Part shown: piece by piece, positions 1 to 64,000 of the stretch
How the letters are laid out: every line of letters starts with the position of its first letter
How positions within the stretch are numbered: position 1 is the stretch's first letter
Source: Betaproteobacteria bacterium
GTDB taxonomy: Bacteria; Pseudomonadota; Gammaproteobacteria; Burkholderiales; SG8-41
Assembly (NCBI GenBank): GCA_025363575.1
Contig: JANYDM010000004.1
Coordinates: 62,001 to 126,000 of the forward strand
Reading direction: 5' to 3'
Length of the DNA: 64,000 nucleotides
Program-made: the position numbers and the translations under genes
The notes under the pieces: model-generated
What the model was told of the DNA's origin: nothing
Database searches by the model: none
The model's input: only the letters and a program-made list of their open reading frames with translations

Positions 1-512
1 TCAAGCAGTCCGATGCCGCGTTAACGCCCGAACAGAAAAAAGCGCTGCAGGCTGAAACGGATCGCAAGGCGGTAGAGAAAGCTGCCGCCGCCGAGCAAAC
101 GCGCAAAGACAGAGCCTTGCTGGATACCTTCACGACCGCCAATGAAATCGACCTCAAGCGCAATCGTGACATCCAGCTTATAGAGTCGAACATAGAAGCG
201 CAGACGACGAACTTGAAAAACGCGAACGACCGCCAGATCGACTCGCGCACGCGCATTGAGCAGTACAAGAAAGAAAACAGGCCCGTGCCGCCTTCAATAC
301 AGGAAGAATACGACCGCGCCGACGCCGGCAAGGCCAAGATTCAGGCGCAGATCGCGCAAAAGCGCAAGGACATTGCGGACCTCAACCAGCAATACGCCGC
401 GCTGAAAAAACGCTTCATCGAACTGACAGGGCCAACGCCGGCAGCCGCCGCAGTGCCCGCCCCGGCGCCGGCCACGACTGCGGCTGCACCTGCAGCTGCC
501 CCGAAGAAATAG
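1..512 (+). CDS. C-terminal part of a coiled-coil, probably periplasmic protein (start outside window)
   Basis: The reading frame is open from the left edge (frame starting at base 3) to a TAG at 510-512, so the true start lies upstream of the window. About 169 residues are visible. They are rich in Lys, Glu, Gln and Ala with heptad-like spacing, so a long coiled coil is expected, and they end in a Pro/Ala-rich tail and Lys-Lys. Overall style resembles the DUF4124 protein at 62953-63414 (charged helical C-terminus), but the N-terminal domain that would prove this is not in the window. Its stop is only 3 bases from the convergent gatB stop, with no terminator-like hairpin between them. Function unknown. 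Confidence 0.7.
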   Translation, partial: KQSDAALTPEQKKALQAETDRKAVEKAAAAEQTRKDRALLDTFTTANEIDLKRNRDIQLIESNIEAQTTNLKNANDRQIDSRTRIEQYKKENRPVPPSIQEEYDRADAGKAKIQAQIAQKRKDIADLNQQYAALKKRFIELTGPTPAAAAVPAPAPATTAAAPAAAPKK

Positions 513-515
513 GCG

Positions 516-1955
516 CTAATTCCCGGCGAGCTTTTGCTTAAGCAGCGTGTTGGCCTGCGCGGGATTGGCCTTGCCCTTTGAGGCCTTCATCACCTGGCCG
601 ACCAGCGAATTAAACGCTTTTTCCTTGCCGCTCCTATAGTCGGCAACCTGCTGCGCATTGGCCGCCATGACCTGGTCGATGATTTTCGCGAGCTCGCCGG
701 AATCAGAAATCTGCTTCAAACCTTTTGCCGCTATGATGGCGTCCGCATCACCTTCGCCATCCCACATTGAGTTGAACACGTCTTTGGCGATTTTGCCGGA
801 TATCGTTCCGTCGGCGATGCGGTCCACAAGTCCACGCAGTTGCCGCGGGCTAATGCGGCATTGCGTGACATCCAGATCTTCATCGTTTAGCCGAGCATTG
901 AGATTGCCACCGATCCAGTTCGCGCACAGCTGCGCTACGTCCGGCGCAGCACCTTCGACAGTTTTCTGAAAAAAATCGGCGATCTCGCGCGTTGCGGTCA
1001 ACACCAACGCTTGTGCTGTGGAAAGTTTGTTCTCATTCTCGAACCGGCCCCTTATATCATCGGGCAGAAGAGGCGTGAGTGCCGCCACTTCTTCCTTCCA
1101 CTGGTCGGATATTTCTAGAGGCAGCAGATCCGGATCAGGGAAATAGCGATAGTCCATCGCGTCTTCCTTCGAGCGCATCGAACGCGTTTCGTCCTTGTCC
1201 GGATCGTAAAGCCGCGTTTCCTGCTTTATGGTGCCGCCGTCCTCGATGATCTCGATCTGCCGGCGCACCTCGAATTTGATCGCCTGCTCCATGAAGCGAA
1301 ACGAGTTAAGGTTCTTGATTTCGCAGCGCGTGCCGAGTTTGTCGGTGCCCGCCGGTCGCACTGATACATTGGCGTCGCAGCGGAACGAACCTTCCTGCAT
1401 GTTGCCGTCGCAGATACCGATCCAGCGCACCAGCGTATGCAGGGTTTTGGCGTAGGCAATCGCCTCTTCGGCGCTGCGCATATCAGGCTCGGACACGATC
1501 TCGAGCAGCGGCGTGCCGGCGCGATTCAGGTCGATGCCGCTCATGCCTTCGAAATCCTCATGCAGTGATTTGCCAGCGTCCTCCTCGAGGTGCGCGCGCG
1601 TCAGCCGCACCGTTTTCCGCTCGTCGGCGACGACGAAGTCCAGGCATCCGCCGACGACTATCGGCAACTCGAACTGGCTGATCTGGTAGCCCTTGGGCAG
1701 ATCGGGGTAAAAATAATTTTTGCGCGCGAATACCGAGCGCTTGCTGATCTTGCCGCCGACCGCAAGTCCGAAGCGGATGGCGCGCTCGACCGCGCCCTTG
1801 TTCAGTACCGGCAGCACGCCGGGCAGCGCAATATCGACGGCGCTTGCCTGGGAGTTCGGGGGTGCGCCGAATGCGGTCGCGGCGCCGGAAAATATCTTCG
1901 ACTGCGTCGACAGCTGCGCGTGCGTCTCCAGTCCGATGACGACTTCCCACTTCAT
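516..1955 (-). CDS. gatB: Asp-tRNA(Asn)/Glu-tRNA(Gln) amidotransferase subunit B
   Basis: GatB is the kinase-like subunit of GatCAB. It phosphorylates the side chain of mischarged Glu-tRNA(Gln) or Asp-tRNA(Asn), then transfers ammonia supplied by GatA. The protein is 479 aa, the normal family length, and begins with the typical [15 protein letters not shown], followed by the conserved [16 protein letters not shown] segment and a GatB/YqeY C-terminal domain. The frame stays open upstream, but that extension is out-of-frame gatA sequence; the ATG at 1955 overlaps the gatA stop by 4 bases (ATGA), indicating translational coupling. Its presence implies that the organism makes Gln-tRNA and/or Asn-tRNA by the indirect route. 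Confidence 0.97.
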
Positions 1956-3409
1956 GCGATTGCCTGCGGCATGCGCATGTGCCAGTCGGTCGCTTGCTGA
2001 TATTGATGCGCGACGTTCAGCATTTTTGCTTCGCCGAAATAATTGCCGATGATCTGCAAGCCGACGGGATGCTCTTTGTCGCCGAACCCGGCCGGAATCG
2101 ACATGCCGGGCAGCCCCGCGAGATTGACGGCTATAGTGTAAATGTCCGACAAGTACATCTGCACCGGGTCGCCCGCTTTCTCGCCGAGATTGAACGCCGT
2201 GGTAGGCGCGGTCGGGCCCATGATGACGTCGCATTTCTCGAACGCCGCGGTGAAATCCTGCGCGATCAGGCGGCGCAATTTTTGCGCCTTGAGATAGTAG
2301 GCGTCGTAGTAGCCATGCGACAGCACGTAGGTGCCGATCAAAATGCGGCGCTTCACCTCCGCGCCGAAGCCCTGCGCGCGCGTCTTCTGGTACATGTCCG
2401 CCAGATCGGCGTACTCCGGCGCTCGATAGCCATAGCGCACGCCGTCGAAACGCGACAGGTTGCTCGAAGCTTCGGCCGGCGCCAGCACGTAATAAACCGG
2501 CACCGACAGCTTCATGTTGGGCAATGTGACTTCGACCGTTTCGCAACCGAGCTTTTTAAATTCGGCGATAGCCTGATCGACGGCCTTCGCGACGTCGGGC
2601 GCCATGCCCTGCGCAAAGAATTCCGCCGGCAAGCCGACGCGCAGGCCTTTGATGGATTTTGCGAGGTCGCGGGAATAGTCTTCACGCTCGCGCTGCAGGC
2701 TTGTCGAGTCGCGTGCATCATGCCCGGCCATCACGTTCATCATCAGCGCCAAGTCTTCGGCCGTTTTCGCGAACGGTCCCGCCTGATCGAGGCTGGAAGC
2801 GAATGCGATCATGCCGTAACGGGAGACCACGCCGTAAGTGGGCTTCAGGCCGCACACGCCCGACAGCGCTGCGGGCTGGCGGATCGAGCCACCGGTGTCC
2901 GTGCCGGTCGCGGCCGGCACCAGGCGCGCGGCGACCGCGGCGGCCGACCCGCCGGAGCTGCCGCCCGGAACAGCGCCCGCGTCCCACGGATTTTTCACCG
3001 GCCCGTAGTACGAAGTTTCGTTCGACGAACCCATCGCAAATTCGTCCATATTGGTTTTGCCGGCAATCACGGCGCCTGCGCGGTTGAACTGCGCAATAAC
3101 GTGCGCGTCGTACGGCGCGACGAAATTCGAGAGGATTTTCGAGGCGCACGTGGTGAGCCAGCCTTGCGCGCAGAATATGTCCTTGTGCGCGAATGGGATG
3201 CCGGTCAGCGGCCCGGCACCGCCTTGAGCGAGCACTGCGTCAGCGCTTCTCGCGGCAGTCAGACTGCGCTCTTCATCGACGCTGATGAAGGCGTTGAGCG
3301 TTTTCCCCAGACCATTGATTCGTCTGAGGAAAAACTCCGTAAGTTCAACGCTGGAAACGCGTTTGGCGGCAAGTTCCGCAGCGAGTTGCTTGAGCGTGAA
3401 ATTCAGCAT
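1952..3409 (-). CDS. gatA: Asp-tRNA(Asn)/Glu-tRNA(Gln) amidotransferase subunit A
   Basis: GatA is the glutaminase subunit, an amidase-signature enzyme that releases ammonia from glutamine for GatB. The Ser-cisSer-Lys triad is visible: K76 in FAHKD, S151 in GGSSGGS and S175 in DTGGSIRQP, with the family spacing. The length of 485 aa is normal. I chose the ATG at 3409 ([13 protein letters not shown]) over the upstream start at 3454 because homologues begin here and the extra 15 residues show no conservation. It lies between gatC (63 bases upstream) and gatB (4-base overlap) in the order gatC-gatA-gatB. Confidence 0.97.
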
Positions 3410-3472
3410 GTCGATTTGCGAGTCGGCGGTGCGGGCGTGGGCCAGGGCATGCAACGCAACACGTCGATTGCT

Positions 3473-3760
3473 CTATTCAATGACTTTCGGCACGAGGTAA
3501 AGAGCGGCTTCGACTTGCGGCGCTATCGACTGAAACAGGGTGTGCTGATCGATTTCGGTGACGACGTCGTCGCGCAGCCGCAACATTAGGTCCTGCGCGT
3601 GGGACATGGGCGCTACGCCCGAGGTGTCGACGGCCTGCATTTCTTCGATGAGGCGGAAGATGCCTGTCATACGGCTCAACACCTCGACCGCCTCGTCAGG
3701 CGCGACTTCGATGCGCGCCAGTTGTGCAATGCGTTTTACGTCGTCCAGCGTGAGAGCCAT
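3473..3760 (-). CDS. gatC: Asp-tRNA(Asn)/Glu-tRNA(Gln) amidotransferase subunit C
   Basis: GatC is the small subunit that wraps around the GatA-GatB interface and stabilises the complex. It is 95 aa, the usual size, and begins MALTLDDVKRIAQLARIEV, the typical GatC N-terminal helix, with the conserved DxxPMSHAQ-like middle section (VAPMSHAQDLMLRLRDDVV). It is the first gene of gatCAB and is divergent from mreB, with a 94-base AT-rich promoter region between them. Confidence 0.96.
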   Translation of the reverse strand: MALTLDDVKRIAQLARIEVAPDEAVEVLSRMTGIFRLIEEMQAVDTSGVAPMSHAQDLMLRLRDDVVTEIDQHTLFQSIAPQVEAALYLVPKVIE

Positions 3761-3785
3761 GGGGCAGCGCGCTTTTTTGCTTAAA

Positions 3786-4898
<1,113 letters not shown>

Positions 4899-4907
4899 CA
4901 CCATTGG

Positions 4908-4976
4908 GGCGTGAAACGTGAGGGGCGCGGCGATCCGCTGCGGCACCGCAGGCCCCCGGTTCTCGCGCTTCACGCC
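4908..4976 (+). other. inverted repeat in the mreB-mreC gap
   Basis: GGCGTGAA at 4908-4915 is complementary to TTCACGCC at 4969-4976, and GC-rich segments inside (CGTGAGGGG and CCCCCGGTTCTCGCG) can pair partly as well. A transcript could fold into a long imperfect stem just after the mreB stop. There is no T-run, so it is not a classic Rho-independent terminator. It may stabilise the mreB 3' end or attenuate read-through. No other feature was seen in this gap. Confidence 0.35.
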
Positions 4977-4986
4977 TCCCCGGTAA

Positions 4987-5886
4987 ATGGAACATTCTCC
5001 GCCGCAATTTTTCAGACGCGGTCCGAGCCCCTTAGTCCGCCTGCTGTTGTGCTCACTGCTGTCCATCGCGCTGCTGATCTCCGACGCGCACTACGGCTAT
5101 CTTGAAGGCGTGCGCCGGATCGTTTCCGTCATCGTGTATCCGTTCCAGCGTCTCGCCGGCGCGCCGCGGGCGCTGCTCGACGCGGTGGGCGAGTTCTTCG
5201 TGACGCAATCGTCGCTGCGCACTGAAAACGCCAGGCTCGGCGCGCAAAGCCTGCGCGACGCCGCTACGCTCAGAAAATACGCGGCGCTCACGGCGGAAAA
5301 CACGCATTTGCGCGATCTGCTTGCCGCGCGCCAGCGTTTTCCGGAAAGCACAGTGTTCGCCGAAGTACTGTACGCGGGGCGCGACATCTTCACGCGCAGG
5401 ATTGTCATCGACCGGGGGCAGCAGAGCGGCGTGAGGGCCGGTCAGCCCGTCATCGATCAAATCGGCGTGATCGGGCAGGTCACGCGCGCTTATCCCTGGC
5501 TTGCGGAAATCACGCTGATCACTGATAAAGACCAGACAGTACCGGTGCAGAATCTGCGCAACGGCTTGCGCGCGGTGCTCGGCGGCACCGGCAACGACGG
5601 GCAGCTCGAGCTGAAATTCATTCCGCTGAACGCGGAATTTCAGAACGGCGATCAGCTCGTCACCTCCGGCATCGACGGCGTATATCCGCCCGGTCTGCCG
5701 GTCGCCGAGGTAACCAATGTCGAGCGCGACGCGGCCTACCTGTTCGCGCGCATTACATGCAAACCACTGGCCGGGGTAACGAGCCATGGCCAGGTTCTGG
5801 TCCTGAACTGGGAAAACAAGGCGCCCGCGCACCCGGTCGAGGAACCCAAATCAGTGCGCCCCAAAAAGCCGCGCAGGGGCAGCTGA
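4987..5886 (+). CDS. mreC: rod shape-determining protein MreC
   Basis: MreC is an inner-membrane protein whose periplasmic part links MreB filaments to PBP2 and RodA. The 299-aa protein has one N-terminal membrane anchor (about residues 17-37, LVRLLLCSLLSIALLIS), then a coiled-coil stretch (about 70-120) and the beta-barrel MreC domain with the conserved TDKDQTVPVQ and GDQLVTSGIDGVYPPGLPVAEV segments. The tail is basic and Pro-rich. The stop overlaps the mreD start by one base (TGATG), so the two are probably coupled. Confidence 0.96.
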   Translation: MEHSPPQFFRRGPSPLVRLLLCSLLSIALLISDAHYGYLEGVRRIVSVIVYPFQRLAGAPRALLDAVGEFFVTQSSLRTENARLGAQSLRDAATLRKYAALTAENTHLRDLLAARQRFPESTVFAEVLYAGRDIFTRRIVIDRGQQSGVRAGQPVIDQIGVIGQVTRAYPWLAEITLITDKDQTVPVQNLRNGLRAVLGGTGNDGQLELKFIPLNAEFQNGDQLVTSGIDGVYPPGLPVAEVTNVERDAAYLFARITCKPLAGVTSHGQVLVLNWENKAPAHPVEEPKSVRPKKPRRGS

Positions 5887-6407
5887 TGCAATTCCGCGAC
5901 ATCGCCCCGCACGAGATCCTGTTGCCGGTCAGAGCCGCGTTTATCGTATTTACGTTTATCGCGGCGCTGATGATCAATCTGCTGCAGTGGTCCGGCTGGT
6001 GGCTCGTGATCAAGCCCGATTTCGTCGCGCTGGTCGTGCTCTATTGGTGCATACAGCAGCCGCGCAAGGTCGGCTTCAGCTCGGCATGGCTACTGGGGAT
6101 CGTCATGGACGTCGCCGAAGGCAGCCTGTTCGGCCAGCACGCGCTCGCCTATTCGGTACTCGCATACGCGGGCATCGTGCTCAACCGGCGCGTGCTGATG
6201 TTCACGATGCGCGACCAGGTGCTGCATGTGCTCGTGCTCCTGCTGATGAACGACATTCTGGTGCTCGCGACGCGCATGCTCGCCGGCGCCGCGTTTCCCG
6301 GCTTCAGCTATTTCATCGGCAGTTTGACGGCGGCCGCGCTGTGGCCCGCGCTGACCTGGCTGTTCAAGCTGCCGCAACGCCCGGCGCCCGATCCAGACCG
6401 TGTCTGA
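5886..6407 (+). CDS. mreD: rod shape-determining protein MreD
   Basis: MreD is a small polytopic membrane protein of the elongasome. The 173-aa sequence has about five hydrophobic spans and the family pattern PDFVALVVLYWCIQQPRKVGFSSAW and DVAEGSLFGQHALAYSVLAY. I took the ATG at 5886, which overlaps the mreC stop; the frame is open further upstream, but that part is mreC read in another frame. Its end overlaps the GTG start of mrdA by 8 bases. Confidence 0.95.
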   Translation: MQFRDIAPHEILLPVRAAFIVFTFIAALMINLLQWSGWWLVIKPDFVALVVLYWCIQQPRKVGFSSAWLLGIVMDVAEGSLFGQHALAYSVLAYAGIVLNRRVLMFTMRDQVLHVLVLLLMNDILVLATRMLAGAAFPGFSYFIGSLTAAALWPALTWLFKLPQRPAPDPDRV

Positions 6408-8310
6408 ATTCACCATCAATCCAGGGGTCGAGCTTAGAAATTCCCGTCTCGAGATATATCAATTCCGCGTGCGCCTCGCCATTGCGTCGGCGTTCGTGCT
6501 GCTCGTGTTTTTCCTGCTGTTCGTGCGCTTCTTCTACCTGCAGGTCGTTCGTCACGACTATTACTCGACGCTGGCCGAGACCAACCGCATCTCGATCGTG
6601 CCTATCGTGCCCAACCGCGGCATTATCGTCGACCGCAAAGGGGTGCTGCTTGCCAACAATTATTCCGCGTATACGCTCGAAATCACCCCGCGCAAAGTCG
6701 AGGATGTCGAGGCGCTGATCGATGACCTGGCGACCGTCGTCGAAATCACCGCCAAGGACCGCCGCCGCTTTAAAAAACTCGTCGAGGAAAGCAAGAGCTT
6801 CGAAAGCCTGCCCATACGCACGCGTCTCTCAGACGAGGAAATAGCGCGTTTCGCCGCCAACCGCTATCGCTTCCCGGGCGTCGAGATCAATGCGCGCCTG
6901 TTTCGTCAGTATCCGCAGGCCGAGCTTTTTTCGCACGTGGTCGGTCACATCGGGCGCATCAATACGCGCGAAACCGAGCAGCTCGAGGCCGACGGCCTCG
7001 ATGCCAATTACCGCGGCACGGATTACATCGGCAAGGTCGGCCTCGAGCAAAGCTACGAAACGCATCTGCACGGCACGACCGGCGTGGAGGAAGTTGAAGT
7101 CGACGCCGCCGGACGCGCGGTGCGCACGCTATCGCGTTCGGCGCCGGTGTCGGGCAGCAATCTCGTGCTCAATCTCGACGCAGGCCTGCAGGAAGTCGTC
7201 TACCGCGCGTTCGGCGACTTTCGCGGTGCACTCGTTGCCATCGATCCGGCTACAGGCGGCGTGCTCGCGTTCGTTTCGAAGCCGGGCTTCGATCCCAATC
7301 TGTTCGTCGACGGCATCGATCCGCAAAACTGGAAAGAACTCAACGAATCGATTGACCGGCCGATGGTCAACCGTGCGCTCGCGGGCACTTATCCGCCCGG
7401 CTCCACCTTCAAGCCCTACATGGCGCTCGCGGCGCTCACGTACGGCAAGCGGCGTCCCGAGCAGGCGATAAGCGATCCCGGTGGCTTCAATTTCGGCGGC
7501 CATTTTTTCCGCGACGACAAGGTCGGCGGCCACGGCATGGTGGACATGTACAAGTCGATCGTCGTGTCGTGCGACACCTATTACTACATGCTCGCCAACG
7601 ATCTGGGCATCGACCATATCTCCACTTTCATGCGGCAGTTCGGCTTCGGCACGCGCACCGGCATAGACATCACCGGCGAATCGGGCGGCATCCTCCCCTC
7701 GCAGGAATGGAAAATGAAACGCTTCAAGCAGAAGTGGTACGCGGGCGAAACCATCAGCGTCGGCATCGGTCAGGGCTACAACTCCTATACGCCGCTGCAG
7801 CTCGCGCAGGCTGTGGCCACAATCGCCAACGACGGCGTGATGTTCCGCCCCCACATCGTCAACTACGTGGAGGACATCGTGACGCACAACCGTTCGGTGA
7901 TCGAACCGCAGCCGCTGCGCACGATAGAACTCAAGCCCGAGCATCTGCAGGTGGTCAAGAACGCACTGGTCGGCGTCAACAAGGAAGGGACGGGCGCCCG
8001 CGCTTTTGCCGGCGCGCCGTACACGAGCGCCGGTAAAACCGGCACTGCGCAGGTGGTCGCGATCAAGCAGGGCGAGAAATATGTCGAAAGTCGCGTCGCC
8101 GAACGCCATCGGGACCACGCGCTCTTCATTGCTTATGCGCCGGTCGACAAACCGAGAATCGCGCTCGCCGTGCTGGTCGAGAACGCCGGCTTCGGCGCGC
8201 GCACGGCGGCGCCGATCGCGCGCGCGGTGTTCGATTATTATCTTTTGGGCAAGCAGCCGACGCCGGTGAAGGCCGACGACGGCGCGGCGGTAGGGGCCAC
8301 GCGTGATTAG
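6400..8310 (+). CDS. mrdA: peptidoglycan D,D-transpeptidase PBP2
   Basis: PBP2 crosslinks peptidoglycan during side-wall growth, working with RodA. The protein (636 aa) starts with GTG, has one membrane anchor (about residues 29-49), a PBP dimer domain and a C-terminal transpeptidase domain. All three penicillin-binding motifs are present: S335-T-F-K338 (catalytic serine), S390-C-D392 and K546-T-G548. It overlaps mreD by 8 bases and rodA by 8 bases, so the block is translationally coupled. Confidence 0.97.
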   Translation: MSEFTINPGVELRNSRLEIYQFRVRLAIASAFVLLVFFLLFVRFFYLQVVRHDYYSTLAETNRISIVPIVPNRGIIVDRKGVLLANNYSAYTLEITPRKVEDVEALIDDLATVVEITAKDRRRFKKLVEESKSFESLPIRTRLSDEEIARFAANRYRFPGVEINARLFRQYPQAELFSHVVGHIGRINTRETEQLEADGLDANYRGTDYIGKVGLEQSYETHLHGTTGVEEVEVDAAGRAVRTLSRSAPVSGSNLVLNLDAGLQEVVYRAFGDFRGALVAIDPATGGVLAFVSKPGFDPNLFVDGIDPQNWKELNESIDRPMVNRALAGTYPPGSTFKPYMALAALTYGKRRPEQAISDPGGFNFGGHFFRDDKVGGHGMVDMYKSIVVSCDTYYYMLANDLGIDHISTFMRQFGFGTRTGIDITGESGGILPSQEWKMKRFKQKWYAGETISVGIGQGYNSYTPLQLAQAVATIANDGVMFRPHIVNYVEDIVTHNRSVIEPQPLRTIELKPEHLQVVKNALVGVNKEGTGARAFAGAPYTSAGKTGTAQVVAIKQGEKYVESRVAERHRDHALFIAYAPVDKPRIALAVLVENAGFGARTAAPIARAVFDYYLLGKQPTPVKADDGAAVGATRD

Positions 8311-9397
8311 GCGGATCCTGCGCGCCCTGACGACGCATATCGACAGCCAGCTGCTGATCGCAATGCTGATGCTCATGACGGTGAGCCTGGTGGTGATCTA
8401 CAGCGGCTCGAATCAGACCTACAGGCTGGTGTCGAGCCAGATGGCGAACATCGTCGTCGCCCTGGGCGTGCTGTACGTATTCGCGAACATCTCGCCGCAC
8501 TATCTGATGCGCATTGCGCTGCCGCTATACGTGCTCGGCATCATGCTTCTCATATGCGTCGCACTGTTCGGCGACATCGTCAACGGCGCGCGGCGCTGGC
8601 TCTACATCGGCGTCACGCGCATCCAGCCATCCGAACTCATGAAGATCGCGGTGCCGCTGATGCTCGCGTGGTACTTCGACCGCTACGAGACGACCCTCAG
8701 GCTGAAGAATTACATCGTCGCTGTCGTGCTGCTGCTGGTGCCGATCGGACTGATCGTGCGCCAGCCGGACCTCGGCACGGCGCTGCTGATTTCAGCCGCG
8801 GGCGGCTACGTGCTGTTCCTCGCCGGATTGTCGTGGCGCATCATCATAGGGCTCGGCGTTGCCGCCGCCGCATGCATGCCGTTCGTGTGGGGCATGATGC
8901 ATGACTACCAGCGCCAGCGCATTCTAACGCTGATCGACCCGACGCAGGACCCGCTAGGCGCCGGCTATCACACCATACAATCGACGATCGCACTCGGCTC
9001 CGGCGGCATTCTGGGCAAAGGCTGGCTGCAGGGCACCCAGACGCATCTCGACTTCATTCCGGAACGGACTACCGATTTTATCTTCGCCGTATTTTCCGAG
9101 GAGTTCGGCCTGCTCGGCAATACGCTGCTGCTCGTGCTGTTTTTGCTCGTCATCGCGCGCGGCGTCGTCATCACTGCCAACGCGCCCACGCTTTTTACGC
9201 GCCTTTTCGGCGGCGCAATCACCTTGACGTTCTTCACGTACGCATTCGTCAACATGGGCATGGTCAGCGGCATTCTGCCGGTCGTCGGCGTGCCGCTGCC
9301 GCTGGTGAGCTACGGCGGCACTTCATTGGTGACGATTTGTCTGGGCCTGGGGATCTTGATGAGCATCGAGACGCACAAAAAGTTGGTGCAATCTTGA
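8303..9397 (+). CDS. rodA: peptidoglycan glycosyltransferase RodA (SEDS family)
   Basis: RodA polymerises lipid II into glycan strands for elongation, paired with PBP2. The 364-aa protein has about ten membrane spans and SEDS motifs including NGARRWLYIGVTRIQPSE, RQPDLGTALL, FIPERTTDFIFAVFSEEFG and the C-terminal PLPLVSYGGTS. It begins with GTG (8303), 8 bases inside mrdA. The next gene, rlpA, follows after 8 bases. Confidence 0.97.
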   Translation: MIRRILRALTTHIDSQLLIAMLMLMTVSLVVIYSGSNQTYRLVSSQMANIVVALGVLYVFANISPHYLMRIALPLYVLGIMLLICVALFGDIVNGARRWLYIGVTRIQPSELMKIAVPLMLAWYFDRYETTLRLKNYIVAVVLLLVPIGLIVRQPDLGTALLISAAGGYVLFLAGLSWRIIIGLGVAAAACMPFVWGMMHDYQRQRILTLIDPTQDPLGAGYHTIQSTIALGSGGILGKGWLQGTQTHLDFIPERTTDFIFAVFSEEFGLLGNTLLLVLFLLVIARGVVITANAPTLFTRLFGGAITLTFFTYAFVNMGMVSGILPVVGVPLPLVSYGGTSLVTICLGLGILMSIETHKKLVQS

Positions 9398-9405
9398 AGC
9401 TAAGG

Positions 9406-10452
9406 ATGCGTGGTCCCGGGCCATTCATCCTTTGCCTGGCCCTCGCCGGCTGCGGCGGCATGGTTACGCGCGAAACGCCGGGCGTAGCCGCACGGACGCC
9501 TGATGGCGTTACGGCGCCCCCGCCCGCGGCGGCGAGCCGTCCCGTACCGCCCACATCGCGCGGCGGCGGTTACTATCTGAACGACGGGCCGGGCGACAAT
9601 CCGCCCGCGAATATCGAGCAGATTCCGGACGCAGTACCGCGCGCGGAACCACTGCGCCCTGCGAACATGCGTCCCTATTTGGTGATGGGACAGACCTACA
9701 CGCCAATGACGCGGCTTGCGCCTTACAAGGAACGCGGCATCGCTAGCTGGTACGGGCGCCGCTACCATGACCAGAAAACGTCGTCCGGCGAAATTTACGA
9801 CATGTACGCGATGACCGCGGCACATACCGTATTGCCGATTCCAAGTTACGCGCGCGTGACCAACCTCGCGAACAACAAGTCGATCGTCGTGCGCATCAAC
9901 GACCGCGGACCGTTTCATTCGGACCGCCTGATCGATCTTTCGTACACCGCGGCGTACAAGCTGGGCGTGCTTGGCGGCGGCCGGGCGATGGTCGAAGTCG
10001 AGACCATTATCGTAGACGCAGGAACGCTGGTAGTGCCTGCCGCCGTCTCCACTGCATCTGCGAACACCGTGATTGCAACGCCCGTGCCATCGGGCGTACC
10101 TGCGGCGGGCATCGCGTTGCCGCCCGAACCCGCTATCCCGCCTGCGGCCGCGGTGCCAGCCGCTTCTTCAGCGGAAAAGTCCGTGCCGTCAGTACCCGTT
10201 GTAGCGGAAGCCCCTGTGCAAAAAGGACTCTTCCTGCAGCTCGGCGCATTCGGCTCGCAGGACAACGCCGACACCTACCTCACGCGCCTGCGCGCGCAAG
10301 TCGACTGGCTGGCGCCGGCGCTGCACGTCTATTCGAAGGACGGCCTCTACCGCGTGCACGCGGGGCCGTATGTCAACCAGAGCGATGCGCGCGCCGCCGC
10401 GGACCGCATCAGCCAGGCGCTCGGCATCAAGCCGATGGTGCTTGTGAGATAA
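9406..10452 (+). CDS. rlpA: septal/rare lipoprotein A with SPOR domain
   Basis: RlpA is an outer-membrane lipoprotein; in Pseudomonas it is a lytic transglycosylase for glycan lacking stem peptides. With the ATG at 9406 the protein has 348 aa and a lipoprotein signal ending L-A-G-C (Cys16). A double-psi beta-barrel domain (GIASWYGRRYHDQKTSSGE ... AMTAAHTVLP ... INDRGPF) carries the His and Asp linked to catalysis. A Pro/Ala-rich linker and a C-terminal SPOR domain follow (LFLQLGAFGSQDNA to the end). A TTG at 9394 that overlaps the rodA stop is an alternative start and would add four residues. It converges with hslU, whose stop is 9 bases away. Confidence 0.93.
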   Translation: MRGPGPFILCLALAGCGGMVTRETPGVAARTPDGVTAPPPAAASRPVPPTSRGGGYYLNDGPGDNPPANIEQIPDAVPRAEPLRPANMRPYLVMGQTYTPMTRLAPYKERGIASWYGRRYHDQKTSSGEIYDMYAMTAAHTVLPIPSYARVTNLANNKSIVVRINDRGPFHSDRLIDLSYTAAYKLGVLGGGRAMVEVETIIVDAGTLVVPAAVSTASANTVIATPVPSGVPAAGIALPPEPAIPPAAAVPAASSAEKSVPSVPVVAEAPVQKGLFLQLGAFGSQDNADTYLTRLRAQVDWLAPALHVYSKDGLYRVHAGPYVNQSDARAAADRISQALGIKPMVLVR

Positions 10453-10461
10453 GCGCAGCTG

Positions 10462-11784
10462 CTAGAGAACGTAGCGCGCCAGATCTTCGCTTTGCGCGAG
10501 CCCCTTCAGCCGCTCGTCGACATAGGCGGCGTCGATGGCGAGCGTGGCGCCGGCGTGCTTCACCGCGTCATATGAAATTTCCTCGAGCAGCTTTTCCATC
10601 ACCGTGTGCAAGCGGCGCGCGCCGATGTTCTCGGTTCTCTCGTTGACCTGCCACGCGATCTCGGCGAGGCGCTTGACCGCCGCCGGGTGAAACTCGACCC
10701 TCACGCCCTCGGTCGCCAGCAATGCCTCGTACTGCCGCGTAAGACAAGCGTCCGTATTGGTCAATATCTGCTCGAAATCGGTGACTGACAGGCTCGCGAG
10801 TTCCACGCGGATCGGAAAGCGGCCCTGCAGCTCGGGTATCAGGTCGGACGGTCTGGCAAGATGAAATGCGCCGCTCGCAATAAACAGGATGTGGTCGGTC
10901 TTGATCATTCCGTACTTGGTCGTCACGGTAGTGCCTTCGACCAGCGGAAGAAGATCCCGCTGCACGCCCTGGCGCGAAACATCGGCGCCTGACATCTCGC
11001 CGCGGCTGGTTATTTTATCGATTTCATCGAGAAAGACGATGCCGTTCTGCTCGACATTGCCGATGGCGCGCACCTTGAGATCGTCGTCGTTGACCAGCTT
11101 GGCAGCCTCTTCCTCGGCCAGCAGTTTCATCGCTGCGCGTATTTTCAGCTTGCGCGATTTGCGCCGCGTGCCGCCCAGATTCTGGAACATGCCCTGGATC
11201 TGCGAGGTCATGTCTTCCATGCCGGGCGGCGCAAAAATCTCCATGTGCGCCTGCGGCGCGGCAACCTCCAGCTCTATCTCCTTGTCGTCGAGTTCGCCTT
11301 CGCGCAGCCGTTTGCGGAATTTCTGGCGCGTGGCGCTGTCGCTGTCAGCCGCCGACACGCCGTCACGCGCCGCCGGCAGCAACACGTCGAGTATGCGTTC
11401 TTCAGCCTGATCCTCGGCCTGGTGTCTTACCTTGCGCGTGGCCTCTTCGCGCGTCTGCTTGATCGCCGTCTCGACGAGATCGCGAATAATGGTGTCGACG
11501 TCGCGGCCGACATAGCCGACCTCGGTGAATTTCGTCGCTTCGACTTTGATGAAAGGCGCGCCGGCGAGCCGCGCAAGCCGGCGCGCGATTTCGGTCTTGC
11601 CGACACCGGTGGGGCCTATCATCAGTATATTTTTCGGCGTGATCTCGTGGCGCAGCGGCTCCGCCACCTGCTGCCGGCGCCAGCGGTTGCGCAAGGCGAT
11701 CGCGACCGCGCGCTTGGCGGCGTTCTGACCGATGATGTGCTTGTCCAGCTCGTGGACGATTTCCTGCGGGGTCATCTGGCTCAC
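10462..11784 (-). CDS. hslU: HslUV protease ATPase subunit
   Basis: HslU is the AAA+ unfoldase that feeds proteins to the HslV peptidase. It has 440 aa, Walker [16 protein letters not shown] near residue 57, the HslU-specific intermediate domain, and Walker [11 protein letters not shown]. The start is GTG at 11784: the resulting [20 protein letters not shown] aligns end to end with the E. coli N-terminus, whereas the ATG at 11775 would lose three residues. It lies 10 bases downstream of hslV and is expected to share its heat-shock promoter. Confidence 0.98.
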
Positions 11785-11794
11785 GCGGCCGCCT

Positions 11795-12331
11795 TCACTC
11801 GAGAACTTCGATCACGTGCTGCTGATTGGTGTAGATGCACAGATCGCCGGCGATCGTCAGCGCTTTCTTGACCACTTCTTCAGGGGGCATCTGCGTATGG
11901 TCGAGCAACGCGCGCGCCGCCGCCTGCGCGTAGGGCCCGCCGCTGCCGATCGCCACCAGTCCGAGCTCCGGCTCAAGCACGTCGCCATTGCCGGAAATGA
12001 TCAAGGAGCTTTGCGCATCGCACACCACGAGCATCGCTTCGAGCCGGCGCAACATGCGGTCAGTGCGCCAGTCCTTCGCGAGTTCGACCGCCGAGCGCAG
12101 CAGATTTCCCTGATGCTTCTCAAGCTTGGCCTCGAAGCGCTCGAACAGCGTGAACGCGTCCGCGGTGCCACCCGCAAAACCCGCGAGGATCTTGTCCGAA
12201 AACAGGCGGCGGACTTTGCGCGCGCCGGCTTTTACGACGATATTGCCGAGCGTCACCTGCCCGTCCCCGCCGAGCGCCACGCGCGCGCCGCGTCGTGCTG
12301 AAACTATTGTCGTGCCGTGAAATTGTTCCAT
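11795..12331 (-). CDS. hslV: HslUV protease peptidase subunit
   Basis: HslV is the N-terminal-threonine peptidase of the HslUV complex, related to proteasome beta subunits. The ATG at 12331 gives 178 aa starting [15 protein letters not shown]. Processing after Gly6 would expose the catalytic threonine of TTIVSARRG, as in other betaproteobacterial HslV proteins with short propeptides. The [15 protein letters not shown] motif is typical. The longer frame start at 12370 would bury the propeptide and is rejected. A sigma-32-like promoter lies 43-70 bases upstream. Confidence 0.97.
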
Positions 12332-12373
12332 AGGGAGACTTGGTTGTGATGGGGCGGTGTCCGCACGCATGCC

Positions 12374-12401
12374 ATGTGGGGGCGCCGCCGGATTATTTCA
12401 A
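12374..12401 (-). promoter_or_regulatory. putative sigma-32 (heat-shock) promoter of hslVU
   Basis: Reading the minus strand, TTGAAA (12401 to 12396) is followed after 13 bases by CCCCCACAT (12382 to 12374). This is close to the sigma-32 pattern CTTGAAA, 13-15 bases, CCCCATNT. It lies about 43 bases upstream of the hslV ATG, just where transcription of this heat-shock operon should begin, and overlaps the end of the CDF gene. Pattern match by eye only. Confidence 0.5.
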
Positions 12402-13337
12402 TCACACCACGTTGTCGGGGGCCAGCGCGCACGGGCTGGCGGACGTTCCGGTTTCGACCTGGATGGTGACGTGGCCGATATGGTATGCGTGCTCGATGTC
12501 GTGCACGATGCGCGCAATGAAATCGTCGCCCGGGTGTCCGGCCGGAATGACCAGGTGCACAGTCAATGCGGTTTCGGTCGTGCTCATCGCCCAGATATGC
12601 AGATCGTGGACTTCCGTAACTCCATCGAGGCCGCACAGGAATTTCCGCACCGCCGCCGGGTCCACGCTGTCGGGCGCGGCATGCAGCGCGAGTTTGATGG
12701 AATCGCGCAACAACCCCCAAGTGCCCGCAAAAATGATGGCGACGATCGCTAGCGTCACGGCCGGATCCAGCCACAACCATCCCGTGAGCATGATGCCGGC
12801 GCCGGCGACTGCGACGCCGAGCGACACGCCTGCATCCGCCGCCATATGCAGATACGCACCGCGCACGTTAAGATCGTGCTTGCGGTCGGCCATGAAGAGC
12901 CATGCCGTCCCGCCATTGACGAGTATGCCGGCTGCGGCCACCCATATCATCAGACTTTCGTTAAGAACATGGGGACTCTGCATGCGCAGCACCGCCTCCC
13001 ATGCGATGCCGCCAGTTACGACCAGCAGCAGCATTGCATTCGCGAGCGCGGCAAGTATGGTCGAGCCGCGCAAGCCATAAGTAAAGCGCGCCGACGGCGG
13101 CCGCAGCGCCAGCGCGGAAGCGCCCCATGCGAGCACGAGTCCGACGACGTCGCTGAAGTTGTGAGCGGCGTCCGCCACCAGTGCCAGGGAGTTCGCCATC
13201 ATTCCGCAAATGACCTCGATCGCCACGAAGGCGATATTCAGCGCGATGCCGACGGCGAACGCACGCCCCAGGCGCGCACTGCGCGCGTGATGGTCGTGCG
13301 CATGATGGTGGCCGTGGGCGTGACTATGGGCGTGCAT
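12402..13337 (-). CDS. cation diffusion facilitator (zinc/cobalt/cadmium efflux) transporter
   Basis: CDF proteins exchange cytoplasmic Zn2+ or related ions for protons across the inner membrane. The 311-aa protein has a His-rich N-terminal tail (H at almost every second position in the first 17 residues), six membrane spans, and the two transport-site motifs HNFSD in TM2 and HMAAD in TM5, each with the His and Asp ligands. A cytoplasmic CDF C-terminal domain follows (VTEVHDLHIWAMS). It resembles CzcD/ZitB. It sits 51 bases downstream of a metal ABC permease gene, combining efflux and uptake functions in one locus. Confidence 0.93.
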   Translation of the reverse strand: MHAHSHAHGHHHAHDHHARSARLGRAFAVGIALNIAFVAIEVICGMMANSLALVADAAHNFSDVVGLVLAWGASALALRPPSARFTYGLRGSTILAALANAMLLLVVTGGIAWEAVLRMQSPHVLNESLMIWVAAAGILVNGGTAWLFMADRKHDLNVRGAYLHMAADAGVSLGVAVAGAGIMLTGWLWLDPAVTLAIVAIIFAGTWGLLRDSIKLALHAAPDSVDPAAVRKFLCGLDGVTEVHDLHIWAMSTTETALTVHLVIPAGHPGDDFIARIVHDIEHAYHIGHVTIQVETGTSASPCALAPDNVV

Positions 13338-13388
13338 GGAAGCTCTGGCGGAAACGGCGTTATTCTACTCGCGGCCGCCTGTCCGCGC

Positions 13389-14156
13389 TCAGCGCAGGCC
13401 GGCGGCCGCCCGCGGTCCTGCGGCATACGTCATGACGGCGAGCACCGACATGACCCACACGATGGCCGGGCCCGACGGCCAGTCCGTCATCGCGGACGTG
13501 ACGAGACCCAGGGCGTAACCTGCGGCGCTTAGTACATACGCAGCGACGAGGCGCCCCCGTTTGAAGCGCCGCGTGGCCAGCGCCGGCACTATCAGCGTCG
13601 TAAACACCAGATACAGGCCGACGAGCTGCACGGACACCGTCACCGCGCAGGCAAACAGCAGATAAAAAGTCACGCGGCCGATGCGGCCGCCGAGCGCGAA
13701 CCATACGAGCAGTATGGCCGCGTAGGCCACGGCGACCAGCGGCAGGCGGGCCGGATCAACCCACAATATCTGGCCGACCAGCAGGTCCTTGAGGTGTTCG
13801 GCGCCATGCGGATTACTCCCCAGCACGATAAGTGCCCCGCTTGCCGCCAGGATAAAGGTGACGCCGATCAATGCCTCCTGCACTTCCGGCCAGCGCTTGT
13901 CGGTCCACGTCAGCAGCAAAGCACCCGCACACGCCGCTGCCAACGCCGAGACTTGCACCGCCCAGCCTTGCGGCTCGAATCCCAGCCAATCGGCGCAGAT
14001 GACGCCGAGGCCGGCGATCTGCGCAATGGCCAGGTCGATGAACACGATGCCGCGCGCCAATACCTGGATTCCCAGCGGCACATGGGTCGCAGCGACTAGC
14101 ACGCCCGCGAGCAGCGCCGGCAGCAGGATCGTGAAGTCGAAGCCTGCCGTATTCAT
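13389..14156 (-). CDS. metal ABC transporter permease (ABC-3/ZnuB-like)
   Basis: The 255-aa protein is all hydrophobic segments, about seven to eight spans, and fits the ABC-3 family that imports Zn2+ or Mn2+. Recognisable parts are HVPLGIQVLARGIVFIDLAIAQ near the N-terminus and QLVGLYLVFTTLIVPALATR toward the C-terminus. It overlaps the binding-protein gene by 4 bases (ATGA), so both are made together. No ATP-binding subunit gene is next to it, which is unusual; the ATPase must be encoded elsewhere if the importer works. Metal specificity cannot be read from the permease. Confidence 0.88.
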   Translation of the reverse strand: MNTAGFDFTILLPALLAGVLVAATHVPLGIQVLARGIVFIDLAIAQIAGLGVICADWLGFEPQGWAVQVSALAAACAGALLLTWTDKRWPEVQEALIGVTFILAASGALIVLGSNPHGAEHLKDLLVGQILWVDPARLPLVAVAYAAILLVWFALGGRIGRVTFYLLFACAVTVSVQLVGLYLVFTTLIVPALATRRFKRGRLVAAYVLSAAGYALGLVTSAMTDWPSGPAIVWVMSVLAVMTYAAGPRAAAGLR

Positions 14157-15055
14157 TTTTTTACCGACAATAATTGCGCGATGCTGTCATCGAACAAGCC
14201 GAAGAGGTCCTTTGCTTTCGCATTGCCGCCCACCGTAAAAGGCAAAATCAGCACAGGAATCTTGGCATGATCGGCCAGCCAGTCGCCGCCGCGCGGGTCG
14301 TTGTACGCAGCGAGCACGATTGCTTTAGCCGGGTCGCGTTGGAGTTGAGCCAGTAAGCCGGACAAATGGCTCGCGGTCGGCGGCAGTCCCGGCTTGGGCT
14401 CCAGCGAGCCCACTTCGCGCATGCCCAGCCACGCGATCAGGTACGACACGTTCTTGTGATAAACGACGATGGGCAACCCCTTGAGCGGCGCCGCTTCTTT
14501 CTCCCAGCGGGCAATTGCCTGCTGCCAGCGGTCGAGAAATTCCTTGGTGCGAGCGCGATACATACTTGCCCCGCCCGGGTCGAGTTGCACCATGCGCTCA
14601 CTTAATACCACCGCGGCCTTGGCGATATTGCGCGGATCGAGGTGCAAATGCGGATTGCCGCCGGGATGAACATCGCCTTGAGAACGGTCTACCGACGAAG
14701 GCACCTCGAGCATGACTACGCTTTGCGCGATCTCAAGATAGCCGGGCTGGCCGACCTGGATTTTCGCGTTGCCGGCCTGGGTAAGCACCAACGGCAGCCA
14801 GCCGATCTCGAGTTGCGCTCCCGTGCACACGACCAGATCGGCGCTGCGCGCGCGCGCGATCAGACTTGGACGTGCTTCGACACGGTGTGGATCCTGCAGC
14901 GCGTTGGTTGCAATATAGACGTTGGCATTGTCGCCGCCGATCTCCTTGCTTAACGCGCCCCACTCCGGCGTGCACGCGAAAATATTGAGCGCCAATGCCG
15001 GCGCTGCGACGGCGAGCATGGCACCGAGGATCAGAAATCGTGGGATCAGGTTCAT
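14153..15055 (-). CDS. periplasmic metal-binding protein of the ZnuA/cluster-9 family
   Basis: This 300-aa protein has a Sec signal peptide (cleavage after about residue 22, ALA-LNIFA) and captures metal ions in the periplasm for the adjacent permease. Likely ligands are three histidines in DPHRVEARPS, NPHLHLDPRN and VVYHKNVSYL, plus the acidic residue of NDPRGGDWLA. There is no long His-rich loop of the type seen in E. coli ZnuA. It follows the outer-membrane protein gene by 18 bases and overlaps the permease gene, in a presumed operon. Zinc is the best guess from the neighbours; manganese is not excluded. Confidence 0.88.
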   Translation of the reverse strand: MNLIPRFLILGAMLAVAAPALALNIFACTPEWGALSKEIGGDNANVYIATNALQDPHRVEARPSLIARARSADLVVCTGAQLEIGWLPLVLTQAGNAKIQVGQPGYLEIAQSVVMLEVPSSVDRSQGDVHPGGNPHLHLDPRNIAKAAVVLSERMVQLDPGGASMYRARTKEFLDRWQQAIARWEKEAAPLKGLPIVVYHKNVSYLIAWLGMREVGSLEPKPGLPPTASHLSGLLAQLQRDPAKAIVLAAYNDPRGGDWLADHAKIPVLILPFTVGGNAKAKDLFGLFDDSIAQLLSVKK

Positions 15056-15073
15056 GATTTTCTCCTTTTGCGC

Positions 15074-16495
15074 TCAGAATTTATGCGCGCCGTGCGCGCC
15101 GAGACTGTAGATGTACTGCACGAGAACCTGATTGTCGGAAATGCCGAGCCGCGACTTGTCCGCGGCAAACTGCAGGCGCACGCGGCTGAATTCCGTCGGG
15201 CTCCAGTCGAGCATCAGCGAATTGCGCGTCGGGCTGTAGCTGACGAGCAGCGGAAAATCTGCGGCGCGCGGACCGAGGCCGCCATTGACGATACCGTTGC
15301 TGACGGCGCCGTAATTCAGACGGTCGAAACGGTAACCGACACGCCAGCCGCGCGTGAACTGCCATACGCCTTGGGCGTACCATCCGGACTGCGTCGCGCT
15401 GAAGGGAGCGGCGACCTGGCCGAACAATGCGCTGCCCGCAGCATCGTTGTAGCTGAGGCTACCGTCCTGCAGAAAACGGAAGTACTCGCCCTGCAATTTG
15501 AAATTTTTCTCGGTCGCGTTGCCGTGCGGCGACCACTTCAGGATCGCGTCAGCCACCCACAGGCGCGCACTGCCGCTAAAGGAGTTCGTGACCGCATTGC
15601 CCAGCGAATCGACATCCTGATACGCGCGGCCGTTGGGCGAGGTGCGCAGATAGGAAACGCCGGAGCGCCACGCATAACTGTCGCCGATATCGCCACCCAC
15701 GTGCGCAAGCAACGCGCTGCTGCCGATACCGTTCTTGTTCGCGTCGTTGCCGGGAAAATTATCGCCACTGCCCAGTTCCGCGCCGAGCTCGACCAGCAAG
15801 TCCGTCGGCGCGATCCATTTGAGCTGCAGCCCGTTCTGTCTGAACTGCCCGCCAAGGAATGCTTTATAGGCGAGCGGCGCGTCCTGAAAATCCCACGCGT
15901 GCTGGTGCTGCTCGTTCAAATAGCCAAGGCCGGAAAAAAACCGGCCGCCCTTGAGCGTAAGGCCTTGCGGTAACGCGAGCGTCTGGAAGTAAGCCTCTTC
16001 TACGTTGACGCCGCCCTGCGGCGCGAGCGATGCGATCGCCACGCCGCGGAAATAGGGGTCGATGTTAGCGCTGACGTTCAGCTCGGTTTCGCCCAGGCCG
16101 AAGCTGCGCTTGGGCGGGCCGACGTCGCCGCCTGACGGCGCAAAGCCGTTGATGCGATAGTTGTTCGGATTCTGAGAATCGCGCGCGTATGTACCCTGCA
16201 GTATCAGCGACACAGCGGGATTGAAAGCACTCTCGCCGCTGCGCGCAGAGGCTGCGCTGGCCGTCGCCGCCTCGGCAGCGGTTGCGCCCTGTTCCGCCCT
16301 GCTCGCGGCTGCCTCGGCTTTGCCGGCCTTCGCTTCCGTCTCAGCGAGGCGCTTTTCCAGTTCCTGTATGCGCTGCTCGTACTGCTGCTTCATCTGGCGG
16401 ATGTCCTCGCGAATTTTCGCGAGTTCCGCGTCCTGCGCCAACGCGGGCGTGCTCAGCGCCAGTGCGATGGCTGCTACGATCGAATAGTTGAACAC
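15074..16495 (-). CDS. outer-membrane beta-barrel protein with N-terminal coiled coil, metal locus
   Basis: With a GTG start at 16495 the protein has 473 aa: signal peptide (MFNYSIVAAIALALSTPALA), a coiled coil of about residues 23-80, then alternating aromatic/polar strands typical of a porin-like barrel, ending in Phe (AHKF), the usual last residue of outer-membrane barrels. GTG is preferred over the TTG at 16510 because GAGGAGA lies 6 bases ahead of it, an excellent ribosome-binding site that the longer form would place inside the gene. The position ahead of the binding-protein gene suggests a role in letting metal or a metal complex across the outer membrane. That role is inference from context. 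Confidence 0.8.
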   Translation of the reverse strand: MFNYSIVAAIALALSTPALAQDAELAKIREDIRQMKQQYEQRIQELEKRLAETEAKAGKAEAAASRAEQGATAAEAATASAASARSGESAFNPAVSLILQGTYARDSQNPNNYRINGFAPSGGDVGPPKRSFGLGETELNVSANIDPYFRGVAIASLAPQGGVNVEEAYFQTLALPQGLTLKGGRFFSGLGYLNEQHQHAWDFQDAPLAYKAFLGGQFRQNGLQLKWIAPTDLLVELGAELGSGDNFPGNDANKNGIGSSALLAHVGGDIGDSYAWRSGVSYLRTSPNGRAYQDVDSLGNAVTNSFSGSARLWVADAILKWSPHGNATEKNFKLQGEYFRFLQDGSLSYNDAAGSALFGQVAAPFSATQSGWYAQGVWQFTRGWRVGYRFDRLNYGAVSNGIVNGGLGPRAADFPLLVSYSPTRNSLMLDWSPTEFSRVRLQFAADKSRLGISDNQVLVQYIYSLGAHGAHKF

Positions 16496-16562
16496 ATGAA
16501 TTCTCCTCAAAACACCAAACGCGAAACCGCGACCGGGCTCACCGGTTGCGGCCCAACAGGTG

Positions 16563-16898
16563 TCAGAGGAGTGCGGGCGGGCCGCGGGAGGCAGGGACTA
16601 CGAGATCGGCCGGAAAGGCCGCAGAGAAGTGATTGCCGTGATGCTCGACTGTATTGCTCGCCAGCCGCAGCAAGATCCCGGCGCAACTGACAGCACCGAG
16701 GACTTGCGCGAACGAGACGTGGAAATCGCACAGGCCGGCATCCGCGGCCTTTTGCTTCTGGTGCTGCTCCAGGGCCTGGGCGGGAAGGCGGTCCTGCAGG
16801 TGCCGCACGTGATGCGTGAGCGCGCCGTGCTGCGCAACCAGCAGCAAGGCGGCGAACATGATCTGCATCCAGCCGCGTCTCAGCATCGGGAATGTCAT
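16563..16898 (-). CDS. small membrane/periplasmic protein with His and Cys residues (DUF2946-like)
   Basis: This 111-aa frame has a basic start (MTFPMLRRG), one hydrophobic segment ([16 protein letters not shown]), a His-containing stretch ([11 protein letters not shown]) and two cysteines further on. Such proteins are often found beside metal transport genes in betaproteobacteria and recall the DUF2946 family; I cannot confirm the family. The start at 16898 is preferred over the GTG at 16919 because a good promoter ends at about 16920 and would place the GTG at the transcription start. It is the first gene of the metal locus, 67 bases ahead of the outer-membrane protein gene. Confidence 0.6.
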
Positions 16899-16919
16899 GC
16901 CTGCGTATATGAGCCACAC

Positions 16920-16948
16920 AAATTAGCACAACGCAGAAACGGTTGCAA
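16920..16948 (-). promoter_or_regulatory. putative sigma-70 promoter of the metal locus
   Basis: On the minus strand TTGCAA (16948 to 16943) and TAATTT (16925 to 16920) are separated by exactly 17 bases. This would start transcription about 15 bases ahead of the ATG of the small His-containing protein. I looked for a long Zur-type palindrome here and did not see one. Confidence 0.45.
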
Positions 16949-17033
16949 AAGCGCGCGTCACGAACGCCTGGACGGCTGCTATATACTCGTCGCAGCCATT
17001 CCTACGATTTTTAGCTGCCGCTCTGCGCGTGCC

Positions 17034-17255
17034 ATGAAACAAGCCCTGATTTTTCTGATCAAGCTGTACCAATGGTGCCTGAGCCCGTTTTTTGGCGGGC
17101 AGTGCCGCTTTTATCCGAGCTGCTCGGCGTACGCGGCGGAAGCGATAGACGTGCACGGTGCGTTACGCGGCAGCTGGCTCGCCATTGCACGACTGCTGCG
17201 CTGCCATCCATGGCATGCGGGCGGCGTCGATCCAGTGCCGCCTAAGAACGAGTGA
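17034..17255 (+). CDS. yidD: membrane protein insertion efficiency factor YidD
   Basis: YidD is a small membrane-associated protein that assists YidC-dependent insertion. The 73-aa frame starts at the ATG at 17034 and has the family signature [15 protein letters not shown], with [17 protein letters not shown] before it and [13 protein letters not shown] at the end. Normally yidD sits between rnpA and yidC near the replication origin; here it stands alone beside rlmI and a metal locus. The longer frame upstream (from 16560) is antisense to the small metal-locus gene and is ignored. Confidence 0.93.
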
Positions 17256-17302
17256 TGAGGAATGGGTGATCAGTTATAGGTAGTTAATCACCCATTGCTC
17301 AT
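17255..17302. repeat. hairpin-forming intergenic repeat, copy 1
   Basis: ATGAGGAATGGGTGAT (17255-17270) pairs with ATCACCCATTGCTCAT (17287-17302) at 15 of 16 positions, with a 16-base loop. Nearly the same words occur in a longer hairpin at 55221-55309, so this is a dispersed element. It lies between the convergent stops of yidD and rlmI and could end transcription in both directions, though it lacks a clear T-run. A second small hairpin, GCGGG-TTAT-CCCGC (17314-17327), follows and contains the rlmI stop codon. Confidence 0.7.
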
Positions 17303-17318
17303 AACCCATCATCGCGGG

Positions 17319-18494
17319 TTATCCCGCAACGCGGCAAATTAATCCTTTCAGATAATCGCCCTCTGGGAAATTGAGCGCGACGGGGTGGTCCGCGCCGGCG
17401 CTCAAGTGCTCTACGATCTGCGCATCGACGCCGGCATCCAGCGCTGCGCCCGCCACGATCTTCTGGAACAAATCGCGCGGCACTCCGCCCGAACATGAAA
17501 ACGTGAACAACAATCCGCCGGGCCGCAAAAGCTTGAACGCGAGCAAATTGATGTCTTTGTACGCGCGCGAAGCTTTTTCGGCGTGCGCGGCGGTGGGCGC
17601 GAATTTCGGCGGGTCGAGCACGATCAGATCAAAACCGCGCGCCTGATCGCGCATTTTGCGCAGCAGCTGGAACACATCGCCTTCGATGCACTCGACGGCC
17701 GGCAGCTTGTTGAGCGCGATATTGCGCTTCAACAATTCCAGCGCCGGCCCGGAACTGTCGATCGACGTTACCGCGGCGGAGCCGCCGGCGAGCGCGGCGA
17801 CGGTGAACCCGCCCGTGTAGGCGAAACAGTCGAGCACGTCGCGCTTTTCGGCCAGTTCGCGCACGCGCACCCGATTCGCGCGCTGATCGAGATAGAAACC
17901 CGTTTTGTGCCCGTGCGCCACGTCGACTTCGAACATGGCGCCCGTTTCGTATATATGCATGGGCGCGGCCGGCGCGGCGCCGCGCAACAAGCCGACGCTG
18001 GGCTGCATGCCTTCAAGCGCGAGCACGTCCGCATCGGAACGTTCATAAATCGTATGCGGTTGCACGACTGCCATTACCGCGTCGGCGACGGCATCGCGCC
18101 AGCGCAGCGCACCGGCGCTCGACAGTTGCAGCACCACCGTCTCGGCATAGCGGTCGATGACCACGCCCGGCAAGCCGTCGGATTCCGCGTGCACGAGCCG
18201 CGCGGTATCGGTGGTCGGCAGCAGATGCGCGCGCAGAGTCACGGCGCGCGCAATGCGCTCCTTGAAAAACGCGGCGTCTATTTCGCGCTTGCGCCAGTCC
18301 CAGACGCGCGCGACGATGTTCGAGTTCGGATTGCAGGCGGCAACGGCGAGGAATTCACCATCGCTGCTTTGTATTTCTACGGTTTCGCCGGGCGCCGGCT
18401 CGCCCGTCAATTTCGCAACTGCGCCGGAGAATACCCACGGATGACGGCGCTTGAGCGATTTTTCGCGCCCAGGCTTCAGAATGAGTTTATGCAA
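17319..18494 (-). CDS. rlmI: 23S rRNA (cytosine-C5) methyltransferase, RlmI family
   Basis: RlmI methylates C1962 of 23S rRNA using SAM. The 391-aa protein has an N-terminal PUA domain (ILKPGREKSLKRRHPWVFSGAV), a connecting region, and a Rossmann methyltransferase domain with VLDCFAYTGGFTVAALAGG as the SAM loop, the LIVLDPPKFAP motif, and FSCSGGVPRDLF containing the conserved cysteine. It is the last gene of a minus-strand run (lpxL to rlmI), 36 bases after xerC. Confidence 0.92.
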   Translation of the reverse strand: MHKLILKPGREKSLKRRHPWVFSGAVAKLTGEPAPGETVEIQSSDGEFLAVAACNPNSNIVARVWDWRKREIDAAFFKERIARAVTLRAHLLPTTDTARLVHAESDGLPGVVIDRYAETVVLQLSSAGALRWRDAVADAVMAVVQPHTIYERSDADVLALEGMQPSVGLLRGAAPAAPMHIYETGAMFEVDVAHGHKTGFYLDQRANRVRVRELAEKRDVLDCFAYTGGFTVAALAGGSAAVTSIDSSGPALELLKRNIALNKLPAVECIEGDVFQLLRKMRDQARGFDLIVLDPPKFAPTAAHAEKASRAYKDINLLAFKLLRPGGLLFTFSCSGGVPRDLFQKIVAGAALDAGVDAQIVEHLSAGADHPVALNFPEGDYLKGLICRVAG

Positions 18495-18530
18495 AAGCCC
18501 TCCTGCTGACCGGAAACGCTGTGCTGGCGC

Positions 18531-19463
18531 TCACGTTCGTTTCTTCGCCCGCGGATGGGCCGCGTCGTAGACCTTCGCCAATTGCTGAAAATCGAGGTGG
18601 GTATAGACCTGCGTCGTCGATATGCTCGCGTGCCCGAGCATCTCCTGCACCGCGCGCAAGTCGCCGCTCGATTGCAGAACGTGCGATGCAAAAGAATGAC
18701 GCAGGACGTGCGGATGCACATTAGGCGCAAGACCGAGCTTAAGCGCCCATTGCTTCATCCGGTACTGGATGGCGCGCGCGCCGAGACGTGTCCCCTTGTC
18801 CGTAACGAACAGGGCTTGGGTTTCCTCCACGACGAGGCCGGCGCGTATCTTCAGCCATTTTTTCAATGCGGCCAGCGCCTGGCTGCCCACCGGAACCACA
18901 CGCGTCTTGGCGCCCTTGCCGGTGACGCGCACCGTGGCGTCCGCGTAATTAACGTCGTCCGGCGCGAGGCCCGTCAGTTCGGACAGGCGCAGCCCGGATG
19001 AGTAAAAGAGTTCCAAGATGGCCTTGTCGCGAGTCGCGAGTCCGTCATCGTCCGGCAGGTCCATCATGCGCCCGGCTTCATCCGGCGATAACGCGTGCGG
19101 CAGAGATTTCTTGGCCTTGGGCGCGCGCAGCCCGACGCATGGATTGTTCTTGTAGCCGTGGTCGCGCGCGAGGTAGCGATAGAAGCCGCGCCACGCCGAG
19201 AGCATGCGCGCAAGGCTGCGTCCGTCGAGGCCGCGTGCGTGCAACTGCGCGACAAAGCGCCGCACATGATTAATCTGCAGAGCGGCGAGCGGGGCTTCGG
19301 CTGCGAGTTCGAACAAGGCGTCGATATCGCGCCCGTAATTTAGAATCGTGTTTTGACTCAGCCGGCGTTCGTTCGCAAGGTGGCCGCGATAGGCGGCAAG
19401 TAACCTGGCGGCTTCCGCATTTGGCGCGGCGGCGGTTGCCGGCCCGCGCGCCTTACGCTTCAC
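18531..19463 (-). CDS. xerC: site-specific tyrosine recombinase XerC
   Basis: XerC, with XerD, resolves chromosome dimers at dif. The 310-aa protein has an N-terminal SAM-like core-binding domain and a C-terminal catalytic domain with R159, K183, H252-x-x-R255, H278 and the nucleophile Y287 (TTQVYTHLDF). The dapF-DUF484-xerC order is the classic proteobacterial arrangement and supports XerC over XerD or a phage integrase. No attachment site or mobile element is near. Confidence 0.94.
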   Translation of the reverse strand: MKRKARGPATAAAPNAEAARLLAAYRGHLANERRLSQNTILNYGRDIDALFELAAEAPLAALQINHVRRFVAQLHARGLDGRSLARMLSAWRGFYRYLARDHGYKNNPCVGLRAPKAKKSLPHALSPDEAGRMMDLPDDDGLATRDKAILELFYSSGLRLSELTGLAPDDVNYADATVRVTGKGAKTRVVPVGSQALAALKKWLKIRAGLVVEETQALFVTDKGTRLGARAIQYRMKQWALKLGLAPNVHPHVLRHSFASHVLQSSGDLRAVQEMLGHASISTTQVYTHLDFQQLAKVYDAAHPRAKKRT

Positions 19464-19488
19464 CGTCGGCCTTCATTGCCGCCGCCTC

Positions 19489-20136
19489 TCAGGCGAGACG
19501 GCCGCTGACCGCTGCCGCGGTGACCTCGCCCAGGCGCTTTAGATACAGCGTCCCCATTTCGGGATAAAAGCGCTGCGCGTCCTCGCTCGCCATCGCGAGC
19601 AGGCCGAAGGTCTGGCCATTTTTCAGCGCGACGTAGGCAAACGAGTGCAAATGCGCCGCCGCTTCGCCAAACCATTCGGCGGTGTCGACCATCGCGTGCG
19701 CGCTGCAGTACGGATTGGACAGGCTTTCCGCGAAATCGCGCGCTGCCGGACTAACCGCGTCGAACTCGGGCAGGTCGGCGTGCGCGCCTTCCGTCCACAG
19801 GCGCAGCACCGTATGCGGCACCGCGAAATCTTCGCGCAAATTGAAATGCAGCGCGGCGACGACCGCCTCGACATCGCGCGCCGCGACAAGCGCCAGCGTA
19901 AGGCGATGCAGCTTCTCGCCGATCGCGTCGTTCTGCTCCCCGAATTCGAGCAATTCGCGCAGTTTGTCCTCGAGCAACTTGCTCTTGTCGCGCAAGGTCA
20001 GTATCTGGCGCTCGCTGAGCGGAATTGCGCGGCCGCCGTGCGGATGCGGAATCATGACCGTCGCCAGAAAATCCGCCTGCTCTTCGAAAAATTCCGGGTG
20101 CTGCTTCATGTAACTAACGATTGCATCGGGTGTCAT
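19489..20136 (-). CDS. DUF484 (GAF-like) protein between dapF and xerC
   Basis: This 215-aa protein has the DUF484 layout: an N-terminal helical part beginning MTPDAIVSYMKQHPEFFEEQADFLA, a short coiled-coil region with SERQILTLRDKSKLLEDKL, then a GAF-like domain ending FGLLAMASEDAQRFYPEMGT. Its biochemical role is not established. It is conserved between dapF (36 bases upstream) and xerC (25 bases downstream) in many proteobacteria and is probably co-transcribed with them. Confidence 0.92.
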   Translation of the reverse strand: MTPDAIVSYMKQHPEFFEEQADFLATVMIPHPHGGRAIPLSERQILTLRDKSKLLEDKLRELLEFGEQNDAIGEKLHRLTLALVAARDVEAVVAALHFNLREDFAVPHTVLRLWTEGAHADLPEFDAVSPAARDFAESLSNPYCSAHAMVDTAEWFGEAAAHLHSFAYVALKNGQTFGLLAMASEDAQRFYPEMGTLYLKRLGEVTAAAVSGRLA

Positions 20137-20172
20137 GTCTCGGGGGGTCCCTGTTTTTTGTCTTGCGCCGAT

Positions 20173-21003
20173 CTAGAGTTCGAATTCGCCGGCAAAAACC
20201 GTGACGGCAGGACCGGTCATCATCACCGGGGTGCCCTCACCCTGCCATGATATACCGAGGTCGCCGCCGCGCGTAGTGACCGTCACGCTGCCGTCGAGCA
20301 ATTTGCGCTGCACGCCGGCGACGACGGCTGCGCACGCGCCGGTGCCGCAAGCCAGGGTTTCTCCCGCGCCCCGTTCGTATACGCGCAACTTGACATGGTT
20401 GCGGTCGACTATCTGCGTGTAGCCTGCATTCACGCGCTGGGGGAAGCGCGGATGCCGTTCGATGGCCGGTCCTTCGGACTGCACGGGCGCGAGCTCGATG
20501 TCGGCCACCACCTGCACTGCGTGGGGATTTCCCATCGACAGCACGCTGATTTCAACTTCATGCCCGCACGCCTTCAGCAAATAAGTCGCGGCGCGCGATG
20601 GCGCGTCGAACGGAATGCGCGACGGTTCGAATTCGGGCACGCCCATGTCGACGGTGACAAGTCCGTCGGCTTCGAGGCGCGGAACGATTACGCCCGCCAG
20701 CGTGCCAACGCGGATTTCGGTCTTGGCGGTCAGCCCTTGTTCGTGGACGAAGCGGACGAAACACCGCGCGCCGTTGCCGCATTGCTCGACCTCGCCGCCG
20801 TCGGCGTTGAAAATGCGGTAATAGAAATCGGTGTCCGGCGTTCGCGGCGGCTCGACCTGCAGGATCTGGTCGCAACCGACGCCGAAATGACGGTCGGCCA
20901 TCCTGCGCAGCTGCGCGGGACTCAACACGAGCGGCGCACGCGTCGCGTCGAGCACGACGAAGTCGTTGCCCAGACCCTGCATCTTGGTGAATTTCAAACG
21001 CAT
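20173..21003 (-). CDS. dapF: diaminopimelate epimerase
   Basis: DapF converts LL- to meso-diaminopimelate for lysine and peptidoglycan synthesis, using two cysteines as acid and base. Both are visible in [10 protein letters not shown] context ([10 protein letters not shown]) and in [10 protein letters not shown]. The ATG at 21003 gives 276 aa starting [19 protein letters not shown], the normal N-terminus; the frame start at 21030 is rejected. It overlaps the preceding CoA-binding gene by 10 bases. Confidence 0.97.
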
Positions 21004-21407
21004 TCCCGGCGATAGTCGCGGTAGATGCAACGGTCCATGATCACCGTCATGCCGGCATCGCGCGCGCGTTGCGCCGCCGACTCATTGACGATGCCCTCTT
21101 GTATCCACAACGCCGGCATCTTGAGCGCAATACATTCGTCGACGACGGCATCGATGAATTCCGCAGCGCGGAATACATCGACGAGATCGACTGAGACGTC
21201 GATGTCGCTCAGTCGCGCATAGGCTTTTTCGCCCAGCACTTCATTGACCGCCGGACGTACGGGAATGACCCTGTAGCCGGCCTTTTGCAAGGCGGCGGCA
21301 ATCGCATAGCTCGGGCGCGCTGGATTGGGCGAAAGGCCCACGACCGCGATGTTCTTCACGCGCTTCAACAGCGCGCAGCGCTCTTCTGGTCCGGGATTCT
21401 CGAACAT
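20994..21407 (-). CDS. CoA-binding domain protein (YccU-like)
   Basis: This 137-aa protein is a lone Rossmann-type CoA-binding domain: [35 protein letters not shown] at the nucleotide loop, [13 protein letters not shown] in the middle and a conserved C-terminal [11 protein letters not shown]. Family members such as E. coli YccU have no proven reaction. The ATG at 21407 shares one base with the upstream stop (TGATG), so translation is coupled to the GNAT gene; a TTG one codon earlier is less likely. Confidence 0.88.
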
Positions 21408-21922
21408 CAAATCGCCCTGGTCATTATAAAATCATCCATCACAAATCCGCCGCCGATGTCCTTGACCACGGCGTCGGCAATGCAAAACCCGTTCTTTTCG
21501 TAGGCGGCAATCGCGCTCCGGTTGCGTTTGTTCACCGCCAGCACAAGCGTAGAGCACCCATAACTGCGCGCAGTGACCACCGCGCGATCCAGCAGCATAC
21601 CGCCGTAGCCCCTGCGCTGATGCGCGGGATGAACGTAGAGCTTGTCGAGCTTCATCTCGCCCGATGTGCGTGTCATCAGGTAAGACGCGAATCCGGCGAT
21701 GCGCCCGTCGACCAGCAACTGGTCCCACCAGATGTCTCCGCGTTGCAGTTCAGCACGCACCGCTGCCGGATCGTAGCGCTGTGCCAGCATGTATTCTATC
21801 TGCGCCGCGCTGATGATGGCGGGATAATGCGCGCGCCAGATTTCCGCCGCGAGCACGCATAAAGCTTCGACGTCGCCCAACCCGACGCGCGTCACGCGGA
21901 CCACCGCCGCTTTATTGTTCAT
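21407..21922 (-). CDS. GNAT-family N-acetyltransferase
   Basis: The 171-aa protein has the GNAT fold: the beta-4 strand GEMKLDKLYVHPAHQRRGYGGMLLDRAV contains the acetyl-CoA-binding R-R-G-Y-G-G loop, and AVNKRNRSAIAAYEKNGF is the typical motif B. Substrate is unknown; the family includes protein and small-molecule acetylases. The ATG at 21922 was chosen because it starts 11 bases inside the end of lpxL and gives a standard length; the longer frame is shadow sequence. Confidence 0.88.
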   Translation of the reverse strand: MNNKAAVVRVTRVGLGDVEALCVLAAEIWRAHYPAIISAAQIEYMLAQRYDPAAVRAELQRGDIWWDQLLVDGRIAGFASYLMTRTSGEMKLDKLYVHPAHQRRGYGGMLLDRAVVTARSYGCSTLVLAVNKRNRSAIAAYEKNGFCIADAVVKDIGGGFVMDDFIMTRAI

Positions 21923-22787
21923 AGAAGCTGGTTTCACCCGGCGGCCGCGTCTTGAAGCGCTTGTGCAGCCAGTAGTATTGCGCGGGCATTTCGCGCACAC
22001 GCGCTTCGATGAACTGGTTCATGCGCGTTGCGTCGGCGACCGGATCGCCGGTCGGAAAATCCTCCCACGCCGGATAGAGTTTAACGACGTAGCCGGCGCT
22101 GCCGGGCAACTGACGGGTGACGCACGGGACGATGACCGCACCGGCTATCGCTGCTATGCGCGACAAACCGCTGATGGTCGCCGCAGGCACGCCGAAAAAC
22201 GGCGCGAACACGGAATCCCGCGCGCCGAGATCCATGTCGGGCAGGTAATAGACAGGCTCGCCGTTCTTCAGCGATCGAATCAATGGCCGTATGCCGTCCT
22301 GCCGCGCGAACAGCGTCGACTGCCCGAAGCGCACTCTGCCCCGCAAGAAGGCCTCGTCAGCGGCCGTGCTCTTCTGCCGGCTGTAAATCGAATTTAGGCG
22401 GTGCCCTTCGGCGCCCAGCCGGATGCCGCCCATGTCGAGACCGATGAAATGCGGCGCGAGCAGGATGACGGAGCGATTAGCCATCCCGCGCCAATGCTCG
22501 AGTCCCTCGACCCGCACCAGCGCCTCTATGTCCGCTTTCGATCCCCACCACAGCACGCCGTGCTCCAGCAAGCTGCGGCCGAACGCATGAAAATGATCGC
22601 GCGCGAGCTGCCGGCGCGCAGCTACCGACAGCGCGGGAAAACATGTTCGCAGATTGGCAAAAACTATACGTCGACGCGCCCCCGCCAGTGCGTACAACAA
22701 CATGCCGAGCGCTGAACCTGCACGCGCCAGCAAAGCGCGCGGCAGAAAGTGCGCCAGCCAGATCAGCGCTATGCCCAACCGTATCAT
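21912..22787 (-). CDS. lpxL: lysophospholipid/lipid A acyltransferase (LpxL/HtrB family)
   Basis: LpxL-type enzymes add a secondary acyl chain (usually laurate) to lipid A at the inner membrane. The 291-aa protein begins with a hydrophobic helix (about residues 3-35) and has the catalytic HX4D motif H113-F-I-G-L-D118, and the conserved PVYYLPDMDLGARDSVFAPFFG. It is divergent from metK, an arrangement common in betaproteobacteria, and heads the minus-strand run ending at rlmI. LpxL and LpxM paralogues cannot be told apart with certainty here. Confidence 0.9.
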   Translation of the reverse strand: MIRLGIALIWLAHFLPRALLARAGSALGMLLYALAGARRRIVFANLRTCFPALSVAARRQLARDHFHAFGRSLLEHGVLWWGSKADIEALVRVEGLEHWRGMANRSVILLAPHFIGLDMGGIRLGAEGHRLNSIYSRQKSTAADEAFLRGRVRFGQSTLFARQDGIRPLIRSLKNGEPVYYLPDMDLGARDSVFAPFFGVPAATISGLSRIAAIAGAVIVPCVTRQLPGSAGYVVKLYPAWEDFPTGDPVADATRMNQFIEARVREMPAQYYWLHKRFKTRPPGETSFYEQ

Positions 22788-22847
22788 CGGATCAGGCGCG
22801 CGCGCTGCAAGATGGGGTTCGTAAGACGCAGGATGCCAACTTTATTT

Positions 22848-22856
22848 TGCTATAAT
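22848..22856 (+). promoter_or_regulatory. extended -10 promoter of metK
   Basis: TGC-TATAAT is a perfect -10 hexamer with an upstream TGN extension, 33 bases ahead of the metK ATG. No -35 box is clear, which is usual for extended -10 promoters. No SAM riboswitch-like structure is visible in the short leader. Confidence 0.6.
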
Positions 22857-22888
22857 GCGCCGCTTTATCACTTCACCGACCGCCAACA

Positions 22889-24049
<1,161 letters not shown>

Positions 24050-24062
24050 GCGGCCTTGCGAA

Positions 24063-24090
24063 AAAACGCCGGCCTCTGCGCCGGCGTTTT
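24063..24090 (+). terminator. Rho-independent terminator of metK
   Basis: AAAACGCCGGC (24063-24073) and GCCGGCGTTTT (24080-24090) form a perfect 11-bp stem with a 6-base loop, ending in a run of T. It begins 14 bases after the metK stop and is a strong terminator candidate. Confidence 0.88.
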
Positions 24091-24116
24091 TACTTGTGCG
24101 GCCACCTGGCGCTCGC

Positions 24117-24146
24117 ATGACAGGGCCTGTCTCTTTGCGCTACAAT
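24117..24146 (+). promoter_or_regulatory. sigma-70 promoter driving the SAH riboswitch-ahcY transcript
   Basis: ATGACA (24117-24122, five of six bases of the -35 consensus) and TACAAT (24141-24146, five of six of the -10) are 18 bases apart. The predicted start falls at about 24153, right at the 5' strand of the riboswitch P1 helix. Confidence 0.6.
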
Positions 24147-24154
24147 TCGCCCGC

Positions 24155-24321
24155 TCCCGAGGAGCGTTGCGACGGTCGCCTTCAGTGCGCCGCCAGGCTC
24201 GGGATGTCGGGTGGTACGAACAAAGAGGGCGATGCCCCCTTGTTAATTCCCCGATTCAGCGCAAGCCCGATAGCACGAAGATTCATACCGGGTTTGCCTG
24301 TGACAATTTGCAACGGCGCTC
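24155..24321 (+). promoter_or_regulatory. S-adenosylhomocysteine (SAH) riboswitch upstream of ahcY
   Basis: The sequence matches the SAH riboswitch core known from beta- and gammaproteobacteria. P1 pairs TCCCGAG (24155-24161) with CTCGGGA (24198-24204), the conserved GAGGAGCGTTGC and GCCAGGCTCGG blocks are present, and the pseudoknot pairs GAGCG/TTGC (24162-24170) with GCAA/CGCTC (24310-24321). In this family SAH binding turns on ahcY so that toxic SAH is removed. The linker between P1 and the pseudoknot strand is about 105 bases and holds one or two further hairpins. The ahcY ribosome-binding site GGAAAGGAG follows about 20 bases later. Confidence 0.88.
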
Positions 24322-24355
24322 ACGAACTTTTTTCTGCACAGGAAAGGAGCGCGTG

Positions 24356-25783
24356 ATGAACGCCGCTACGCAAAAACCATTTACCGACTACAAAGTCGCC
24401 GACATGGCGCTGGCCGGCTTCGGCCGCAAGGAAATCGCTATCGCCGAGACCGAGATGCCCGGGCTCGTCGCGATTCGCGAAGAATTCAAGGGCAAGCAGC
24501 CGCTGAAAGGCGCGCGCATCGCGGGCTCGTTGCACATGACGATTCAGACCGCCGTGCTGATCGAAACGCTGGCCGAGCTTGGCGCCGACATCCGCTGGGC
24601 ATCGTGCAACATTTTCTCGACGCAGGATCACGCGGCTGCCGCCATCGCGGCGCGCGGAATTCCGGTATTCGCTTACAAGGGCGAAACGCTCGAGGATTAC
24701 TGGGATTACACCCACCGCATCCTGGAATGGCCCGGTAACGGAAATGAGGGCGGCGCGCCCAACATGATTCTCGACGACGGCGGCGATGCAACGCTGCTGG
24801 TAACGCTCGGCGCCCAGCATGAGAAAGCAGGCACGCAACCGCCTGAAGGCAGCAACGAAGAGGAACAAATCCTGTTCGCGACGATGCGCAAAACGCTCAA
24901 GGCGAAACCGGGTTTCTACACCAAAATACAGGCGAGCATTAAAGGGGTGACCGAAGAGACCACGACCGGCGTGCACCGCCTGTACCAGATGGAAAAGGAA
25001 GGCCGCCTGCCGTTTCCGGCGATCAACGTCAACGATTCGGTGACAAAATCGAAATTCGACAATCTGTACGGCTGCCGCGAATCGCTGGTCGATGCCATCA
25101 AGCGCGCGACCGACGTGATGATCGCGGGCAAAGTTGCGGTTGTCGCCGGCTACGGCGACGTTGGCAAGGGAAGCGCTGAAGCTCTGCGCGCTTTGTCGGC
25201 GCAGGTGTGGGTCACTGAAGTCGATCCGATCTGCGCGCTGCAGGCGGCGATGGAGGGCTTCCGCGTCGTCACTATGGACTACGCCGCGGACAAGGCGGAT
25301 ATTTTCGTCACCGCCACCGGCAATCTTTCAGTGATCACGCACGACCACATGAAGCGCATGAAGCACAACGCGATCGTGTGCAACATCGGGCACTTCGATT
25401 CCGAAATCGAGATTGCAAGCCTGAAGCAATACACCTGGGACAACATCAAACCGCAGGTCGACCACGTCGTGTTCCCGGATGGCAAACGCCTGATCGTGCT
25501 CGCAGAAGGACGCCTCGTAAACCTCGGCTGCGGCACCGGGCACCCGTCGTTCGTGATGTCGAATTCTTTCACCAACCAGACGCTCGCGCAGATCGAACTC
25601 TTCGTGAACGGCGGCAAGTACGAGAACAAGGTCTACACTCTGCCCAAGCATCTCGACGAAAAAGTCGCGCGCCTGCACTTGAAGAAGCTCGGCGTTGACC
25701 TGACGGTTTTGTCCGAAACCCAGTGCCGCTACCTGAGCGTGCCGGTCGACGGGCCGTACAAAGCCGACCACTACCGCTACTAG
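24356..25783 (+). CDS. ahcY: S-adenosylhomocysteine hydrolase
   Basis: AhcY splits SAH into adenosine and homocysteine using tightly bound NAD+. The ATG at 24356 follows GGAAAGGAG at a good distance and gives 475 aa, normal for the bacterial form with its insert. Visible blocks are the substrate-domain [15 protein letters not shown], the [16 protein letters not shown] motif, the NAD loop [20 protein letters not shown], and the C-terminal [10 protein letters not shown]. The open frame continues upstream to 24056, but that part covers the riboswitch and is not coding. metF follows after 9 bases. Confidence 0.98.
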
Positions 25784-25792
25784 CCGACCATC

Positions 25793-26638
25793 GTGGAATC
25801 GCAGAAAAAATTTCCGCGCACCTACAGTTTCGAGTTCTTCCCGCCGAATACGCCGGAAGGCCAGGAAAAACTGCGCGCCACGACCAAGCAGCTCGCGCAG
25901 CTCAACCCGAAGTTTTTTTCGGTCACCTACGGCGCGGGCGGCTCGACCCGCGAGCGCACCTTGGGCACAGTACTCGACATTCGCGCCATGGGCCACGCCG
26001 CGGCGCCGCACATCTCGTGCGTGGCGTCGACGCGCGAAGGCATACGCGAATGGCTGCAGCGCTACAAAGACCACGGCATCAAGCACCTCGTGGCTTTGCG
26101 CGGCGATCTGCCGTCGGGTCTCGCGGCGGCGGGCGAATTTCGCTACGCGAATGAGCTCGTCGAATTCATCCGCAAGGAATTCGGCCGGCATTTCATGGTC
26201 GAGGTGGCGGCCTACCCGGAAACGCATCCGCAAGCGAACAACGCGCATGACGATATCGCTGCGTTCAAGCGCAAAGTCGACGCGGGTGCCGACTCGGCGA
26301 TCACTCAATATTTTTACAACGCCGAGGCCTACTTTCGTTTTGTCGACGACTGCGAAGCGCTGGGCATCGACATTCCCATTGTGCCCGGCATCATGCCGAT
26401 CGGCCGCTATTCGCAGCTCGCGCGTTTTTCGGATGCCTGCGGCGCGGAGATCCCGCGCTGGATGCGCAAAAAATTCGAGGGCTACGGCGACGATGCAGCC
26501 TCGATCCGCGCGTTCGGCCTCGACGTGGTGACGGCGCTGTGCGATGAACTGCTGCAGCGCGGCGCGCCCGGGTTGCACTTTTACTCGCTGAACCAGGCCG
26601 GCCTGACCACCACTATATGGCAACGGCTCGGCCTGTAA
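25793..26638 (+). CDS. metF: 5,10-methylenetetrahydrofolate reductase
   Basis: MetF is the FAD enzyme that makes 5-methyltetrahydrofolate for methionine synthesis. The 281-aa protein begins (GTG) with YSFEFFPPNTPEGQEKL, and contains FSVTYGAGGSTRERT, LVALRGDLP and the PGIMPIGRYSQLARFS segment. Only 9 bases separate it from ahcY, so the SAH riboswitch probably controls both. With metK this completes most of the activated-methyl cycle except methionine synthase. Confidence 0.96.
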   Translation: MESQKKFPRTYSFEFFPPNTPEGQEKLRATTKQLAQLNPKFFSVTYGAGGSTRERTLGTVLDIRAMGHAAAPHISCVASTREGIREWLQRYKDHGIKHLVALRGDLPSGLAAAGEFRYANELVEFIRKEFGRHFMVEVAAYPETHPQANNAHDDIAAFKRKVDAGADSAITQYFYNAEAYFRFVDDCEALGIDIPIVPGIMPIGRYSQLARFSDACGAEIPRWMRKKFEGYGDDAASIRAFGLDVVTALCDELLQRGAPGLHFYSLNQAGLTTTIWQRLGL

Positions 26639-26694
26639 ACCACGCCGCGCCCTTTGCAAACTCATTCCTTCATCACTGAAGTGCGGGAGCCGTC

Positions 26695-26976
26695 ATGAAG
26701 CGAGCGATCTGGCATGACGCAGTCATCGCCGAAAGCGACTGCTGTGAGGTCGTCGAAGGCAATCAATATTTTCCGCCCGACGCTGTGAAGCGGGAATTTC
26801 TGCGCGAGAGCGTTACGCGCACGATTTGCCCCTGGAAAGGCACGGCCAGCTATTACGATGTGGTGATCACCGGGGAAACCAACAAGGATGCCGCCTGGTA
26901 TTACCCGGAGACCAAATTGGCGGCGAACAACATCAAAGGTTACGTCGCGTTCTGGAAAGGCGTGAAAGTCGAATAG
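26695..26976 (+). CDS. DUF427 domain protein
   Basis: This 93-aa protein matches the DUF427 family pattern: KRAIWHDAVIAESD at the start, the TVCPWKG-like TICPWKGTASYYDVV in the middle, and AAWYYPETKLAANNIKGYVAFW near the end. Members are small soluble beta-rich proteins without an established reaction. An ATG after GGGAGCCGTC is a reasonable start. It is 56 bases after metF, with no clear hairpin between, so it may be co-transcribed. Confidence 0.85.
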   Translation: MKRAIWHDAVIAESDCCEVVEGNQYFPPDAVKREFLRESVTRTICPWKGTASYYDVVITGETNKDAAWYYPETKLAANNIKGYVAFWKGVKVE

Positions 26977-27121
26977 TATGGCGACCCGCGTAGTCCTACA
27001 CGGCAGGTGACAAATTCCACACTAGTTCAACGGGCATATGGCTTTGTCATCGCCATTTGCTTACACTTCCGCCTTCTGCCATTCGACGGTGCAAACGCAT
27101 GCATCCTTCCTCGGCGCATAG

Positions 27122-27814
27122 ATGAAAACCGGGATCCTCACTGCCGTCAGTCTCGCCGCCCTATGCTGCACCGGTGCCGCGTCTGCGCAGGGCTTCAAGT
27201 TTTCGCAGCCGGACGACGGCGGCGCCAAAGCCAAAGAAGAAGCGCGCCAACAGGCGATTGCCGAGCGCCTTTCCACGCCTTGCCTCGACCAGCTCAAAGA
27301 CAAAAAAATTATGCTCATCATCGGTGAGCAGCAGACAGGCGGCGGCATCCAGGCCAACCAGGAAAATTACGGCCCGCATTTCCAGGCGATCAACCAGCGA
27401 CTCCGCGCGCTCGGGCTCAGGACTTACACGCCGGAAGAAATCAAAAAACAGATTGCACAAGCCGAAATCGATGCCTACTTCAAAGGCAATCCCGACGCCG
27501 CGCTTTCCGCGTCGCGTCGCCTCGGCGCGAGCTTCGTGCTGCGCGGTCTCATCACGTCGCAGGCAAGCGTGAATCCGGTGATTCGTGTAAATGAGGTGAC
27601 AGTCAACCTGGGCTTCTCGCTCGTCGACAGCGGCGGCTTCATGCTTTCCGATGCCGCCGCTCAGGGCGCCTCGTATTCGGGCAGCGATGTCCGCTCGACC
27701 GCGGCGCGGCTCATCAACGAGCAGGCCGATGAAGTTGTCGCCAGGCTGTATAGCGATTATTGTACGAAAGCGGCGGTCGCCGCACCCAAAGCGGAACCGA
27801 AACGCAAGAAGTAG
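27122..27814 (+). CDS. secreted FlgT/CsgG-like protein of the kinase locus
   Basis: The 230-aa protein has a clear Sec signal peptide (cleavage after ASA, about residue 22) and ends in a basic tail. Its body has the look of the CsgG/FlgT/LpoB-type alpha/beta fold: a strand KIMLIIGEQQTGGG, a helix HFQAINQRLRALGLRTYTPEEI, a strand GASFVLRGLI, a pair of long strands (VNEVTVNLGFSLVD), and a closing helix. The same order is seen in residues 525-660 of the kinase encoded two genes downstream. There is no lipobox. It begins a three-gene unit (gaps of 46 and 27 bases). Molecular function is unknown. The 145 bases upstream show nothing clear. Confidence 0.8.
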   Translation: MKTGILTAVSLAALCCTGAASAQGFKFSQPDDGGAKAKEEARQQAIAERLSTPCLDQLKDKKIMLIIGEQQTGGGIQANQENYGPHFQAINQRLRALGLRTYTPEEIKKQIAQAEIDAYFKGNPDAALSASRRLGASFVLRGLITSQASVNPVIRVNEVTVNLGFSLVDSGGFMLSDAAAQGASYSGSDVRSTAARLINEQADEVVARLYSDYCTKAAVAAPKAEPKRKK

Positions 27815-27860
27815 TTCGACCGCACCCGCACTTATGCTCATCTCTCAGGAGGGCCGAAAA

Positions 27861-28664
27861 ATGAAAATCCAATTCGCCGGAGCCATGCTGATCGCTGCGT
27901 CGGTTGCGCTATCGGGTATGAGCCAGGCCCAGCCGCGCTGGGGCGCTGAAAGCAGCCCGGCGCCTGCAACGTCGACATCGCAGAAAGCCAACGATGCGGC
28001 TGACCGCGCCGTGTACAAGCCGATCGAGTATCCGAACGCGGCTAAAGCCGGCCCGCCCGTCATCGTGATTCCCGGCGAGATCAAAAGCACCAACGCCACC
28101 TTCACGCAGAAAATCGGCGCCAACAATATCGCCGATTTCGCCGAGATCGAGCTGTCGAAGGCCAACTTCCCGGTTCTCGAGCGCACCAATCTTGGCCCGC
28201 TGCTCAATGAGTTCACGCTCGCCTACAACCTCGGCGATCAGGAAAGCGCGAGTAAGATGCTCGGCCGCGGCAAGCTGAAGACGACGAAATGGGTGCTTAA
28301 ATTCGACATACTCAAAACGGAGCAGGTCGCCGCGGCACAAAAAGGATTCGACGGCGGTTCGGTCGGCCGTATCATCGGAATCTTCGGCGGGCAAGGCGCC
28401 GCGATCGGCGGTACTGCGGTCGGATCGGTCAAGACCCAGGACACAACCGGCGTCTGGATCGTCGGCATGCGCTACAAGATCATGAACGCGGAGACGACCG
28501 AGCAAGTCGCGCAAGGCTACACCGAGGAAAAAATGGAAGTCGGCACGACGTCGACCTCGGTGCTCGGCGCCTCCAACGCGCAGCAAGGCGGGGTGACACT
28601 AGACACCATGGTGCAGCGGCTGATCCAGAAAACGGTGTGGGAAATCGACAGCAAGTACAAATAG
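27861..28664 (+). CDS. secreted CsgG-family protein of the kinase locus
   Basis: Starting at the ATG at 27861, 8 bases after AGGAGG, this 267-aa protein has a signal peptide (to about residue 23, MSQA-QPRWG) and a CsgG-type domain. The stretch FPVLERTNLGPLLNEFTLA resembles the CsgG signature around its conserved E-R pair, followed by KTTKWVLKFDILKTE and a Gly-rich loop before long strands. CsgG proper is an outer-membrane lipoprotein pore for curli; here there is no lipobox cysteine and no curli gene nearby, so a soluble periplasmic role is more likely. It lies 27 bases ahead of the kinase gene. Function unknown. Confidence 0.82.
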   Translation: MKIQFAGAMLIAASVALSGMSQAQPRWGAESSPAPATSTSQKANDAADRAVYKPIEYPNAAKAGPPVIVIPGEIKSTNATFTQKIGANNIADFAEIELSKANFPVLERTNLGPLLNEFTLAYNLGDQESASKMLGRGKLKTTKWVLKFDILKTEQVAAAQKGFDGGSVGRIIGIFGGQGAAIGGTAVGSVKTQDTTGVWIVGMRYKIMNAETTEQVAQGYTEEKMEVGTTSTSVLGASNAQQGGVTLDTMVQRLIQKTVWEIDSKYK

Positions 28665-28691
28665 GCGCGCTGCGCGGGACGACCTGACGCC

Positions 28692-31088
28692 ATGAGCGAA
28701 GCACCGGGCATACCCGCCAGGCTGGGCAAATACGAAATCCTGCGCGTGCTCGGGCGCGGCGCAATGGGCGTCGTGTACGAAGCATTCGACCCGAGCATAG
28801 AACGTACAGTTGCATTGAAAACAATACGCCGCGATCAGCTCGAGGGCGACGATGCGGCCGAAGTGATTACGCGTTTTCAGCGCGAAGCAAAAGCCGCGGG
28901 CCGCCTCAACCATCCGAACATCGTCGCCATCTACGATTTCGGCAATGACGGCGATACCACGTTTATCGCCATGGAGTTCGTGATCGGCCGCGAACTCAAG
29001 GCTCATTTTCAGAAGGACGAGCGATTTCCGCTGCCGGAGATCGCGCGCATCATGGGCGAGCTGCTTGACGCGCTCGAATATTCGCACAACTACGGCGTCG
29101 TCCATCGCGACATCAAGCCTGCCAACATCATCATTCGCCCCAATGGGCAGGTCAAAGTCGCGGACTTCGGCATCGCGCGCATCGAATCCTCGCAGTACAC
29201 GCAGGCTGGCTCCGTGCTCGGTACGCCTGCGTACATGTCGCCCGAGCAGTTCATGGGACAGACCGTCGACCGTCGCTCCGATATTTTTTCGGGCGGTGTC
29301 GTGCTCTATGAGTTCCTGACCGGCGAGCGGCCGTTCTCGGGTGCCGCGACGACCATCATGCACAAAGTGCTGACAGTCAATCCGCCGCCGCCGTCCAGGC
29401 TCAATGTGCAGGTACCGCGGCCCTTCGATGCCGTGATCGCCAAGGCCATGGCCAAACGCCCGGAGGATCGCTTCAAGACGGCTCGCGAATTTTCTGACGC
29501 GATCCGCTCGGCTGCCGACGGCATTAGGGTGCCGGGGCTGCCCGACGTCGATGTCACGGACGGCGGCACGGTCATCAACACCGCTGCCGATCCGAACGTC
29601 AATACCATCGCAGATCTGCTCGGCGAGCCTAAGACCCCGCGGACTACTCCTGCCCCGGCAGCTGTATCGAGCCCGGCAGCGGCGACACCAAAACGCAAAG
29701 CTCCCATGGTCGCTATCGCTTCGGCCGTGGCAGGCGTCTTCGCAGTCAGCATTGCAAGCTACTTCGTGATGACGTCGGGCAAATCGCGAGATCCGGCCGT
29801 CGCCTCGAGTGCAACACCACCGGCCGCTGCGGCTCCTGCGTCCGCGCCCGCAGCCGAGCCGGCGACGCAGGTCGCTGCAGCGCTGCCGCCGGTCGAGCCG
29901 GGCATGATGATAATCAGCGCGGTAGGCCTCGCGGACCCTAAAGACCAGAAATACCAGACGGACAAAGCTCTGCTCACGTCCGACGTGCGCGCCGACTCGA
30001 AAAGCCAGCTCGTCGAGAAAGCAATCGCGCTCTATCTCGACCGCGCATCGCTCGCCAAGAATTACGACCTGCTGCGCGAGAAGCTGTTGTCGAAGAGCGG
30101 CAGCTATATCGCGAGCATCGTGCAGGAAGGCGCGCCCGAACTCGGCAAGGATGGGCTCATGTACGTGACGACGCAGGCGGCAGTGCGCGTGCGCGAAGTG
30201 CAGAAATCGCTCAATCAGATGTCGCGCGACGAGCGCATCGACTTTATCCGCAACAATGGCGATCCCAAAATCTCCGTGGCGATCAGCGTGCGCGGCGAGG
30301 GCGATGCCGCCGTCGCGCAGAATTCACAAGTCGCCGGCAACCTGCTCAAGGTGCGCATCAAATCGTTCGGTTTCCGCATCTGGTCGGACGATGCGCCCGC
30401 GGCTGCGCCGGGTAGTGGCGCCGACTTCGCCGTGATCGGCGAAGCGCGGCTGAAGAAACTGTCGGCCAAACTTGAAGCCTCGGGCATCACTATCAGCAAA
30501 TACACGCTGACGTCATGGACAGTGAAGTGCGTCGACAAGCAGAGCGGCGAGGAAATCTATTACAACAACAATCTGCCGGTCGGTGCGGGCTCATGGTCGA
30601 CGGAAGAACAGGCGCTCGCCGCGATCGGCGGCAAAATTGCCGATGAATTCTCGCGCGATTTTTTCGTGCGGCATTTCAACGCTAACGGGCAAAAAGTCGC
30701 GCTTAAAATCGTCGGCCTGCCCGACAAAAGCGTGGAAGCCGGAATCGCCCGCGAACTGGTCGGGTTGCAGTCAGTGATCGGCGTCACGCGCCGCGCAGGT
30801 GCGCCGGCCGTCTATGATCTCCAGCTTTCCGGCGGCTCGGGACCGCTTACCGACCTGGTCGCGAACGCCGTATTGAAGCCACTGAATGCGAAGCTTGGCC
30901 AGGCGTGTTTCAACCTTGGCGCAACCAGTGGCGAACAGGTCACGGTCGCATTCGAGGCCGCGTGCGCGGATAAGTCCGTCTTGACCAAGCTCGACAGCAA
31001 TCCGCCCGCGTCGCTCTATGCCGCGCCGCCTGCCCGGCAGAAGCTGATACTGCACGATCCCGAGGCCATTAAAAAGGTGACGATCTAG
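28692..31088 (+). CDS. membrane Ser/Thr protein kinase with periplasmic FlgT/CsgG-like domain
   Basis: The 798-aa protein has an N-terminal Hanks-type kinase domain (about residues 12-270): glycine loop LGRGAMGVVYEAF, K43 in VALKT, catalytic D140 in HRDIKPANI, D158 in DFG, and GTPAYMSPEQ as the activation-loop end, so it should be active. A Pro/Ala linker, one membrane span (about 338-360), another Pro/Ala linker, and a C-terminal domain of about 400 residues facing the periplasm follow. That domain has a helical LPP20/FlgT-like part (about 405-510) and a CsgG-like part (about 520-660). No PASTA repeats are present. Two secreted proteins of related fold are encoded directly upstream, so they may be ligands or partners; this is inference. 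Confidence 0.92.
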   Translation: MSEAPGIPARLGKYEILRVLGRGAMGVVYEAFDPSIERTVALKTIRRDQLEGDDAAEVITRFQREAKAAGRLNHPNIVAIYDFGNDGDTTFIAMEFVIGRELKAHFQKDERFPLPEIARIMGELLDALEYSHNYGVVHRDIKPANIIIRPNGQVKVADFGIARIESSQYTQAGSVLGTPAYMSPEQFMGQTVDRRSDIFSGGVVLYEFLTGERPFSGAATTIMHKVLTVNPPPPSRLNVQVPRPFDAVIAKAMAKRPEDRFKTAREFSDAIRSAADGIRVPGLPDVDVTDGGTVINTAADPNVNTIADLLGEPKTPRTTPAPAAVSSPAAATPKRKAPMVAIASAVAGVFAVSIASYFVMTSGKSRDPAVASSATPPAAAAPASAPAAEPATQVAAALPPVEPGMMIISAVGLADPKDQKYQTDKALLTSDVRADSKSQLVEKAIALYLDRASLAKNYDLLREKLLSKSGSYIASIVQEGAPELGKDGLMYVTTQAAVRVREVQKSLNQMSRDERIDFIRNNGDPKISVAISVRGEGDAAVAQNSQVAGNLLKVRIKSFGFRIWSDDAPAAAPGSGADFAVIGEARLKKLSAKLEASGITISKYTLTSWTVKCVDKQSGEEIYYNNNLPVGAGSWSTEEQALAAIGGKIADEFSRDFFVRHFNANGQKVALKIVGLPDKSVEAGIARELVGLQSVIGVTRRAGAPAVYDLQLSGGSGPLTDLVANAVLKPLNAKLGQACFNLGATSGEQVTVAFEAACADKSVLTKLDSNPPASLYAAPPARQKLILHDPEAIKKVTI

Positions 31089-31102
31089 CGGAGTCCGCGA
31101 AA

Positions 31103-31993
31103 TCAGGCGCAAACGAAGGAGACGATCTCGGCGTCTTGCGCGCCTGACGTGTGGCCCAGGCAAATAACGCCGCGGCCGCGCAGCATGAGCTGCTCGCGTT
31201 TGAGCATGATTTCGGGATCGCTCTCGACCGTTACGTAGGTGCCATTGGTACTTTGGTCGACGAGGAAAAATTTGCCGCGCCGGCACTCGATTTTGCAATG
31301 CACGCGCGACGCCATCTTGTCCGGCACGACCAGCTCGTTGCCCGCATCGCGCCCGAGCGACGCCGCTTTTTTTTGCGCACCCAGCTCGATAGTCAGGGTG
31401 CTGTAAGTCAGCGACAGCGTAGCTTCATGCGTACTGACAAGCGATTCGCGCGAGGCGAGCGCCGTTAAGTCGCTGCTGTCGTGCCAGATGACTTCGAAGA
31501 TGCGGATTTCGTCCTGTTTGCCCTTGACCTGCATGGCGTCGATCTCGCGGGTTGCCGCTTTGAGCAGCGGAGAAAGACCGTCCACCGTGGGCCCGCTGGT
31601 GATGACTTGACCGCTTTTGGCGAGTCCCGCCATGCGTGCGGCGGTATTCACGGCGTCGCCGAAAAAATCGCCGCGTTCTTCGATCGCGGGACCGAAATGA
31701 AAGCCGACGCGAATGGCCAGGCGCACGCCATCGATCTGCGGCAACGCCGCAACGCGCTGCTGCATATCGCAGGCGGCCTGCATGGCGGCATCGGCGGACG
31801 GCAGTACCGCCATGACTTCGTCGCCAATTGTCTTGATAACCCGGCCGTCCTGCAGCACTGTGCTTTTGCGCAGCTCGGTGAGGACTTTCTCGATCGCGGC
31901 CAGTGCGCGCTGGTCGCCGAGCTTTTCGTACAGGCTCGTGCTGCCGCTGACGTCAGCAAACATGATCGCGCAGTGCCGGGATGCCCTAGTCAC
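31103..31993 (-). CDS. class III adenylate cyclase with C-terminal FHA domain
   Basis: The 296-aa protein starts with a class III nucleotide cyclase domain: metal ligands D14 (FADVSGST) and D58 (IGDEV), substrate residue K54, and D113, N116 and R120 in GDAVNTAARMA. The K54/D113 pair suggests ATP as substrate. Residues 190-296 form an FHA domain with G214-R215, S229-R230-x-H232 and N250-G251-T252, the residues that bind phosphothreonine. It converges with the kinase gene (14 bases between stops), so a natural model is that the kinase product marks a protein read by this FHA domain. The GTG start at 31993 lies only about 9 bases from a TATAAT box, so the mRNA may be leaderless. Confidence 0.92.
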   Translation of the reverse strand: MTRASRHCAIMFADVSGSTSLYEKLGDQRALAAIEKVLTELRKSTVLQDGRVIKTIGDEVMAVLPSADAAMQAACDMQQRVAALPQIDGVRLAIRVGFHFGPAIEERGDFFGDAVNTAARMAGLAKSGQVITSGPTVDGLSPLLKAATREIDAMQVKGKQDEIRIFEVIWHDSSDLTALASRESLVSTHEATLSLTYSTLTIELGAQKKAASLGRDAGNELVVPDKMASRVHCKIECRRGKFFLVDQSTNGTYVTVESDPEIMLKREQLMLRGRGVICLGHTSGAQDAEIVSFVCA

Positions 31994-32001
31994 AGCGCGG
32001 A

Positions 32002-32007
32002 ATTATA
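32002..32007 (-). promoter_or_regulatory. -10 element directly ahead of the cyclase-FHA gene
   Basis: A perfect TATAAT on the minus strand (32007 to 32002) ends 8 bases before the GTG start codon. Transcription would begin within a few bases of the start, giving a leaderless or nearly leaderless message. No convincing -35 was seen. The alternative is that translation starts downstream, at the ATG of MFADVSGS, but this would delete conserved residues. Confidence 0.4.
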
Positions 32008-32050
32008 GCGTAGCGGGTACGCCGCCATGCTGACGTCCCGCCGTCCGGCG

Positions 32051-33568
32051 TCAAGCAGCTTTCGCGACGGTCTTTTTCTTTACCTGCGCGGCGGTCGTGT
32101 GCATCGCCGCATACGCGGCGTGCGCCGCGGCTTCGGCGTCACCCACGTGCACTGGCAGGCCCATGTCGGACAATACCGAACCGAGCGCCGACAGGCACAG
32201 CATGACGTTATCAGGCCGGCACGAATAACCCATCAGGCCGAAGCGCCAGATTTTTCCGGCGAGCGGGCCGAGGCCGGCGCCGATTTCGATACCGAACTCG
32301 TTGAGCAGTGTTTTCCTGACGACGGCCTCGTCGACGCCCTCCGGGCAGCGCACCGCGTTCATCTGCGGGATCTGGTATTGCTCTTTGACCAGGAACTTGA
32401 GGCCCATCGCTTCGAGGCCCGCTTTCAGCGCAAGGTGGTGGCGATGATGGCGGGCCCAGCAGTTTTCAATGCCCTCTTCGCGAATAAGCAATAATGCTTC
32501 GTGCAGCGCGAACAGCGAATTCGTCGGCGCGGTATGGTGGTAGGTACGCGTGGAGGCGCCCCAGTAGCCGAGCAGCAGATTCATATCCATGAACCAGCTG
32601 TGGATCTTGTCCTTGCGCGCTTTGACGTCGGCGACCATGCGCTCGGAAAACGACACCGGCGACAGGCCGGGCGTGCAGGAAAGACATTTCTGGCTAGCGG
32701 AGTAAACCGCATCTATGCCCCATTCGTCGACTAGCACCGGCGTGCCGCCGAGCGACGTCACCGCATCGACGATCACCAGCGCATCGTGCTTGTGCGCGAT
32801 CTCCACCAGCGTTTTAGCATCCGACTGGCAACCGGTCGAGGTTTCCGCGTGCACGAACGCGAGAATGCGCGCGCCCGGGTTTTTGCGGAACGCGTCTTCG
32901 ACCTTGTGCGGATCGATCGGCGAGCCCCATTCGTCTTCGACGATGATCGCGGTGCCGCCGCAGCGCTCGACGTTTTCTATCATGCGGCCGCCGAACACGC
33001 CGTTGCGGCAGACGACGACCTTGTCGCCGGGCCGCACCAGGTTGACGAAGCAGAATTCCATGCCGACCGAGCCCGGCCCCGAGATCGGAAAGGTGAGCGG
33101 GTTCTTGGTCTGATAAGCGTAGCGCAGCAGCGTTTTCAACTCTTCCATCATCTCGACGAAAATCGGATCGAGATAGCCGATCGCCGGCTGACTCATCGTC
33201 GTCAGCACGCGCGGATGGATTTCCGTCGGGCCGGGACCCATCAGGGTACGCTGCGGGGGATGGAAGGAATTGATGCGTTTGGCGGGCGCAAAATCGTTCA
33301 TGTTGTCGTTTCCTGTAAGTGGCGATCCGAACAAACTTTCGCCGTCCGGACGCGACTTCATCCGGAGCGGTTTTCTGGCGGTTGCTTCATTGAGTACGTC
33401 GGCGGCGGCAATCTGGCCCTTGCTCGCGTTTTCCACTTCCATCGCCCAGCGCGCGGGCACATAACCGGATTTGACCCAGTTGTTGACCACGGCACGGTCA
33501 AGGCGGAATTGGCGCGCGACTTCGGCTTGGGAGCCGAAAAGCGCAACGAGTCGGTCGGCACAGTTCAT
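32051..33568 (-). CDS. HTH-class V aminotransferase fusion (serine/alanine-glyoxylate aminotransferase-like)
   Basis: The continuous 505-aa frame joins an N-terminal helix-turn-helix of the YdaS/Cro type (about residues 1-65: LVALFGSQAEVARQFRLDRAV, then NNWVKSGYVPARWAMEVE) to a class V PLP aminotransferase (about 90-505). The latter shows LMGPGPTEIHPRVL, VHAETSTGC, VDAVTSLGGTPV and the PLP lysine in YSASQKCLS. Homologous aminotransferases start at MNDFAPAKR (ATG 33301), which has AGGAAA 9 bases ahead, so two products are possible. No stop separates the domains. A palindrome over the promoter just upstream of the HTH suggests self-regulation. Likely substrates are serine or alanine with glyoxylate. 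Confidence 0.85.
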   Translation of the reverse strand: MNCADRLVALFGSQAEVARQFRLDRAVVNNWVKSGYVPARWAMEVENASKGQIAAADVLNEATARKPLRMKSRPDGESLFGSPLTGNDNMNDFAPAKRINSFHPPQRTLMGPGPTEIHPRVLTTMSQPAIGYLDPIFVEMMEELKTLLRYAYQTKNPLTFPISGPGSVGMEFCFVNLVRPGDKVVVCRNGVFGGRMIENVERCGGTAIIVEDEWGSPIDPHKVEDAFRKNPGARILAFVHAETSTGCQSDAKTLVEIAHKHDALVIVDAVTSLGGTPVLVDEWGIDAVYSASQKCLSCTPGLSPVSFSERMVADVKARKDKIHSWFMDMNLLLGYWGASTRTYHHTAPTNSLFALHEALLLIREEGIENCWARHHRHHLALKAGLEAMGLKFLVKEQYQIPQMNAVRCPEGVDEAVVRKTLLNEFGIEIGAGLGPLAGKIWRFGLMGYSCRPDNVMLCLSALGSVLSDMGLPVHVGDAEAAAHAAYAAMHTTAAQVKKKTVAKAA

Positions 33569-33574
33569 GGTTTC

Positions 33575-33616
33575 GTTCTCAGATGAGAACTTACCATGAC
33601 AAAATTATTTTGACAA
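33575..33616 (-). promoter_or_regulatory. promoter and operator-like palindrome of the HTH-aminotransferase gene
   Basis: On the minus strand TTGTCA (33616 to 33611) and TAAGTT (33593 to 33588) are 17 bases apart, a good sigma-70 promoter. The perfect inverted repeat GTTCTCA-GA-TGAGAAC (33575-33590, plus-strand reading) covers the end of the -10 and the start region, 6 bases before the HTH start codon. A second TTGTCA lies between the two boxes. Its position suits a repressor site, and the encoded N-terminal HTH is the obvious candidate to bind it. Confidence 0.55.
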
Positions 33617-33648
33617 TATTGCTCTAAACATTCGAGAGTTAGCGCCTA

Positions 33649-34521
33649 CTATGAATCGATAAAGGTCGGGAAATTTCCTTGCGGATCAAAAGCTCTATCC
33701 CCATCCTCGCTAGCAAAGCCGGTCGTTGCAATGGCCTTGAAATCGAACAGCTTGCGATCCATCAGGTGCGAAGGACGTACGTCCTGCAGGCTGCGGAAAA
33801 TCGATTCGACGCGCCCCGGAAACCGTTTTTCCCAGTCGCGCATCTGATCCTTCATCTGCTTTCTTTGCAGCGTCGGCTGCGAGCCGCACAGGTCGCACGG
33901 AATGATCGGGAATTGTTTTATGCCGGCGTAGGCTGCAAGGTCGCGCTCCTGGACATAAGCGAGCGGCCGTATCACTACGTGGGCGCCATCGTCCGATACC
34001 AGCTTGGGCGGCATCGCTTTCAACTTGCCGCCGAAAAACAAATTCAGGAAGAAAGTTTCGAGGATGTCGTCGCGATGATGGCCCAACGCGATTTTGGTAG
34101 CGCCGAGCTCCTTCGCGACACGGTACAGTACGCCGCGGCGGAGGCGCGAGCATAGCCCGCACATCGTCTTGCCGTCGGGAATGACACGCTTCACGACCGA
34201 GTAAGTGTCCTGCACTTCGATGTGAAACGGCACGCCGAGCGCTTTCAGATAATCGGGCAGCACGTGCGCTGGATAGCCCGGGTGGCGCTGATCCAGATTG
34301 ACGGCGACGATCTCGAAATCGATGGGCGCATGCGTGCGCAGGTTGAGCAGAACGTCGAGCATCGCGTAGCTGTCCTTGCCACCCGACAGGCAGACCATCA
34401 CGCGGTCGCCCGCGCTTATCATCGAATAGTCGCCGATCGCCTGCCCGACCTGGCGGCGCAGCCGCTTGGCGAGCTTGTTCGATTCGTACAACGCTTTCTG
34501 ATGCAGATCGGGCGCGTTCAT
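33649..34521 (-). CDS. ttcA: tRNA 2-thiocytidine(32) synthetase
   Basis: TtcA thiolates C32 of certain tRNAs using ATP and a [4Fe-4S] cluster. The 290-aa protein has the PP-loop [10 protein letters not shown] near residue 46 and two CxxC motifs, [10 protein letters not shown] and [12 protein letters not shown], which supply the cluster ligands. The start overlaps the end of the preceding pteridine reductase gene by 4 bases (ATGA). About 80 bases separate its stop from the start of the HTH-aminotransferase gene, and these hold that gene's promoter. Confidence 0.96.
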
Positions 34522-35282
34522 ATCGTGATACTCCTGCCGCCATCGACTGCAATGACCTGGCCGGTCACGTAAGGCGCGGCGCCGACGAGGAACTCCACTG
34601 CCTTGGCAATATCGTCCGGCTCGCCAGCGCGCTTCAACGCCGTTTGATTGACGATGCGCTGTCGCGACAGCTCATCGGACCAAGCATCGTCTTCCGGCCA
34701 CAGGATAGTGCCCGGCGCGACACCGTTGACCCGGACTTCGGGGCCGAGTTCGCGTGCCAGCGAGCGCGTGAGCGCCAGCAGGCCGCCTTTCGCGACCGTG
34801 TAGACAACGTAATTCTTCATCGGAAACTCGGCATGAATATCGATGATATTGACGATGCAGCCATGCCGTTTGCGCAACTCGGCCGCCGCCGCCTGCGACA
34901 GAAAAAGTGGTGCCTTCAAATTGGTGCCGACCAGGTCGTCCCAGGATTTTTCGGTAATTTCGCCGACGACGGTGGGGAAAAAACTCGACGCGTTGTTGAC
35001 CAGGATATCGAGGCTGCCGAACCGCTTGACGGTCGTCTTTACGAGATCGGGCAGGCTTGCGCCTTTGAGCAGATCGGCCTGGATCAGCGCCACAGTGTCC
35101 TTGCGATTTTCATTCAGCGCCTGCTGCAGGGCGCGCGCTTCTGCAACGGATGCGCGATGGTGCAGCATGACGTTGACGCCCTGCGCGTGCAGCCGCCGGC
35201 AGATTGCAGCGCCGACGCGCTTCGCGCCGCCAGTGACCAGCGCCGTCTTGCCGGCCAACGTCCCGATTGTGGATTGCGCCAT
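34518..35282 (-). CDS. pteridine reductase-type short-chain dehydrogenase
   Basis: The 254-aa SDR has the TGxxxRxG cofactor loop T17-G-G-A-K-R-V-G24 that marks the pteridine reductase/FolM branch and prefers NADPH, the NNAS motif ([11 protein letters not shown]) and the YTVAK active site. Such enzymes reduce dihydropterins or dihydrofolate. The neighbours ttcA (4-base overlap) and MidA (divergent) form a grouping common in betaproteobacteria. The starts of this gene and of the longest MidA frame overlap in the same CATG. Confidence 0.88.
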
Positions 35283-35322
35283 GGCCTGTATTGTAAGCCA
35301 CTACGCTATCATCCTCCTCAGC

Positions 35323-36486
35323 TTGCTACCCGCTCATCTATCACAGCTTCCCGCGCCCGCTGCCGACGCTATCGCGCACAGTGCGCGCGTGCGCGGTGCG
35401 ATCGCCGCTGAAATCGCCGCCTGCGGTGGCTGGATCAGTTTCGCGCGCTTCATGGAACTTGCGCTGTACGCGCCCGGCCTCGGCTACTACAGTGCCGGCG
35501 CCGCTAAACTCGGCGCGACCGGCGATTTCGTTACAGCGCCGGAACTCGGCACCCTGTTCGCCCGCACGCTTGCGCAGCAGGCCGCGCAAGTTCTGCGCGA
35601 GGATGTCGAGACCATCATCGAAGTCGGCGCCGGCAGCGGCAAGCTCGCGCGCGATCTGTTGACCGAACTGGCCGCGCTCGATTGCTTACCGCAACGTTAT
35701 CTGATCCTCGAAACGAGCGCCGACCTCAGGCAGCGCCAGCGCGACCTTCTGCAACGCGACATTCCGCAATTTGCCGCGCGCGTTAGCTGGCTGGAATGCC
35801 TGCCGAACGGGCTCAACGCGCTAGTCATCGGCAACGAAGTTATCGATGCGCTCCCGGTGCATATCGTCGCGACGCGCGACGACGGCATTGAAGAGCGCGG
35901 CGTCAAGCTGCTCGACGGCGAATTCGCATGGGCCGGGCAGCCTGCGACGGGCACATTGTTGGCCGCTGCGCAACAACTCGCCCTCGCGCCTGGCTACGTG
36001 ACAGAAATCAATCTGGCAGCGCCTGCGTTCGTGAAAACTCTTGCTGCCTCCCTCGCTCGCGGCGTGGTGTTGCTGTGCGACTACGGCTTTCCCGCGCGCG
36101 AGTATTATCATCCGCAGCGCAGCACCGGCACACTGATGTGCCACTACCGCCAGTACGCGCATGGCGACCCGCTCAGCCTCGTGGGCCTGCAGGACATCAC
36201 CGCGCATATCGATTTCAGCGCGCTGAGCGCCGCCGCCACGCAAGCGGGGTTCGAACTCGCTGGGTATGCGAACCAGGCGCAGTTCCTGATCAATTGCGGC
36301 ATTACCGATCTGATGGCCGCCGCCTCGCCCGCTGACAGCGCAGCCTACTTGCCGCTCGCCGCTCAGGCGCAAAAACTAATGAGCCCGGCGGAAATGGGTG
36401 AGCTCTTCAAGGTGATAGCGTTCAGCCGCGAGTGTGCGACCCCGCTGCTGGGTTTTGCCCGCGGCGACAAACGTGCGCTGCTGTGA
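35323..36486 (+). CDS. SAM-dependent methyltransferase, MidA/NDUFAF7 family
   Basis: The family includes the mitochondrial arginine methyltransferase NDUFAF7; the bacterial role is unclear. The protein (387 aa from the TTG at 35323) has GGWISFARFMELALYAPGLG at the N-terminus, GDFVTAPELGTLFA, the SAM loop IIEVGAGSGKLARDLL, and VIGNEVIDALPVH. The frame is open from an ATG at 35281, but that would add a hydrophobic 14-residue leader absent from homologues, so the later start is preferred with moderate certainty. Transcribed away from the pteridine reductase gene. Confidence 0.85.
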   Translation: MLPAHLSQLPAPAADAIAHSARVRGAIAAEIAACGGWISFARFMELALYAPGLGYYSAGAAKLGATGDFVTAPELGTLFARTLAQQAAQVLREDVETIIEVGAGSGKLARDLLTELAALDCLPQRYLILETSADLRQRQRDLLQRDIPQFAARVSWLECLPNGLNALVIGNEVIDALPVHIVATRDDGIEERGVKLLDGEFAWAGQPATGTLLAAAQQLALAPGYVTEINLAAPAFVKTLAASLARGVVLLCDYGFPAREYYHPQRSTGTLMCHYRQYAHGDPLSLVGLQDITAHIDFSALSAAATQAGFELAGYANQAQFLINCGITDLMAAASPADSAAYLPLAAQAQKLMSPAEMGELFKVIAFSRECATPLLGFARGDKRALL

Positions 36487-36514
36487 CGACGCGCGCGCCG
36501 CAGTCCGTCTGCGA

Positions 36515-37189
36515 ATGAAAATTTCCAGCGTGCCGCCAGCCGTCTTTGCCGCAACGCTCGCCGTGTGCGCCGCCGCGGCGACGGCGGCCGATCCCGTCGG
36601 CCGCGCCCAATATCGCTGGGAACAAAGCCCGCATGGCGCAATGCTCGAGCGCATCCTGCCGCCGGCTGTTGCGTCTGCCGACCTGCCTGCGGGAAATTCC
36701 CCCGGTGCGCGCCTGCTCATTGCCTATTGCGTGCAATGCCATCATTTGCCGAGTCCCGCCATGCACGACGCGTCGCGCTGGCCGTCCATCGTCGAGCGCA
36801 TGGTGTGGCGCATGCAAGGCCAGGGCAACATGGGCAAGTTGATGCAGGACATGATGGCGGACGTGCGCGCGCCGGACGCGGGCGAGCAGGTGACGCTAGT
36901 GCGCTACCTGCAAACTCACGCGCAGCGCGCGTTCAACCCGGCGCGGTATCCCGATGCGCGCAGCGAGGCCGCACGCCGCTTTACCATTGCCTGTTCGCAG
37001 TGCCACGTGCTGCCCGATCCGAAGCGTCACACCGCGCGGGAATGGCCGGCGGTGGTCGAGCGCATGCAGCGCAATATGGCATGGGCAAACCGCGTCACGG
37101 GGGACCCGTCGCTGCGCACGTCACCGGAACTCGATAGCGCGGACATCACGCGTTACCTGCAGCTACACGCGCACGCCACGGAACGATAA
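36515..37189 (+). CDS. periplasmic dihaem cytochrome c with internal duplication
   Basis: This 224-aa protein has a signal peptide (cleavage near ATAA-DPVG, residue 25) and two haem c sites, C72-V-Q-C75-H76 and C160-S-Q-C163-H164. The two halves are alike: each haem motif is followed by HLP or VLP, a short stretch with R-x-W-P, and VERM. It should carry electrons in the periplasm; no redox partner gene is adjacent. The start ATG 36515 lies 28 bases after the MidA stop. Its own stop touches the convergent GST stop with no gap. Confidence 0.88.
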   Translation: MKISSVPPAVFAATLAVCAAAATAADPVGRAQYRWEQSPHGAMLERILPPAVASADLPAGNSPGARLLIAYCVQCHHLPSPAMHDASRWPSIVERMVWRMQGQGNMGKLMQDMMADVRAPDAGEQVTLVRYLQTHAQRAFNPARYPDARSEAARRFTIACSQCHVLPDPKRHTAREWPAVVERMQRNMAWANRVTGDPSLRTSPELDSADITRYLQLHAHATER

Positions 37190-37813
37190 TCAGGCGACGG
37201 CCGGCACCGCCATGCCGCGCTGCACCGCGGGGCGCGCCGAAATCTTGTCGAACCAGCGCTTCACGTGCGGGAAATCGGCGAGATTTGTCTTGTGCCATTC
37301 GTAGCGCGCGACCCACGGGTAAGTTGCGATGTCGGCGATCGAATACTCGTCGGCCAGATACTCGTGGTCGGCAAGCCGCGCATCGAGCACGCCGTAGAGG
37401 CGGTCTTTTTCCTTCGTATAGCGGGCCATCGCGTAAGGCACCGGCTCTTTCGCCGCGCGCAGAAAATGATGCACCTGTCCGAACATCGGGCCGACGCCGC
37501 CCATCTGGAACATCAGCCATTGCAAGGCATCGTATTTCCGGCGGCCCGATTCAGGCAAAAGCTTGCCAGTCTTATCCGCCAGATAACCCAGTATCGCGCC
37601 GGACTCCATCATCGCGTACGGCTTGCCATCCGGGCCGTCGGGGTCGACAAGTGCCGGTATCTTGCTGTTGGGGCTGATCGCGACGAACTCCGGCGTGAAC
37701 TGGTCGTCACGGCCAATGTTGATCGCGTGTACGCGATAAGGCAGCCCGGTTTCCTCGAGCATGATGGACACTTTGCGGCCGTTGGGTGTCGTCCAGGTAT
37801 AGAGGTCCAGCAT
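37190..37813 (-). CDS. glutathione S-transferase family protein, YfcG/YghU-like
   Basis: The 207-aa protein has an N-terminal thioredoxin-like domain starting LDLYTWTTPNGRKVSIMLEETGLPY and an all-helical C-terminal domain. T-P-N-G in the active-site position, rather than Tyr or Ser, is the pattern of the Nu-class YfcG enzymes, which act as glutathione-dependent disulfide reductases. The ISPNSKIPALVD and MESGAILGYLADK segments bind glutathione. It follows cca by 28 bases on the minus strand. Confidence 0.88.
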   Translation of the reverse strand: MLDLYTWTTPNGRKVSIMLEETGLPYRVHAINIGRDDQFTPEFVAISPNSKIPALVDPDGPDGKPYAMMESGAILGYLADKTGKLLPESGRRKYDALQWLMFQMGGVGPMFGQVHHFLRAAKEPVPYAMARYTKEKDRLYGVLDARLADHEYLADEYSIADIATYPWVARYEWHKTNLADFPHVKRWFDKISARPAVQRGMAVPAVA

Positions 37814-37841
37814 GCTTGCTCCGTTTTTTTAATGGGTAAAC

Positions 37842-38957
37842 TTAGTTGTGCTTGCGTACCAGCGCTGCGCGTATCGCGGCAAGCCGCGCGGCAGCGACTT
37901 TTTCCTTGATTGCGGACGGCGCGACGTCTTTCGCCACCGCGCCGGCATCAACGGCGTGCGCCGCGGCCAGTGCCTCGCGCAATCTGGCGCCCGCCGCGAC
38001 CAGAGAAGCCGGCGCGATGGCAACAGCACTGGCGTCGAGCAGTTGCCCGAAACGCTCGGGCCTGCGCAACGCGTCCGTCGCCTGCAACAATGACAGGAGC
38101 GCTTCTGCCGGCAGCTCAGCGGCCTTGGCGACGTCGGCGGAATACCGCGCAGCCAGCAGCGCAAGCTCACGGCATTCCTGCGGCACGCGCAGGCGCGCGC
38201 ACAGGTTTTCGATTGCCTGAGCGCCGGCCTGCATCGCCAGCAGCGCAAAGCGCGCGGGCAATGCAAGACTGCGGGCCGCAGCGGCATCCAGAATTTGGAG
38301 CCAATGCCGGCTGGCGGCGCCGTTAGCCAGACCCGCCAGCTCGGGCAGCACGACGGCGAGCGCGCCGCACTCCATAAGGACGCCGAACATGCGCGCAGGC
38401 TGGCGCTCCATCAATCCGCGCGCTAGCTCCTGCCACACGCGCTCGGCGACCAGCGCATCGGCTTCACCGCGCACGACCATCGCGCGCATAAGCTGCAGCG
38501 TTTCCGGAGCAAGCGCAAAATCGAACCGCGCGGCGAAGCGCGCCACGCGCAATATGCGCACGGGGTCTTCAGCGAATGCCGGCCCGACGTTGCGCAGCAG
38601 GCGCGCCTTCAGATCGGCGGCGCCGCCGAACGGATCGATGAGCGCGCCATCGGTATCGCGCGCAATGGCGTTGATGGTGAGGTCGCGCCGCGCGAGGTCT
38701 TCTTCGAGCGTCACATCGGGCGCAGCGTGAAATTCGAAGCCGTGATAGCCGCGCGCAGTCTTGCGCTCAGTGCGCGCCAGGGCGTGTTCTTCTTTCGTCT
38801 CGGGATGCAGAAATACGGGGAAATCCCTGCCGACCGGCTTGTAGCCGAGCTCGACCATCTGCGCGGGCGTGGCGCCGACCACGACGAAATCCCGGTCGGT
38901 GACCGGCAGGCCGAGCAACTCGTCACGCACGGAACCGCCGACCGCGTATATTTTCAT
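37842..38957 (-). CDS. cca: CCA-adding tRNA nucleotidyltransferase lacking an HD motif
   Basis: Cca builds or repairs the 3' CCA end of tRNA. The ATG at 38957 gives 371 aa beginning MKIYAVGGSVRDELLGLPV, with the catalytic aspartates in TDRDFVVVGAT, RTERKTARGYHGFEF, RRDLTINAIA and the EDPVRILRVARFAARF helix. E. coli Cca (412 aa) has a C-terminal HD phosphohydrolase domain with CHDLGKG; the matching region here is shortened and reads FALLAMQAGAQ, so the H-D pair is gone. The nucleotidyltransferase should work, the phosphatase activity should not. It starts 4 bases after a GST gene. Confidence 0.92.
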   Translation of the reverse strand: MKIYAVGGSVRDELLGLPVTDRDFVVVGATPAQMVELGYKPVGRDFPVFLHPETKEEHALARTERKTARGYHGFEFHAAPDVTLEEDLARRDLTINAIARDTDGALIDPFGGAADLKARLLRNVGPAFAEDPVRILRVARFAARFDFALAPETLQLMRAMVVRGEADALVAERVWQELARGLMERQPARMFGVLMECGALAVVLPELAGLANGAASRHWLQILDAAAARSLALPARFALLAMQAGAQAIENLCARLRVPQECRELALLAARYSADVAKAAELPAEALLSLLQATDALRRPERFGQLLDASAVAIAPASLVAAGARLREALAAAHAVDAGAVAKDVAPSAIKEKVAAARLAAIRAALVRKHN

Positions 38958-38961
38958 ACGC

Positions 38962-39615
38962 TCAGGGGTGGTGCTCGTATTGCGGCAGGACCTCAGTCTC
39001 GGCATGCGCCCCGGCATACCACGCGCGCATCGCCGGCAGCGCGAGCAGCATGTCGGCATACCTTTGCGCAGCGCCGGACAAGGCGACGGCATATGTTTTA
39101 AATCGCGTCGCCACCGGCGCATACATCGCATCTGCAATACTGAACCCGCCGAGCAGGAACGGTCCGCCGTAGCGCTTGAAACAATCGCTCCAGATCGCTT
39201 CGATGCGCGCGATATCGGCGGCGACCTCAACGTTCATGCCGACACCGGGAAAGGCCTGCCGCACGTTCATGTTCATGTTGCTGCGCAAGGCAGCGAACCC
39301 CGCGTGCATTTCGGCACTGATGGCGCGCCCGTGAGCGCGCACCACCGGATCATCCGGCCATAGCCGCTTGTCCGCATGGCGTTCCGCGAGAAATTCGCAG
39401 ATCGCCAGTGATTCCCACACAGTCGTCGCGCCATCGATGAGCACGGGGACTTTACCGGACTGCGCGTAGCGGCGGATTTTTTCGGCATGGCCGTCCTGGT
39501 AGAGCGCAATTCTGACTTCGTCGAATGCGAGGCCTGTTTGCTGCATCGCCAGCCACGGTCGCAGGGACCAGGAAGAATAGGCCTTGTTGCCGATGACGAG
39601 CGTGTATCGCGCCAT
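38962..39615 (-). CDS. glutathione S-transferase
   Basis: The ATG at 39615 yields 217 aa. The N-terminal thioredoxin-like domain has YTLVIGNKAYSSWSLRPWLAM, with the SSWS serine site seen in a bacterial GST subgroup, then KVPVLIDGATTVWESLAICEFLAE for glutathione binding, and a helical C-terminal domain. Substrate unknown. It is 13 bases from the epimerase-like gene upstream and 4 bases from cca, inside the slt-epimerase-GST-cca-GST run. Confidence 0.88.
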   Translation of the reverse strand: MARYTLVIGNKAYSSWSLRPWLAMQQTGLAFDEVRIALYQDGHAEKIRRYAQSGKVPVLIDGATTVWESLAICEFLAERHADKRLWPDDPVVRAHGRAISAEMHAGFAALRSNMNMNVRQAFPGVGMNVEVAADIARIEAIWSDCFKRYGGPFLLGGFSIADAMYAPVATRFKTYAVALSGAAQRYADMLLALPAMRAWYAGAHAETEVLPQYEHHP

Positions 39616-39628
39616 CCGGTCGATGTCC

Positions 39629-40570
39629 CTAAGCGCGTCCCGCCTGCCCGCGGTAGGCGCGATAGCGCGCGCGCGGAAAAGCATTGCCGAGATAAGTCGG
39701 GATCACGGCCTCGAGCGCCGCCGGCTCGATGCCGAACGGAAACGCCCGGTCGCCGACGTTGGCGACTTTCATCGAAAGGTAGTTGTCACGCGTCAGCAAT
39801 TTTCCCGGCAGAAATTCCAGGCTCAATGCCTGCAGATAGGCTAGCGCGTCGGGAAGCCCGAATACCGGCCGGCGGTGCCCCGTGACGTCGCCGACCACCG
39901 TCACCAGTTCGCGCAGCGTGTAGACCCGCGGGCCGCACAAATCGTACGTCTGTCCGAACGCGGCGTCGTCCGGCAGACAGCGCACGAAGGCGGCCGCCAC
40001 GTCTTCCACGAACACCGGCTGGAACCGCGCATGCGGGCTACCGAGAAAAACGACCGGCATCGCGGATAGCAGTGACGCGAACAAATTCAGAAATCTATCG
40101 CCGCTGCCGAACACGACCGACGGGCGGAATATCGTCCAATCAAGACCCGACGCACGCACCACTTCTTCACCCGCGCCTTTGCTGCGCTGATACTGGCTCG
40201 GCCCTTTGCTGTCGGCGCCAAGCGCGCTCATATGCACGTAGCGCCGCACGCCCCCGGCCTTGCACGCCGCGATTATTTTGCGCGTGAGCTCGACATGCAC
40301 CGCTTCGAAACCGCGCGTGCCGCGTCCATCGTGCAACACGCCGGCGAGATTGATGACAGCATCCGTGCCTCGCACCAGCTTCGCGAGCTGCGCCGCATCC
40401 TGCACATCGGCGTCGATGACGTCGACCGTCGGCAGCAGGATCAGCGGGCGGGCGCGCTCGCGCTGGCGAGTCGGCACGCGCACGTGAAAGCGCGCTGCGC
40501 TCAGCAGATTGACGACATGACGGCCGATGAAGCCGGCGCCGCCGATCACGCAGACACGGGTTATTTCCAT
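39629..40570 (-). CDS. NAD(P)-binding epimerase-like protein (complex I NDUFA9-type)
   Basis: This 313-aa atypical/extended SDR starts with the Rossmann loop VCVIGGAGFIGRHVVNLL. It lacks the usual YxxxK in catalytic context (SQYQRSKGAGEEVVR is the nearest) and has FRPSVVFGSGDRFLNLFA, the pattern of the NDUFA9-like branch found in many bacteria. These proteins probably bind NADPH and have unclear functions. It is 33 bases downstream of slt and 13 bases upstream of a GST gene. Confidence 0.85.
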   Translation of the reverse strand: MEITRVCVIGGAGFIGRHVVNLLSAARFHVRVPTRQRERARPLILLPTVDVIDADVQDAAQLAKLVRGTDAVINLAGVLHDGRGTRGFEAVHVELTRKIIAACKAGGVRRYVHMSALGADSKGPSQYQRSKGAGEEVVRASGLDWTIFRPSVVFGSGDRFLNLFASLLSAMPVVFLGSPHARFQPVFVEDVAAAFVRCLPDDAAFGQTYDLCGPRVYTLRELVTVVGDVTGHRRPVFGLPDALAYLQALSLEFLPGKLLTRDNYLSMKVANVGDRAFPFGIEPAALEAVIPTYLGNAFPRARYRAYRGQAGRA

Positions 40571-40603
40571 CGCGCCGGTTCGCGGCTGGCCGCGCGCGCC
40601 GCC

Positions 40604-42556
40604 CTAACCGCCGGGCTCATCGAGAGTCTTTTCCGGCGCCTGACCGCGTGGCGCGATGACGCCGATGCGCTCCTTGAGCGAAACCAGCGTATGGCCGAAC
40701 TGCTGGCTGTAATAGTTTGCGTTGCTCATGACCTTTTTCACGTAATCGCGCGTCTCGTTGAACGGGATCGATTCGGCGTAAATCGCCGCGTCCATCGGCA
40801 CCTCTGCGCGCCAGGCGCGCGCGCGTCCGGGCCCTGCATTATATGCCGCCGATGCGAGCACGGGATGATTGTCGAGCGAATCAAGCACGTGCTTCAGATA
40901 CCACGTGCCGAGATTGAGGTTGGTCTCGACGTTGGCGGTTTGCAGCTGGCGATAGTCCTTGAGCCCGACTTTCTGCGCCACCCAGCGGGCCGTCGCCGGC
41001 ATGAGCTGCATCAAGCCGACCGCGCCGGCGCTCGATTTGACGTCGGCGATAAAGCGGCTTTCCTGGCGGATGAGCCCGTAGACCCACGCCTCGTCGAGCT
41101 GCTGCTGGCTGACGTAGCCTTTCATCACATCGCGGTAAGGTGCCAGATAGCGCATGTTGAAGTCATGCAGTTCACGCGTGCGGTCCGCCGTAAAAATCGC
41201 GCGGTCGAAGATCTCGCTGCGGCGCGCATATTCGGCGGCTGCCAGCAACTGCCGGTCATCGAAACCGCGGATCGCCGCCGCCCATTCGCGGTTGCCTTCG
41301 AACCGCAGGTTGAGCCGGAAGAACACCAGAGCGCGCCGGAAGCCCGGCACTTTCGCCATTGCCTGCGCCTCGTCGCGAGTCGGCTTGTACGCCGCCGCGG
41401 GTATCTTGCTGCGCCCGCCGAGCTCCTCGGCGGCAAGCTGGCCGTAGAAAGAAAATTCCAGCGCCAGGGGGGCGAGCAATGCCTGTGCTTCGGCCGTGCG
41501 TCCCGCTTTCTTCAGGGCGCGCGCCTTCCAGTAGCGCCACGCCGGCTCCTGACTCTCTTTCGGCGACATCGCATCGATGGCTGCGAGCACGTCGGGCCAA
41601 CTCGTCGCGCGCAGTGCGCTGCGGACTTTCCACGCGAGCTGCTGGTCGTTAAGCTCGCCGGCTTTCGCATACCAGGCGGCTGCGGCGGGATCGAGCCGTT
41701 GCGCGCCTTGATAGGCGATCAATCCCCAGACGTAGCCGCGCTCGGCTTCGCTGAATGCATGGCCAAGCTTCGTCCATTGCTGCGCCGCGAGCGGGGGCGC
41801 CGTACGCGCCAGTCGATGCACCGCATACATCACGGTTTCGCGTCCCGCGCGCGATTTCAGGTTGAATGCCTTGCGGTCGAGAAACGCTTGCGGATTGACC
41901 GCGATCGCCGCCAGCGCGCGCGCGTCGGGCTGGTCTTTTTCAGGCAGGTATTCTGCCGCGCGCCGCGCGACGCCGGTATTGCCGGCTTCCAGAGCCAGCC
42001 TGATGCGCGCCCATACATCGTCGGCGCTCAGCAGCTGGCGCTCGGCGAGCGTCGCGAACAGCGGCGTGCAGCTGTCAGGTTGATCGCGCCCGCTCAGCCA
42101 CAGGCGGCGCGCATTGTTCAATGCGTCCTCGCTGGCGCCGCGCAGCCGGCTTTGCAATGCGTAGCACAGCAGCTCGACATCCTCGCCTGGCGACAGCAGA
42201 TATTCGGCATCGAACGCATCCCACTGCTGGCGCACTGCGAGGAGTCGCATCCAGTCCGCGCGCAGGCTGGCCGCAACCGGACTGTCTTTGCTGCGCTCGA
42301 GCATGGCCTGTACTTCCTCGGGCGTGGCCTGCTCAAGGCGCATGCGCAACCGCCAGTAGGCGATGTACGGTTCCAGCGGATAGTCGGCGAGCGATTTCGC
42401 CGCGCGCTCGAATTTGACCGCGTCGCCGGCGCGGAACGCATCGCGCGCGGTCAGAAAATCTTCGTCCTGCCCTGCACTGCAAGCCGGACTTATCCAGGCG
42501 CAGAGCGCGCAAACAAGCAAAAGACCCGACCTGAAAGATCCGATTACGTTGTGCAT
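40604..42556 (-). CDS. slt: soluble lytic murein transglycosylase
   Basis: Slt cleaves glycan strands of peptidoglycan in the periplasm, forming 1,6-anhydro ends. The 650-aa protein has a signal peptide (to about residue 28), a long helical superhelix domain, and a C-terminal lysozyme-like domain with the catalytic E499 in GLIRQESRF, followed by SSAGAVGLMQLMPATA and ASAAYNAGPGRARAW. Length agrees with the Slt70 family. It heads a minus-strand run of five genes. The 122 bases between it and ilvA are GC-rich with short CG runs and show no clear promoter. Confidence 0.95.
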   Translation of the reverse strand: MHNVIGSFRSGLLLVCALCAWISPACSAGQDEDFLTARDAFRAGDAVKFERAAKSLADYPLEPYIAYWRLRMRLEQATPEEVQAMLERSKDSPVAASLRADWMRLLAVRQQWDAFDAEYLLSPGEDVELLCYALQSRLRGASEDALNNARRLWLSGRDQPDSCTPLFATLAERQLLSADDVWARIRLALEAGNTGVARRAAEYLPEKDQPDARALAAIAVNPQAFLDRKAFNLKSRAGRETVMYAVHRLARTAPPLAAQQWTKLGHAFSEAERGYVWGLIAYQGAQRLDPAAAAWYAKAGELNDQQLAWKVRSALRATSWPDVLAAIDAMSPKESQEPAWRYWKARALKKAGRTAEAQALLAPLALEFSFYGQLAAEELGGRSKIPAAAYKPTRDEAQAMAKVPGFRRALVFFRLNLRFEGNREWAAAIRGFDDRQLLAAAEYARRSEIFDRAIFTADRTRELHDFNMRYLAPYRDVMKGYVSQQQLDEAWVYGLIRQESRFIADVKSSAGAVGLMQLMPATARWVAQKVGLKDYRQLQTANVETNLNLGTWYLKHVLDSLDNHPVLASAAYNAGPGRARAWRAEVPMDAAIYAESIPFNETRDYVKKVMSNANYYSQQFGHTLVSLKERIGVIAPRGQAPEKTLDEPGG

Positions 42557-42678
42557 GCGGTGATTTTACGATTTGTGCGCGGACTTGACCCAACTATCGG
42601 CGTCGAATGTAGGACAACGCACGGGGGGAAATCCGGCTGACACGCGCAACAAACGCGCGCGCCGCGCGCAACGCGCGA

Positions 42679-44190
42679 CTACGACAAAAACAGGCGCAAC
42701 GCCGGATTGCGCGACTCGTCCGAGTACGGGTAACCCAGTTTCGCCAGGAAACTTTTGAACGCAGTCTTGTCGCGCGGCGGCACTTGAATGCCGACCAGCA
42801 CGCGGCCATAGTCCGCGCCGTGGTTGCGGTAGTGAAACAGGCTGATGTTCCAGCCATGGCGCATGCTGTTGAGGAATTTCATCAGCGCACCGGGCCGCTC
42901 CGGGAACTCGAAGCGATAAAGCGTCTCGTGCACGGCGCCCGGCGCGTGCCCCCCCACCATGTGCCGCACATGGGATTTCGCGACTTCGTTGTCACTAAGG
43001 TCCAGCGTCTGCAGGCCATTGCGCCGCAAGAGCCGCACCAGACGCGCGGTCTCATCGCTGTTATGCACCTGCACGCCGACGAAGACGTGCGCTTCGCGCG
43101 CGTCGGCGAAGCGATAGTTGAACTCGGTCACACTGCGCGGGCCGAGCAGCGCGCAGAACTTGCGAAAACTGCCGGGCTTTTCCGGTATGGTGACCGCCAG
43201 GACCGCTTCGCGTTTCTCGCCAAGCTCCGCTTCTTCGGCAACGAAACGCAGGCGGTCGAAGTTCATGTTGGCCCCGCACGCCACCGCGACCAGCGTTTTG
43301 CCGCGCACGCCTTTGCGCTCGACCCATGCTTTGGCGCCCGCTATGGCCAGCGCCCCCGCCGGTTCCAGCACGGCGCGCGTATCTTCGAACACATCCTTGA
43401 TCGCGGCGCAGGTCGCCGCGGTATCGACCCGTATGACTTCGTCGACGAGCTCGCGGCAAATGCGGAAAGGCTCCACGCCGACCTGCCTGACGGCGACGCC
43501 ATCGGCGAACAGGCCGACATGGTCGAGTTTTACGCGCCGGCCGGCTTTTAGCGAACGGTACATCGCGTCGGCATCCACCGGCTCGACGCCGATGATCTTC
43601 ACCTGCGGGCGCAGCCGTTTCACGTAGGCGGCTATGCCCGAGATCAGCCCGCCGCCGCCGATCGCGACGAACACGGCGTCGATTTCGCGCCGCGTCTGGC
43701 GCAGGATTTCCATGGCTATGGTGCCCTGCCCGGCGATCACGTCGGGGTCGTCGTAGGGATGCACGAAAGTGAGTTTCTGCGCGCGCGCGAGCTTTACCGA
43801 ATGTGCGTAGGCCTCGTCATAGGTATCGCCGTGCAATACGACACGGGCGCCGCGAGCGGCGACGGCTGCCACCTTGATCTGCGGCGTGGTGACCGGCATG
43901 ACGATGGTCGCTTTGCATTTGAGCTTTTGCGCCGCGAGCGCGACGCCCTGGGCGTGATTGCCCGCCGAGGCCGCGATCACGCCGCGCGCGAGCGCTGCCG
44001 GCGTCAGGCGCGACATCTTGTTATAGGCGCCGCGCAGCTTGAACGAGAACACCGGCTGCATGTCTTCCCGCTTGAGCAGCAGCGTGTTGTTCAAGCGCGC
44101 CGACAGATTGGGCGCTCGCTCGAGCGGCGTTTCGATCGCCACGTCGTAGACGCGGGCAGTCAGGATGCGTTCGAGATAATCGATTGTCAT
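42679..44190 (-). CDS. ilvA: threonine ammonia-lyase, biosynthetic
   Basis: IlvA deaminates threonine to 2-oxobutanoate, the first step of isoleucine synthesis. The ATG at 44190 gives 503 aa. The PLP lysine is K51 in [11 protein letters not shown], with [10 protein letters not shown] and the [14 protein letters not shown] phosphate loop after it. Two ACT-like regulatory domains at the C-terminus (about 330-503) indicate feedback control by isoleucine and valine, unlike the catabolic enzyme. It is divergent from rpiA. Confidence 0.96.
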
Positions 44191-44251
44191 GGCGGTGCAC
44201 ACTGAAAAGGGCGTCAAGATTAGCAGGAACCGGCGCGCTTGGCCATTTTCA

Positions 44252-44265
44252 TTACCCCGGGGTAA
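44252..44265. other. perfect 14-base palindrome between ilvA and rpiA
   Basis: TTACCCCGGGGTAA is self-complementary and lies in the 155-base gap between the divergent ilvA and rpiA genes. It could be an operator or part of a short hairpin. Nothing else distinct was seen in this gap. Confidence 0.35.
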
Positions 44266-44345
44266 CGGGGGGTACCGAAGGAGGACCCGGACGCGCGCGG
44301 CCCGCCGCCATTTACTATTCAGCGGACAGCCTTTACCATAGCTCC

Positions 44346-45005
44346 ATGACGCAGGATGAACTCAAGCAGGCGGTCGCGCGCGCGGCGATCGAACACGTGC
44401 CGGCCGGCTGCGTGGTCGGTGTCGGCACCGGCTCGACCGCGAACTTCTTCATCGACGAGTTGGGCAAGATCAAGCACAAGATCGATGGCGCGGTGGCGAG
44501 CTCCGAAGCTTCTGCGCAGCGCCTGAAAAAAGCCGGCATCGAAGTGCTGGTGCTCAACGACGTCGCCGACCTGCCCGTCTACGTCGACGGCGCGGACGAA
44601 ATCACGCGTCACCTGGCCATGGTCAAAGGCGGCGGCGGCGCGCTGACGCGCGAGAAAATCGTCGCCGCCGTCGCGCGCAAATTCGTCTGCATTGCAGACC
44701 AGTCGAAACTCGTCGACGTGCTCGGCAAATTCCCGCTGCCGGTCGAGGTCATACCGATGGCGCGCTCGTACGTGGCGCGCGAGCTCGTCAAGCTCGGCGG
44801 CCAGCCCGCGCTGCGCATGGGCTTTACCACCGACAACGGCAACGTGATACTCGACGTGCACAACCTGCAGATCACGAAACCGCTGGAGCTCGAGAGCGCG
44901 CTGAATCAGATTACAGGCGTGGTGGCCAGCGGCCTGTTTGCGCGGCGCGGCGCGGACGTGCTGCTGCTCGGCGCCGACAACGGCGTGCAGACACTAACTC
45001 GCTAG
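44346..45005 (+). CDS. rpiA: ribose-5-phosphate isomerase A
   Basis: RpiA interconverts ribose-5-phosphate and ribulose-5-phosphate in the pentose phosphate pathway. The ATG at 44346 gives 219 aa, standard length, with [16 protein letters not shown] for phosphate binding, the VDGADEI motif, [14 protein letters not shown], and [13 protein letters not shown]. The upstream part of the open frame is not conserved. It converges with sixA, 19 bases away. Confidence 0.97.
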
Positions 45006-45024
45006 CGCCCCCGTCAGCGCGGCA

Positions 45025-45477
45025 TTAAAGCAGGTCGGGAGAAATTGCCGCGCGCAGCTGCGTGCGGGCGGGCGTTTCATCAGCGCGGTGCGCCACCCAC
45101 ACTACCGCACCTTTCTTGAGGTTCCATTGCTCTTGTTCGCCGGTCAATAGTAAAGCCGCCGCTTCTCCGAGCGTGGGTTGGTGACCGACGATTACGACCG
45201 TCGCGTCGAGGCCGGGCCAGCCTGCGACACGCAGCACGTCCGCGGCCGACGCAGCGAGACCGATCTCCGGCACGGTCTTGAAATCATCAGTGAGCGCGTG
45301 CGCCGTCTGCTGCGCGCGCTTGGCCGGGCTCACCAGCACCAGCGCATCTTTTGCAATGCGCGCGCGCAACCATTTCGCCATGTGCGCGGCCTGCTTGACG
45401 CCTTTAGCGGTCAGCTTGCGTTCAAAGTCGGGGATGCCGTCCTCAGCGTCCGCGTGGCGCCAGAGAATCAATTCCAT
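45025..45477 (-). CDS. sixA: phosphohistidine phosphatase SixA
   Basis: SixA removes phosphate from histidine residues of phosphotransfer proteins. The 150-aa protein is a minimal histidine-phosphatase-superfamily domain with R7-H8 near the start (LILWRHADAEDG), LVSPAKRAQQTA and VIVGHQPTLGE, giving the usual Arg and His pocket. It lies 26 bases after yggX. Confidence 0.9.
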   Translation of the reverse strand: MELILWRHADAEDGIPDFERKLTAKGVKQAAHMAKWLRARIAKDALVLVSPAKRAQQTAHALTDDFKTVPEIGLAASAADVLRVAGWPGLDATVVIVGHQPTLGEAAALLLTGEQEQWNLKKGAVVWVAHRADETPARTQLRAAISPDLL

Positions 45478-45503
45478 GGTCTGATCAGGAGATACCGATA
45501 CAG

Positions 45504-45776
45504 CTAATCACTCGGCGGCACATAGCCCTGCGCCGCATCGGCGCCCGTGCCGAAGAAGTGCTTATCCATCTGCTGAACCAGGTAGTCGCGCGACTTCTTG
45601 TCGGCGAGGTTAAGGCGGTTCTCGTTGACCAGCATCTTCTGCTGCTCAAGCCATTGCTTCCACGCCTCCTTCGACACGTTCTCGTAGATCTTCCTGCCCA
45701 GTTCGCCCGGGTAGGGCGAGAAGTCGAGGCCTTCCGCCTCGCGGCCAAGCTTTACGCACTTCACCATTCTTGTCAT
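45504..45776 (-). CDS. yggX: Fe(II) trafficking / oxidative damage protection protein YggX
   Basis: YggX protects iron-sulfur proteins from oxidative damage and may move Fe(II). The 90-aa protein matches the family closely: [19 protein letters not shown] with the conserved cysteine, [17 protein letters not shown], and MDKHFFG near the C-terminus. It lies between argA (22 bases upstream) and sixA (26 bases downstream) on the same strand. Confidence 0.95.
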
Positions 45777-45798
45777 GACTTCCTCCGGCCGAATCGGG

Positions 45799-47118
45799 CT
45801 ACAGGCGCTTGACCAGCACCTGCGAGCGCCGCTGAAAATTGTACAGGTCCTGCTTGCGCCGCGGCAGCGCCGTGACCGGCGCCGGCTGAAAACCGCGCTC
45901 TATGAACCAGTGCGCCGTGCGCGTCGTCAGGACGAACAGGCGCTTTACCTTACGCTGCTTGGCGCGCGCCTCGATTGCCTGCAAGAGGCGCTCGCCCGCG
46001 CCGGCGCGCCGGTGGTCGGGATGCACAGCGAGGCCCGCCAGCTCCGCCATGCCGTCTTCGAATTGATACAGCGCGGCGCAGCCGATGATGACGTGGTCGT
46101 GCTCAAGCACGAAAAATCGCTCGATTTCCATTTCGATCAGGTCGCGACCGCGCTTGACCAGTATACCTTCAGCCTCCAGCGGCTCCAGCAGGCGCAGCAC
46201 GCCGCCGATGTCGTCGATGCGCGCGGGGCGCAATTTTTCGAGCGGGTCCTGCGTCAGCATGGTGCCGACGCCGCGCCGCGTGAACAGCTCAAGCAGCAAG
46301 GCGCCGTCCGCATGGCGCGACAGGAGATGCGCGCGCTTGACGCCCGCACGACACGCGCTGACCGCGCTCGGCAGGTACAGCGTCACGTCCCCCGACAGTG
46401 TACCGGGGCGCGCGAGCAGTTTTTCCGCCTGACTGCAGGTCAGCTCGTGCTTCAGCTCGGCGCGCTTGCCTGTGACAACACCGGGCGTGTCCATCAGAAA
46501 TATCAGCTTTTCCGCATTGAGCGCGACGGCGGTCGACATCGCGACATCTTCGAGCGTGAGGTTGAAGATCTCGCCGGTAGGCGAATAGCCGAGCGGTGAC
46601 AACAGTACCAGTTCGTTTTGGTCGAGCCGGTCGTTGATGCCGGTCACGTCGATCTTGCGCACTTCGCCGGTGTGCACGAGATCGACGCCCTCGACGATGC
46701 CGATCGGCTTGGCAGTCACGAAATTACCGCTTGCCACCCGGATGTCGGAGCCTGCCATCGGCGAATTCGGCAGGCCCATGGACAGCAGCGCCTCGATCTC
46801 TACCCGCATCCTGCCGCTGGCTTCTTTCACGCACGACAACGCAACGTCGTCGGTGATGCGCAGACCGCGTACGTAGCGCGTGCGATGCTTCAGTTCTTTA
46901 AGGCGCGCCTCGATTTGCGGCCGCGCACCGTGCACGAGCACCAGACGCACGCCAAGGCTCGCGAGCAGATTCAGGTCGTGAATCAAGGCGAGAAACCGCG
47001 CATCGGCAACCACCTCGCCGCCGAACGCAATGACGAAGGTGCGGCCGCCGAACGCGTGTATGTACGGCGCCGCGGAGCGGAACCATTTGACGAAATCAGC
47101 GGAGACGGCAAGCGCCAT
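45799..47118 (-). CDS. argA: N-acetylglutamate synthase
   Basis: ArgA catalyses the first step of arginine synthesis. The 439-aa protein joins an amino-acid kinase-like domain (about residues 1-280; [27 protein letters not shown]), which in this family senses arginine, to a C-terminal GNAT catalytic domain ([23 protein letters not shown]). A minus-strand TAATAT at 47156-47151 may be its -10 box, 33 bases ahead of the ATG. The 100 bases up to rsmE show nothing else. Confidence 0.95.
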
Positions 47119-47218
47119 GAACTATTTCATTGCCCGTTGGGTGTGACGACATATTATGCGAGCAGGCGCGGCAAGGAAAGCGCTATCCCGTCGGGCGGCA
47201 ACGGAGGGTAGCGGCGCT

Positions 47219-47968
47219 TCAGTAATCTCCCCACAACGTATTGAGCGCGGCGAGCGCCGCCAGTGCGGCAGTTTCAGTGCGCAGCACGCGCGGGCCGAGG
47301 CGAAGTTCGACAAAACCGCGCTGCTTCGCAAATGCCATTTCGACTTCGGTGTAGCCACCTTCCGGTCCGGCCAGCAACAGGACATCCGCCGGTCGCGGCA
47401 ATTCCCCCAGTCGCTGCTCGGCGCGCGGCGCCAGCAGGATGCGCAGCTCGCCGGTGCGCGGGGCCGGCAGGCCGCCCAACCATTCGATCACCGGCTGCGG
47501 CGCTGCGGCTGCCGGAACGGTATTGCGCCCGCATTGCTCGCACGCGGAAATCATCACTTGGCGCCAATGTTGGAGGCGCTTGACCGTGCGCTCGGTGTCC
47601 AGCCGCACGATACTGCGTTCGCTGTACAGCGGCTGCACGCCGCGGATGCCAAGTTCGACCGCTTTCTGCAGCGTGATGTCCATGCGCTCGCCGCTGGAAA
47701 TTGCCTGCGCGAGCACGCATGCGAGCGGATTTTCGCGATCGACCGGCGTTCCGCCGCCAAGCTTGACGGTCACGCCGTGTTTATCAATGCGCGCGACGGT
47801 CGCCGCGAACTCGACCCCCTCGTTGAATACGATAAGCGCGTCACCTACGCTTGCGCGCAGCACGCGCGCGAGATGGTGGGCGCCCGATGCGGGCAGCTCA
47901 ATCAGCGCACCGGGTGCCAGCATGTCAGGCGCATGTATACGCGTGTGTTGAGGGACAGCGCGCCGCAT
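47219..47968 (-). CDS. rsmE: 16S rRNA (uracil-1498-N3) methyltransferase
   Basis: RsmE methylates U1498 of 16S rRNA. The ATG at 47968 gives 249 aa. The N-terminal PUA-like part (SGAHHLARVLRASVGDAL) is followed by a SPOUT methyltransferase domain with the knot motif LLAGPEGGYTEVEMAFA and LGPRVLRTETAALAAL near the end. Earlier in-frame starts reach into the gap before trkA and are not conserved. Divergent from trkA. Confidence 0.94.
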   Translation of the reverse strand: MRRAVPQHTRIHAPDMLAPGALIELPASGAHHLARVLRASVGDALIVFNEGVEFAATVARIDKHGVTVKLGGGTPVDRENPLACVLAQAISSGERMDITLQKAVELGIRGVQPLYSERSIVRLDTERTVKRLQHWRQVMISACEQCGRNTVPAAAAPQPVIEWLGGLPAPRTGELRILLAPRAEQRLGELPRPADVLLLAGPEGGYTEVEMAFAKQRGFVELRLGPRVLRTETAALAALAALNTLWGDY

Positions 47969-48071
47969 CTGCCGATTATGCCATAGCGGATTGAGCGTCC
48001 CGGGTGTTTCCCCTATGGGCAAACAGGACTAAAATCGCGCTTCCTTTACGCATGCCGCTGGCAGGCTTCGA

Positions 48072-49499
48072 TTGAAAATTCTCATTCTCGGCGCGGGCCA
48101 GGTCGGCAGCTCGGTCGCCGAAGCATTGTGTTCTGAAGCGAACGACATCACGGTCGTCGACACCGATCCGGCTCGCCTGAAATTTCTGCAGGACCGCCTG
48201 GACTTGCGCACGGTCGTCGGCAATGCCGCGCATCCCCAGGTGTTGACTGAAGCGGGCGCCGGCGACGCTGACCTGATTTTTGCAGTGACGCGCAGCGATG
48301 AAACCAATCTTGTCGCCTGCAAGCTGGCGGCAAAACTGTTCAACGCACCGACGCGCATCGCGCGCATCCGCGCGGCCGACTACCTGTCTCACCCGGAGAT
48401 TTTCGCGCCCGACTGCCTGGCCGTCGACAACGCGATCTGCCCCGAACAGATCATCACCGACTATATCGTCAAGCTGATCGAGTTTCCGGAAGCGCTGCAG
48501 GTGCTGGAGTTCGCCGGCGGCAAGGTGAGCCTGGTCGCAGTGCGCGCATTCCATGGCGGCCCCATGGTCGGCCACCAGTTGCAGGAAATACGCCGCCACA
48601 TGCCGAACATCGAAACCCGCGTGGCGGCAATTTTCCGGCAGGACACGCCTATCGTGCCCGAAGGCCATACGGTGATCGAGGCCGGCGACGAGGTATTTTT
48701 CATCGCCGCGAAGGAAAACATCCGCGGCGCCATGCGCGAGCTGCGCCGCATGGACAAGCCGATCCGCCGCGTCATGATAGGCGGCGGCGGCAATATCGGC
48801 CGCCGGCTCGCGCTCGCGCTCGAAGCCAATTATCAGGTCAAGGTCATCGAGCACAGCAAGCCGAACGCCGAACGCCTGGCCGCGGAATTGCGCCGCGCGC
48901 TGGTGCTGGCCGGCGACGTCACTGACGAGGAGCTGCTCGAATCCGAGAACGTCGGCGAAATGGATCTTTATTGCGCGGTGACCAACGACGACGAAAACAA
49001 CATCATGTCGGCGCTCCTGGCCAAGCGCATGGGCGCGCGCAAAGTGGTCGCGCTGATCAACCGCAGCGCGTATGTGAACCTCCTGCAGGCGGGCCAGATC
49101 GACATTGCGATTTCGCCGGCCCAGGCGGTCATTGGCACACTGCTCGCGCGCGTGCGGCGCGGCGATTGCGCGGCGGTGCACAGTCTGCGGCGCGGCGCGG
49201 CCGAAGCGCTGGAACTTATCGCGCACGGCGATTACAACTCTTCACGCGTGGTGGGACGCCGCATCGAAGAGATCAATCTGCCCAAGGGCGCCACCATCGG
49301 CGCCATCGTGCGCCGGCACGAGGGCCCGGCGGGCGGGCATGCGGAAGGCCCGGCCGCGATGGCCGCCAGCGCGCAGGTAATCATGGCGCATCACGACACC
49401 GTGATCGAGCCGGACGACCATGTCATCGTATTTGTCGTCAACAAACACATGGTGTCCAAAGTCGAAAAGCTGTTTCAAGTCGACGTGCGTTTCGTCTGA
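48072..49499 (+). CDS. trkA: Trk potassium uptake regulatory subunit TrkA
   Basis: TrkA is the cytoplasmic NAD(H)-binding ring that gates the TrkH potassium channel. The 475-aa protein (TTG start) has two RCK halves: KILILGAGQVGSSVAEAL and RRVMIGGGGNIGRRLALALE are the two Rossmann loops, each followed by a TrkA-C domain. In the last TrkA-C domain, a Gly/Ala-rich stretch of roughly 18 residues sits between GAIVRRHE and VIMAHHDTVIEPDDH, where E. coli TrkA is shorter. trkH follows after 30 bases. Confidence 0.96.
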   Translation: MKILILGAGQVGSSVAEALCSEANDITVVDTDPARLKFLQDRLDLRTVVGNAAHPQVLTEAGAGDADLIFAVTRSDETNLVACKLAAKLFNAPTRIARIRAADYLSHPEIFAPDCLAVDNAICPEQIITDYIVKLIEFPEALQVLEFAGGKVSLVAVRAFHGGPMVGHQLQEIRRHMPNIETRVAAIFRQDTPIVPEGHTVIEAGDEVFFIAAKENIRGAMRELRRMDKPIRRVMIGGGGNIGRRLALALEANYQVKVIEHSKPNAERLAAELRRALVLAGDVTDEELLESENVGEMDLYCAVTNDDENNIMSALLAKRMGARKVVALINRSAYVNLLQAGQIDIAISPAQAVIGTLLARVRRGDCAAVHSLRRGAAEALELIAHGDYNSSRVVGRRIEEINLPKGATIGAIVRRHEGPAGGHAEGPAAMAASAQVIMAHHDTVIEPDDHVIVFVVNKHMVSKVEKLFQVDVRFV

Positions 49500-49529
49500 A
49501 CTCGCAGCCGGCTGCCGCGCGACGATATC

Positions 49530-50999
49530 ATGCTACCCGCCGTTCTCCGCATCGCCCCGGTCGTCAACGTATTCAGCACGATCGTCATGATTTTCAGCTT
49601 GACCATGACCGTGCCGATGGTCATCGCGTACTTCTACAACGATACGGCGCTGCTTACCTACCATCAGTCGATTTTGATCACGTTCGCCGGCGGCGTGCTG
49701 ATGCGCGTGACGACCATGCACCGCAAACGCGAGCTGCAGGCCCGCGACGGATTCCTGCTTGTGTTCTTCGTATGGACAATACTTCCGGCGTTCGCGACGT
49801 TGCCATTGATGTTTCACATCGAAGGCCTGTCGTTTACCGACGCTTATTTCGAGACCGTGTCGGGAATCACTACCACGGGCTCGACCGTGCTCGCCAATCT
49901 CGACGCATTGCCGCCGTCGATTAATTTCTGGCGCTGCGAACTGGTGTGGCTGGGCGGCATGGGATTGATTGTCCTCGCCGTTGCGATCCTGCCGCTGCTG
50001 GGTGTCGGCGGCATGCAACTCTATAAGGCCGAAACACCGGGTCCGATGAAAGACTCCAAGCTCACCCCGCGCATAACGGAGACGGCGAAGGGCCTGTGGC
50101 TGGTGTATGCGGGCATTACGGTGGCTTGCGCCATTGCTTACCGCCTCGCGGGCATGAACTGGCTGGACGCCGTTACCCATTCATTCTCGACCATGGGCCT
50201 GGGCGGATTTTCCACCCACGACGCGAGTTTCGGCTTTTTCAATTCGCCTGCAGTCGAGGGCGTTGCCATCCTGTTCATGCTGATCGCGGGCATTAATTTT
50301 GCGACGCACTTTCAGGCGTTCCGCGAGCGCAGCGCGCGGCCTTACGGCGCGGACCCCGAAGCCGGCATGTTCCTGCTGATCACGCTGGGCAGCTGCGTGA
50401 TGATCGCGTGGTTCCTGCGCGCGGCCGGCGTCTATCCGGATTTTCTGACGGCGCTGCGCCACGCCAGCTTCAATACCGTCTCCATTGCAACGACAACCGG
50501 ATTCGTCAGCGTCGACTTCAACCTGTGGCCGGTCTTTGCCCCGCTGTGGATGCTCTTCCTGTGCTGCTTCGCGTCTTGCTCGGGTTCGACCGGCGGCGGC
50601 ATCAAAATGATACGTGCGCTGCTGCTGGTGCGGCAGGGCCTGCGCGAGCTCGTCAAGCTCGTGCATCCGAATGCGCAGGTGCCCGTCAAGCTCGGCGGCA
50701 CCGTGGTGCCGAATCAGATCGTGTTCGCCGTGCTCGCTTTCATGTCCATGTACGGTGCGTGCGTGATCGTGATGACTTTCCTGCTGCTTGCCACCGGGCT
50801 CGATGCCATCACTGCTTTCTCCGCCATCATCGCCAGCATCAACAATACCGGCCCCGGACTCAATCAGGTCGGGCCAGCGATGACTTATGCGGTGCTGACG
50901 GATTTTCAGACCTGGGTGTGCACGATCGCGATGCTGCTCGGGCGGCTCGAGCTCTTCGCCCTGCTGATCATCTTCACGCCGGCCTTTTGGCGTCGTTGA
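49530..50999 (+). CDS. trkH: Trk potassium uptake channel subunit TrkH
   Basis: TrkH is the membrane pore for K+ uptake. The 489-aa protein has about ten to twelve hydrophobic segments and the four P-loop regions of the SKT family (TTTGSTVL, FSTMGLGGFSTH, SIATTTGFVS, NNTGPGLNQVG), whose glycines form the selectivity filter. It ends in the usual IFTPAFWRR. The last eight codons and stop are the first unit of a 27-base tandem repeat. A single-operon trkA-trkH layout is likely. Confidence 0.96.
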   Translation: MLPAVLRIAPVVNVFSTIVMIFSLTMTVPMVIAYFYNDTALLTYHQSILITFAGGVLMRVTTMHRKRELQARDGFLLVFFVWTILPAFATLPLMFHIEGLSFTDAYFETVSGITTTGSTVLANLDALPPSINFWRCELVWLGGMGLIVLAVAILPLLGVGGMQLYKAETPGPMKDSKLTPRITETAKGLWLVYAGITVACAIAYRLAGMNWLDAVTHSFSTMGLGGFSTHDASFGFFNSPAVEGVAILFMLIAGINFATHFQAFRERSARPYGADPEAGMFLLITLGSCVMIAWFLRAAGVYPDFLTALRHASFNTVSIATTTGFVSVDFNLWPVFAPLWMLFLCCFASCSGSTGGGIKMIRALLLVRQGLRELVKLVHPNAQVPVKLGGTVVPNQIVFAVLAFMSMYGACVIVMTFLLLATGLDAITAFSAIIASINNTGPGLNQVGPAMTYAVLTDFQTWVCTIAMLLGRLELFALLIIFTPAFWRR

Positions 51000-51053
51000 T
51001 TCACGCCGGCCTTTTGGCGTCGTTAATCCACGCCGGCCTTTTGGCATTAGTTA
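50973..51053 (+). repeat. three tandem 27-base repeats at the trkH end
   Basis: Units at 50973-50999, 51000-51026 and 51027-51053. The first two differ at one base near the end, the third is more diverged at its 3' end. Unit 1 encodes the last eight residues of TrkH plus the stop; unit 2, in the same frame, would encode the same eight residues and a stop again. This looks like local duplication of the gene end, not a mobile element. No T-rich terminator follows before the phrB stop at 51085. Confidence 0.92.
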
Positions 51054-51084
51054 AATTCAGCCGGCTACTGGTAATACTGATTAG

Positions 51085-52542
51085 CTAACTGCCTCTGGCC
51101 CGCGCGTAAAGTTCCAACGTCACTGCCCGCGCAACCGCATGATCGACGACAGGCGCCGGATAGTCGCGACCGATGACGATTCCCGCCTGTGCCTGCTGCG
51201 CTTCGCTCATCAGCCACGGAGAGTGTATGAATTTGTCGTTGCAGCCGGCGAGCTCGGGCACGTATTTGCGGATGAACTTTCCCTGTGCGTCGAATTTCTG
51301 CGATTGCGTGACCGGGTTGAAAATACGGAAATACGGCTGCGCGTCGCAACCCGTGGATGCCGCCCATTGCCAGCCGCCATTGTTCGCCGCGAGATCGAAA
51401 TCGATGAGCTGATGGGCGAAATACCGTTCGCCGCGCCGCCAATCGACATGCAGGTCTTTCACGAGGAATGACGCCGCGACCATGCGCAGCCGGTTGTGCA
51501 TATAACCGGTTGAATTGAGCTGCCGCATCGCGGCATCGACCAGGGGGTAACCCGTGCGCGCCTCACACCAGGCTCGGTACAGACCTTCATCATCGGGAAA
51601 GCGAATGGCATCGTATTCCGCGTGGAATGCGTGCTGCGCGACGCGCGGATGATAGTGCAGGATCATGAAATAAAAATCCCGCCAGATCAGTTCCGACAGC
51701 CATACCGCAGGGCCGCGGTCTGCGGCCTGCCACGCCGCGCGCACCAGCGCCCGGATGGAGATCGTGCCGAAGCGCAAATGCACCGACAGATACGAAGGCC
51801 CTTTCAGAGCCGGAAAGTCGCGCCGCTCGTGGTACACGGCCATGCGCTTCCTGAAATTCCCGAATAGCCGGCTGGCGCCCGTCATGCCCGGTTGAATGCC
51901 GAGATCAGGCAGATTCGTCGGCTTGAAGCCGAGATCCGCCAGCGGCGGCATGGTGCCCTCCGCGGCCGGCGGCGCCAGCCGACCGAAATATTTTTCGACC
52001 GGGTACGCCTGCATGAAAAACCCGTCGAGGCGCTTCAACCAGGCGTTCTTGTAGGGCGTGAATACGCTGTATGGGCGGCCGTCGCCGGTCAGTACCTCGT
52101 CTTTCTCGAATATCACCTGGTCTTTGCACGTGATGAACGCGATGCGCGCGCTGGCCAGCGCAGCGGCCACTGCTTCGTCGCGCGCAACCGCCGCCGGCTC
52201 GTAATCGTGATTGGTGAATACCGCGTCGGCACAGAGGCGCTGCGCAAGGGCAGGAATCCCTTCACGCGCACGTTCGTGCAAAACCAGCAGGCCGCCGCCG
52301 TGCCGCGCCAGGTCCTGCTGCAATTCGCGCACGCTGTGCCAGATGAATTCGACGCGCCGGTCGTCGCGCCGCGGCAGCAGGTCGAGGATTTCGCCGTCGA
52401 ATACGAATACGCAGTGCACGCGGCGGCTTTGCTTCAACGCCGTGTAAAGCGCGGCATGATCGAAGCTGCGCAAATCGCGCCGGAACCACACCACCGAGTT
52501 TTCGTAGATCACTGCCTGTGCTTTCGTAGTCGACGCGGACAT
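51085..52542 (-). CDS. phrB: deoxyribodipyrimidine photolyase
   Basis: The enzyme repairs cyclobutane pyrimidine dimers with blue light. The 485-aa protein has an N-terminal antenna-binding domain (VVWFRRDLRSFDHAALYTAL) and a C-terminal FAD domain with LSVHLRFGTISIRALV, WRDFYFMILHYHP, and the MHNRLRMVAASFLVKDL and NNGGWQWAASTGCDAQPYFR blocks that mark CPD photolyases of class I. Start at 52542 (MSASTTKAQ) is preferred to the longer frame because it keeps the usual short N-terminus. Divergent from yqgE. Confidence 0.95.
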   Translation of the reverse strand: MSASTTKAQAVIYENSVVWFRRDLRSFDHAALYTALKQSRRVHCVFVFDGEILDLLPRRDDRRVEFIWHSVRELQQDLARHGGGLLVLHERAREGIPALAQRLCADAVFTNHDYEPAAVARDEAVAAALASARIAFITCKDQVIFEKDEVLTGDGRPYSVFTPYKNAWLKRLDGFFMQAYPVEKYFGRLAPPAAEGTMPPLADLGFKPTNLPDLGIQPGMTGASRLFGNFRKRMAVYHERRDFPALKGPSYLSVHLRFGTISIRALVRAAWQAADRGPAVWLSELIWRDFYFMILHYHPRVAQHAFHAEYDAIRFPDDEGLYRAWCEARTGYPLVDAAMRQLNSTGYMHNRLRMVAASFLVKDLHVDWRRGERYFAHQLIDFDLAANNGGWQWAASTGCDAQPYFRIFNPVTQSQKFDAQGKFIRKYVPELAGCNDKFIHSPWLMSEAQQAQAGIVIGRDYPAPVVDHAVARAVTLELYARARGS

Positions 52543-52597
52543 CGCGGCGCTGTCCGATGAAAGGTGCCCCGGCAGAGGGCCGGCAGGGACGAAACGA

Positions 52598-52626
52598 TTG
52601 TGAACGGGCGCCCGCGCGTTTACAAT
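52598..52626 (+). promoter_or_regulatory. putative sigma-70 promoter of yqgE-ruvX-pyrR-pyrB-pyrC'
   Basis: TTGTGA (52598-52603) and TACAAT (52621-52626) are separated by 17 bases, leaving a leader of about 44 bases before the yqgE ATG. No PyrR-type antiterminator structure was recognised in the leader. Confidence 0.5.
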
Positions 52627-52676
52627 AGCGCCGGTCTGATTTTCCGGCACGAGGCAGGCAAAATAGACATCTTAAA

Positions 52677-53237
52677 ATGCAATCGGTGAATCTCACGCAC
52701 CACTTCCTGATCGCCATGCCCAACATGGCGGATCCGCATTTTTCCAAGACCCTCACTTATATCTGCGAGCACAACGAGCAGGGTGCGCTCGGCCTCGTCA
52801 TCAACCGCCCGATCGACATGACGCTCGCCAAGCTGCTTGACCAGGTCAGCATTCCCGCGCTGTCGGAGCAATGCGGCCTGATCCCCGTGCACTACGGCGG
52901 GCCGGTGCAGACCGACCGCGGCTTCGTGCTGCACGGGCCGCTCGGCAATTGGCAGTCAACGCTCTCAATCGGCCCCGAGATCGGCCTTACGACGTCGAAA
53001 GACATCCTCGAAGCTGTCGCGCGGGGCGAAGGACCGCGCCAGATGCTGGTGACCCTGGGCTATGCAGGCTGGGCGCCCGGCCAGCTCGAGCAAGAGCTTG
53101 CGCAAAACGCCTGGCTCACCGTCGAGGCGCGCGACGACGTGATTTTCGACATGCCACCCGCGCAACGCCTGCTCGCGGCGATGCAAATGCTCGGCGTCGA
53201 TTACGCGACCCTGTCCGAAGGCGCCGGCCATGCGTGA
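52677..53237 (+). CDS. yqgE: YqgE/AlgH family protein (UPF0301)
   Basis: This 186-aa protein matches the UPF0301 family: [29 protein letters not shown] at the start, [27 protein letters not shown] and [15 protein letters not shown]. The relation to alginate control (AlgH) in Pseudomonas is uncertain and the function is not settled. It overlaps ruvX by 8 bases and is the first gene of the conserved yqgE-ruvX-pyrR-pyrB-pyrC' operon. Confidence 0.95.
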
Positions 53238-53739
53238 GCCGCTGCCGCCGGTGCAAAACGAAAAAAACCCACGTGCTGCCCGTCGTACTCCAACAGGCAC
53301 GGCGGTGCTCGCGTTTGATTTCGGCGAACAGCGCATCGGCGCGGCCGTCGGCGACACCACCATCGGGATCGCGCACCCGCTAACGACGGTCCATGCCGAA
53401 GACAGGAAAACGCGCTATGCCGCGATCGGCGAGCTCGTGCGCGAATGGCGGCCGGCGCGGTTGGTCGTCGGTTTGCCCGCCCATCTGGACGGCACCGAGC
53501 ACGAGCTATCGCGGCTCGCGCGCAAGTTCGCGCGGGAGCTCGGCGGCCGCTTCGATCTGCCGGTGGAACTCGTCGACGAGCGCCTCACCTCCGTTGCCGC
53601 GGAATCGAGTCTGGCGGAAGCCGGCGTCGCCGGCCACAAGCGCAAGCCCGTCATCGATCAGGTCGCGGCATTGCACATTCTGCAAGCCTGGCTAGACGAG
53701 CGAACGCGCGCTGCATCATCCGCGCAGGCGCAGCAATGA
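53230..53739 (+). CDS. ruvX: RuvX/YqgF, RNase H-fold nuclease of 16S rRNA maturation
   Basis: YqgF is a Holliday-junction-resolvase-like protein that in E. coli takes part in 5'-end processing of 16S rRNA. The 169-aa protein has [15 protein letters not shown] (first acidic residue of the RNase H fold), [15 protein letters not shown] and [12 protein letters not shown] with the second acidic cluster, then [16 protein letters not shown]. It overlaps yqgE by 8 bases and pyrR by 4 bases (ATGA). Confidence 0.94.
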
Positions 53740-54233
53740 CGGTCAAATCGCCGCCCGACGCCGAACAGCTGCTCACCGCGCTGATCGCCCAGATGCAACC
53801 GCACGTCGCGGCCGATACGGGGCTGATCGGCATCGTCACCGGCGGCGCCTGGCTTGCCGAACGTCTGCACGCCGCATTGAAGCTCACCGTACCGTGCGGC
53901 ACGCTCGATGTGTCGTTCTATCGCGACGATTTCCAGCACAAAGGGCTCAAGCGCCAGGTCGCGCCGTCCGCCATTCCATTCGAAGTCGAAGGCCGTCACC
54001 TGATACTGGTCGATGACGTCCTCTATACCGGGCGCACCATACGCGCAGCGATGAACGAGCTCTTCGATTACGGGCGTCCGGCAAGCATACGGCTCGCGTC
54101 GCTCGTCGACCGCGGCGGGCGCGAACTGCCGATCGCCGCGCAATTTACCGGCGCCGTGATCGACGTCGGGCAAAGCGTCGAATTGCAGCGCGATGCGCAA
54201 GGCCGCCTGAGCCTGGTGATGAGCAAAGAATGA
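53736..54233 (+). CDS. pyrR: PyrR, pyrimidine operon regulator / uracil phosphoribosyltransferase homologue
   Basis: PyrR belongs to the type I phosphoribosyltransferases. The ATG at 53736 gives 165 aa with the PRPP loop [20 protein letters not shown], the GGAWLAERL nucleotide-binding segment and the PyrR-type end with [11 protein letters not shown]. In Bacillus it controls attenuation by binding RNA; in proteobacteria its regulatory mode differs and is less clear. It is coupled to ruvX (ATGA) and 19 bases from pyrB, so it may adjust the genes it is transcribed with. Confidence 0.93.
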
Positions 54234-54252
54234 CGACAAGGACGACGGCACG

Positions 54253-55209
54253 ATGTTTTTGAACGCCAACCCGCAGCTCAATAAAAACGGCGAGCTGCAT
54301 CACTTGCTGACGCTCGAGGGCCTGCCCGCCGATATCCTGCGCCAGATCCTCGACACCGCGCAATCGTTCGTCGGCGTCACCCAGCGTGAAGTTAAAAAGG
54401 TGCCGCTGTTGCGCGGCAAAGCCATTTTCAACCTGTTTTTCGAGCCGTCCACGCGCACGCGCACGACCTTCGAGATTGCCGCCAAGCGTTTGTCCGCTGA
54501 CGTGATCAACCTGGCGATCAACGTTTCTTCGCAATCCAAGGGCGAGTCCGTGCTCGACACCGTCGCCAATCTCGCCGCGATGCAGGCCGACATGTTCATC
54601 GTGCGCCACAGCCAGAGCGGCGCGCCGCACCTGATCGCGCGCCACGTCAGCGAGGACATCCACGTCGTCAATGCCGGCGACGGCCGCCACTCGCATCCGA
54701 CGCAGGGCCTGCTCGACATGTTTACGATCCGGCACTACAAGAAGGATTTCACCCAACTGCGCGTTGCAGTCGTGGGCGACATCCTGCATTCGCGCGTAGC
54801 GCGATCGCAAATTCACGCTCTGACGACGCTGGGCGTGCCCGAACTGCGCGTGATCGGCCCGCAGACGCTGCTGCCGACGAACGTCGACAGCCTCGGCGTG
54901 CACGTCTATCACGATATGGCAAAAGGCCTCAAAGACGTCGACGTCGTCATGATGCTGCGCTTGCAGAACGAGCGCATGCAAGGCTCGTTCGTGCCTTCGC
55001 CGCAGGAATTTTTCAAAAAATACGGCCTCACGGCTGATAAGCTCGCGCTCGCCAAACCCGACGCGATCGTGCTGCATCCGGGCCCGATGAACCGCGGCGT
55101 CGAGATCGATTCCGACGTCGCCGACGGCAGTCAGTCGGTGATTCTGCCGCAGGTGACGTTCGGCATCGCAATCCGCATGGCGGTCATGAGCATACTGGCG
55201 GGAAACTGA
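54253..55209 (+). CDS. pyrB: aspartate carbamoyltransferase catalytic subunit
   Basis: PyrB condenses carbamoyl phosphate with aspartate in pyrimidine synthesis. The 318-aa protein has the carbamoyl-phosphate motif [49 protein letters not shown] and the aspartate-loop [10 protein letters not shown]. With an inactive dihydroorotase encoded next to it and no pyrI, it fits the class of ATCases that assemble with a pseudo-dihydroorotase. A repeat with a strong hairpin separates it from pyrC'. Confidence 0.97.
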
Positions 55210-55220
55210 AACCGTGATGA

Positions 55221-55309
55221 GCAATGGGTTATGGGTGATGAGTAAAACGCGTGGCCGCGATTACGAGACGACCCGTGATTTCCATTGCCCATCACCCATT
55301 GCCCATTGC
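55221..55309. repeat. hairpin-forming intergenic repeat, copy 2, between pyrB and pyrC'
   Basis: GCAATGGGTTATGGGTGATG (55221-55240) is complementary to 55290-55309 at 18 of 20 positions, with a loop of about 49 bases. The same word set (GATGAGnAATGGGTGAT and ATCACCCATTG) makes up the repeat at 17255-17302. Here it interrupts a tightly packed operon and may act as an attenuator, an RNA-stability element, or simply be an inserted repeat. It ends 8 bases ahead of the pyrC' ATG and may hide its ribosome-binding site. Confidence 0.75.
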
Positions 55310-55317
55310 CAGCCATT

Positions 55318-56595
55318 ATGAAGATACACATCAAGAACGGCCGCCTGATCGACCCCGCCAGCGGCACCGACGCCAAACAGGATGTATTCATCGCCGCGGG
55401 CAAGATCGTGGCGCTGGGCGCGGCGCCCGCCGGTTTCACTGCCAACCGCACCATAGACGCCAGCGGGCTCATCGTCTGTCCCGGGCTGGTCGATCTCGCG
55501 GTGCGCTTGCGTGAGCCGGGCTTCGAATACATGGCGACGCTCGATTCCGAAATGCAGGCGGCGGCGGCCGGCGGGGTAACAAGCCTCGCCTGCCCGCCAG
55601 ACACCGATCCGCCGCTCGACGAGCCGGGACTGGTCGAGATGCTCAAGTTTCGCGCGCGCAATCTGAATCAGGCGCACGTCTACCCGGTCGGCGCGCTGAC
55701 GCTCGGATTGAAAGGCACGCACCTCACGGAAATGGCCGAACTCACCGACGCCGGCTGCGTGGCGTTCTCGCATGCGGATGCGCCGCTTAGCGACACGCAG
55801 CTCCTGTGGCGCGCATTGCAATACGCCGCGACTTTCGATTTTCCGGTATGGCTGCGCCCACAGGACGCCGGGCTCGCCCGCGGCGGCGTCGCGCACGATG
55901 GTCAGGTCGCGACGCGGCTTGGCCTGGCCGCCATTCCCGTATGCGCGGAAACCGTGGCACTATCGACGATCCTGCTGCTCGCGCGCGAAACCGGAGCACG
56001 CGTCCATCTGTGCCGGATGTCGAGCGCCGAAGGTGTGGAGATGGTGCGCCAGGCCAAGCAGATGAAATTGAAGGTGAGCTGTGACATTTCCATCCACCAT
56101 GCGCATCTGTCGGAAATGGACATCGGGTATTTCGATGCGAACTGCAATCTGACGCCGCCGTTGCGCAGCCAGCGCGATCGCGACGCCTTGCGCGCTGCCC
56201 TCGCCGACGGCACGGTCGACGCGCTGTGCTCCGACCACACGCCGGTTGATGTCGACGCCAAGCAGCTGCCGTTCGGCGAGGCCGAGACCGGCGCCACCGC
56301 GGTAGAGTTGCTTCTGCCGCTCACGCTTAAATGGATAGAAGAAGCGCATCTTCCCCTGGCACAGGGACTGGCCCGTATCACGTCCGACCCGGCGCGGCTC
56401 CTCGGTATTCACGCCGGCAAGGTCGCGCAGGGCGCAAGCGCGGATCTCTGCGCGTTCGATCCGGCGCGCTACTGGAAAGTCGAGCCGGCGGCATTAAAAA
56501 GCCAGGGCAAGAACACCCCGTTTACGGGCGTCGAAATCAAGGGCAAGGTGCGCTACACGCTAGTCGAAGGCCAGGTCGTTTACGAATCTGCGTAA
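55318..56595 (+). CDS. pyrX: inactive dihydroorotase homologue PyrC' (PyrX), ATCase partner
   Basis: The 425-aa protein has the full dihydroorotase fold from KNGRLIDPASGTD to VRYTLVEGQVVYES, but key metal ligands are missing. The HxH of DxHxHLREPG is replaced in VDLAVRLREPG (Ala and Arg instead of His), and the usual HCEDP segment reads VWLRPQDAG. The last Asp (CSDHTPVD) remains. Such pseudo-dihydroorotases next to pyrB hold the ATCase dodecamer together, as in Pseudomonas. The ATG at 55318 is used; the longer frame runs through the repeat. A catalytic pyrC should lie elsewhere in the genome. Confidence 0.92.
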   Translation: MKIHIKNGRLIDPASGTDAKQDVFIAAGKIVALGAAPAGFTANRTIDASGLIVCPGLVDLAVRLREPGFEYMATLDSEMQAAAAGGVTSLACPPDTDPPLDEPGLVEMLKFRARNLNQAHVYPVGALTLGLKGTHLTEMAELTDAGCVAFSHADAPLSDTQLLWRALQYAATFDFPVWLRPQDAGLARGGVAHDGQVATRLGLAAIPVCAETVALSTILLLARETGARVHLCRMSSAEGVEMVRQAKQMKLKVSCDISIHHAHLSEMDIGYFDANCNLTPPLRSQRDRDALRAALADGTVDALCSDHTPVDVDAKQLPFGEAETGATAVELLLPLTLKWIEEAHLPLAQGLARITSDPARLLGIHAGKVAQGASADLCAFDPARYWKVEPAALKSQGKNTPFTGVEIKGKVRYTLVEGQVVYESA

Positions 56596-56674
56596 ATCCC
56601 GCCCGAACCCCGGGCGGCCGGCGGCGTCCAAGCTTGACGTCCTCGATTTAATCCCAATTTTCAGGCTATCTCAC

Positions 56675-58732
56675 ATGAATCCATTACTTGATTTCTCCGG
56701 GCTGCCGCGCTTCGACGCGTTCAAACCCGAATTTGTCACCCCGGCAGTCGAAGAATTGCTGGCCGCCGGCCGTGCTGTCATTGCGCGGCTGGCGGCCGCC
56801 AATGAAAACCCGGACTGGGACAATTTCGTCGCCCCGCTGTACGACGTGACGGAAAAGCTCAATCGCGCGTGGGGGCAGGTCGGCCATCTCAACGCCGTGA
56901 TGAACAGCCCGGAGCTGCGCGAAGTCTATAACGCGAACCTGCCAAAAATAACGCAGTTTTACACCGAGTTCGGACAGAATCCGCAACTGTTCGCGAAGTA
57001 CAAGCAGCTTGCCGCGTCCCCGTCCTTCGCGCGTTTAAGCCCTGCTCAGCGCGCGGTTATCGATCACGAGTTGCGCGATTTCCGGCTCGGCGGCGCAGAA
57101 CTCGCCGCCGACAAGAAGCAGCGCTATACCGAAGTGCGCGAAAAACTGTCGGCGCTGACGTCGCGGTTTTCCGATAACCTGCTTGATGCGACCAATGCGT
57201 TTGCGCATTTCGTCGGGAGCGCGACGGAGCTCACCGGCATTCCCGACGACGACCTGCAGTCGGCGCGCGAATCGGCGCAGCAGGACGGCAAGGCCGGCTG
57301 GAAATTCACGCTGCACATCCCGTCGTATATGGCTGTGATGCAGTACGCCGACAATCGAGGGCTGCGCGAATTGATGTACCGCGCTTATGCCACGCGTGCC
57401 GCCGAGTTTGGCAAACCGGAATGGGACAATACGCCACTCATCACCGAAATCGTCGCGCTGCGCCGCGAGCTCGCGCAACTGCTGGATTTCGCGAGTTTCA
57501 CCGACTACTCGCTCGCCTCCAAGATGGCGGAATCGCCGCAGCAGGTGCTGCAGTTTCTTGACGAGCTCGCCGGCAAGGCCAAACCGTTCGCCGAGCGCGA
57601 TCTCGCCGAGTTGAAGCAGTTCGCGCGGGAACACCTCGGGCTGCCCGAGCTCGCCGCCTGGGACGTCGCCTACGCGTCGGAAAAACTGCGCAACGCGCGA
57701 TACGCGTTTTCCGACCAGGAAGTCAAACAGTACTTTCCGGAAACCACGGTGCTGCCCGGAATGTTCGGACTGATCGAAACCCTGTATGGCCTGACCATTG
57801 CACCGGACACAGCACCCGCGTGGCACCCGGAAGTGCGCTTCTTCAGCATCAAGGACGACAAAGGCGCGCTCGTCGGCCAGTTCTATATTGATCTTTACGC
57901 GCGGCCGTCGAAACGCGGCGGCGCCTGGATGGACGAAGTCATCGCGCGGCGGCGCATCGCCGGTGGAATTCAAACGCCGGTCGCGTATCTGAACTGCAAC
58001 TTCGCGCCGCCGGTCGGCGAAGTCGACGGCAAGAAGCGCCCCGCGCTGTTCACGCACGATGAAGTGAACACGCTTTTTCATGAATTCGGCCATGGCCTGC
58101 ACCACCTGCTGACACGCGTTGAAGAACTCGGCGTGTCGGGCATCAACGGCGTCGAGTGGGATGCAGTAGAACTCCCGAGCCAGTTCATGGAAAATTTCTG
58201 CTGGGAATGGCGCGTGCTGGAGCCGATGACTTCGCACATCGAGACGGGCAAGAAACTGCCGAAGGCGCTGTTCGACAAGATGCTCGCCGCCAGGAATTTC
58301 CAGAGCGGCATGCAGACGGTGCGCCAGATCGAGTTTTCGCTGTTCGACCTGCACCTGCATTACGACTTCGACGCCGGCGCACAATCGGTCGCCGACCTCC
58401 TCGCCTTGATACGCAAGCGGGTGGCGGTAATGATTCCACCCGACTACAACCGGTTCCCCCAGAGTTTCAGCCACATATTCGCCGGCGGCTACGCGGCCGG
58501 CTACTACAGCTACAAATGGGCGGAAGTGCTGTCGGCGGACGTCTACAGCCTGTTCGAGGAACGCGGCGTGCTCAACCCCGAAATCGGCTTGCGCTTTCGC
58601 GATGAGATTCTCGCCGTCGGCGGCAGCCGTCCCGCGCTCGAATCGTTCGTCGCGTTCCGCGGCCGCCCGCCCAGCATAGACGCGCTGTTGAGGCATAACG
58701 GCATGAGCGACCGAGCAGGGGCCCCGGCATAA
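56675..58732 (+). CDS. prlC: oligopeptidase A (M3 metallopeptidase)
   Basis: PrlC is a cytoplasmic zinc peptidase that degrades short peptides, including cleaved signal peptides. The 685-aa protein has the zinc motif H469-E470-F-G-H473 (TLFHEFGHGLHHLL) and the conserved GVEWDAVELPSQFMENFCWE and AGGYAAGYYSYKWAEVLSAD blocks. The last residues (MSDRAGAPA) and the stop lie inside a structured repeat whose second copy follows downstream, so the native C-terminus may have been altered by repeat insertion. Confidence 0.96.
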   Translation: MNPLLDFSGLPRFDAFKPEFVTPAVEELLAAGRAVIARLAAANENPDWDNFVAPLYDVTEKLNRAWGQVGHLNAVMNSPELREVYNANLPKITQFYTEFGQNPQLFAKYKQLAASPSFARLSPAQRAVIDHELRDFRLGGAELAADKKQRYTEVREKLSALTSRFSDNLLDATNAFAHFVGSATELTGIPDDDLQSARESAQQDGKAGWKFTLHIPSYMAVMQYADNRGLRELMYRAYATRAAEFGKPEWDNTPLITEIVALRRELAQLLDFASFTDYSLASKMAESPQQVLQFLDELAGKAKPFAERDLAELKQFAREHLGLPELAAWDVAYASEKLRNARYAFSDQEVKQYFPETTVLPGMFGLIETLYGLTIAPDTAPAWHPEVRFFSIKDDKGALVGQFYIDLYARPSKRGGAWMDEVIARRRIAGGIQTPVAYLNCNFAPPVGEVDGKKRPALFTHDEVNTLFHEFGHGLHHLLTRVEELGVSGINGVEWDAVELPSQFMENFCWEWRVLEPMTSHIETGKKLPKALFDKMLAARNFQSGMQTVRQIEFSLFDLHLHYDFDAGAQSVADLLALIRKRVAVMIPPDYNRFPQSFSHIFAGGYAAGYYSYKWAEVLSADVYSLFEERGVLNPEIGLRFRDEILAVGGSRPALESFVAFRGRPPSIDALLRHNGMSDRAGAPA

Positions 58733-58761
58733 GCTGGGGATGCGAGCAACGCGAATGCCGT
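58698..58761. repeat. structured repeat, copy A, overlapping the prlC end
   Basis: The unit begins ACGGCAT and ends ATGCCGT (7-base inverted ends) and holds an inner inverted repeat, CCCCGGC with GCTGGGG, so it can fold into a nested hairpin of 64 bases. It covers the last codons and stop of prlC. A closely similar copy lies at 58812-58876. Confidence 0.85.
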
Positions 58762-58811
58762 CGAGTTGCCGAATCGACCAACGTGAAATAGCCACACCCT
58801 CAACTGAGGCA

Positions 58812-58876
58812 ACGGCATGAGCGACCGAGCAGGGGCCCCAGCGTAAGGCCGGGGATGCGAGCAACGGGAATGCCGT
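58812..58876. repeat. structured repeat, copy B, downstream of prlC
   Basis: Nearly identical to copy A over about 65 bases, with the same ACGGCAT/ATGCCGT ends and an inner CCCC-GGGG stem. A third, degraded start of the unit (CTGAGGCAACGGAATAAGCGAAC) is at 58911-58933, giving spacing of about 110 bases. The 294-base gap between prlC and the next gene consists largely of these copies. A TATAAA at 58986-58991 may be the -10 of the downstream gene. Confidence 0.85.
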
Positions 58877-59026
58877 CCGAACCGGCCAATTCCAAATCTC
58901 GACGAGTTAACTGAGGCAACGGAATAAGCGAACAGGCCGCCGCGGCGCCGTGACCTGCGTCCTACCGACCGCTCAGGCGTTGTGCTATAAAAGCGGCGAG
59001 TGCCACGAACCGGGGGAAGTTGCATC

Positions 59027-59578
59027 ATGAAAATCTGGACGCTGCTCATCCTGACGGGATACGCCGCCTTCGCCGCCGGCGCGGAAATGTACCGCTGGGT
59101 CGACGAAAAAGGCGTGGTCAATTACACGCCGTATCCGCCGCCGGCCAATATCAAAAAGGTCGAACAGAAAAAACTCGGCGACAATTCCGTGCAGACCGGC
59201 GACGTGCCTTACAGTCTGCAGCTGGCGACCAAAAATTTTCCGGTCACGTTTTATTCGACGGTCGAATGCGGCCCGCCGTGCAAAGCTGCGCGCGCGCATC
59301 TCGACAAGCGCGGCATTCCCTATAGCGACAAGAATCCATCCAAGGGGACGCCTGCCGATTTCGAAGCCTTCAAGAAACTAGGCGGCGGCGGACTTGAATT
59401 GCCACTGCTGAAAGTGGGCGAACTGAGAACGCTCAAGGGCTACCTCGCCGAAGACTACGACTCGGCGCTCGACCAGGCCGGCTATCCGAGCACCGCGATT
59501 CCCGGCGTCAAGCCCGCGGCGAAGTCCGAAGCCAAGCCCGACTCCCCGGTCGCGCAGCCCGCGGCTCCCGCCAAATAA
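59027..59578 (+). CDS. secreted DUF4124-glutaredoxin-like protein
   Basis: This 183-aa protein has a signal peptide (to about residue 19), a DUF4124 domain ([20 protein letters not shown]), then a glutaredoxin/thioredoxin-like domain ([22 protein letters not shown], with [11 protein letters not shown] as the cis-Pro region), and a Pro/Ala/Lys tail. The cysteine pair is spaced CGPPC, one residue longer than the normal CxxC. It is likely a periplasmic thiol protein of unknown target. GGGGGAAG precedes the ATG at 59027. Its TAA overlaps the xth ATG (TAATG). Confidence 0.88.
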
Positions 59579-60348
59579 TGCGGGTTGCCACCTGGAACGT
59601 TAACTCGCTCAAGGTTCGCCTGCCACAGGTCCTCGCCTGGCTCGCCGCGCAGCAGCCCGACGTTCTTTGCCTGCAGGAAACCAAGCTCGAGGACGCGAAA
59701 TTCCCGGCGCAGGAAATTCAGGCCGCCGGCTATCAGGTTTTGTTCAGCGGCCAAAAGACCTATAACGGCGTCGCGATACTCAGCAAAGAACCCGCGACCG
59801 CGGCGCAGGCATCAGTACCGGGTTACGACGACCCGCAGAAACGCGTGTTGGCGGCGACCATCAACGGCGTGCGCGTCGTCTGCCTCTATGTGCCGAACGG
59901 TCAGAGCGTCGAATCGGACAAATACCGCTATAAGCTCGATTGGCTCGCGCGGACGACGGCGTGGCTTGCCGCCGAACTCGCTGCCAATGAGCGTCTCGTG
60001 GTAGTCGGCGATTTCAACATCGCGCCCGACGATCGCGACGTGCACGATCCGAAGGCTTGGGAAGGCCAAGTGCTATGCAGCGCGCCGGAACGCGCGGCAT
60101 TTCAGCAATTGCTTGCGGGCGGGCTGGCGGATAGCTTTCGCCTGTTCGAGCAACCGGCGGCATCGTTCAGCTGGTGGGATTACCGCGTCAACGCGTTCAA
60201 GCGCAAGATGGGCTTGCGTATCGATCACGTATTGCTAAGTCCGCGCCTCGCGAAGAGTTGCACCGCGTCTGTAATCGATATCGAACCGCGCAAGAACGAG
60301 CGCCCTTCGGACCACGCACCGGTTACGGCCGAATTCACGCTTGACTAG
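59578..60348 (+). CDS. xth: exodeoxyribonuclease III
   Basis: ExoIII is the major AP endonuclease and 3' repair exonuclease. The 256-aa protein has the EEP-superfamily residues in [44 protein letters not shown], the RIDHVLLS segment and SDHAPV at the end. Translation is coupled to the upstream DUF4124-glutaredoxin gene through TAATG. It converges with ntrC, 20 bases away. Confidence 0.96.
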
Positions 60349-60368
60349 GTAGGCGCTAAGCGGGCTGC

Positions 60369-61772
60369 TCAGTCTTCCCCGCCTTTGCCGGCGTCGAGGC
60401 CGAGTTCTTGGATCTTGCGCGTGAGCGTATTGCGCCCCAGCCCCAGTAACTGCGAGGCTTCGATACGGCGGCCGCCGGTATGTGCGAGCGCGCGCGTGAT
60501 CAGTGCTTTTTCGAACTGTTGCCCGAGCACGTCCATCAATCCCGATTCACCCCGGTTCAGCGCGTTAGCGACCTCACGCTCGAGCGCGCCTATCCAGTTT
60601 TCACTGGCCAAGCCGCCGGCGTCGACGCGCAGTTCCGAGGGCAGATCATTGACGTCCACGCTCACGCCGGGCGCCATCACAGTCAGCCAGTGGCACAGGT
60701 TTTCGATCTGGCGCACGTTGCCGGGAAAATCCTGCGCGCTCAGGAATTTCAAGGCGGCGTCCGTCAGGCGCTTGGCCTCGACCACGAGTTCGCGCGCGCT
60801 CTTGGCGAGAAAATGCTTCGCGAGCAACGGTATGTCTTCGCGCCGCTCCCTCAGCGGCGGCAGACGCAGCCGGATTACATTCAGCCGGTGAAACAGGTCT
60901 TCACGGAACAAGCCCTGCTTCACGCGGACTTCGAGGTCCTGGTGGGTCGCCGCGATCACGCGCACGTTGGCCTTTATCGGCTGGTGCCCGCCGACGCGGT
61001 AGAACTGGCCGTCCGACAGGACCCGCAACAACCGTGTCTGCAGGTCGGCCGGCATGTCACCGATTTCATCGAGGAACAACGTGCCGCCGTCGGCCTGCTC
61101 GAAGCGCCCGCGCCGCATGGTTTGCGCGCCAGTGAACGCGCCGCGCTCATGACCGAACAGTTCCGACTCGAGCAGGTCCTTGGGAATCGCCGCGGTGTTG
61201 ATCGCGATGAACGGTTTTGCCGCGCGCGGACTATGCCGGTGCAGCGCGCTCGCCACGAGTTCCTTGCCGGTGCCCGATTCGCCCGTTATCAGCACGGTCG
61301 CGTGCGATTGCGCCAAGCGGCCGATGGCACGGAATACCTCCTGCATCGCGGGCGCCTGACCGAGTATTTCTGGCTCGGCCGCAGGCGCTTCCACGACGTC
61401 CTCCTGGCGCGTACTCTCTTCCATCGCGCGGCGAATCAGGTCGACCGCGTGATCGACGTCGAATGGCTTCGGCAGATATTCGTAAGCGCCGCCCTGGAAC
61501 GCCGCCACCGCGCTCTCGAGGTCCGAATACGCCGTCATGATGATGACCGGCATGTGCGGGTAGCGCTGCTTGGCCTGCTGCAGGAGCTCCAATCCCGATT
61601 CGCCGGGCATCCGGATATCGCTTACCACCAGTTGCGGCGTCTCGCTGCCGAGCACGCCGAGCGCCTCGTCGGCCGACGAGAATGTTTTGAATGCGATGTT
61701 CTCGCGGGTCAGCGCCTTTTCGAACACCCAGCGTATCGAGCGATCGTCATCTATGATCCAGACGGGTTTCAT
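60369..61772 (-). CDS. glnG: nitrogen regulation response regulator NtrC
   Basis: NtrC activates sigma-54 promoters under nitrogen limitation. The 467-aa protein has a receiver domain with D52 as phosphorylation site ([12 protein letters not shown]), a central AAA+ domain with Walker A GESGTGKE and the sigma-54-contact loop GAFTGA, and a C-terminal Fis-type helix-turn-helix ([21 protein letters not shown]). Its ATG overlaps the ntrB stop by 4 bases. Confidence 0.97.
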
Positions 61773-62845
61773 GTTTTTTCAATCTCACTGTAATTGATTG
61801 GCAGCAGCAGCGTAAACGTCGTCTCACCCGGCGCGCTGTCGAATGTAATCGTGCCGCCGTGTTGCGTGACGAACGTCTGCGCGAGCGTCAGCCCGAGGCC
61901 GGTGCCGCCCTCGCGGCCCGACACCAGGGGATAAAAAATCTTTTCGCGCATGTCGTCGGGTATGCCGGGTCCGTTGTCGATGATTTGCACTACCAGCGCG
62001 TGCTTATAGCGTTTGCGCGCGACCGTGACCTGGCGGGCGATGCGTGTCTTCAGCGCGAGGCGGCCCCGGCCTTTCATCGCCTGCGCTGCGTTGCGCGCGA
62101 TATTGAGCACGATCTGGATCATCTGCTCCTTGTCGCCTTTGAGCAGCGGCACGCTGGTATCGTAGTCGCGCCGTATCGCGATACCCTGCGGAAACTCGGC
62201 GAGTATGAGGCTGCGCACGCGCTCGAGCACTTCGTGTATGTTGAGCGGCGCCGGCTGCGGCAGGCGGTGTGGCGTGAGCAGGCGATCCATCAGCGACTGC
62301 AAGCGGTCCGCCTCTTTCATGATGACTTGCGTGTACTCGTGCAGGCCGGGCCGCTCGAGCTCATGGTCGAGCAGCTGCGCCGCGCCGCGGATGCCGCCCA
62401 GCGGGTTTTTGATTTCGTGCGCCAGATTGCGGATCAACTCGCGGTTCGCCTGGCTTTGATCCTGCAGCCGTTCTTCGCGCTCGATCTTGATCTGCTGTTC
62501 GATATGCCGGAACTCGAGCAGCAGGCCTTTCCAGCCGGCGACCCAGCCCTCGATTTCGACCGGCGACAGCGTGCAGCTCAAGTGCAGCTTGCCATGCCCG
62601 GCGGCGCCGATTTTGAGATCGTGCTCGGTGTAGCTGCAATTGTTCGTGCGCGCGTAATCGATCGCCGCGCCCAGCACGCGGTCGTTTTCGAATGTCTCTG
62701 CGATGGTGTTTCCCACTAGGCTCTTGCTGCTCAACTCAAATAAATTTTCGGCGGCCGGATTGGCGAAGCGTACGACGAGCTCGCGGTCGACGATAACAAT
62801 AGCTGTCGCGAGAAGATCGAGCCCTGCTAATGCAGCAACCGTCAT
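61769..62845 (-). CDS. glnL: nitrogen regulation sensor kinase NtrB
   Basis: NtrB phosphorylates or dephosphorylates NtrC according to PII signals. The ATG at 62845 gives 358 aa: a PAS domain (about 1-115; ATAIVIVDRELVVRFANPAA), the dimerisation helix with phosphorylated H143 in LAHEIKNPLGG, and an ATPase domain with NIARNAAQAM, DNGPGIP and GGTGLGLTLA. It has no membrane segment, as expected for this soluble sensor. A sigma-54-like promoter lies 24-39 bases upstream. Confidence 0.96.
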   Translation of the reverse strand: MTVAALAGLDLLATAIVIVDRELVVRFANPAAENLFELSSKSLVGNTIAETFENDRVLGAAIDYARTNNCSYTEHDLKIGAAGHGKLHLSCTLSPVEIEGWVAGWKGLLLEFRHIEQQIKIEREERLQDQSQANRELIRNLAHEIKNPLGGIRGAAQLLDHELERPGLHEYTQVIMKEADRLQSLMDRLLTPHRLPQPAPLNIHEVLERVRSLILAEFPQGIAIRRDYDTSVPLLKGDKEQMIQIVLNIARNAAQAMKGRGRLALKTRIARQVTVARKRYKHALVVQIIDNGPGIPDDMREKIFYPLVSGREGGTGLGLTLAQTFVTQHGGTITFDSAPGETTFTLLLPINYSEIEKT

Positions 62846-62868
62846 GTGTGGATATCTGAAGTAAGTTG

Positions 62869-62884
62869 AGCAAGAATCAGACCA
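62869..62884 (-). promoter_or_regulatory. putative sigma-54 (-24/-12) promoter of ntrBC
   Basis: The minus strand reads TGGTCTGATTCTTGCT, close to the sigma-54 pattern TGGCACGnnnnTTGCW, with GG and GC exactly 10 bases apart. The -12 element would start transcription about 13 bases ahead of the ntrB ATG. This would put ntrBC under its own activated control. Confidence 0.45.
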
Positions 62885-62952
62885 GGCATGACGCCCGGCC
62901 GCGGGCACAACGAAACCGAATCAAACGCGCGCGAACTGCAATCAAGTCCGGG

Positions 62953-63414
62953 TTATTTGATGTTCGCGATTTCTTTCCTGAGGCTTTCGACGTTAGTTTC
63001 GTGCAGCTTGACCGTGTTTTCGTACGGCTTCAGGCGTTCTTCGACGCGCGCATAGTTTTTTTCAGCGCCGAGTCGCACGTCCCGCTGCTCGGAGAGCTGC
63101 TTTTTCGCAGCGTCGAGCTGCTGCTGTTCCTGTGCCAATTCCTGCTCGAGGATCCTGCGCCGGCCGGCGTCGCGGCTGCGCTGCGTATCGCTGTCGACGC
63201 TGGGAAAATTCGCGGGCTTCTGCTGCGGCAGCTGCGCCGCGCGCGACGGCGCGCTCGCGGCATTCGGCGGATCGAGATTGAGCCCTTTGCAGCCTCTCGC
63301 GTCGCCCTTCACATTGGTGTAACGCGTATTGCCGTCGGTATCTGTGCATTTCCACATTTCCGCATAAGCCGACGGCACGATGCATGTGGCCAGCAACAAA
63401 ACCCATATTCTCAT
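62953..63414 (-). CDS. secreted DUF4124 coiled-coil protein between glnA and ntrB
   Basis: The 153-aa protein has a signal peptide (to about residue 18, AYA-EMWKC), a short DUF4124 domain (EMWKCTDTDGNTRYTNV) with two cysteines, and a long charged helix (about 70-153) with coiled-coil heptads. It lies between glnA and ntrBC in many betaproteobacteria, but its role is unknown. It is 107 bases from ntrB. The 187 bases from its start to the glnA stop hold the glnA terminator and no other clear feature. Confidence 0.88.
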   Translation of the reverse strand: MRIWVLLLATCIVPSAYAEMWKCTDTDGNTRYTNVKGDARGCKGLNLDPPNAASAPSRAAQLPQQKPANFPSVDSDTQRSRDAGRRRILEQELAQEQQQLDAAKKQLSEQRDVRLGAEKNYARVEERLKPYENTVKLHETNVESLRKEIANIK

Positions 63415-63549
63415 AGCGATCCTCGGGTAGCCCTGAACAACGGGCGATACCTGGGGCGGTTGACGCCGCGTCTCCCAGTGGTCGCGCTAAGTCTATGTCA
63501 GAAAAATTGAACTTACAATGAAGCGCGTCACGCGCGCGCGCTAAAAACG

Positions 63550-63577
63550 CGACAGGGCGGGAACTCCCGCCCTGTCG
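63550..63577 (-). terminator. Rho-independent terminator of glnA
   Basis: CGACAGGGCGGG (63550-63561) and CCCGCCCTGTCG (63566-63577) form a perfect 12-bp stem with a 4-base loop. On the minus strand the stem is followed by CGTTTTTAG, giving the U-run. It starts about 25 bases after the glnA stop. Confidence 0.9.
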
Positions 63578-63601
63578 TGCCGTGTAGTAAGTCGAACCCT
63601 T

Positions 63602-64000
63602 TTACAGGCTGTAATACATATCGAACTCGACCGGATGGGTCGTCATGCGGAAGCGCGTGACTTCTTCCATCTTGAGCGCGATGTAAGCGTCGAGCATGTC
63701 GTCCGAGAAGACGCCGCCAGTGGTCAGGAAGCCGCGGTCTTTGTCGAGATGCTCCAGCGCCATGTCGAGCGACGAGCAGACATTCGGCACCTTCTTCGCC
63801 TGCGACGGCGGCAGGTCGTAGAGGTTCTTGTCGATCGGATCGCCGGGATGGATCTTGTTCTGCACGCCGTCCAGACCCGCCATCATCATCGCGGTGAAAG
63901 CAAGATACGGGTTCGCCGTCGGGTCCGGAAAGCGAATTTCCACGCGGCGCGCTTTCGGATTGGTCACGTACGGAATACGGCAGGATGCAGAACGGTTGCG
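63602..64000 (-). CDS. glnA: glutamine synthetase, C-terminal part (start outside window)
   Basis: The frame is open through the right edge and reads [10 protein letters not shown] at the edge, so the N-terminal two-thirds are missing from the window. The visible 132 residues match type I glutamine synthetase: [16 protein letters not shown], the adenylylation site Tyr in [13 protein letters not shown], and [11 protein letters not shown] at the end. The adenylylation tyrosine indicates control by GlnE. It is upstream of the DUF4124 gene and ntrBC in the common glnA-ntrBC arrangement. Confidence 0.97.

Follow-up and report, generated by a model that had tools for sequence, protein, structure and literature searches.

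A conserved betaproteobacterial gene cassette encoding a candidate receptor that may link the cell envelope to a probably cAMP-forming cyclase through a membrane Ser/Thr kinase

The logic of signalling from a Hanks kinase to an FHA protein is known, and the closest systems are compared here. In the threonine phosphorylation pathway of type VI secretion systems (T6SS; TagQRST/RtkS-PpkA-Fha-PppA), envelope proteins activate a membrane Hanks kinase, which phosphorylates an FHA protein (PMC10482370). The GlnH-GlnX-PknG-OdhI/GarA system of Actinobacteria follows the same logic, with PknG separate from the receptor GlnX, a helical four-segment membrane protein, and with a target that regulates 2-oxoglutarate dehydrogenase (PMC9769921). 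PASTA kinases (PknB, StkP and PrkC) combine a kinase domain, a phosphorylatable linker, one membrane helix and an outer sensor; the linker of pneumococcal StkP has seven phosphorylated threonines and is reported to be likely dispensable for kinase activation but needed for cell division (PMC12077195). Myxococcus Pkn2 (PMC1262709) and the TOMM kinase/cyclase proteins (TIGR03903) couple a Ser/Thr kinase to a class III-type cyclase as single-protein fusions.

The locus described here lies in a window of 64,000 nucleotides (the whole stretch of DNA analysed) from a Betaproteobacteria bacterium. An earlier note on this DNA had described three plus-strand genes followed, 14 bases away, by a convergent fourth, and this layout was borne out: the four open reading frames, here called g1, g2, K and C, are separated by gaps of 46, 27 and 14 bases. 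The features are as follows.

27122..27814, plus strand: g1, a 230-aa secreted protein; LpoB/PelC/CsgG-type fold suspected.
27861..28664, plus strand: g2, a 267-aa secreted protein with a probable CsgG/FlgT-type fold; the window copy is without a lipobox.
28692..31088, plus strand: K, a 798-aa membrane Hanks Ser/Thr kinase (Pkinase E 5.5e-54).
28731..29477, plus strand: catalytic domain of K, aa 14-262 (Pkinase match); catalytic residues kept in 53/53.
29475..29699, plus strand: juxtamembrane linker of K, aa 262-336; Thr293 lies in DGGTVIN, a degenerate form of [DE]xT[LVIM].
29700..29756, plus strand: single membrane helix of K (predicted), aa 337-355, at the hydropathy maximum.
29874..31085, plus strand: periplasmic part of K, aa 395-798; possible FlgT-like plan in a model of pLDDT 85.6.
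Within the periplasmic part, about aa 511-664: central domain of K, CsgG/PelC/TolB-N-type by VIA fold match.
31103..31993, minus strand: C, 296 aa, class III cyclase with an FHA domain, convergent with K.
31508..31978, minus strand: cyclase domain of C, aa 6-162 (Guanylate_cyc E 6.7e-18).
31463..31465, minus strand: Thr177 of C, between the cyclase and FHA domains and with an acidic residue at -2; a candidate site for switching by phosphorylation.
31229..31360, minus strand: FHA core of C, aa 212-255 (FHA E 8.3e-12), with G214 R215, S229, H232 and N250 G251.

Viewed by eye, the surroundings in the window are housekeeping genes, with metK, ahcY and metF upstream and an aminotransferase and TtcA downstream; an SAH riboswitch precedes ahcY. 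The loci closest to that of the window are from uncultured Betaproteobacteria.

Judged from its sequences, the cassette resembles a receptor that would connect the state of the envelope to a cytoplasmic enzyme probably forming cAMP. Our preferred reading, to which we give a probability of about one half, is that of a conserved transmembrane cassette in which g1, g2 and the periplasmic half of K would sense the envelope, the kinase would relay this to C by FHA docking, and Thr177 would switch the cyclase. The cassette would differ from the T6SS PpkA-Fha pathway in that its FHA protein is a cyclase and its periplasmic part FlgT/CsgG-like, and no T6SS genes were recognised by eye among its recurrent neighbours in the neighbour clusters listed. 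In contrast to Pkn2 and the TOMM proteins, it consists of two proteins that would meet via phosphothreonine, together with CsgG/FlgT-like partners. K has the general plan of the PASTA kinases but lacks a PASTA domain (none in a Pfam scan) and falls below the cut-off of the PASTA-kinase model NF033483 (335.2 bits against 450, aligned over aa 12-370), so it is not a member of that family.

The earlier note knew of no described system of exactly this make-up. Our search agrees with it: no description of the cassette was found in the open-access literature, judged by title and start of abstract among the matches listed, nor any open-access paper joining CsgG, FlgT and a protein kinase, a metacaspase and CsgG, or FHA, adenylate cyclase, threonine kinase and CsgG. 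We therefore class the cassette as Hanks kinase-FHA signalling with a type of sensor and an output not described in the open-access literature searched. To our knowledge, no other kinase has a sensor domain of CsgG/FlgT fold. Newly observed here are the linker motifs of K, Thr177 of C, a free kinase half in distant relatives and fusions of g1 to a caspase domain.

The complete kinase, cyclase and FHA motifs reported earlier held up, as the Pfam cut-offs were passed and the residues are kept across homologues. K scores 183.8 bits against PF00069 (cut-off 31.7), and the K, E, HRD, N and DFG residues are present in 53/53 rows. C passes the cut-offs of both the class III cyclase family (PF00211, 65.4 bits against 21.9) and the FHA family (PF00498, 45.8 bits against 20.7). 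Its catalytic residues D14, D58, K54, D113, N116 and R120, which we take to be the two metal-binding Asp, the adenine-type Lys/Asp and the Asn/Arg, are kept in all 47 kinase-adjacent rows, and the phosphothreonine-binding GR, SxxH and NG in 46 or 47 of these 47, a set that includes repeats (L092 = L003, L123 = L011). PADLOC matches (PD-T4-6, Pycsar) fall in the kinase/linker part for K, among the best 25 of 35, and in the cyclase domain only for C.

The CsgG/FlgT-type folds proposed earlier for g1, g2 and the periplasmic half of K fared unevenly, standing on a good model for the kinase half, on a poor one for g2 and on weak profiles for g1. The model of the kinase half (aa 395-798) has a pLDDT of 85.6, and a VIA search with it gave a CsgG/TolB-N/PelC-type fold for the central domain, the families in the match lists being placed within model residues 117-270. 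Fold relatives of this domain are FlgT, CsgG, PelC, LpoB, HpaA and the TolB N-domain, none of which we know as part of a protein kinase, and LptE is also among the fold matches of the half. The model thus supports a CsgG/FlgT-type fold in this part of K, in which Cys739 and Cys758 are kept in 52 of 53 rows, the other having a gap. A profile search of solved structures with the kinase half gave chance-like matches only. None of the cassette proteins reached the sequence-family cut-offs of the FlgT/CsgG/PelC/LpoB-type families, and when g1, g2 and the periplasmic half of K were compared with one another by hhalign, nothing significant emerged (best probability 2.1%, kinase half against g1).

Neither g1 nor g2 has a Pfam match above cut-off. 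The g2 of the window has no match to the CsgG family (PF03783); matches in 5 of 17 g2 members (best E 0.0032) stay below the curated score, the g2 of locus L132 reaching 16.3 bits against 20.8. A profile search of solved structures with g2 returned nothing at E <= 1. The predicted model of g2, which is poor, gave CsgG/FlgT-type fold matches, which point to such a fold less firmly than in K. For g1 the score against LpoB (PF13036) is 12.6 bits, short of the curated 22.3, with sub-threshold LpoB matches in 15 of 27 members (best E 0.016); among solved structures the PelC profile was matched at E 0.078 and the other matches were mostly spurious hits to SAM synthetase. Cys54 and Cys214 of g1, both kept in 67/67 homologues, probably form a disulphide.

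The earlier note had proposed a genome-neighbourhood search for co-occurrence of the four genes. Two g2 peptide patterns, applied to one genome per species (84,980 species), gave 78 loci. In the loci where this could be assessed, g1 adjoins g2 in 68 of 71 (the caspase fusion of L027 counted), K lies downstream of g2 in 56 of 61, and K is followed by a convergent C in 37 of 53, within 300 bases of the match ends in 34 and further off in L022, L064 and L068. The hosts are mostly known as metagenome-assembled genomes of Betaproteobacteria, and include Azospira, Methyloversatilis, Sulfuritalea, Sulfurisoma and others; all four genes are present in cultured Azospira oryzae (L024) and Methyloversatilis universalis (L021). 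On the same stretch hprK is found in 33/78 loci, together with rpoN in 31, and metF is common to the window and L002, L003 and L005, so the cassette is not bound to one chromosomal site. Among the candidates scored, 1774 were related at E <= 0.001 to the periplasmic part of K and 3282 to g2.

The genes are not scattered independently. An even sample of 250 genomes from the Azospira order contains 10 with the periplasmic part of K, and g1 and g2 occur in the same 12, namely these 10 plus 2. Cyclase-FHA proteins at E <= 1e-50 are present in 53 of the 250; when the best first-look candidates per genome were scored, C reached at least 418 bits in 10/10 K genomes against 1 of the 240 others (G032). 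Seven of the ten are new; the other three belonged to the locus set, namely G010 and G030, which served as seeds, and G039, from which L011 comes. The eight besides the two seeds all have g1, g2 and C, with C convergent beside K in 8/8; G081 has a rearranged order, with g1-g2 relocated behind C, and contig ends split K in G124. A class sample of 274 genomes gave the Azospira seed, G394 and one weak match, and a phylum sample of 398 gave the seed, G656 and one weak match. The matches in G394 and G656 are free proteins without a kinase domain, and neither sample held a kinase-fused K outside the seed. From the three samples, the cassette is mainly betaproteobacterial and uncommon.

Split variants bear on where the periplasmic parts act. 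At L132 (genome G394) a gene between g1 and g2 encodes the kinase half as a protein of its own, whose start looks by eye like a signal peptide. There g2 ends in a PG_binding_1 domain (E 5.1e-17), a gene for an LPP20-domain protein lies before g1, and the other strand encodes an unfused Hanks kinase nearby. At L155, in G656, the kinase half is likewise free, near the contig end. Of all the evidence, these two loci speak most strongly for a joint role of g1, g2 and the periplasmic half of K outside the inner membrane, near peptidoglycan.

As the trio occurs at L132 without a fused kinase, it may serve a separate function. One such function would be to build or gate a ring in the outer membrane or peptidoglycan, as CsgG, PelC and FlgT do, with the kinase controlling assembly of the ring instead of being controlled by it, and with cAMP as a side output; the ring formers CsgG, PelC, FlgT-type ring and TraT are indeed among the fold matches, in the share of g2 from its poor model. 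We consider this explanation unlikely, since the listed clusters of neighbours showed, by eye, no recurrent substrate, pilin or polysaccharide gene next to the cassette, a simple lipobox pattern is found in 4 of the 75 main g2 copies, leaving 71 without one, unlike CsgG, and the fold also occurs in TolB and LptE, which we do not know to form rings.

Other variants retain g1 and g2 and lack K. K is missing in seven loci with enough downstream flank (L027, L033, L047, L060, L071, L121 and L122), and in four of these (L027, L071, L121 and L122) g1 forms the tail of a caspase-domain protein, identified by Pfam (PF00656) in three and by tblastn and translation in L122. Three of the four fusion loci have two g2 copies, and their genomes are without K and without full-length C. 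The caspase is absent at L033 and L060, L047 being left out as it has 273 bases upstream only; the genome of L060 has C and lacks K. Close after g2 at L071 lies a kinase with a cyclic-nucleotide-binding domain, which is an independent hint of a link between the g1/g2 module and cyclic nucleotides. We put forward tentatively, as a possibility short of even odds, that g1/g2 would be an unrecognised envelope-sensing module of CsgG/FlgT type at the peptidoglycan with interchangeable outputs, in most genomes the kinase with the cyclase docked through phosphothreonine and FHA, in others a caspase-like protease fused to g1.

Between the kinase domain and the membrane helix, K homologues carry acidic-x-Thr-aliphatic motifs, often repeated (DATLVN, then EATLVS). 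The pattern [DE]xT[LVIM] occurs 111 times in 55 linkers, at least once in 53 of them, against 4.8 +/- 2.2 (maximum 12) in 1000 shuffles, which rules out composition as the explanation. Its density per 1000 aa is 26.7 in linkers, 2.7 in kinase domains and 1.35 in periplasmic parts. A second set, of homologues from a protein search in which the linker was found, has at least one motif in 102/105 and 152 motifs against 8.5 in shuffles; the linker counts include related sequences. The motif is not general to Hanks kinases: in 1540 aa from 14 others encoded at the loci it was counted 4 times, each time in one of three kinases that are 54-55% identical (L085, L086 and L138). The linker of the window K has no strict motif, the D of DGGTVIN being at -3 from Thr293.

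Linkers have more motifs where C adjoins K (mean 2.3, n=34) than where C was shown to be absent (1.5, n=14, which leaves out seven loci where C was not assessable; Mann-Whitney p 0.005, kinship uncorrected). Both linkers that lack a motif, those of L015 and L058, are from genomes with no C of the K-linked type (K-type C). The motif is nevertheless kept in 5 of 7 scored kinases from genomes without K-type C, so other FHA readers or another use are possible. K might then signal mainly to other targets, such as the cell-wall or division proteins served by PknB or StkP, with C as one optional FHA reader; the linker of StkP, reported to be needed for cell division, would be a precedent (PMC12077195). 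This seems improbable to us, given the higher motif number beside C and the presence of C at 418 bits or more in all K genomes of the order sample against 1/240 others, best first-look candidates being scored. On the preferred reading, the acidic-x-Thr motifs near the membrane would offer a directly testable docking mechanism.

At position 177 of C, T is present in 47/47 kinase-adjacent rows, with D/E at -2 in all 47. Other cyclase-FHA proteins have T in 35/38 and D/E at -2 in 31/38, so Thr177 is a feature of the wider cyclase-FHA family and is not specific to K-linked C. On a tree of 85 cyclase-FHA proteins the K-adjacent copies cluster, with 10 label changes against 28 in shuffles, and these 10 changes rule out a single clade. 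The interspersed rows L093, L094, L095 and L096 are relocated copies of C whose K is at L020, L067, L072 and L043.

In 16 of 53 loci C does not adjoin K, and its presence elsewhere was searched for in 30 genomes, 27 of them with K. Full-length C was found somewhere in 24 of the 27, and none in G002, G020 and G024. Six of the 24 (G005, G006, G014, G015, G016 and G019) have only C of another clade; in five of these six a further Hanks kinase lies no more than about 4 kb away. K-type C is thus absent from 9/27, seven of the nine having a scored linker. The earlier interpretation is partly supported: it stands as regards linkage and the fold of the kinase half, and an obligatory role of C finds no support, since C is beside K in 37/53 loci and K-type C is missing in 9/27 genomes.

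Conversely, K-type C occurs without K in G032, G041, G089, G131, G138 and G197, and also in G022; in K-less G041, G089, G131 and G197 it lies beside metF, as in the region of the window. Such copies could suggest that C is an unrelated neighbour of K, kept by chance, but C stays convergent beside K in all eight non-seed genomes, including the one with relocated g1-g2, and full-length C and K are missing together in G012, G027, G049 and G203. We regard a chance association as very unlikely; the copies beside metF may be what is left of a cassette that was otherwise lost.

The preferred reading can be set out in steps, each of which, with its sign, we infer from the sequences. The secreted g1 and g2, together with the FlgT/CsgG-like half of K, would form a periplasmic assembly that senses the envelope, either peptidoglycan or the outer membrane, and the state of the envelope would alter the activity of the cytoplasmic Hanks kinase. 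K would autophosphorylate threonines of its juxtamembrane linker, and by docking there the FHA domain of C would recruit the adenylate cyclase to the receptor. K would also phosphorylate Thr177, between the cyclase and FHA domains of C, and phospho-Thr177 would be bound by the FHA domain of C itself, in cis or in a neighbouring molecule, changing cAMP synthesis. The enriched linker motifs and the invariant acidic-x-Thr of C provide a possible physical basis for this path from kinase through phosphothreonine and FHA domain to cyclase.

If this reading is true, Ser/Thr phosphorylation and cAMP, which are usually studied apart, would be joined in one gene cluster. The fusions to a caspase suggest that one envelope sensor is shared by outputs that can be exchanged, and the g1/g2 module, if such it is, would let the state of the envelope act on cAMP or on regulated proteolysis in Gram-negative bacteria.

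A homologue of g1, one of the two secreted proteins of the cassette, forms the C-terminal third of a caspase-domain protein at the following loci from other genomes (positions are those of each locus):

L121, 10046-11560, minus strand: caspase-g1 fusion
L071, 7573-9054: caspase-g1 fusion
L027, 8402-9904: caspase-g1 fusion
L122, about 9290-10720, minus strand: caspase-g1 fusion

These fusions have a signal-like N-terminal start and their genes are adjoined by one or two copies of g2, the other secreted protein, while the membrane Hanks kinase K and a full-length cyclase-FHA protein (C) are both absent from the four genomes. A second g2 copy is found in tandem in L020, L027, L038, L055, L060, L070, L071 and L121, and some copies, judged by eye, carry a lipobox-like Cys (L027, L047, L060, L071, L121). 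L071 and L132 also hold other Hanks kinases, L132 together with a split version of the cassette:

L071, 10982-12256, plus strand: Hanks kinase carrying a fused cyclic-nucleotide-binding domain, shortly after a g2 copy
L132, 7228-10398, minus strand: split cassette of g1, the periplasmic kinase half as a free protein, and a g2 that has a peptidoglycan-binding domain
L132, 12904-14490, opposite strand to the preceding genes: Hanks kinase

L006 contains g1, g2 and K, as do environmental MAGs; Bordetella parapertussis MAG is its record title only. The window also holds an ordinary feature:

Window, 24153-24328, plus strand: SAH riboswitch preceding ahcY, with a score of 44.7 bits against a gathering cutoff of 37

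A cyclase-FHA gene related to C adjoins the housekeeping gene metF in L136, L137, L139 and L140, and searches of these genomes for g1, g2 and K found none of the three. These cyclase-FHA genes are possibly the leftover of a lost cassette. Further cyclase-FHA genes lie no more than a few kilobases away from other Hanks kinases (L085-L088, L090, L104), and the pairing of the two may be a wider theme.
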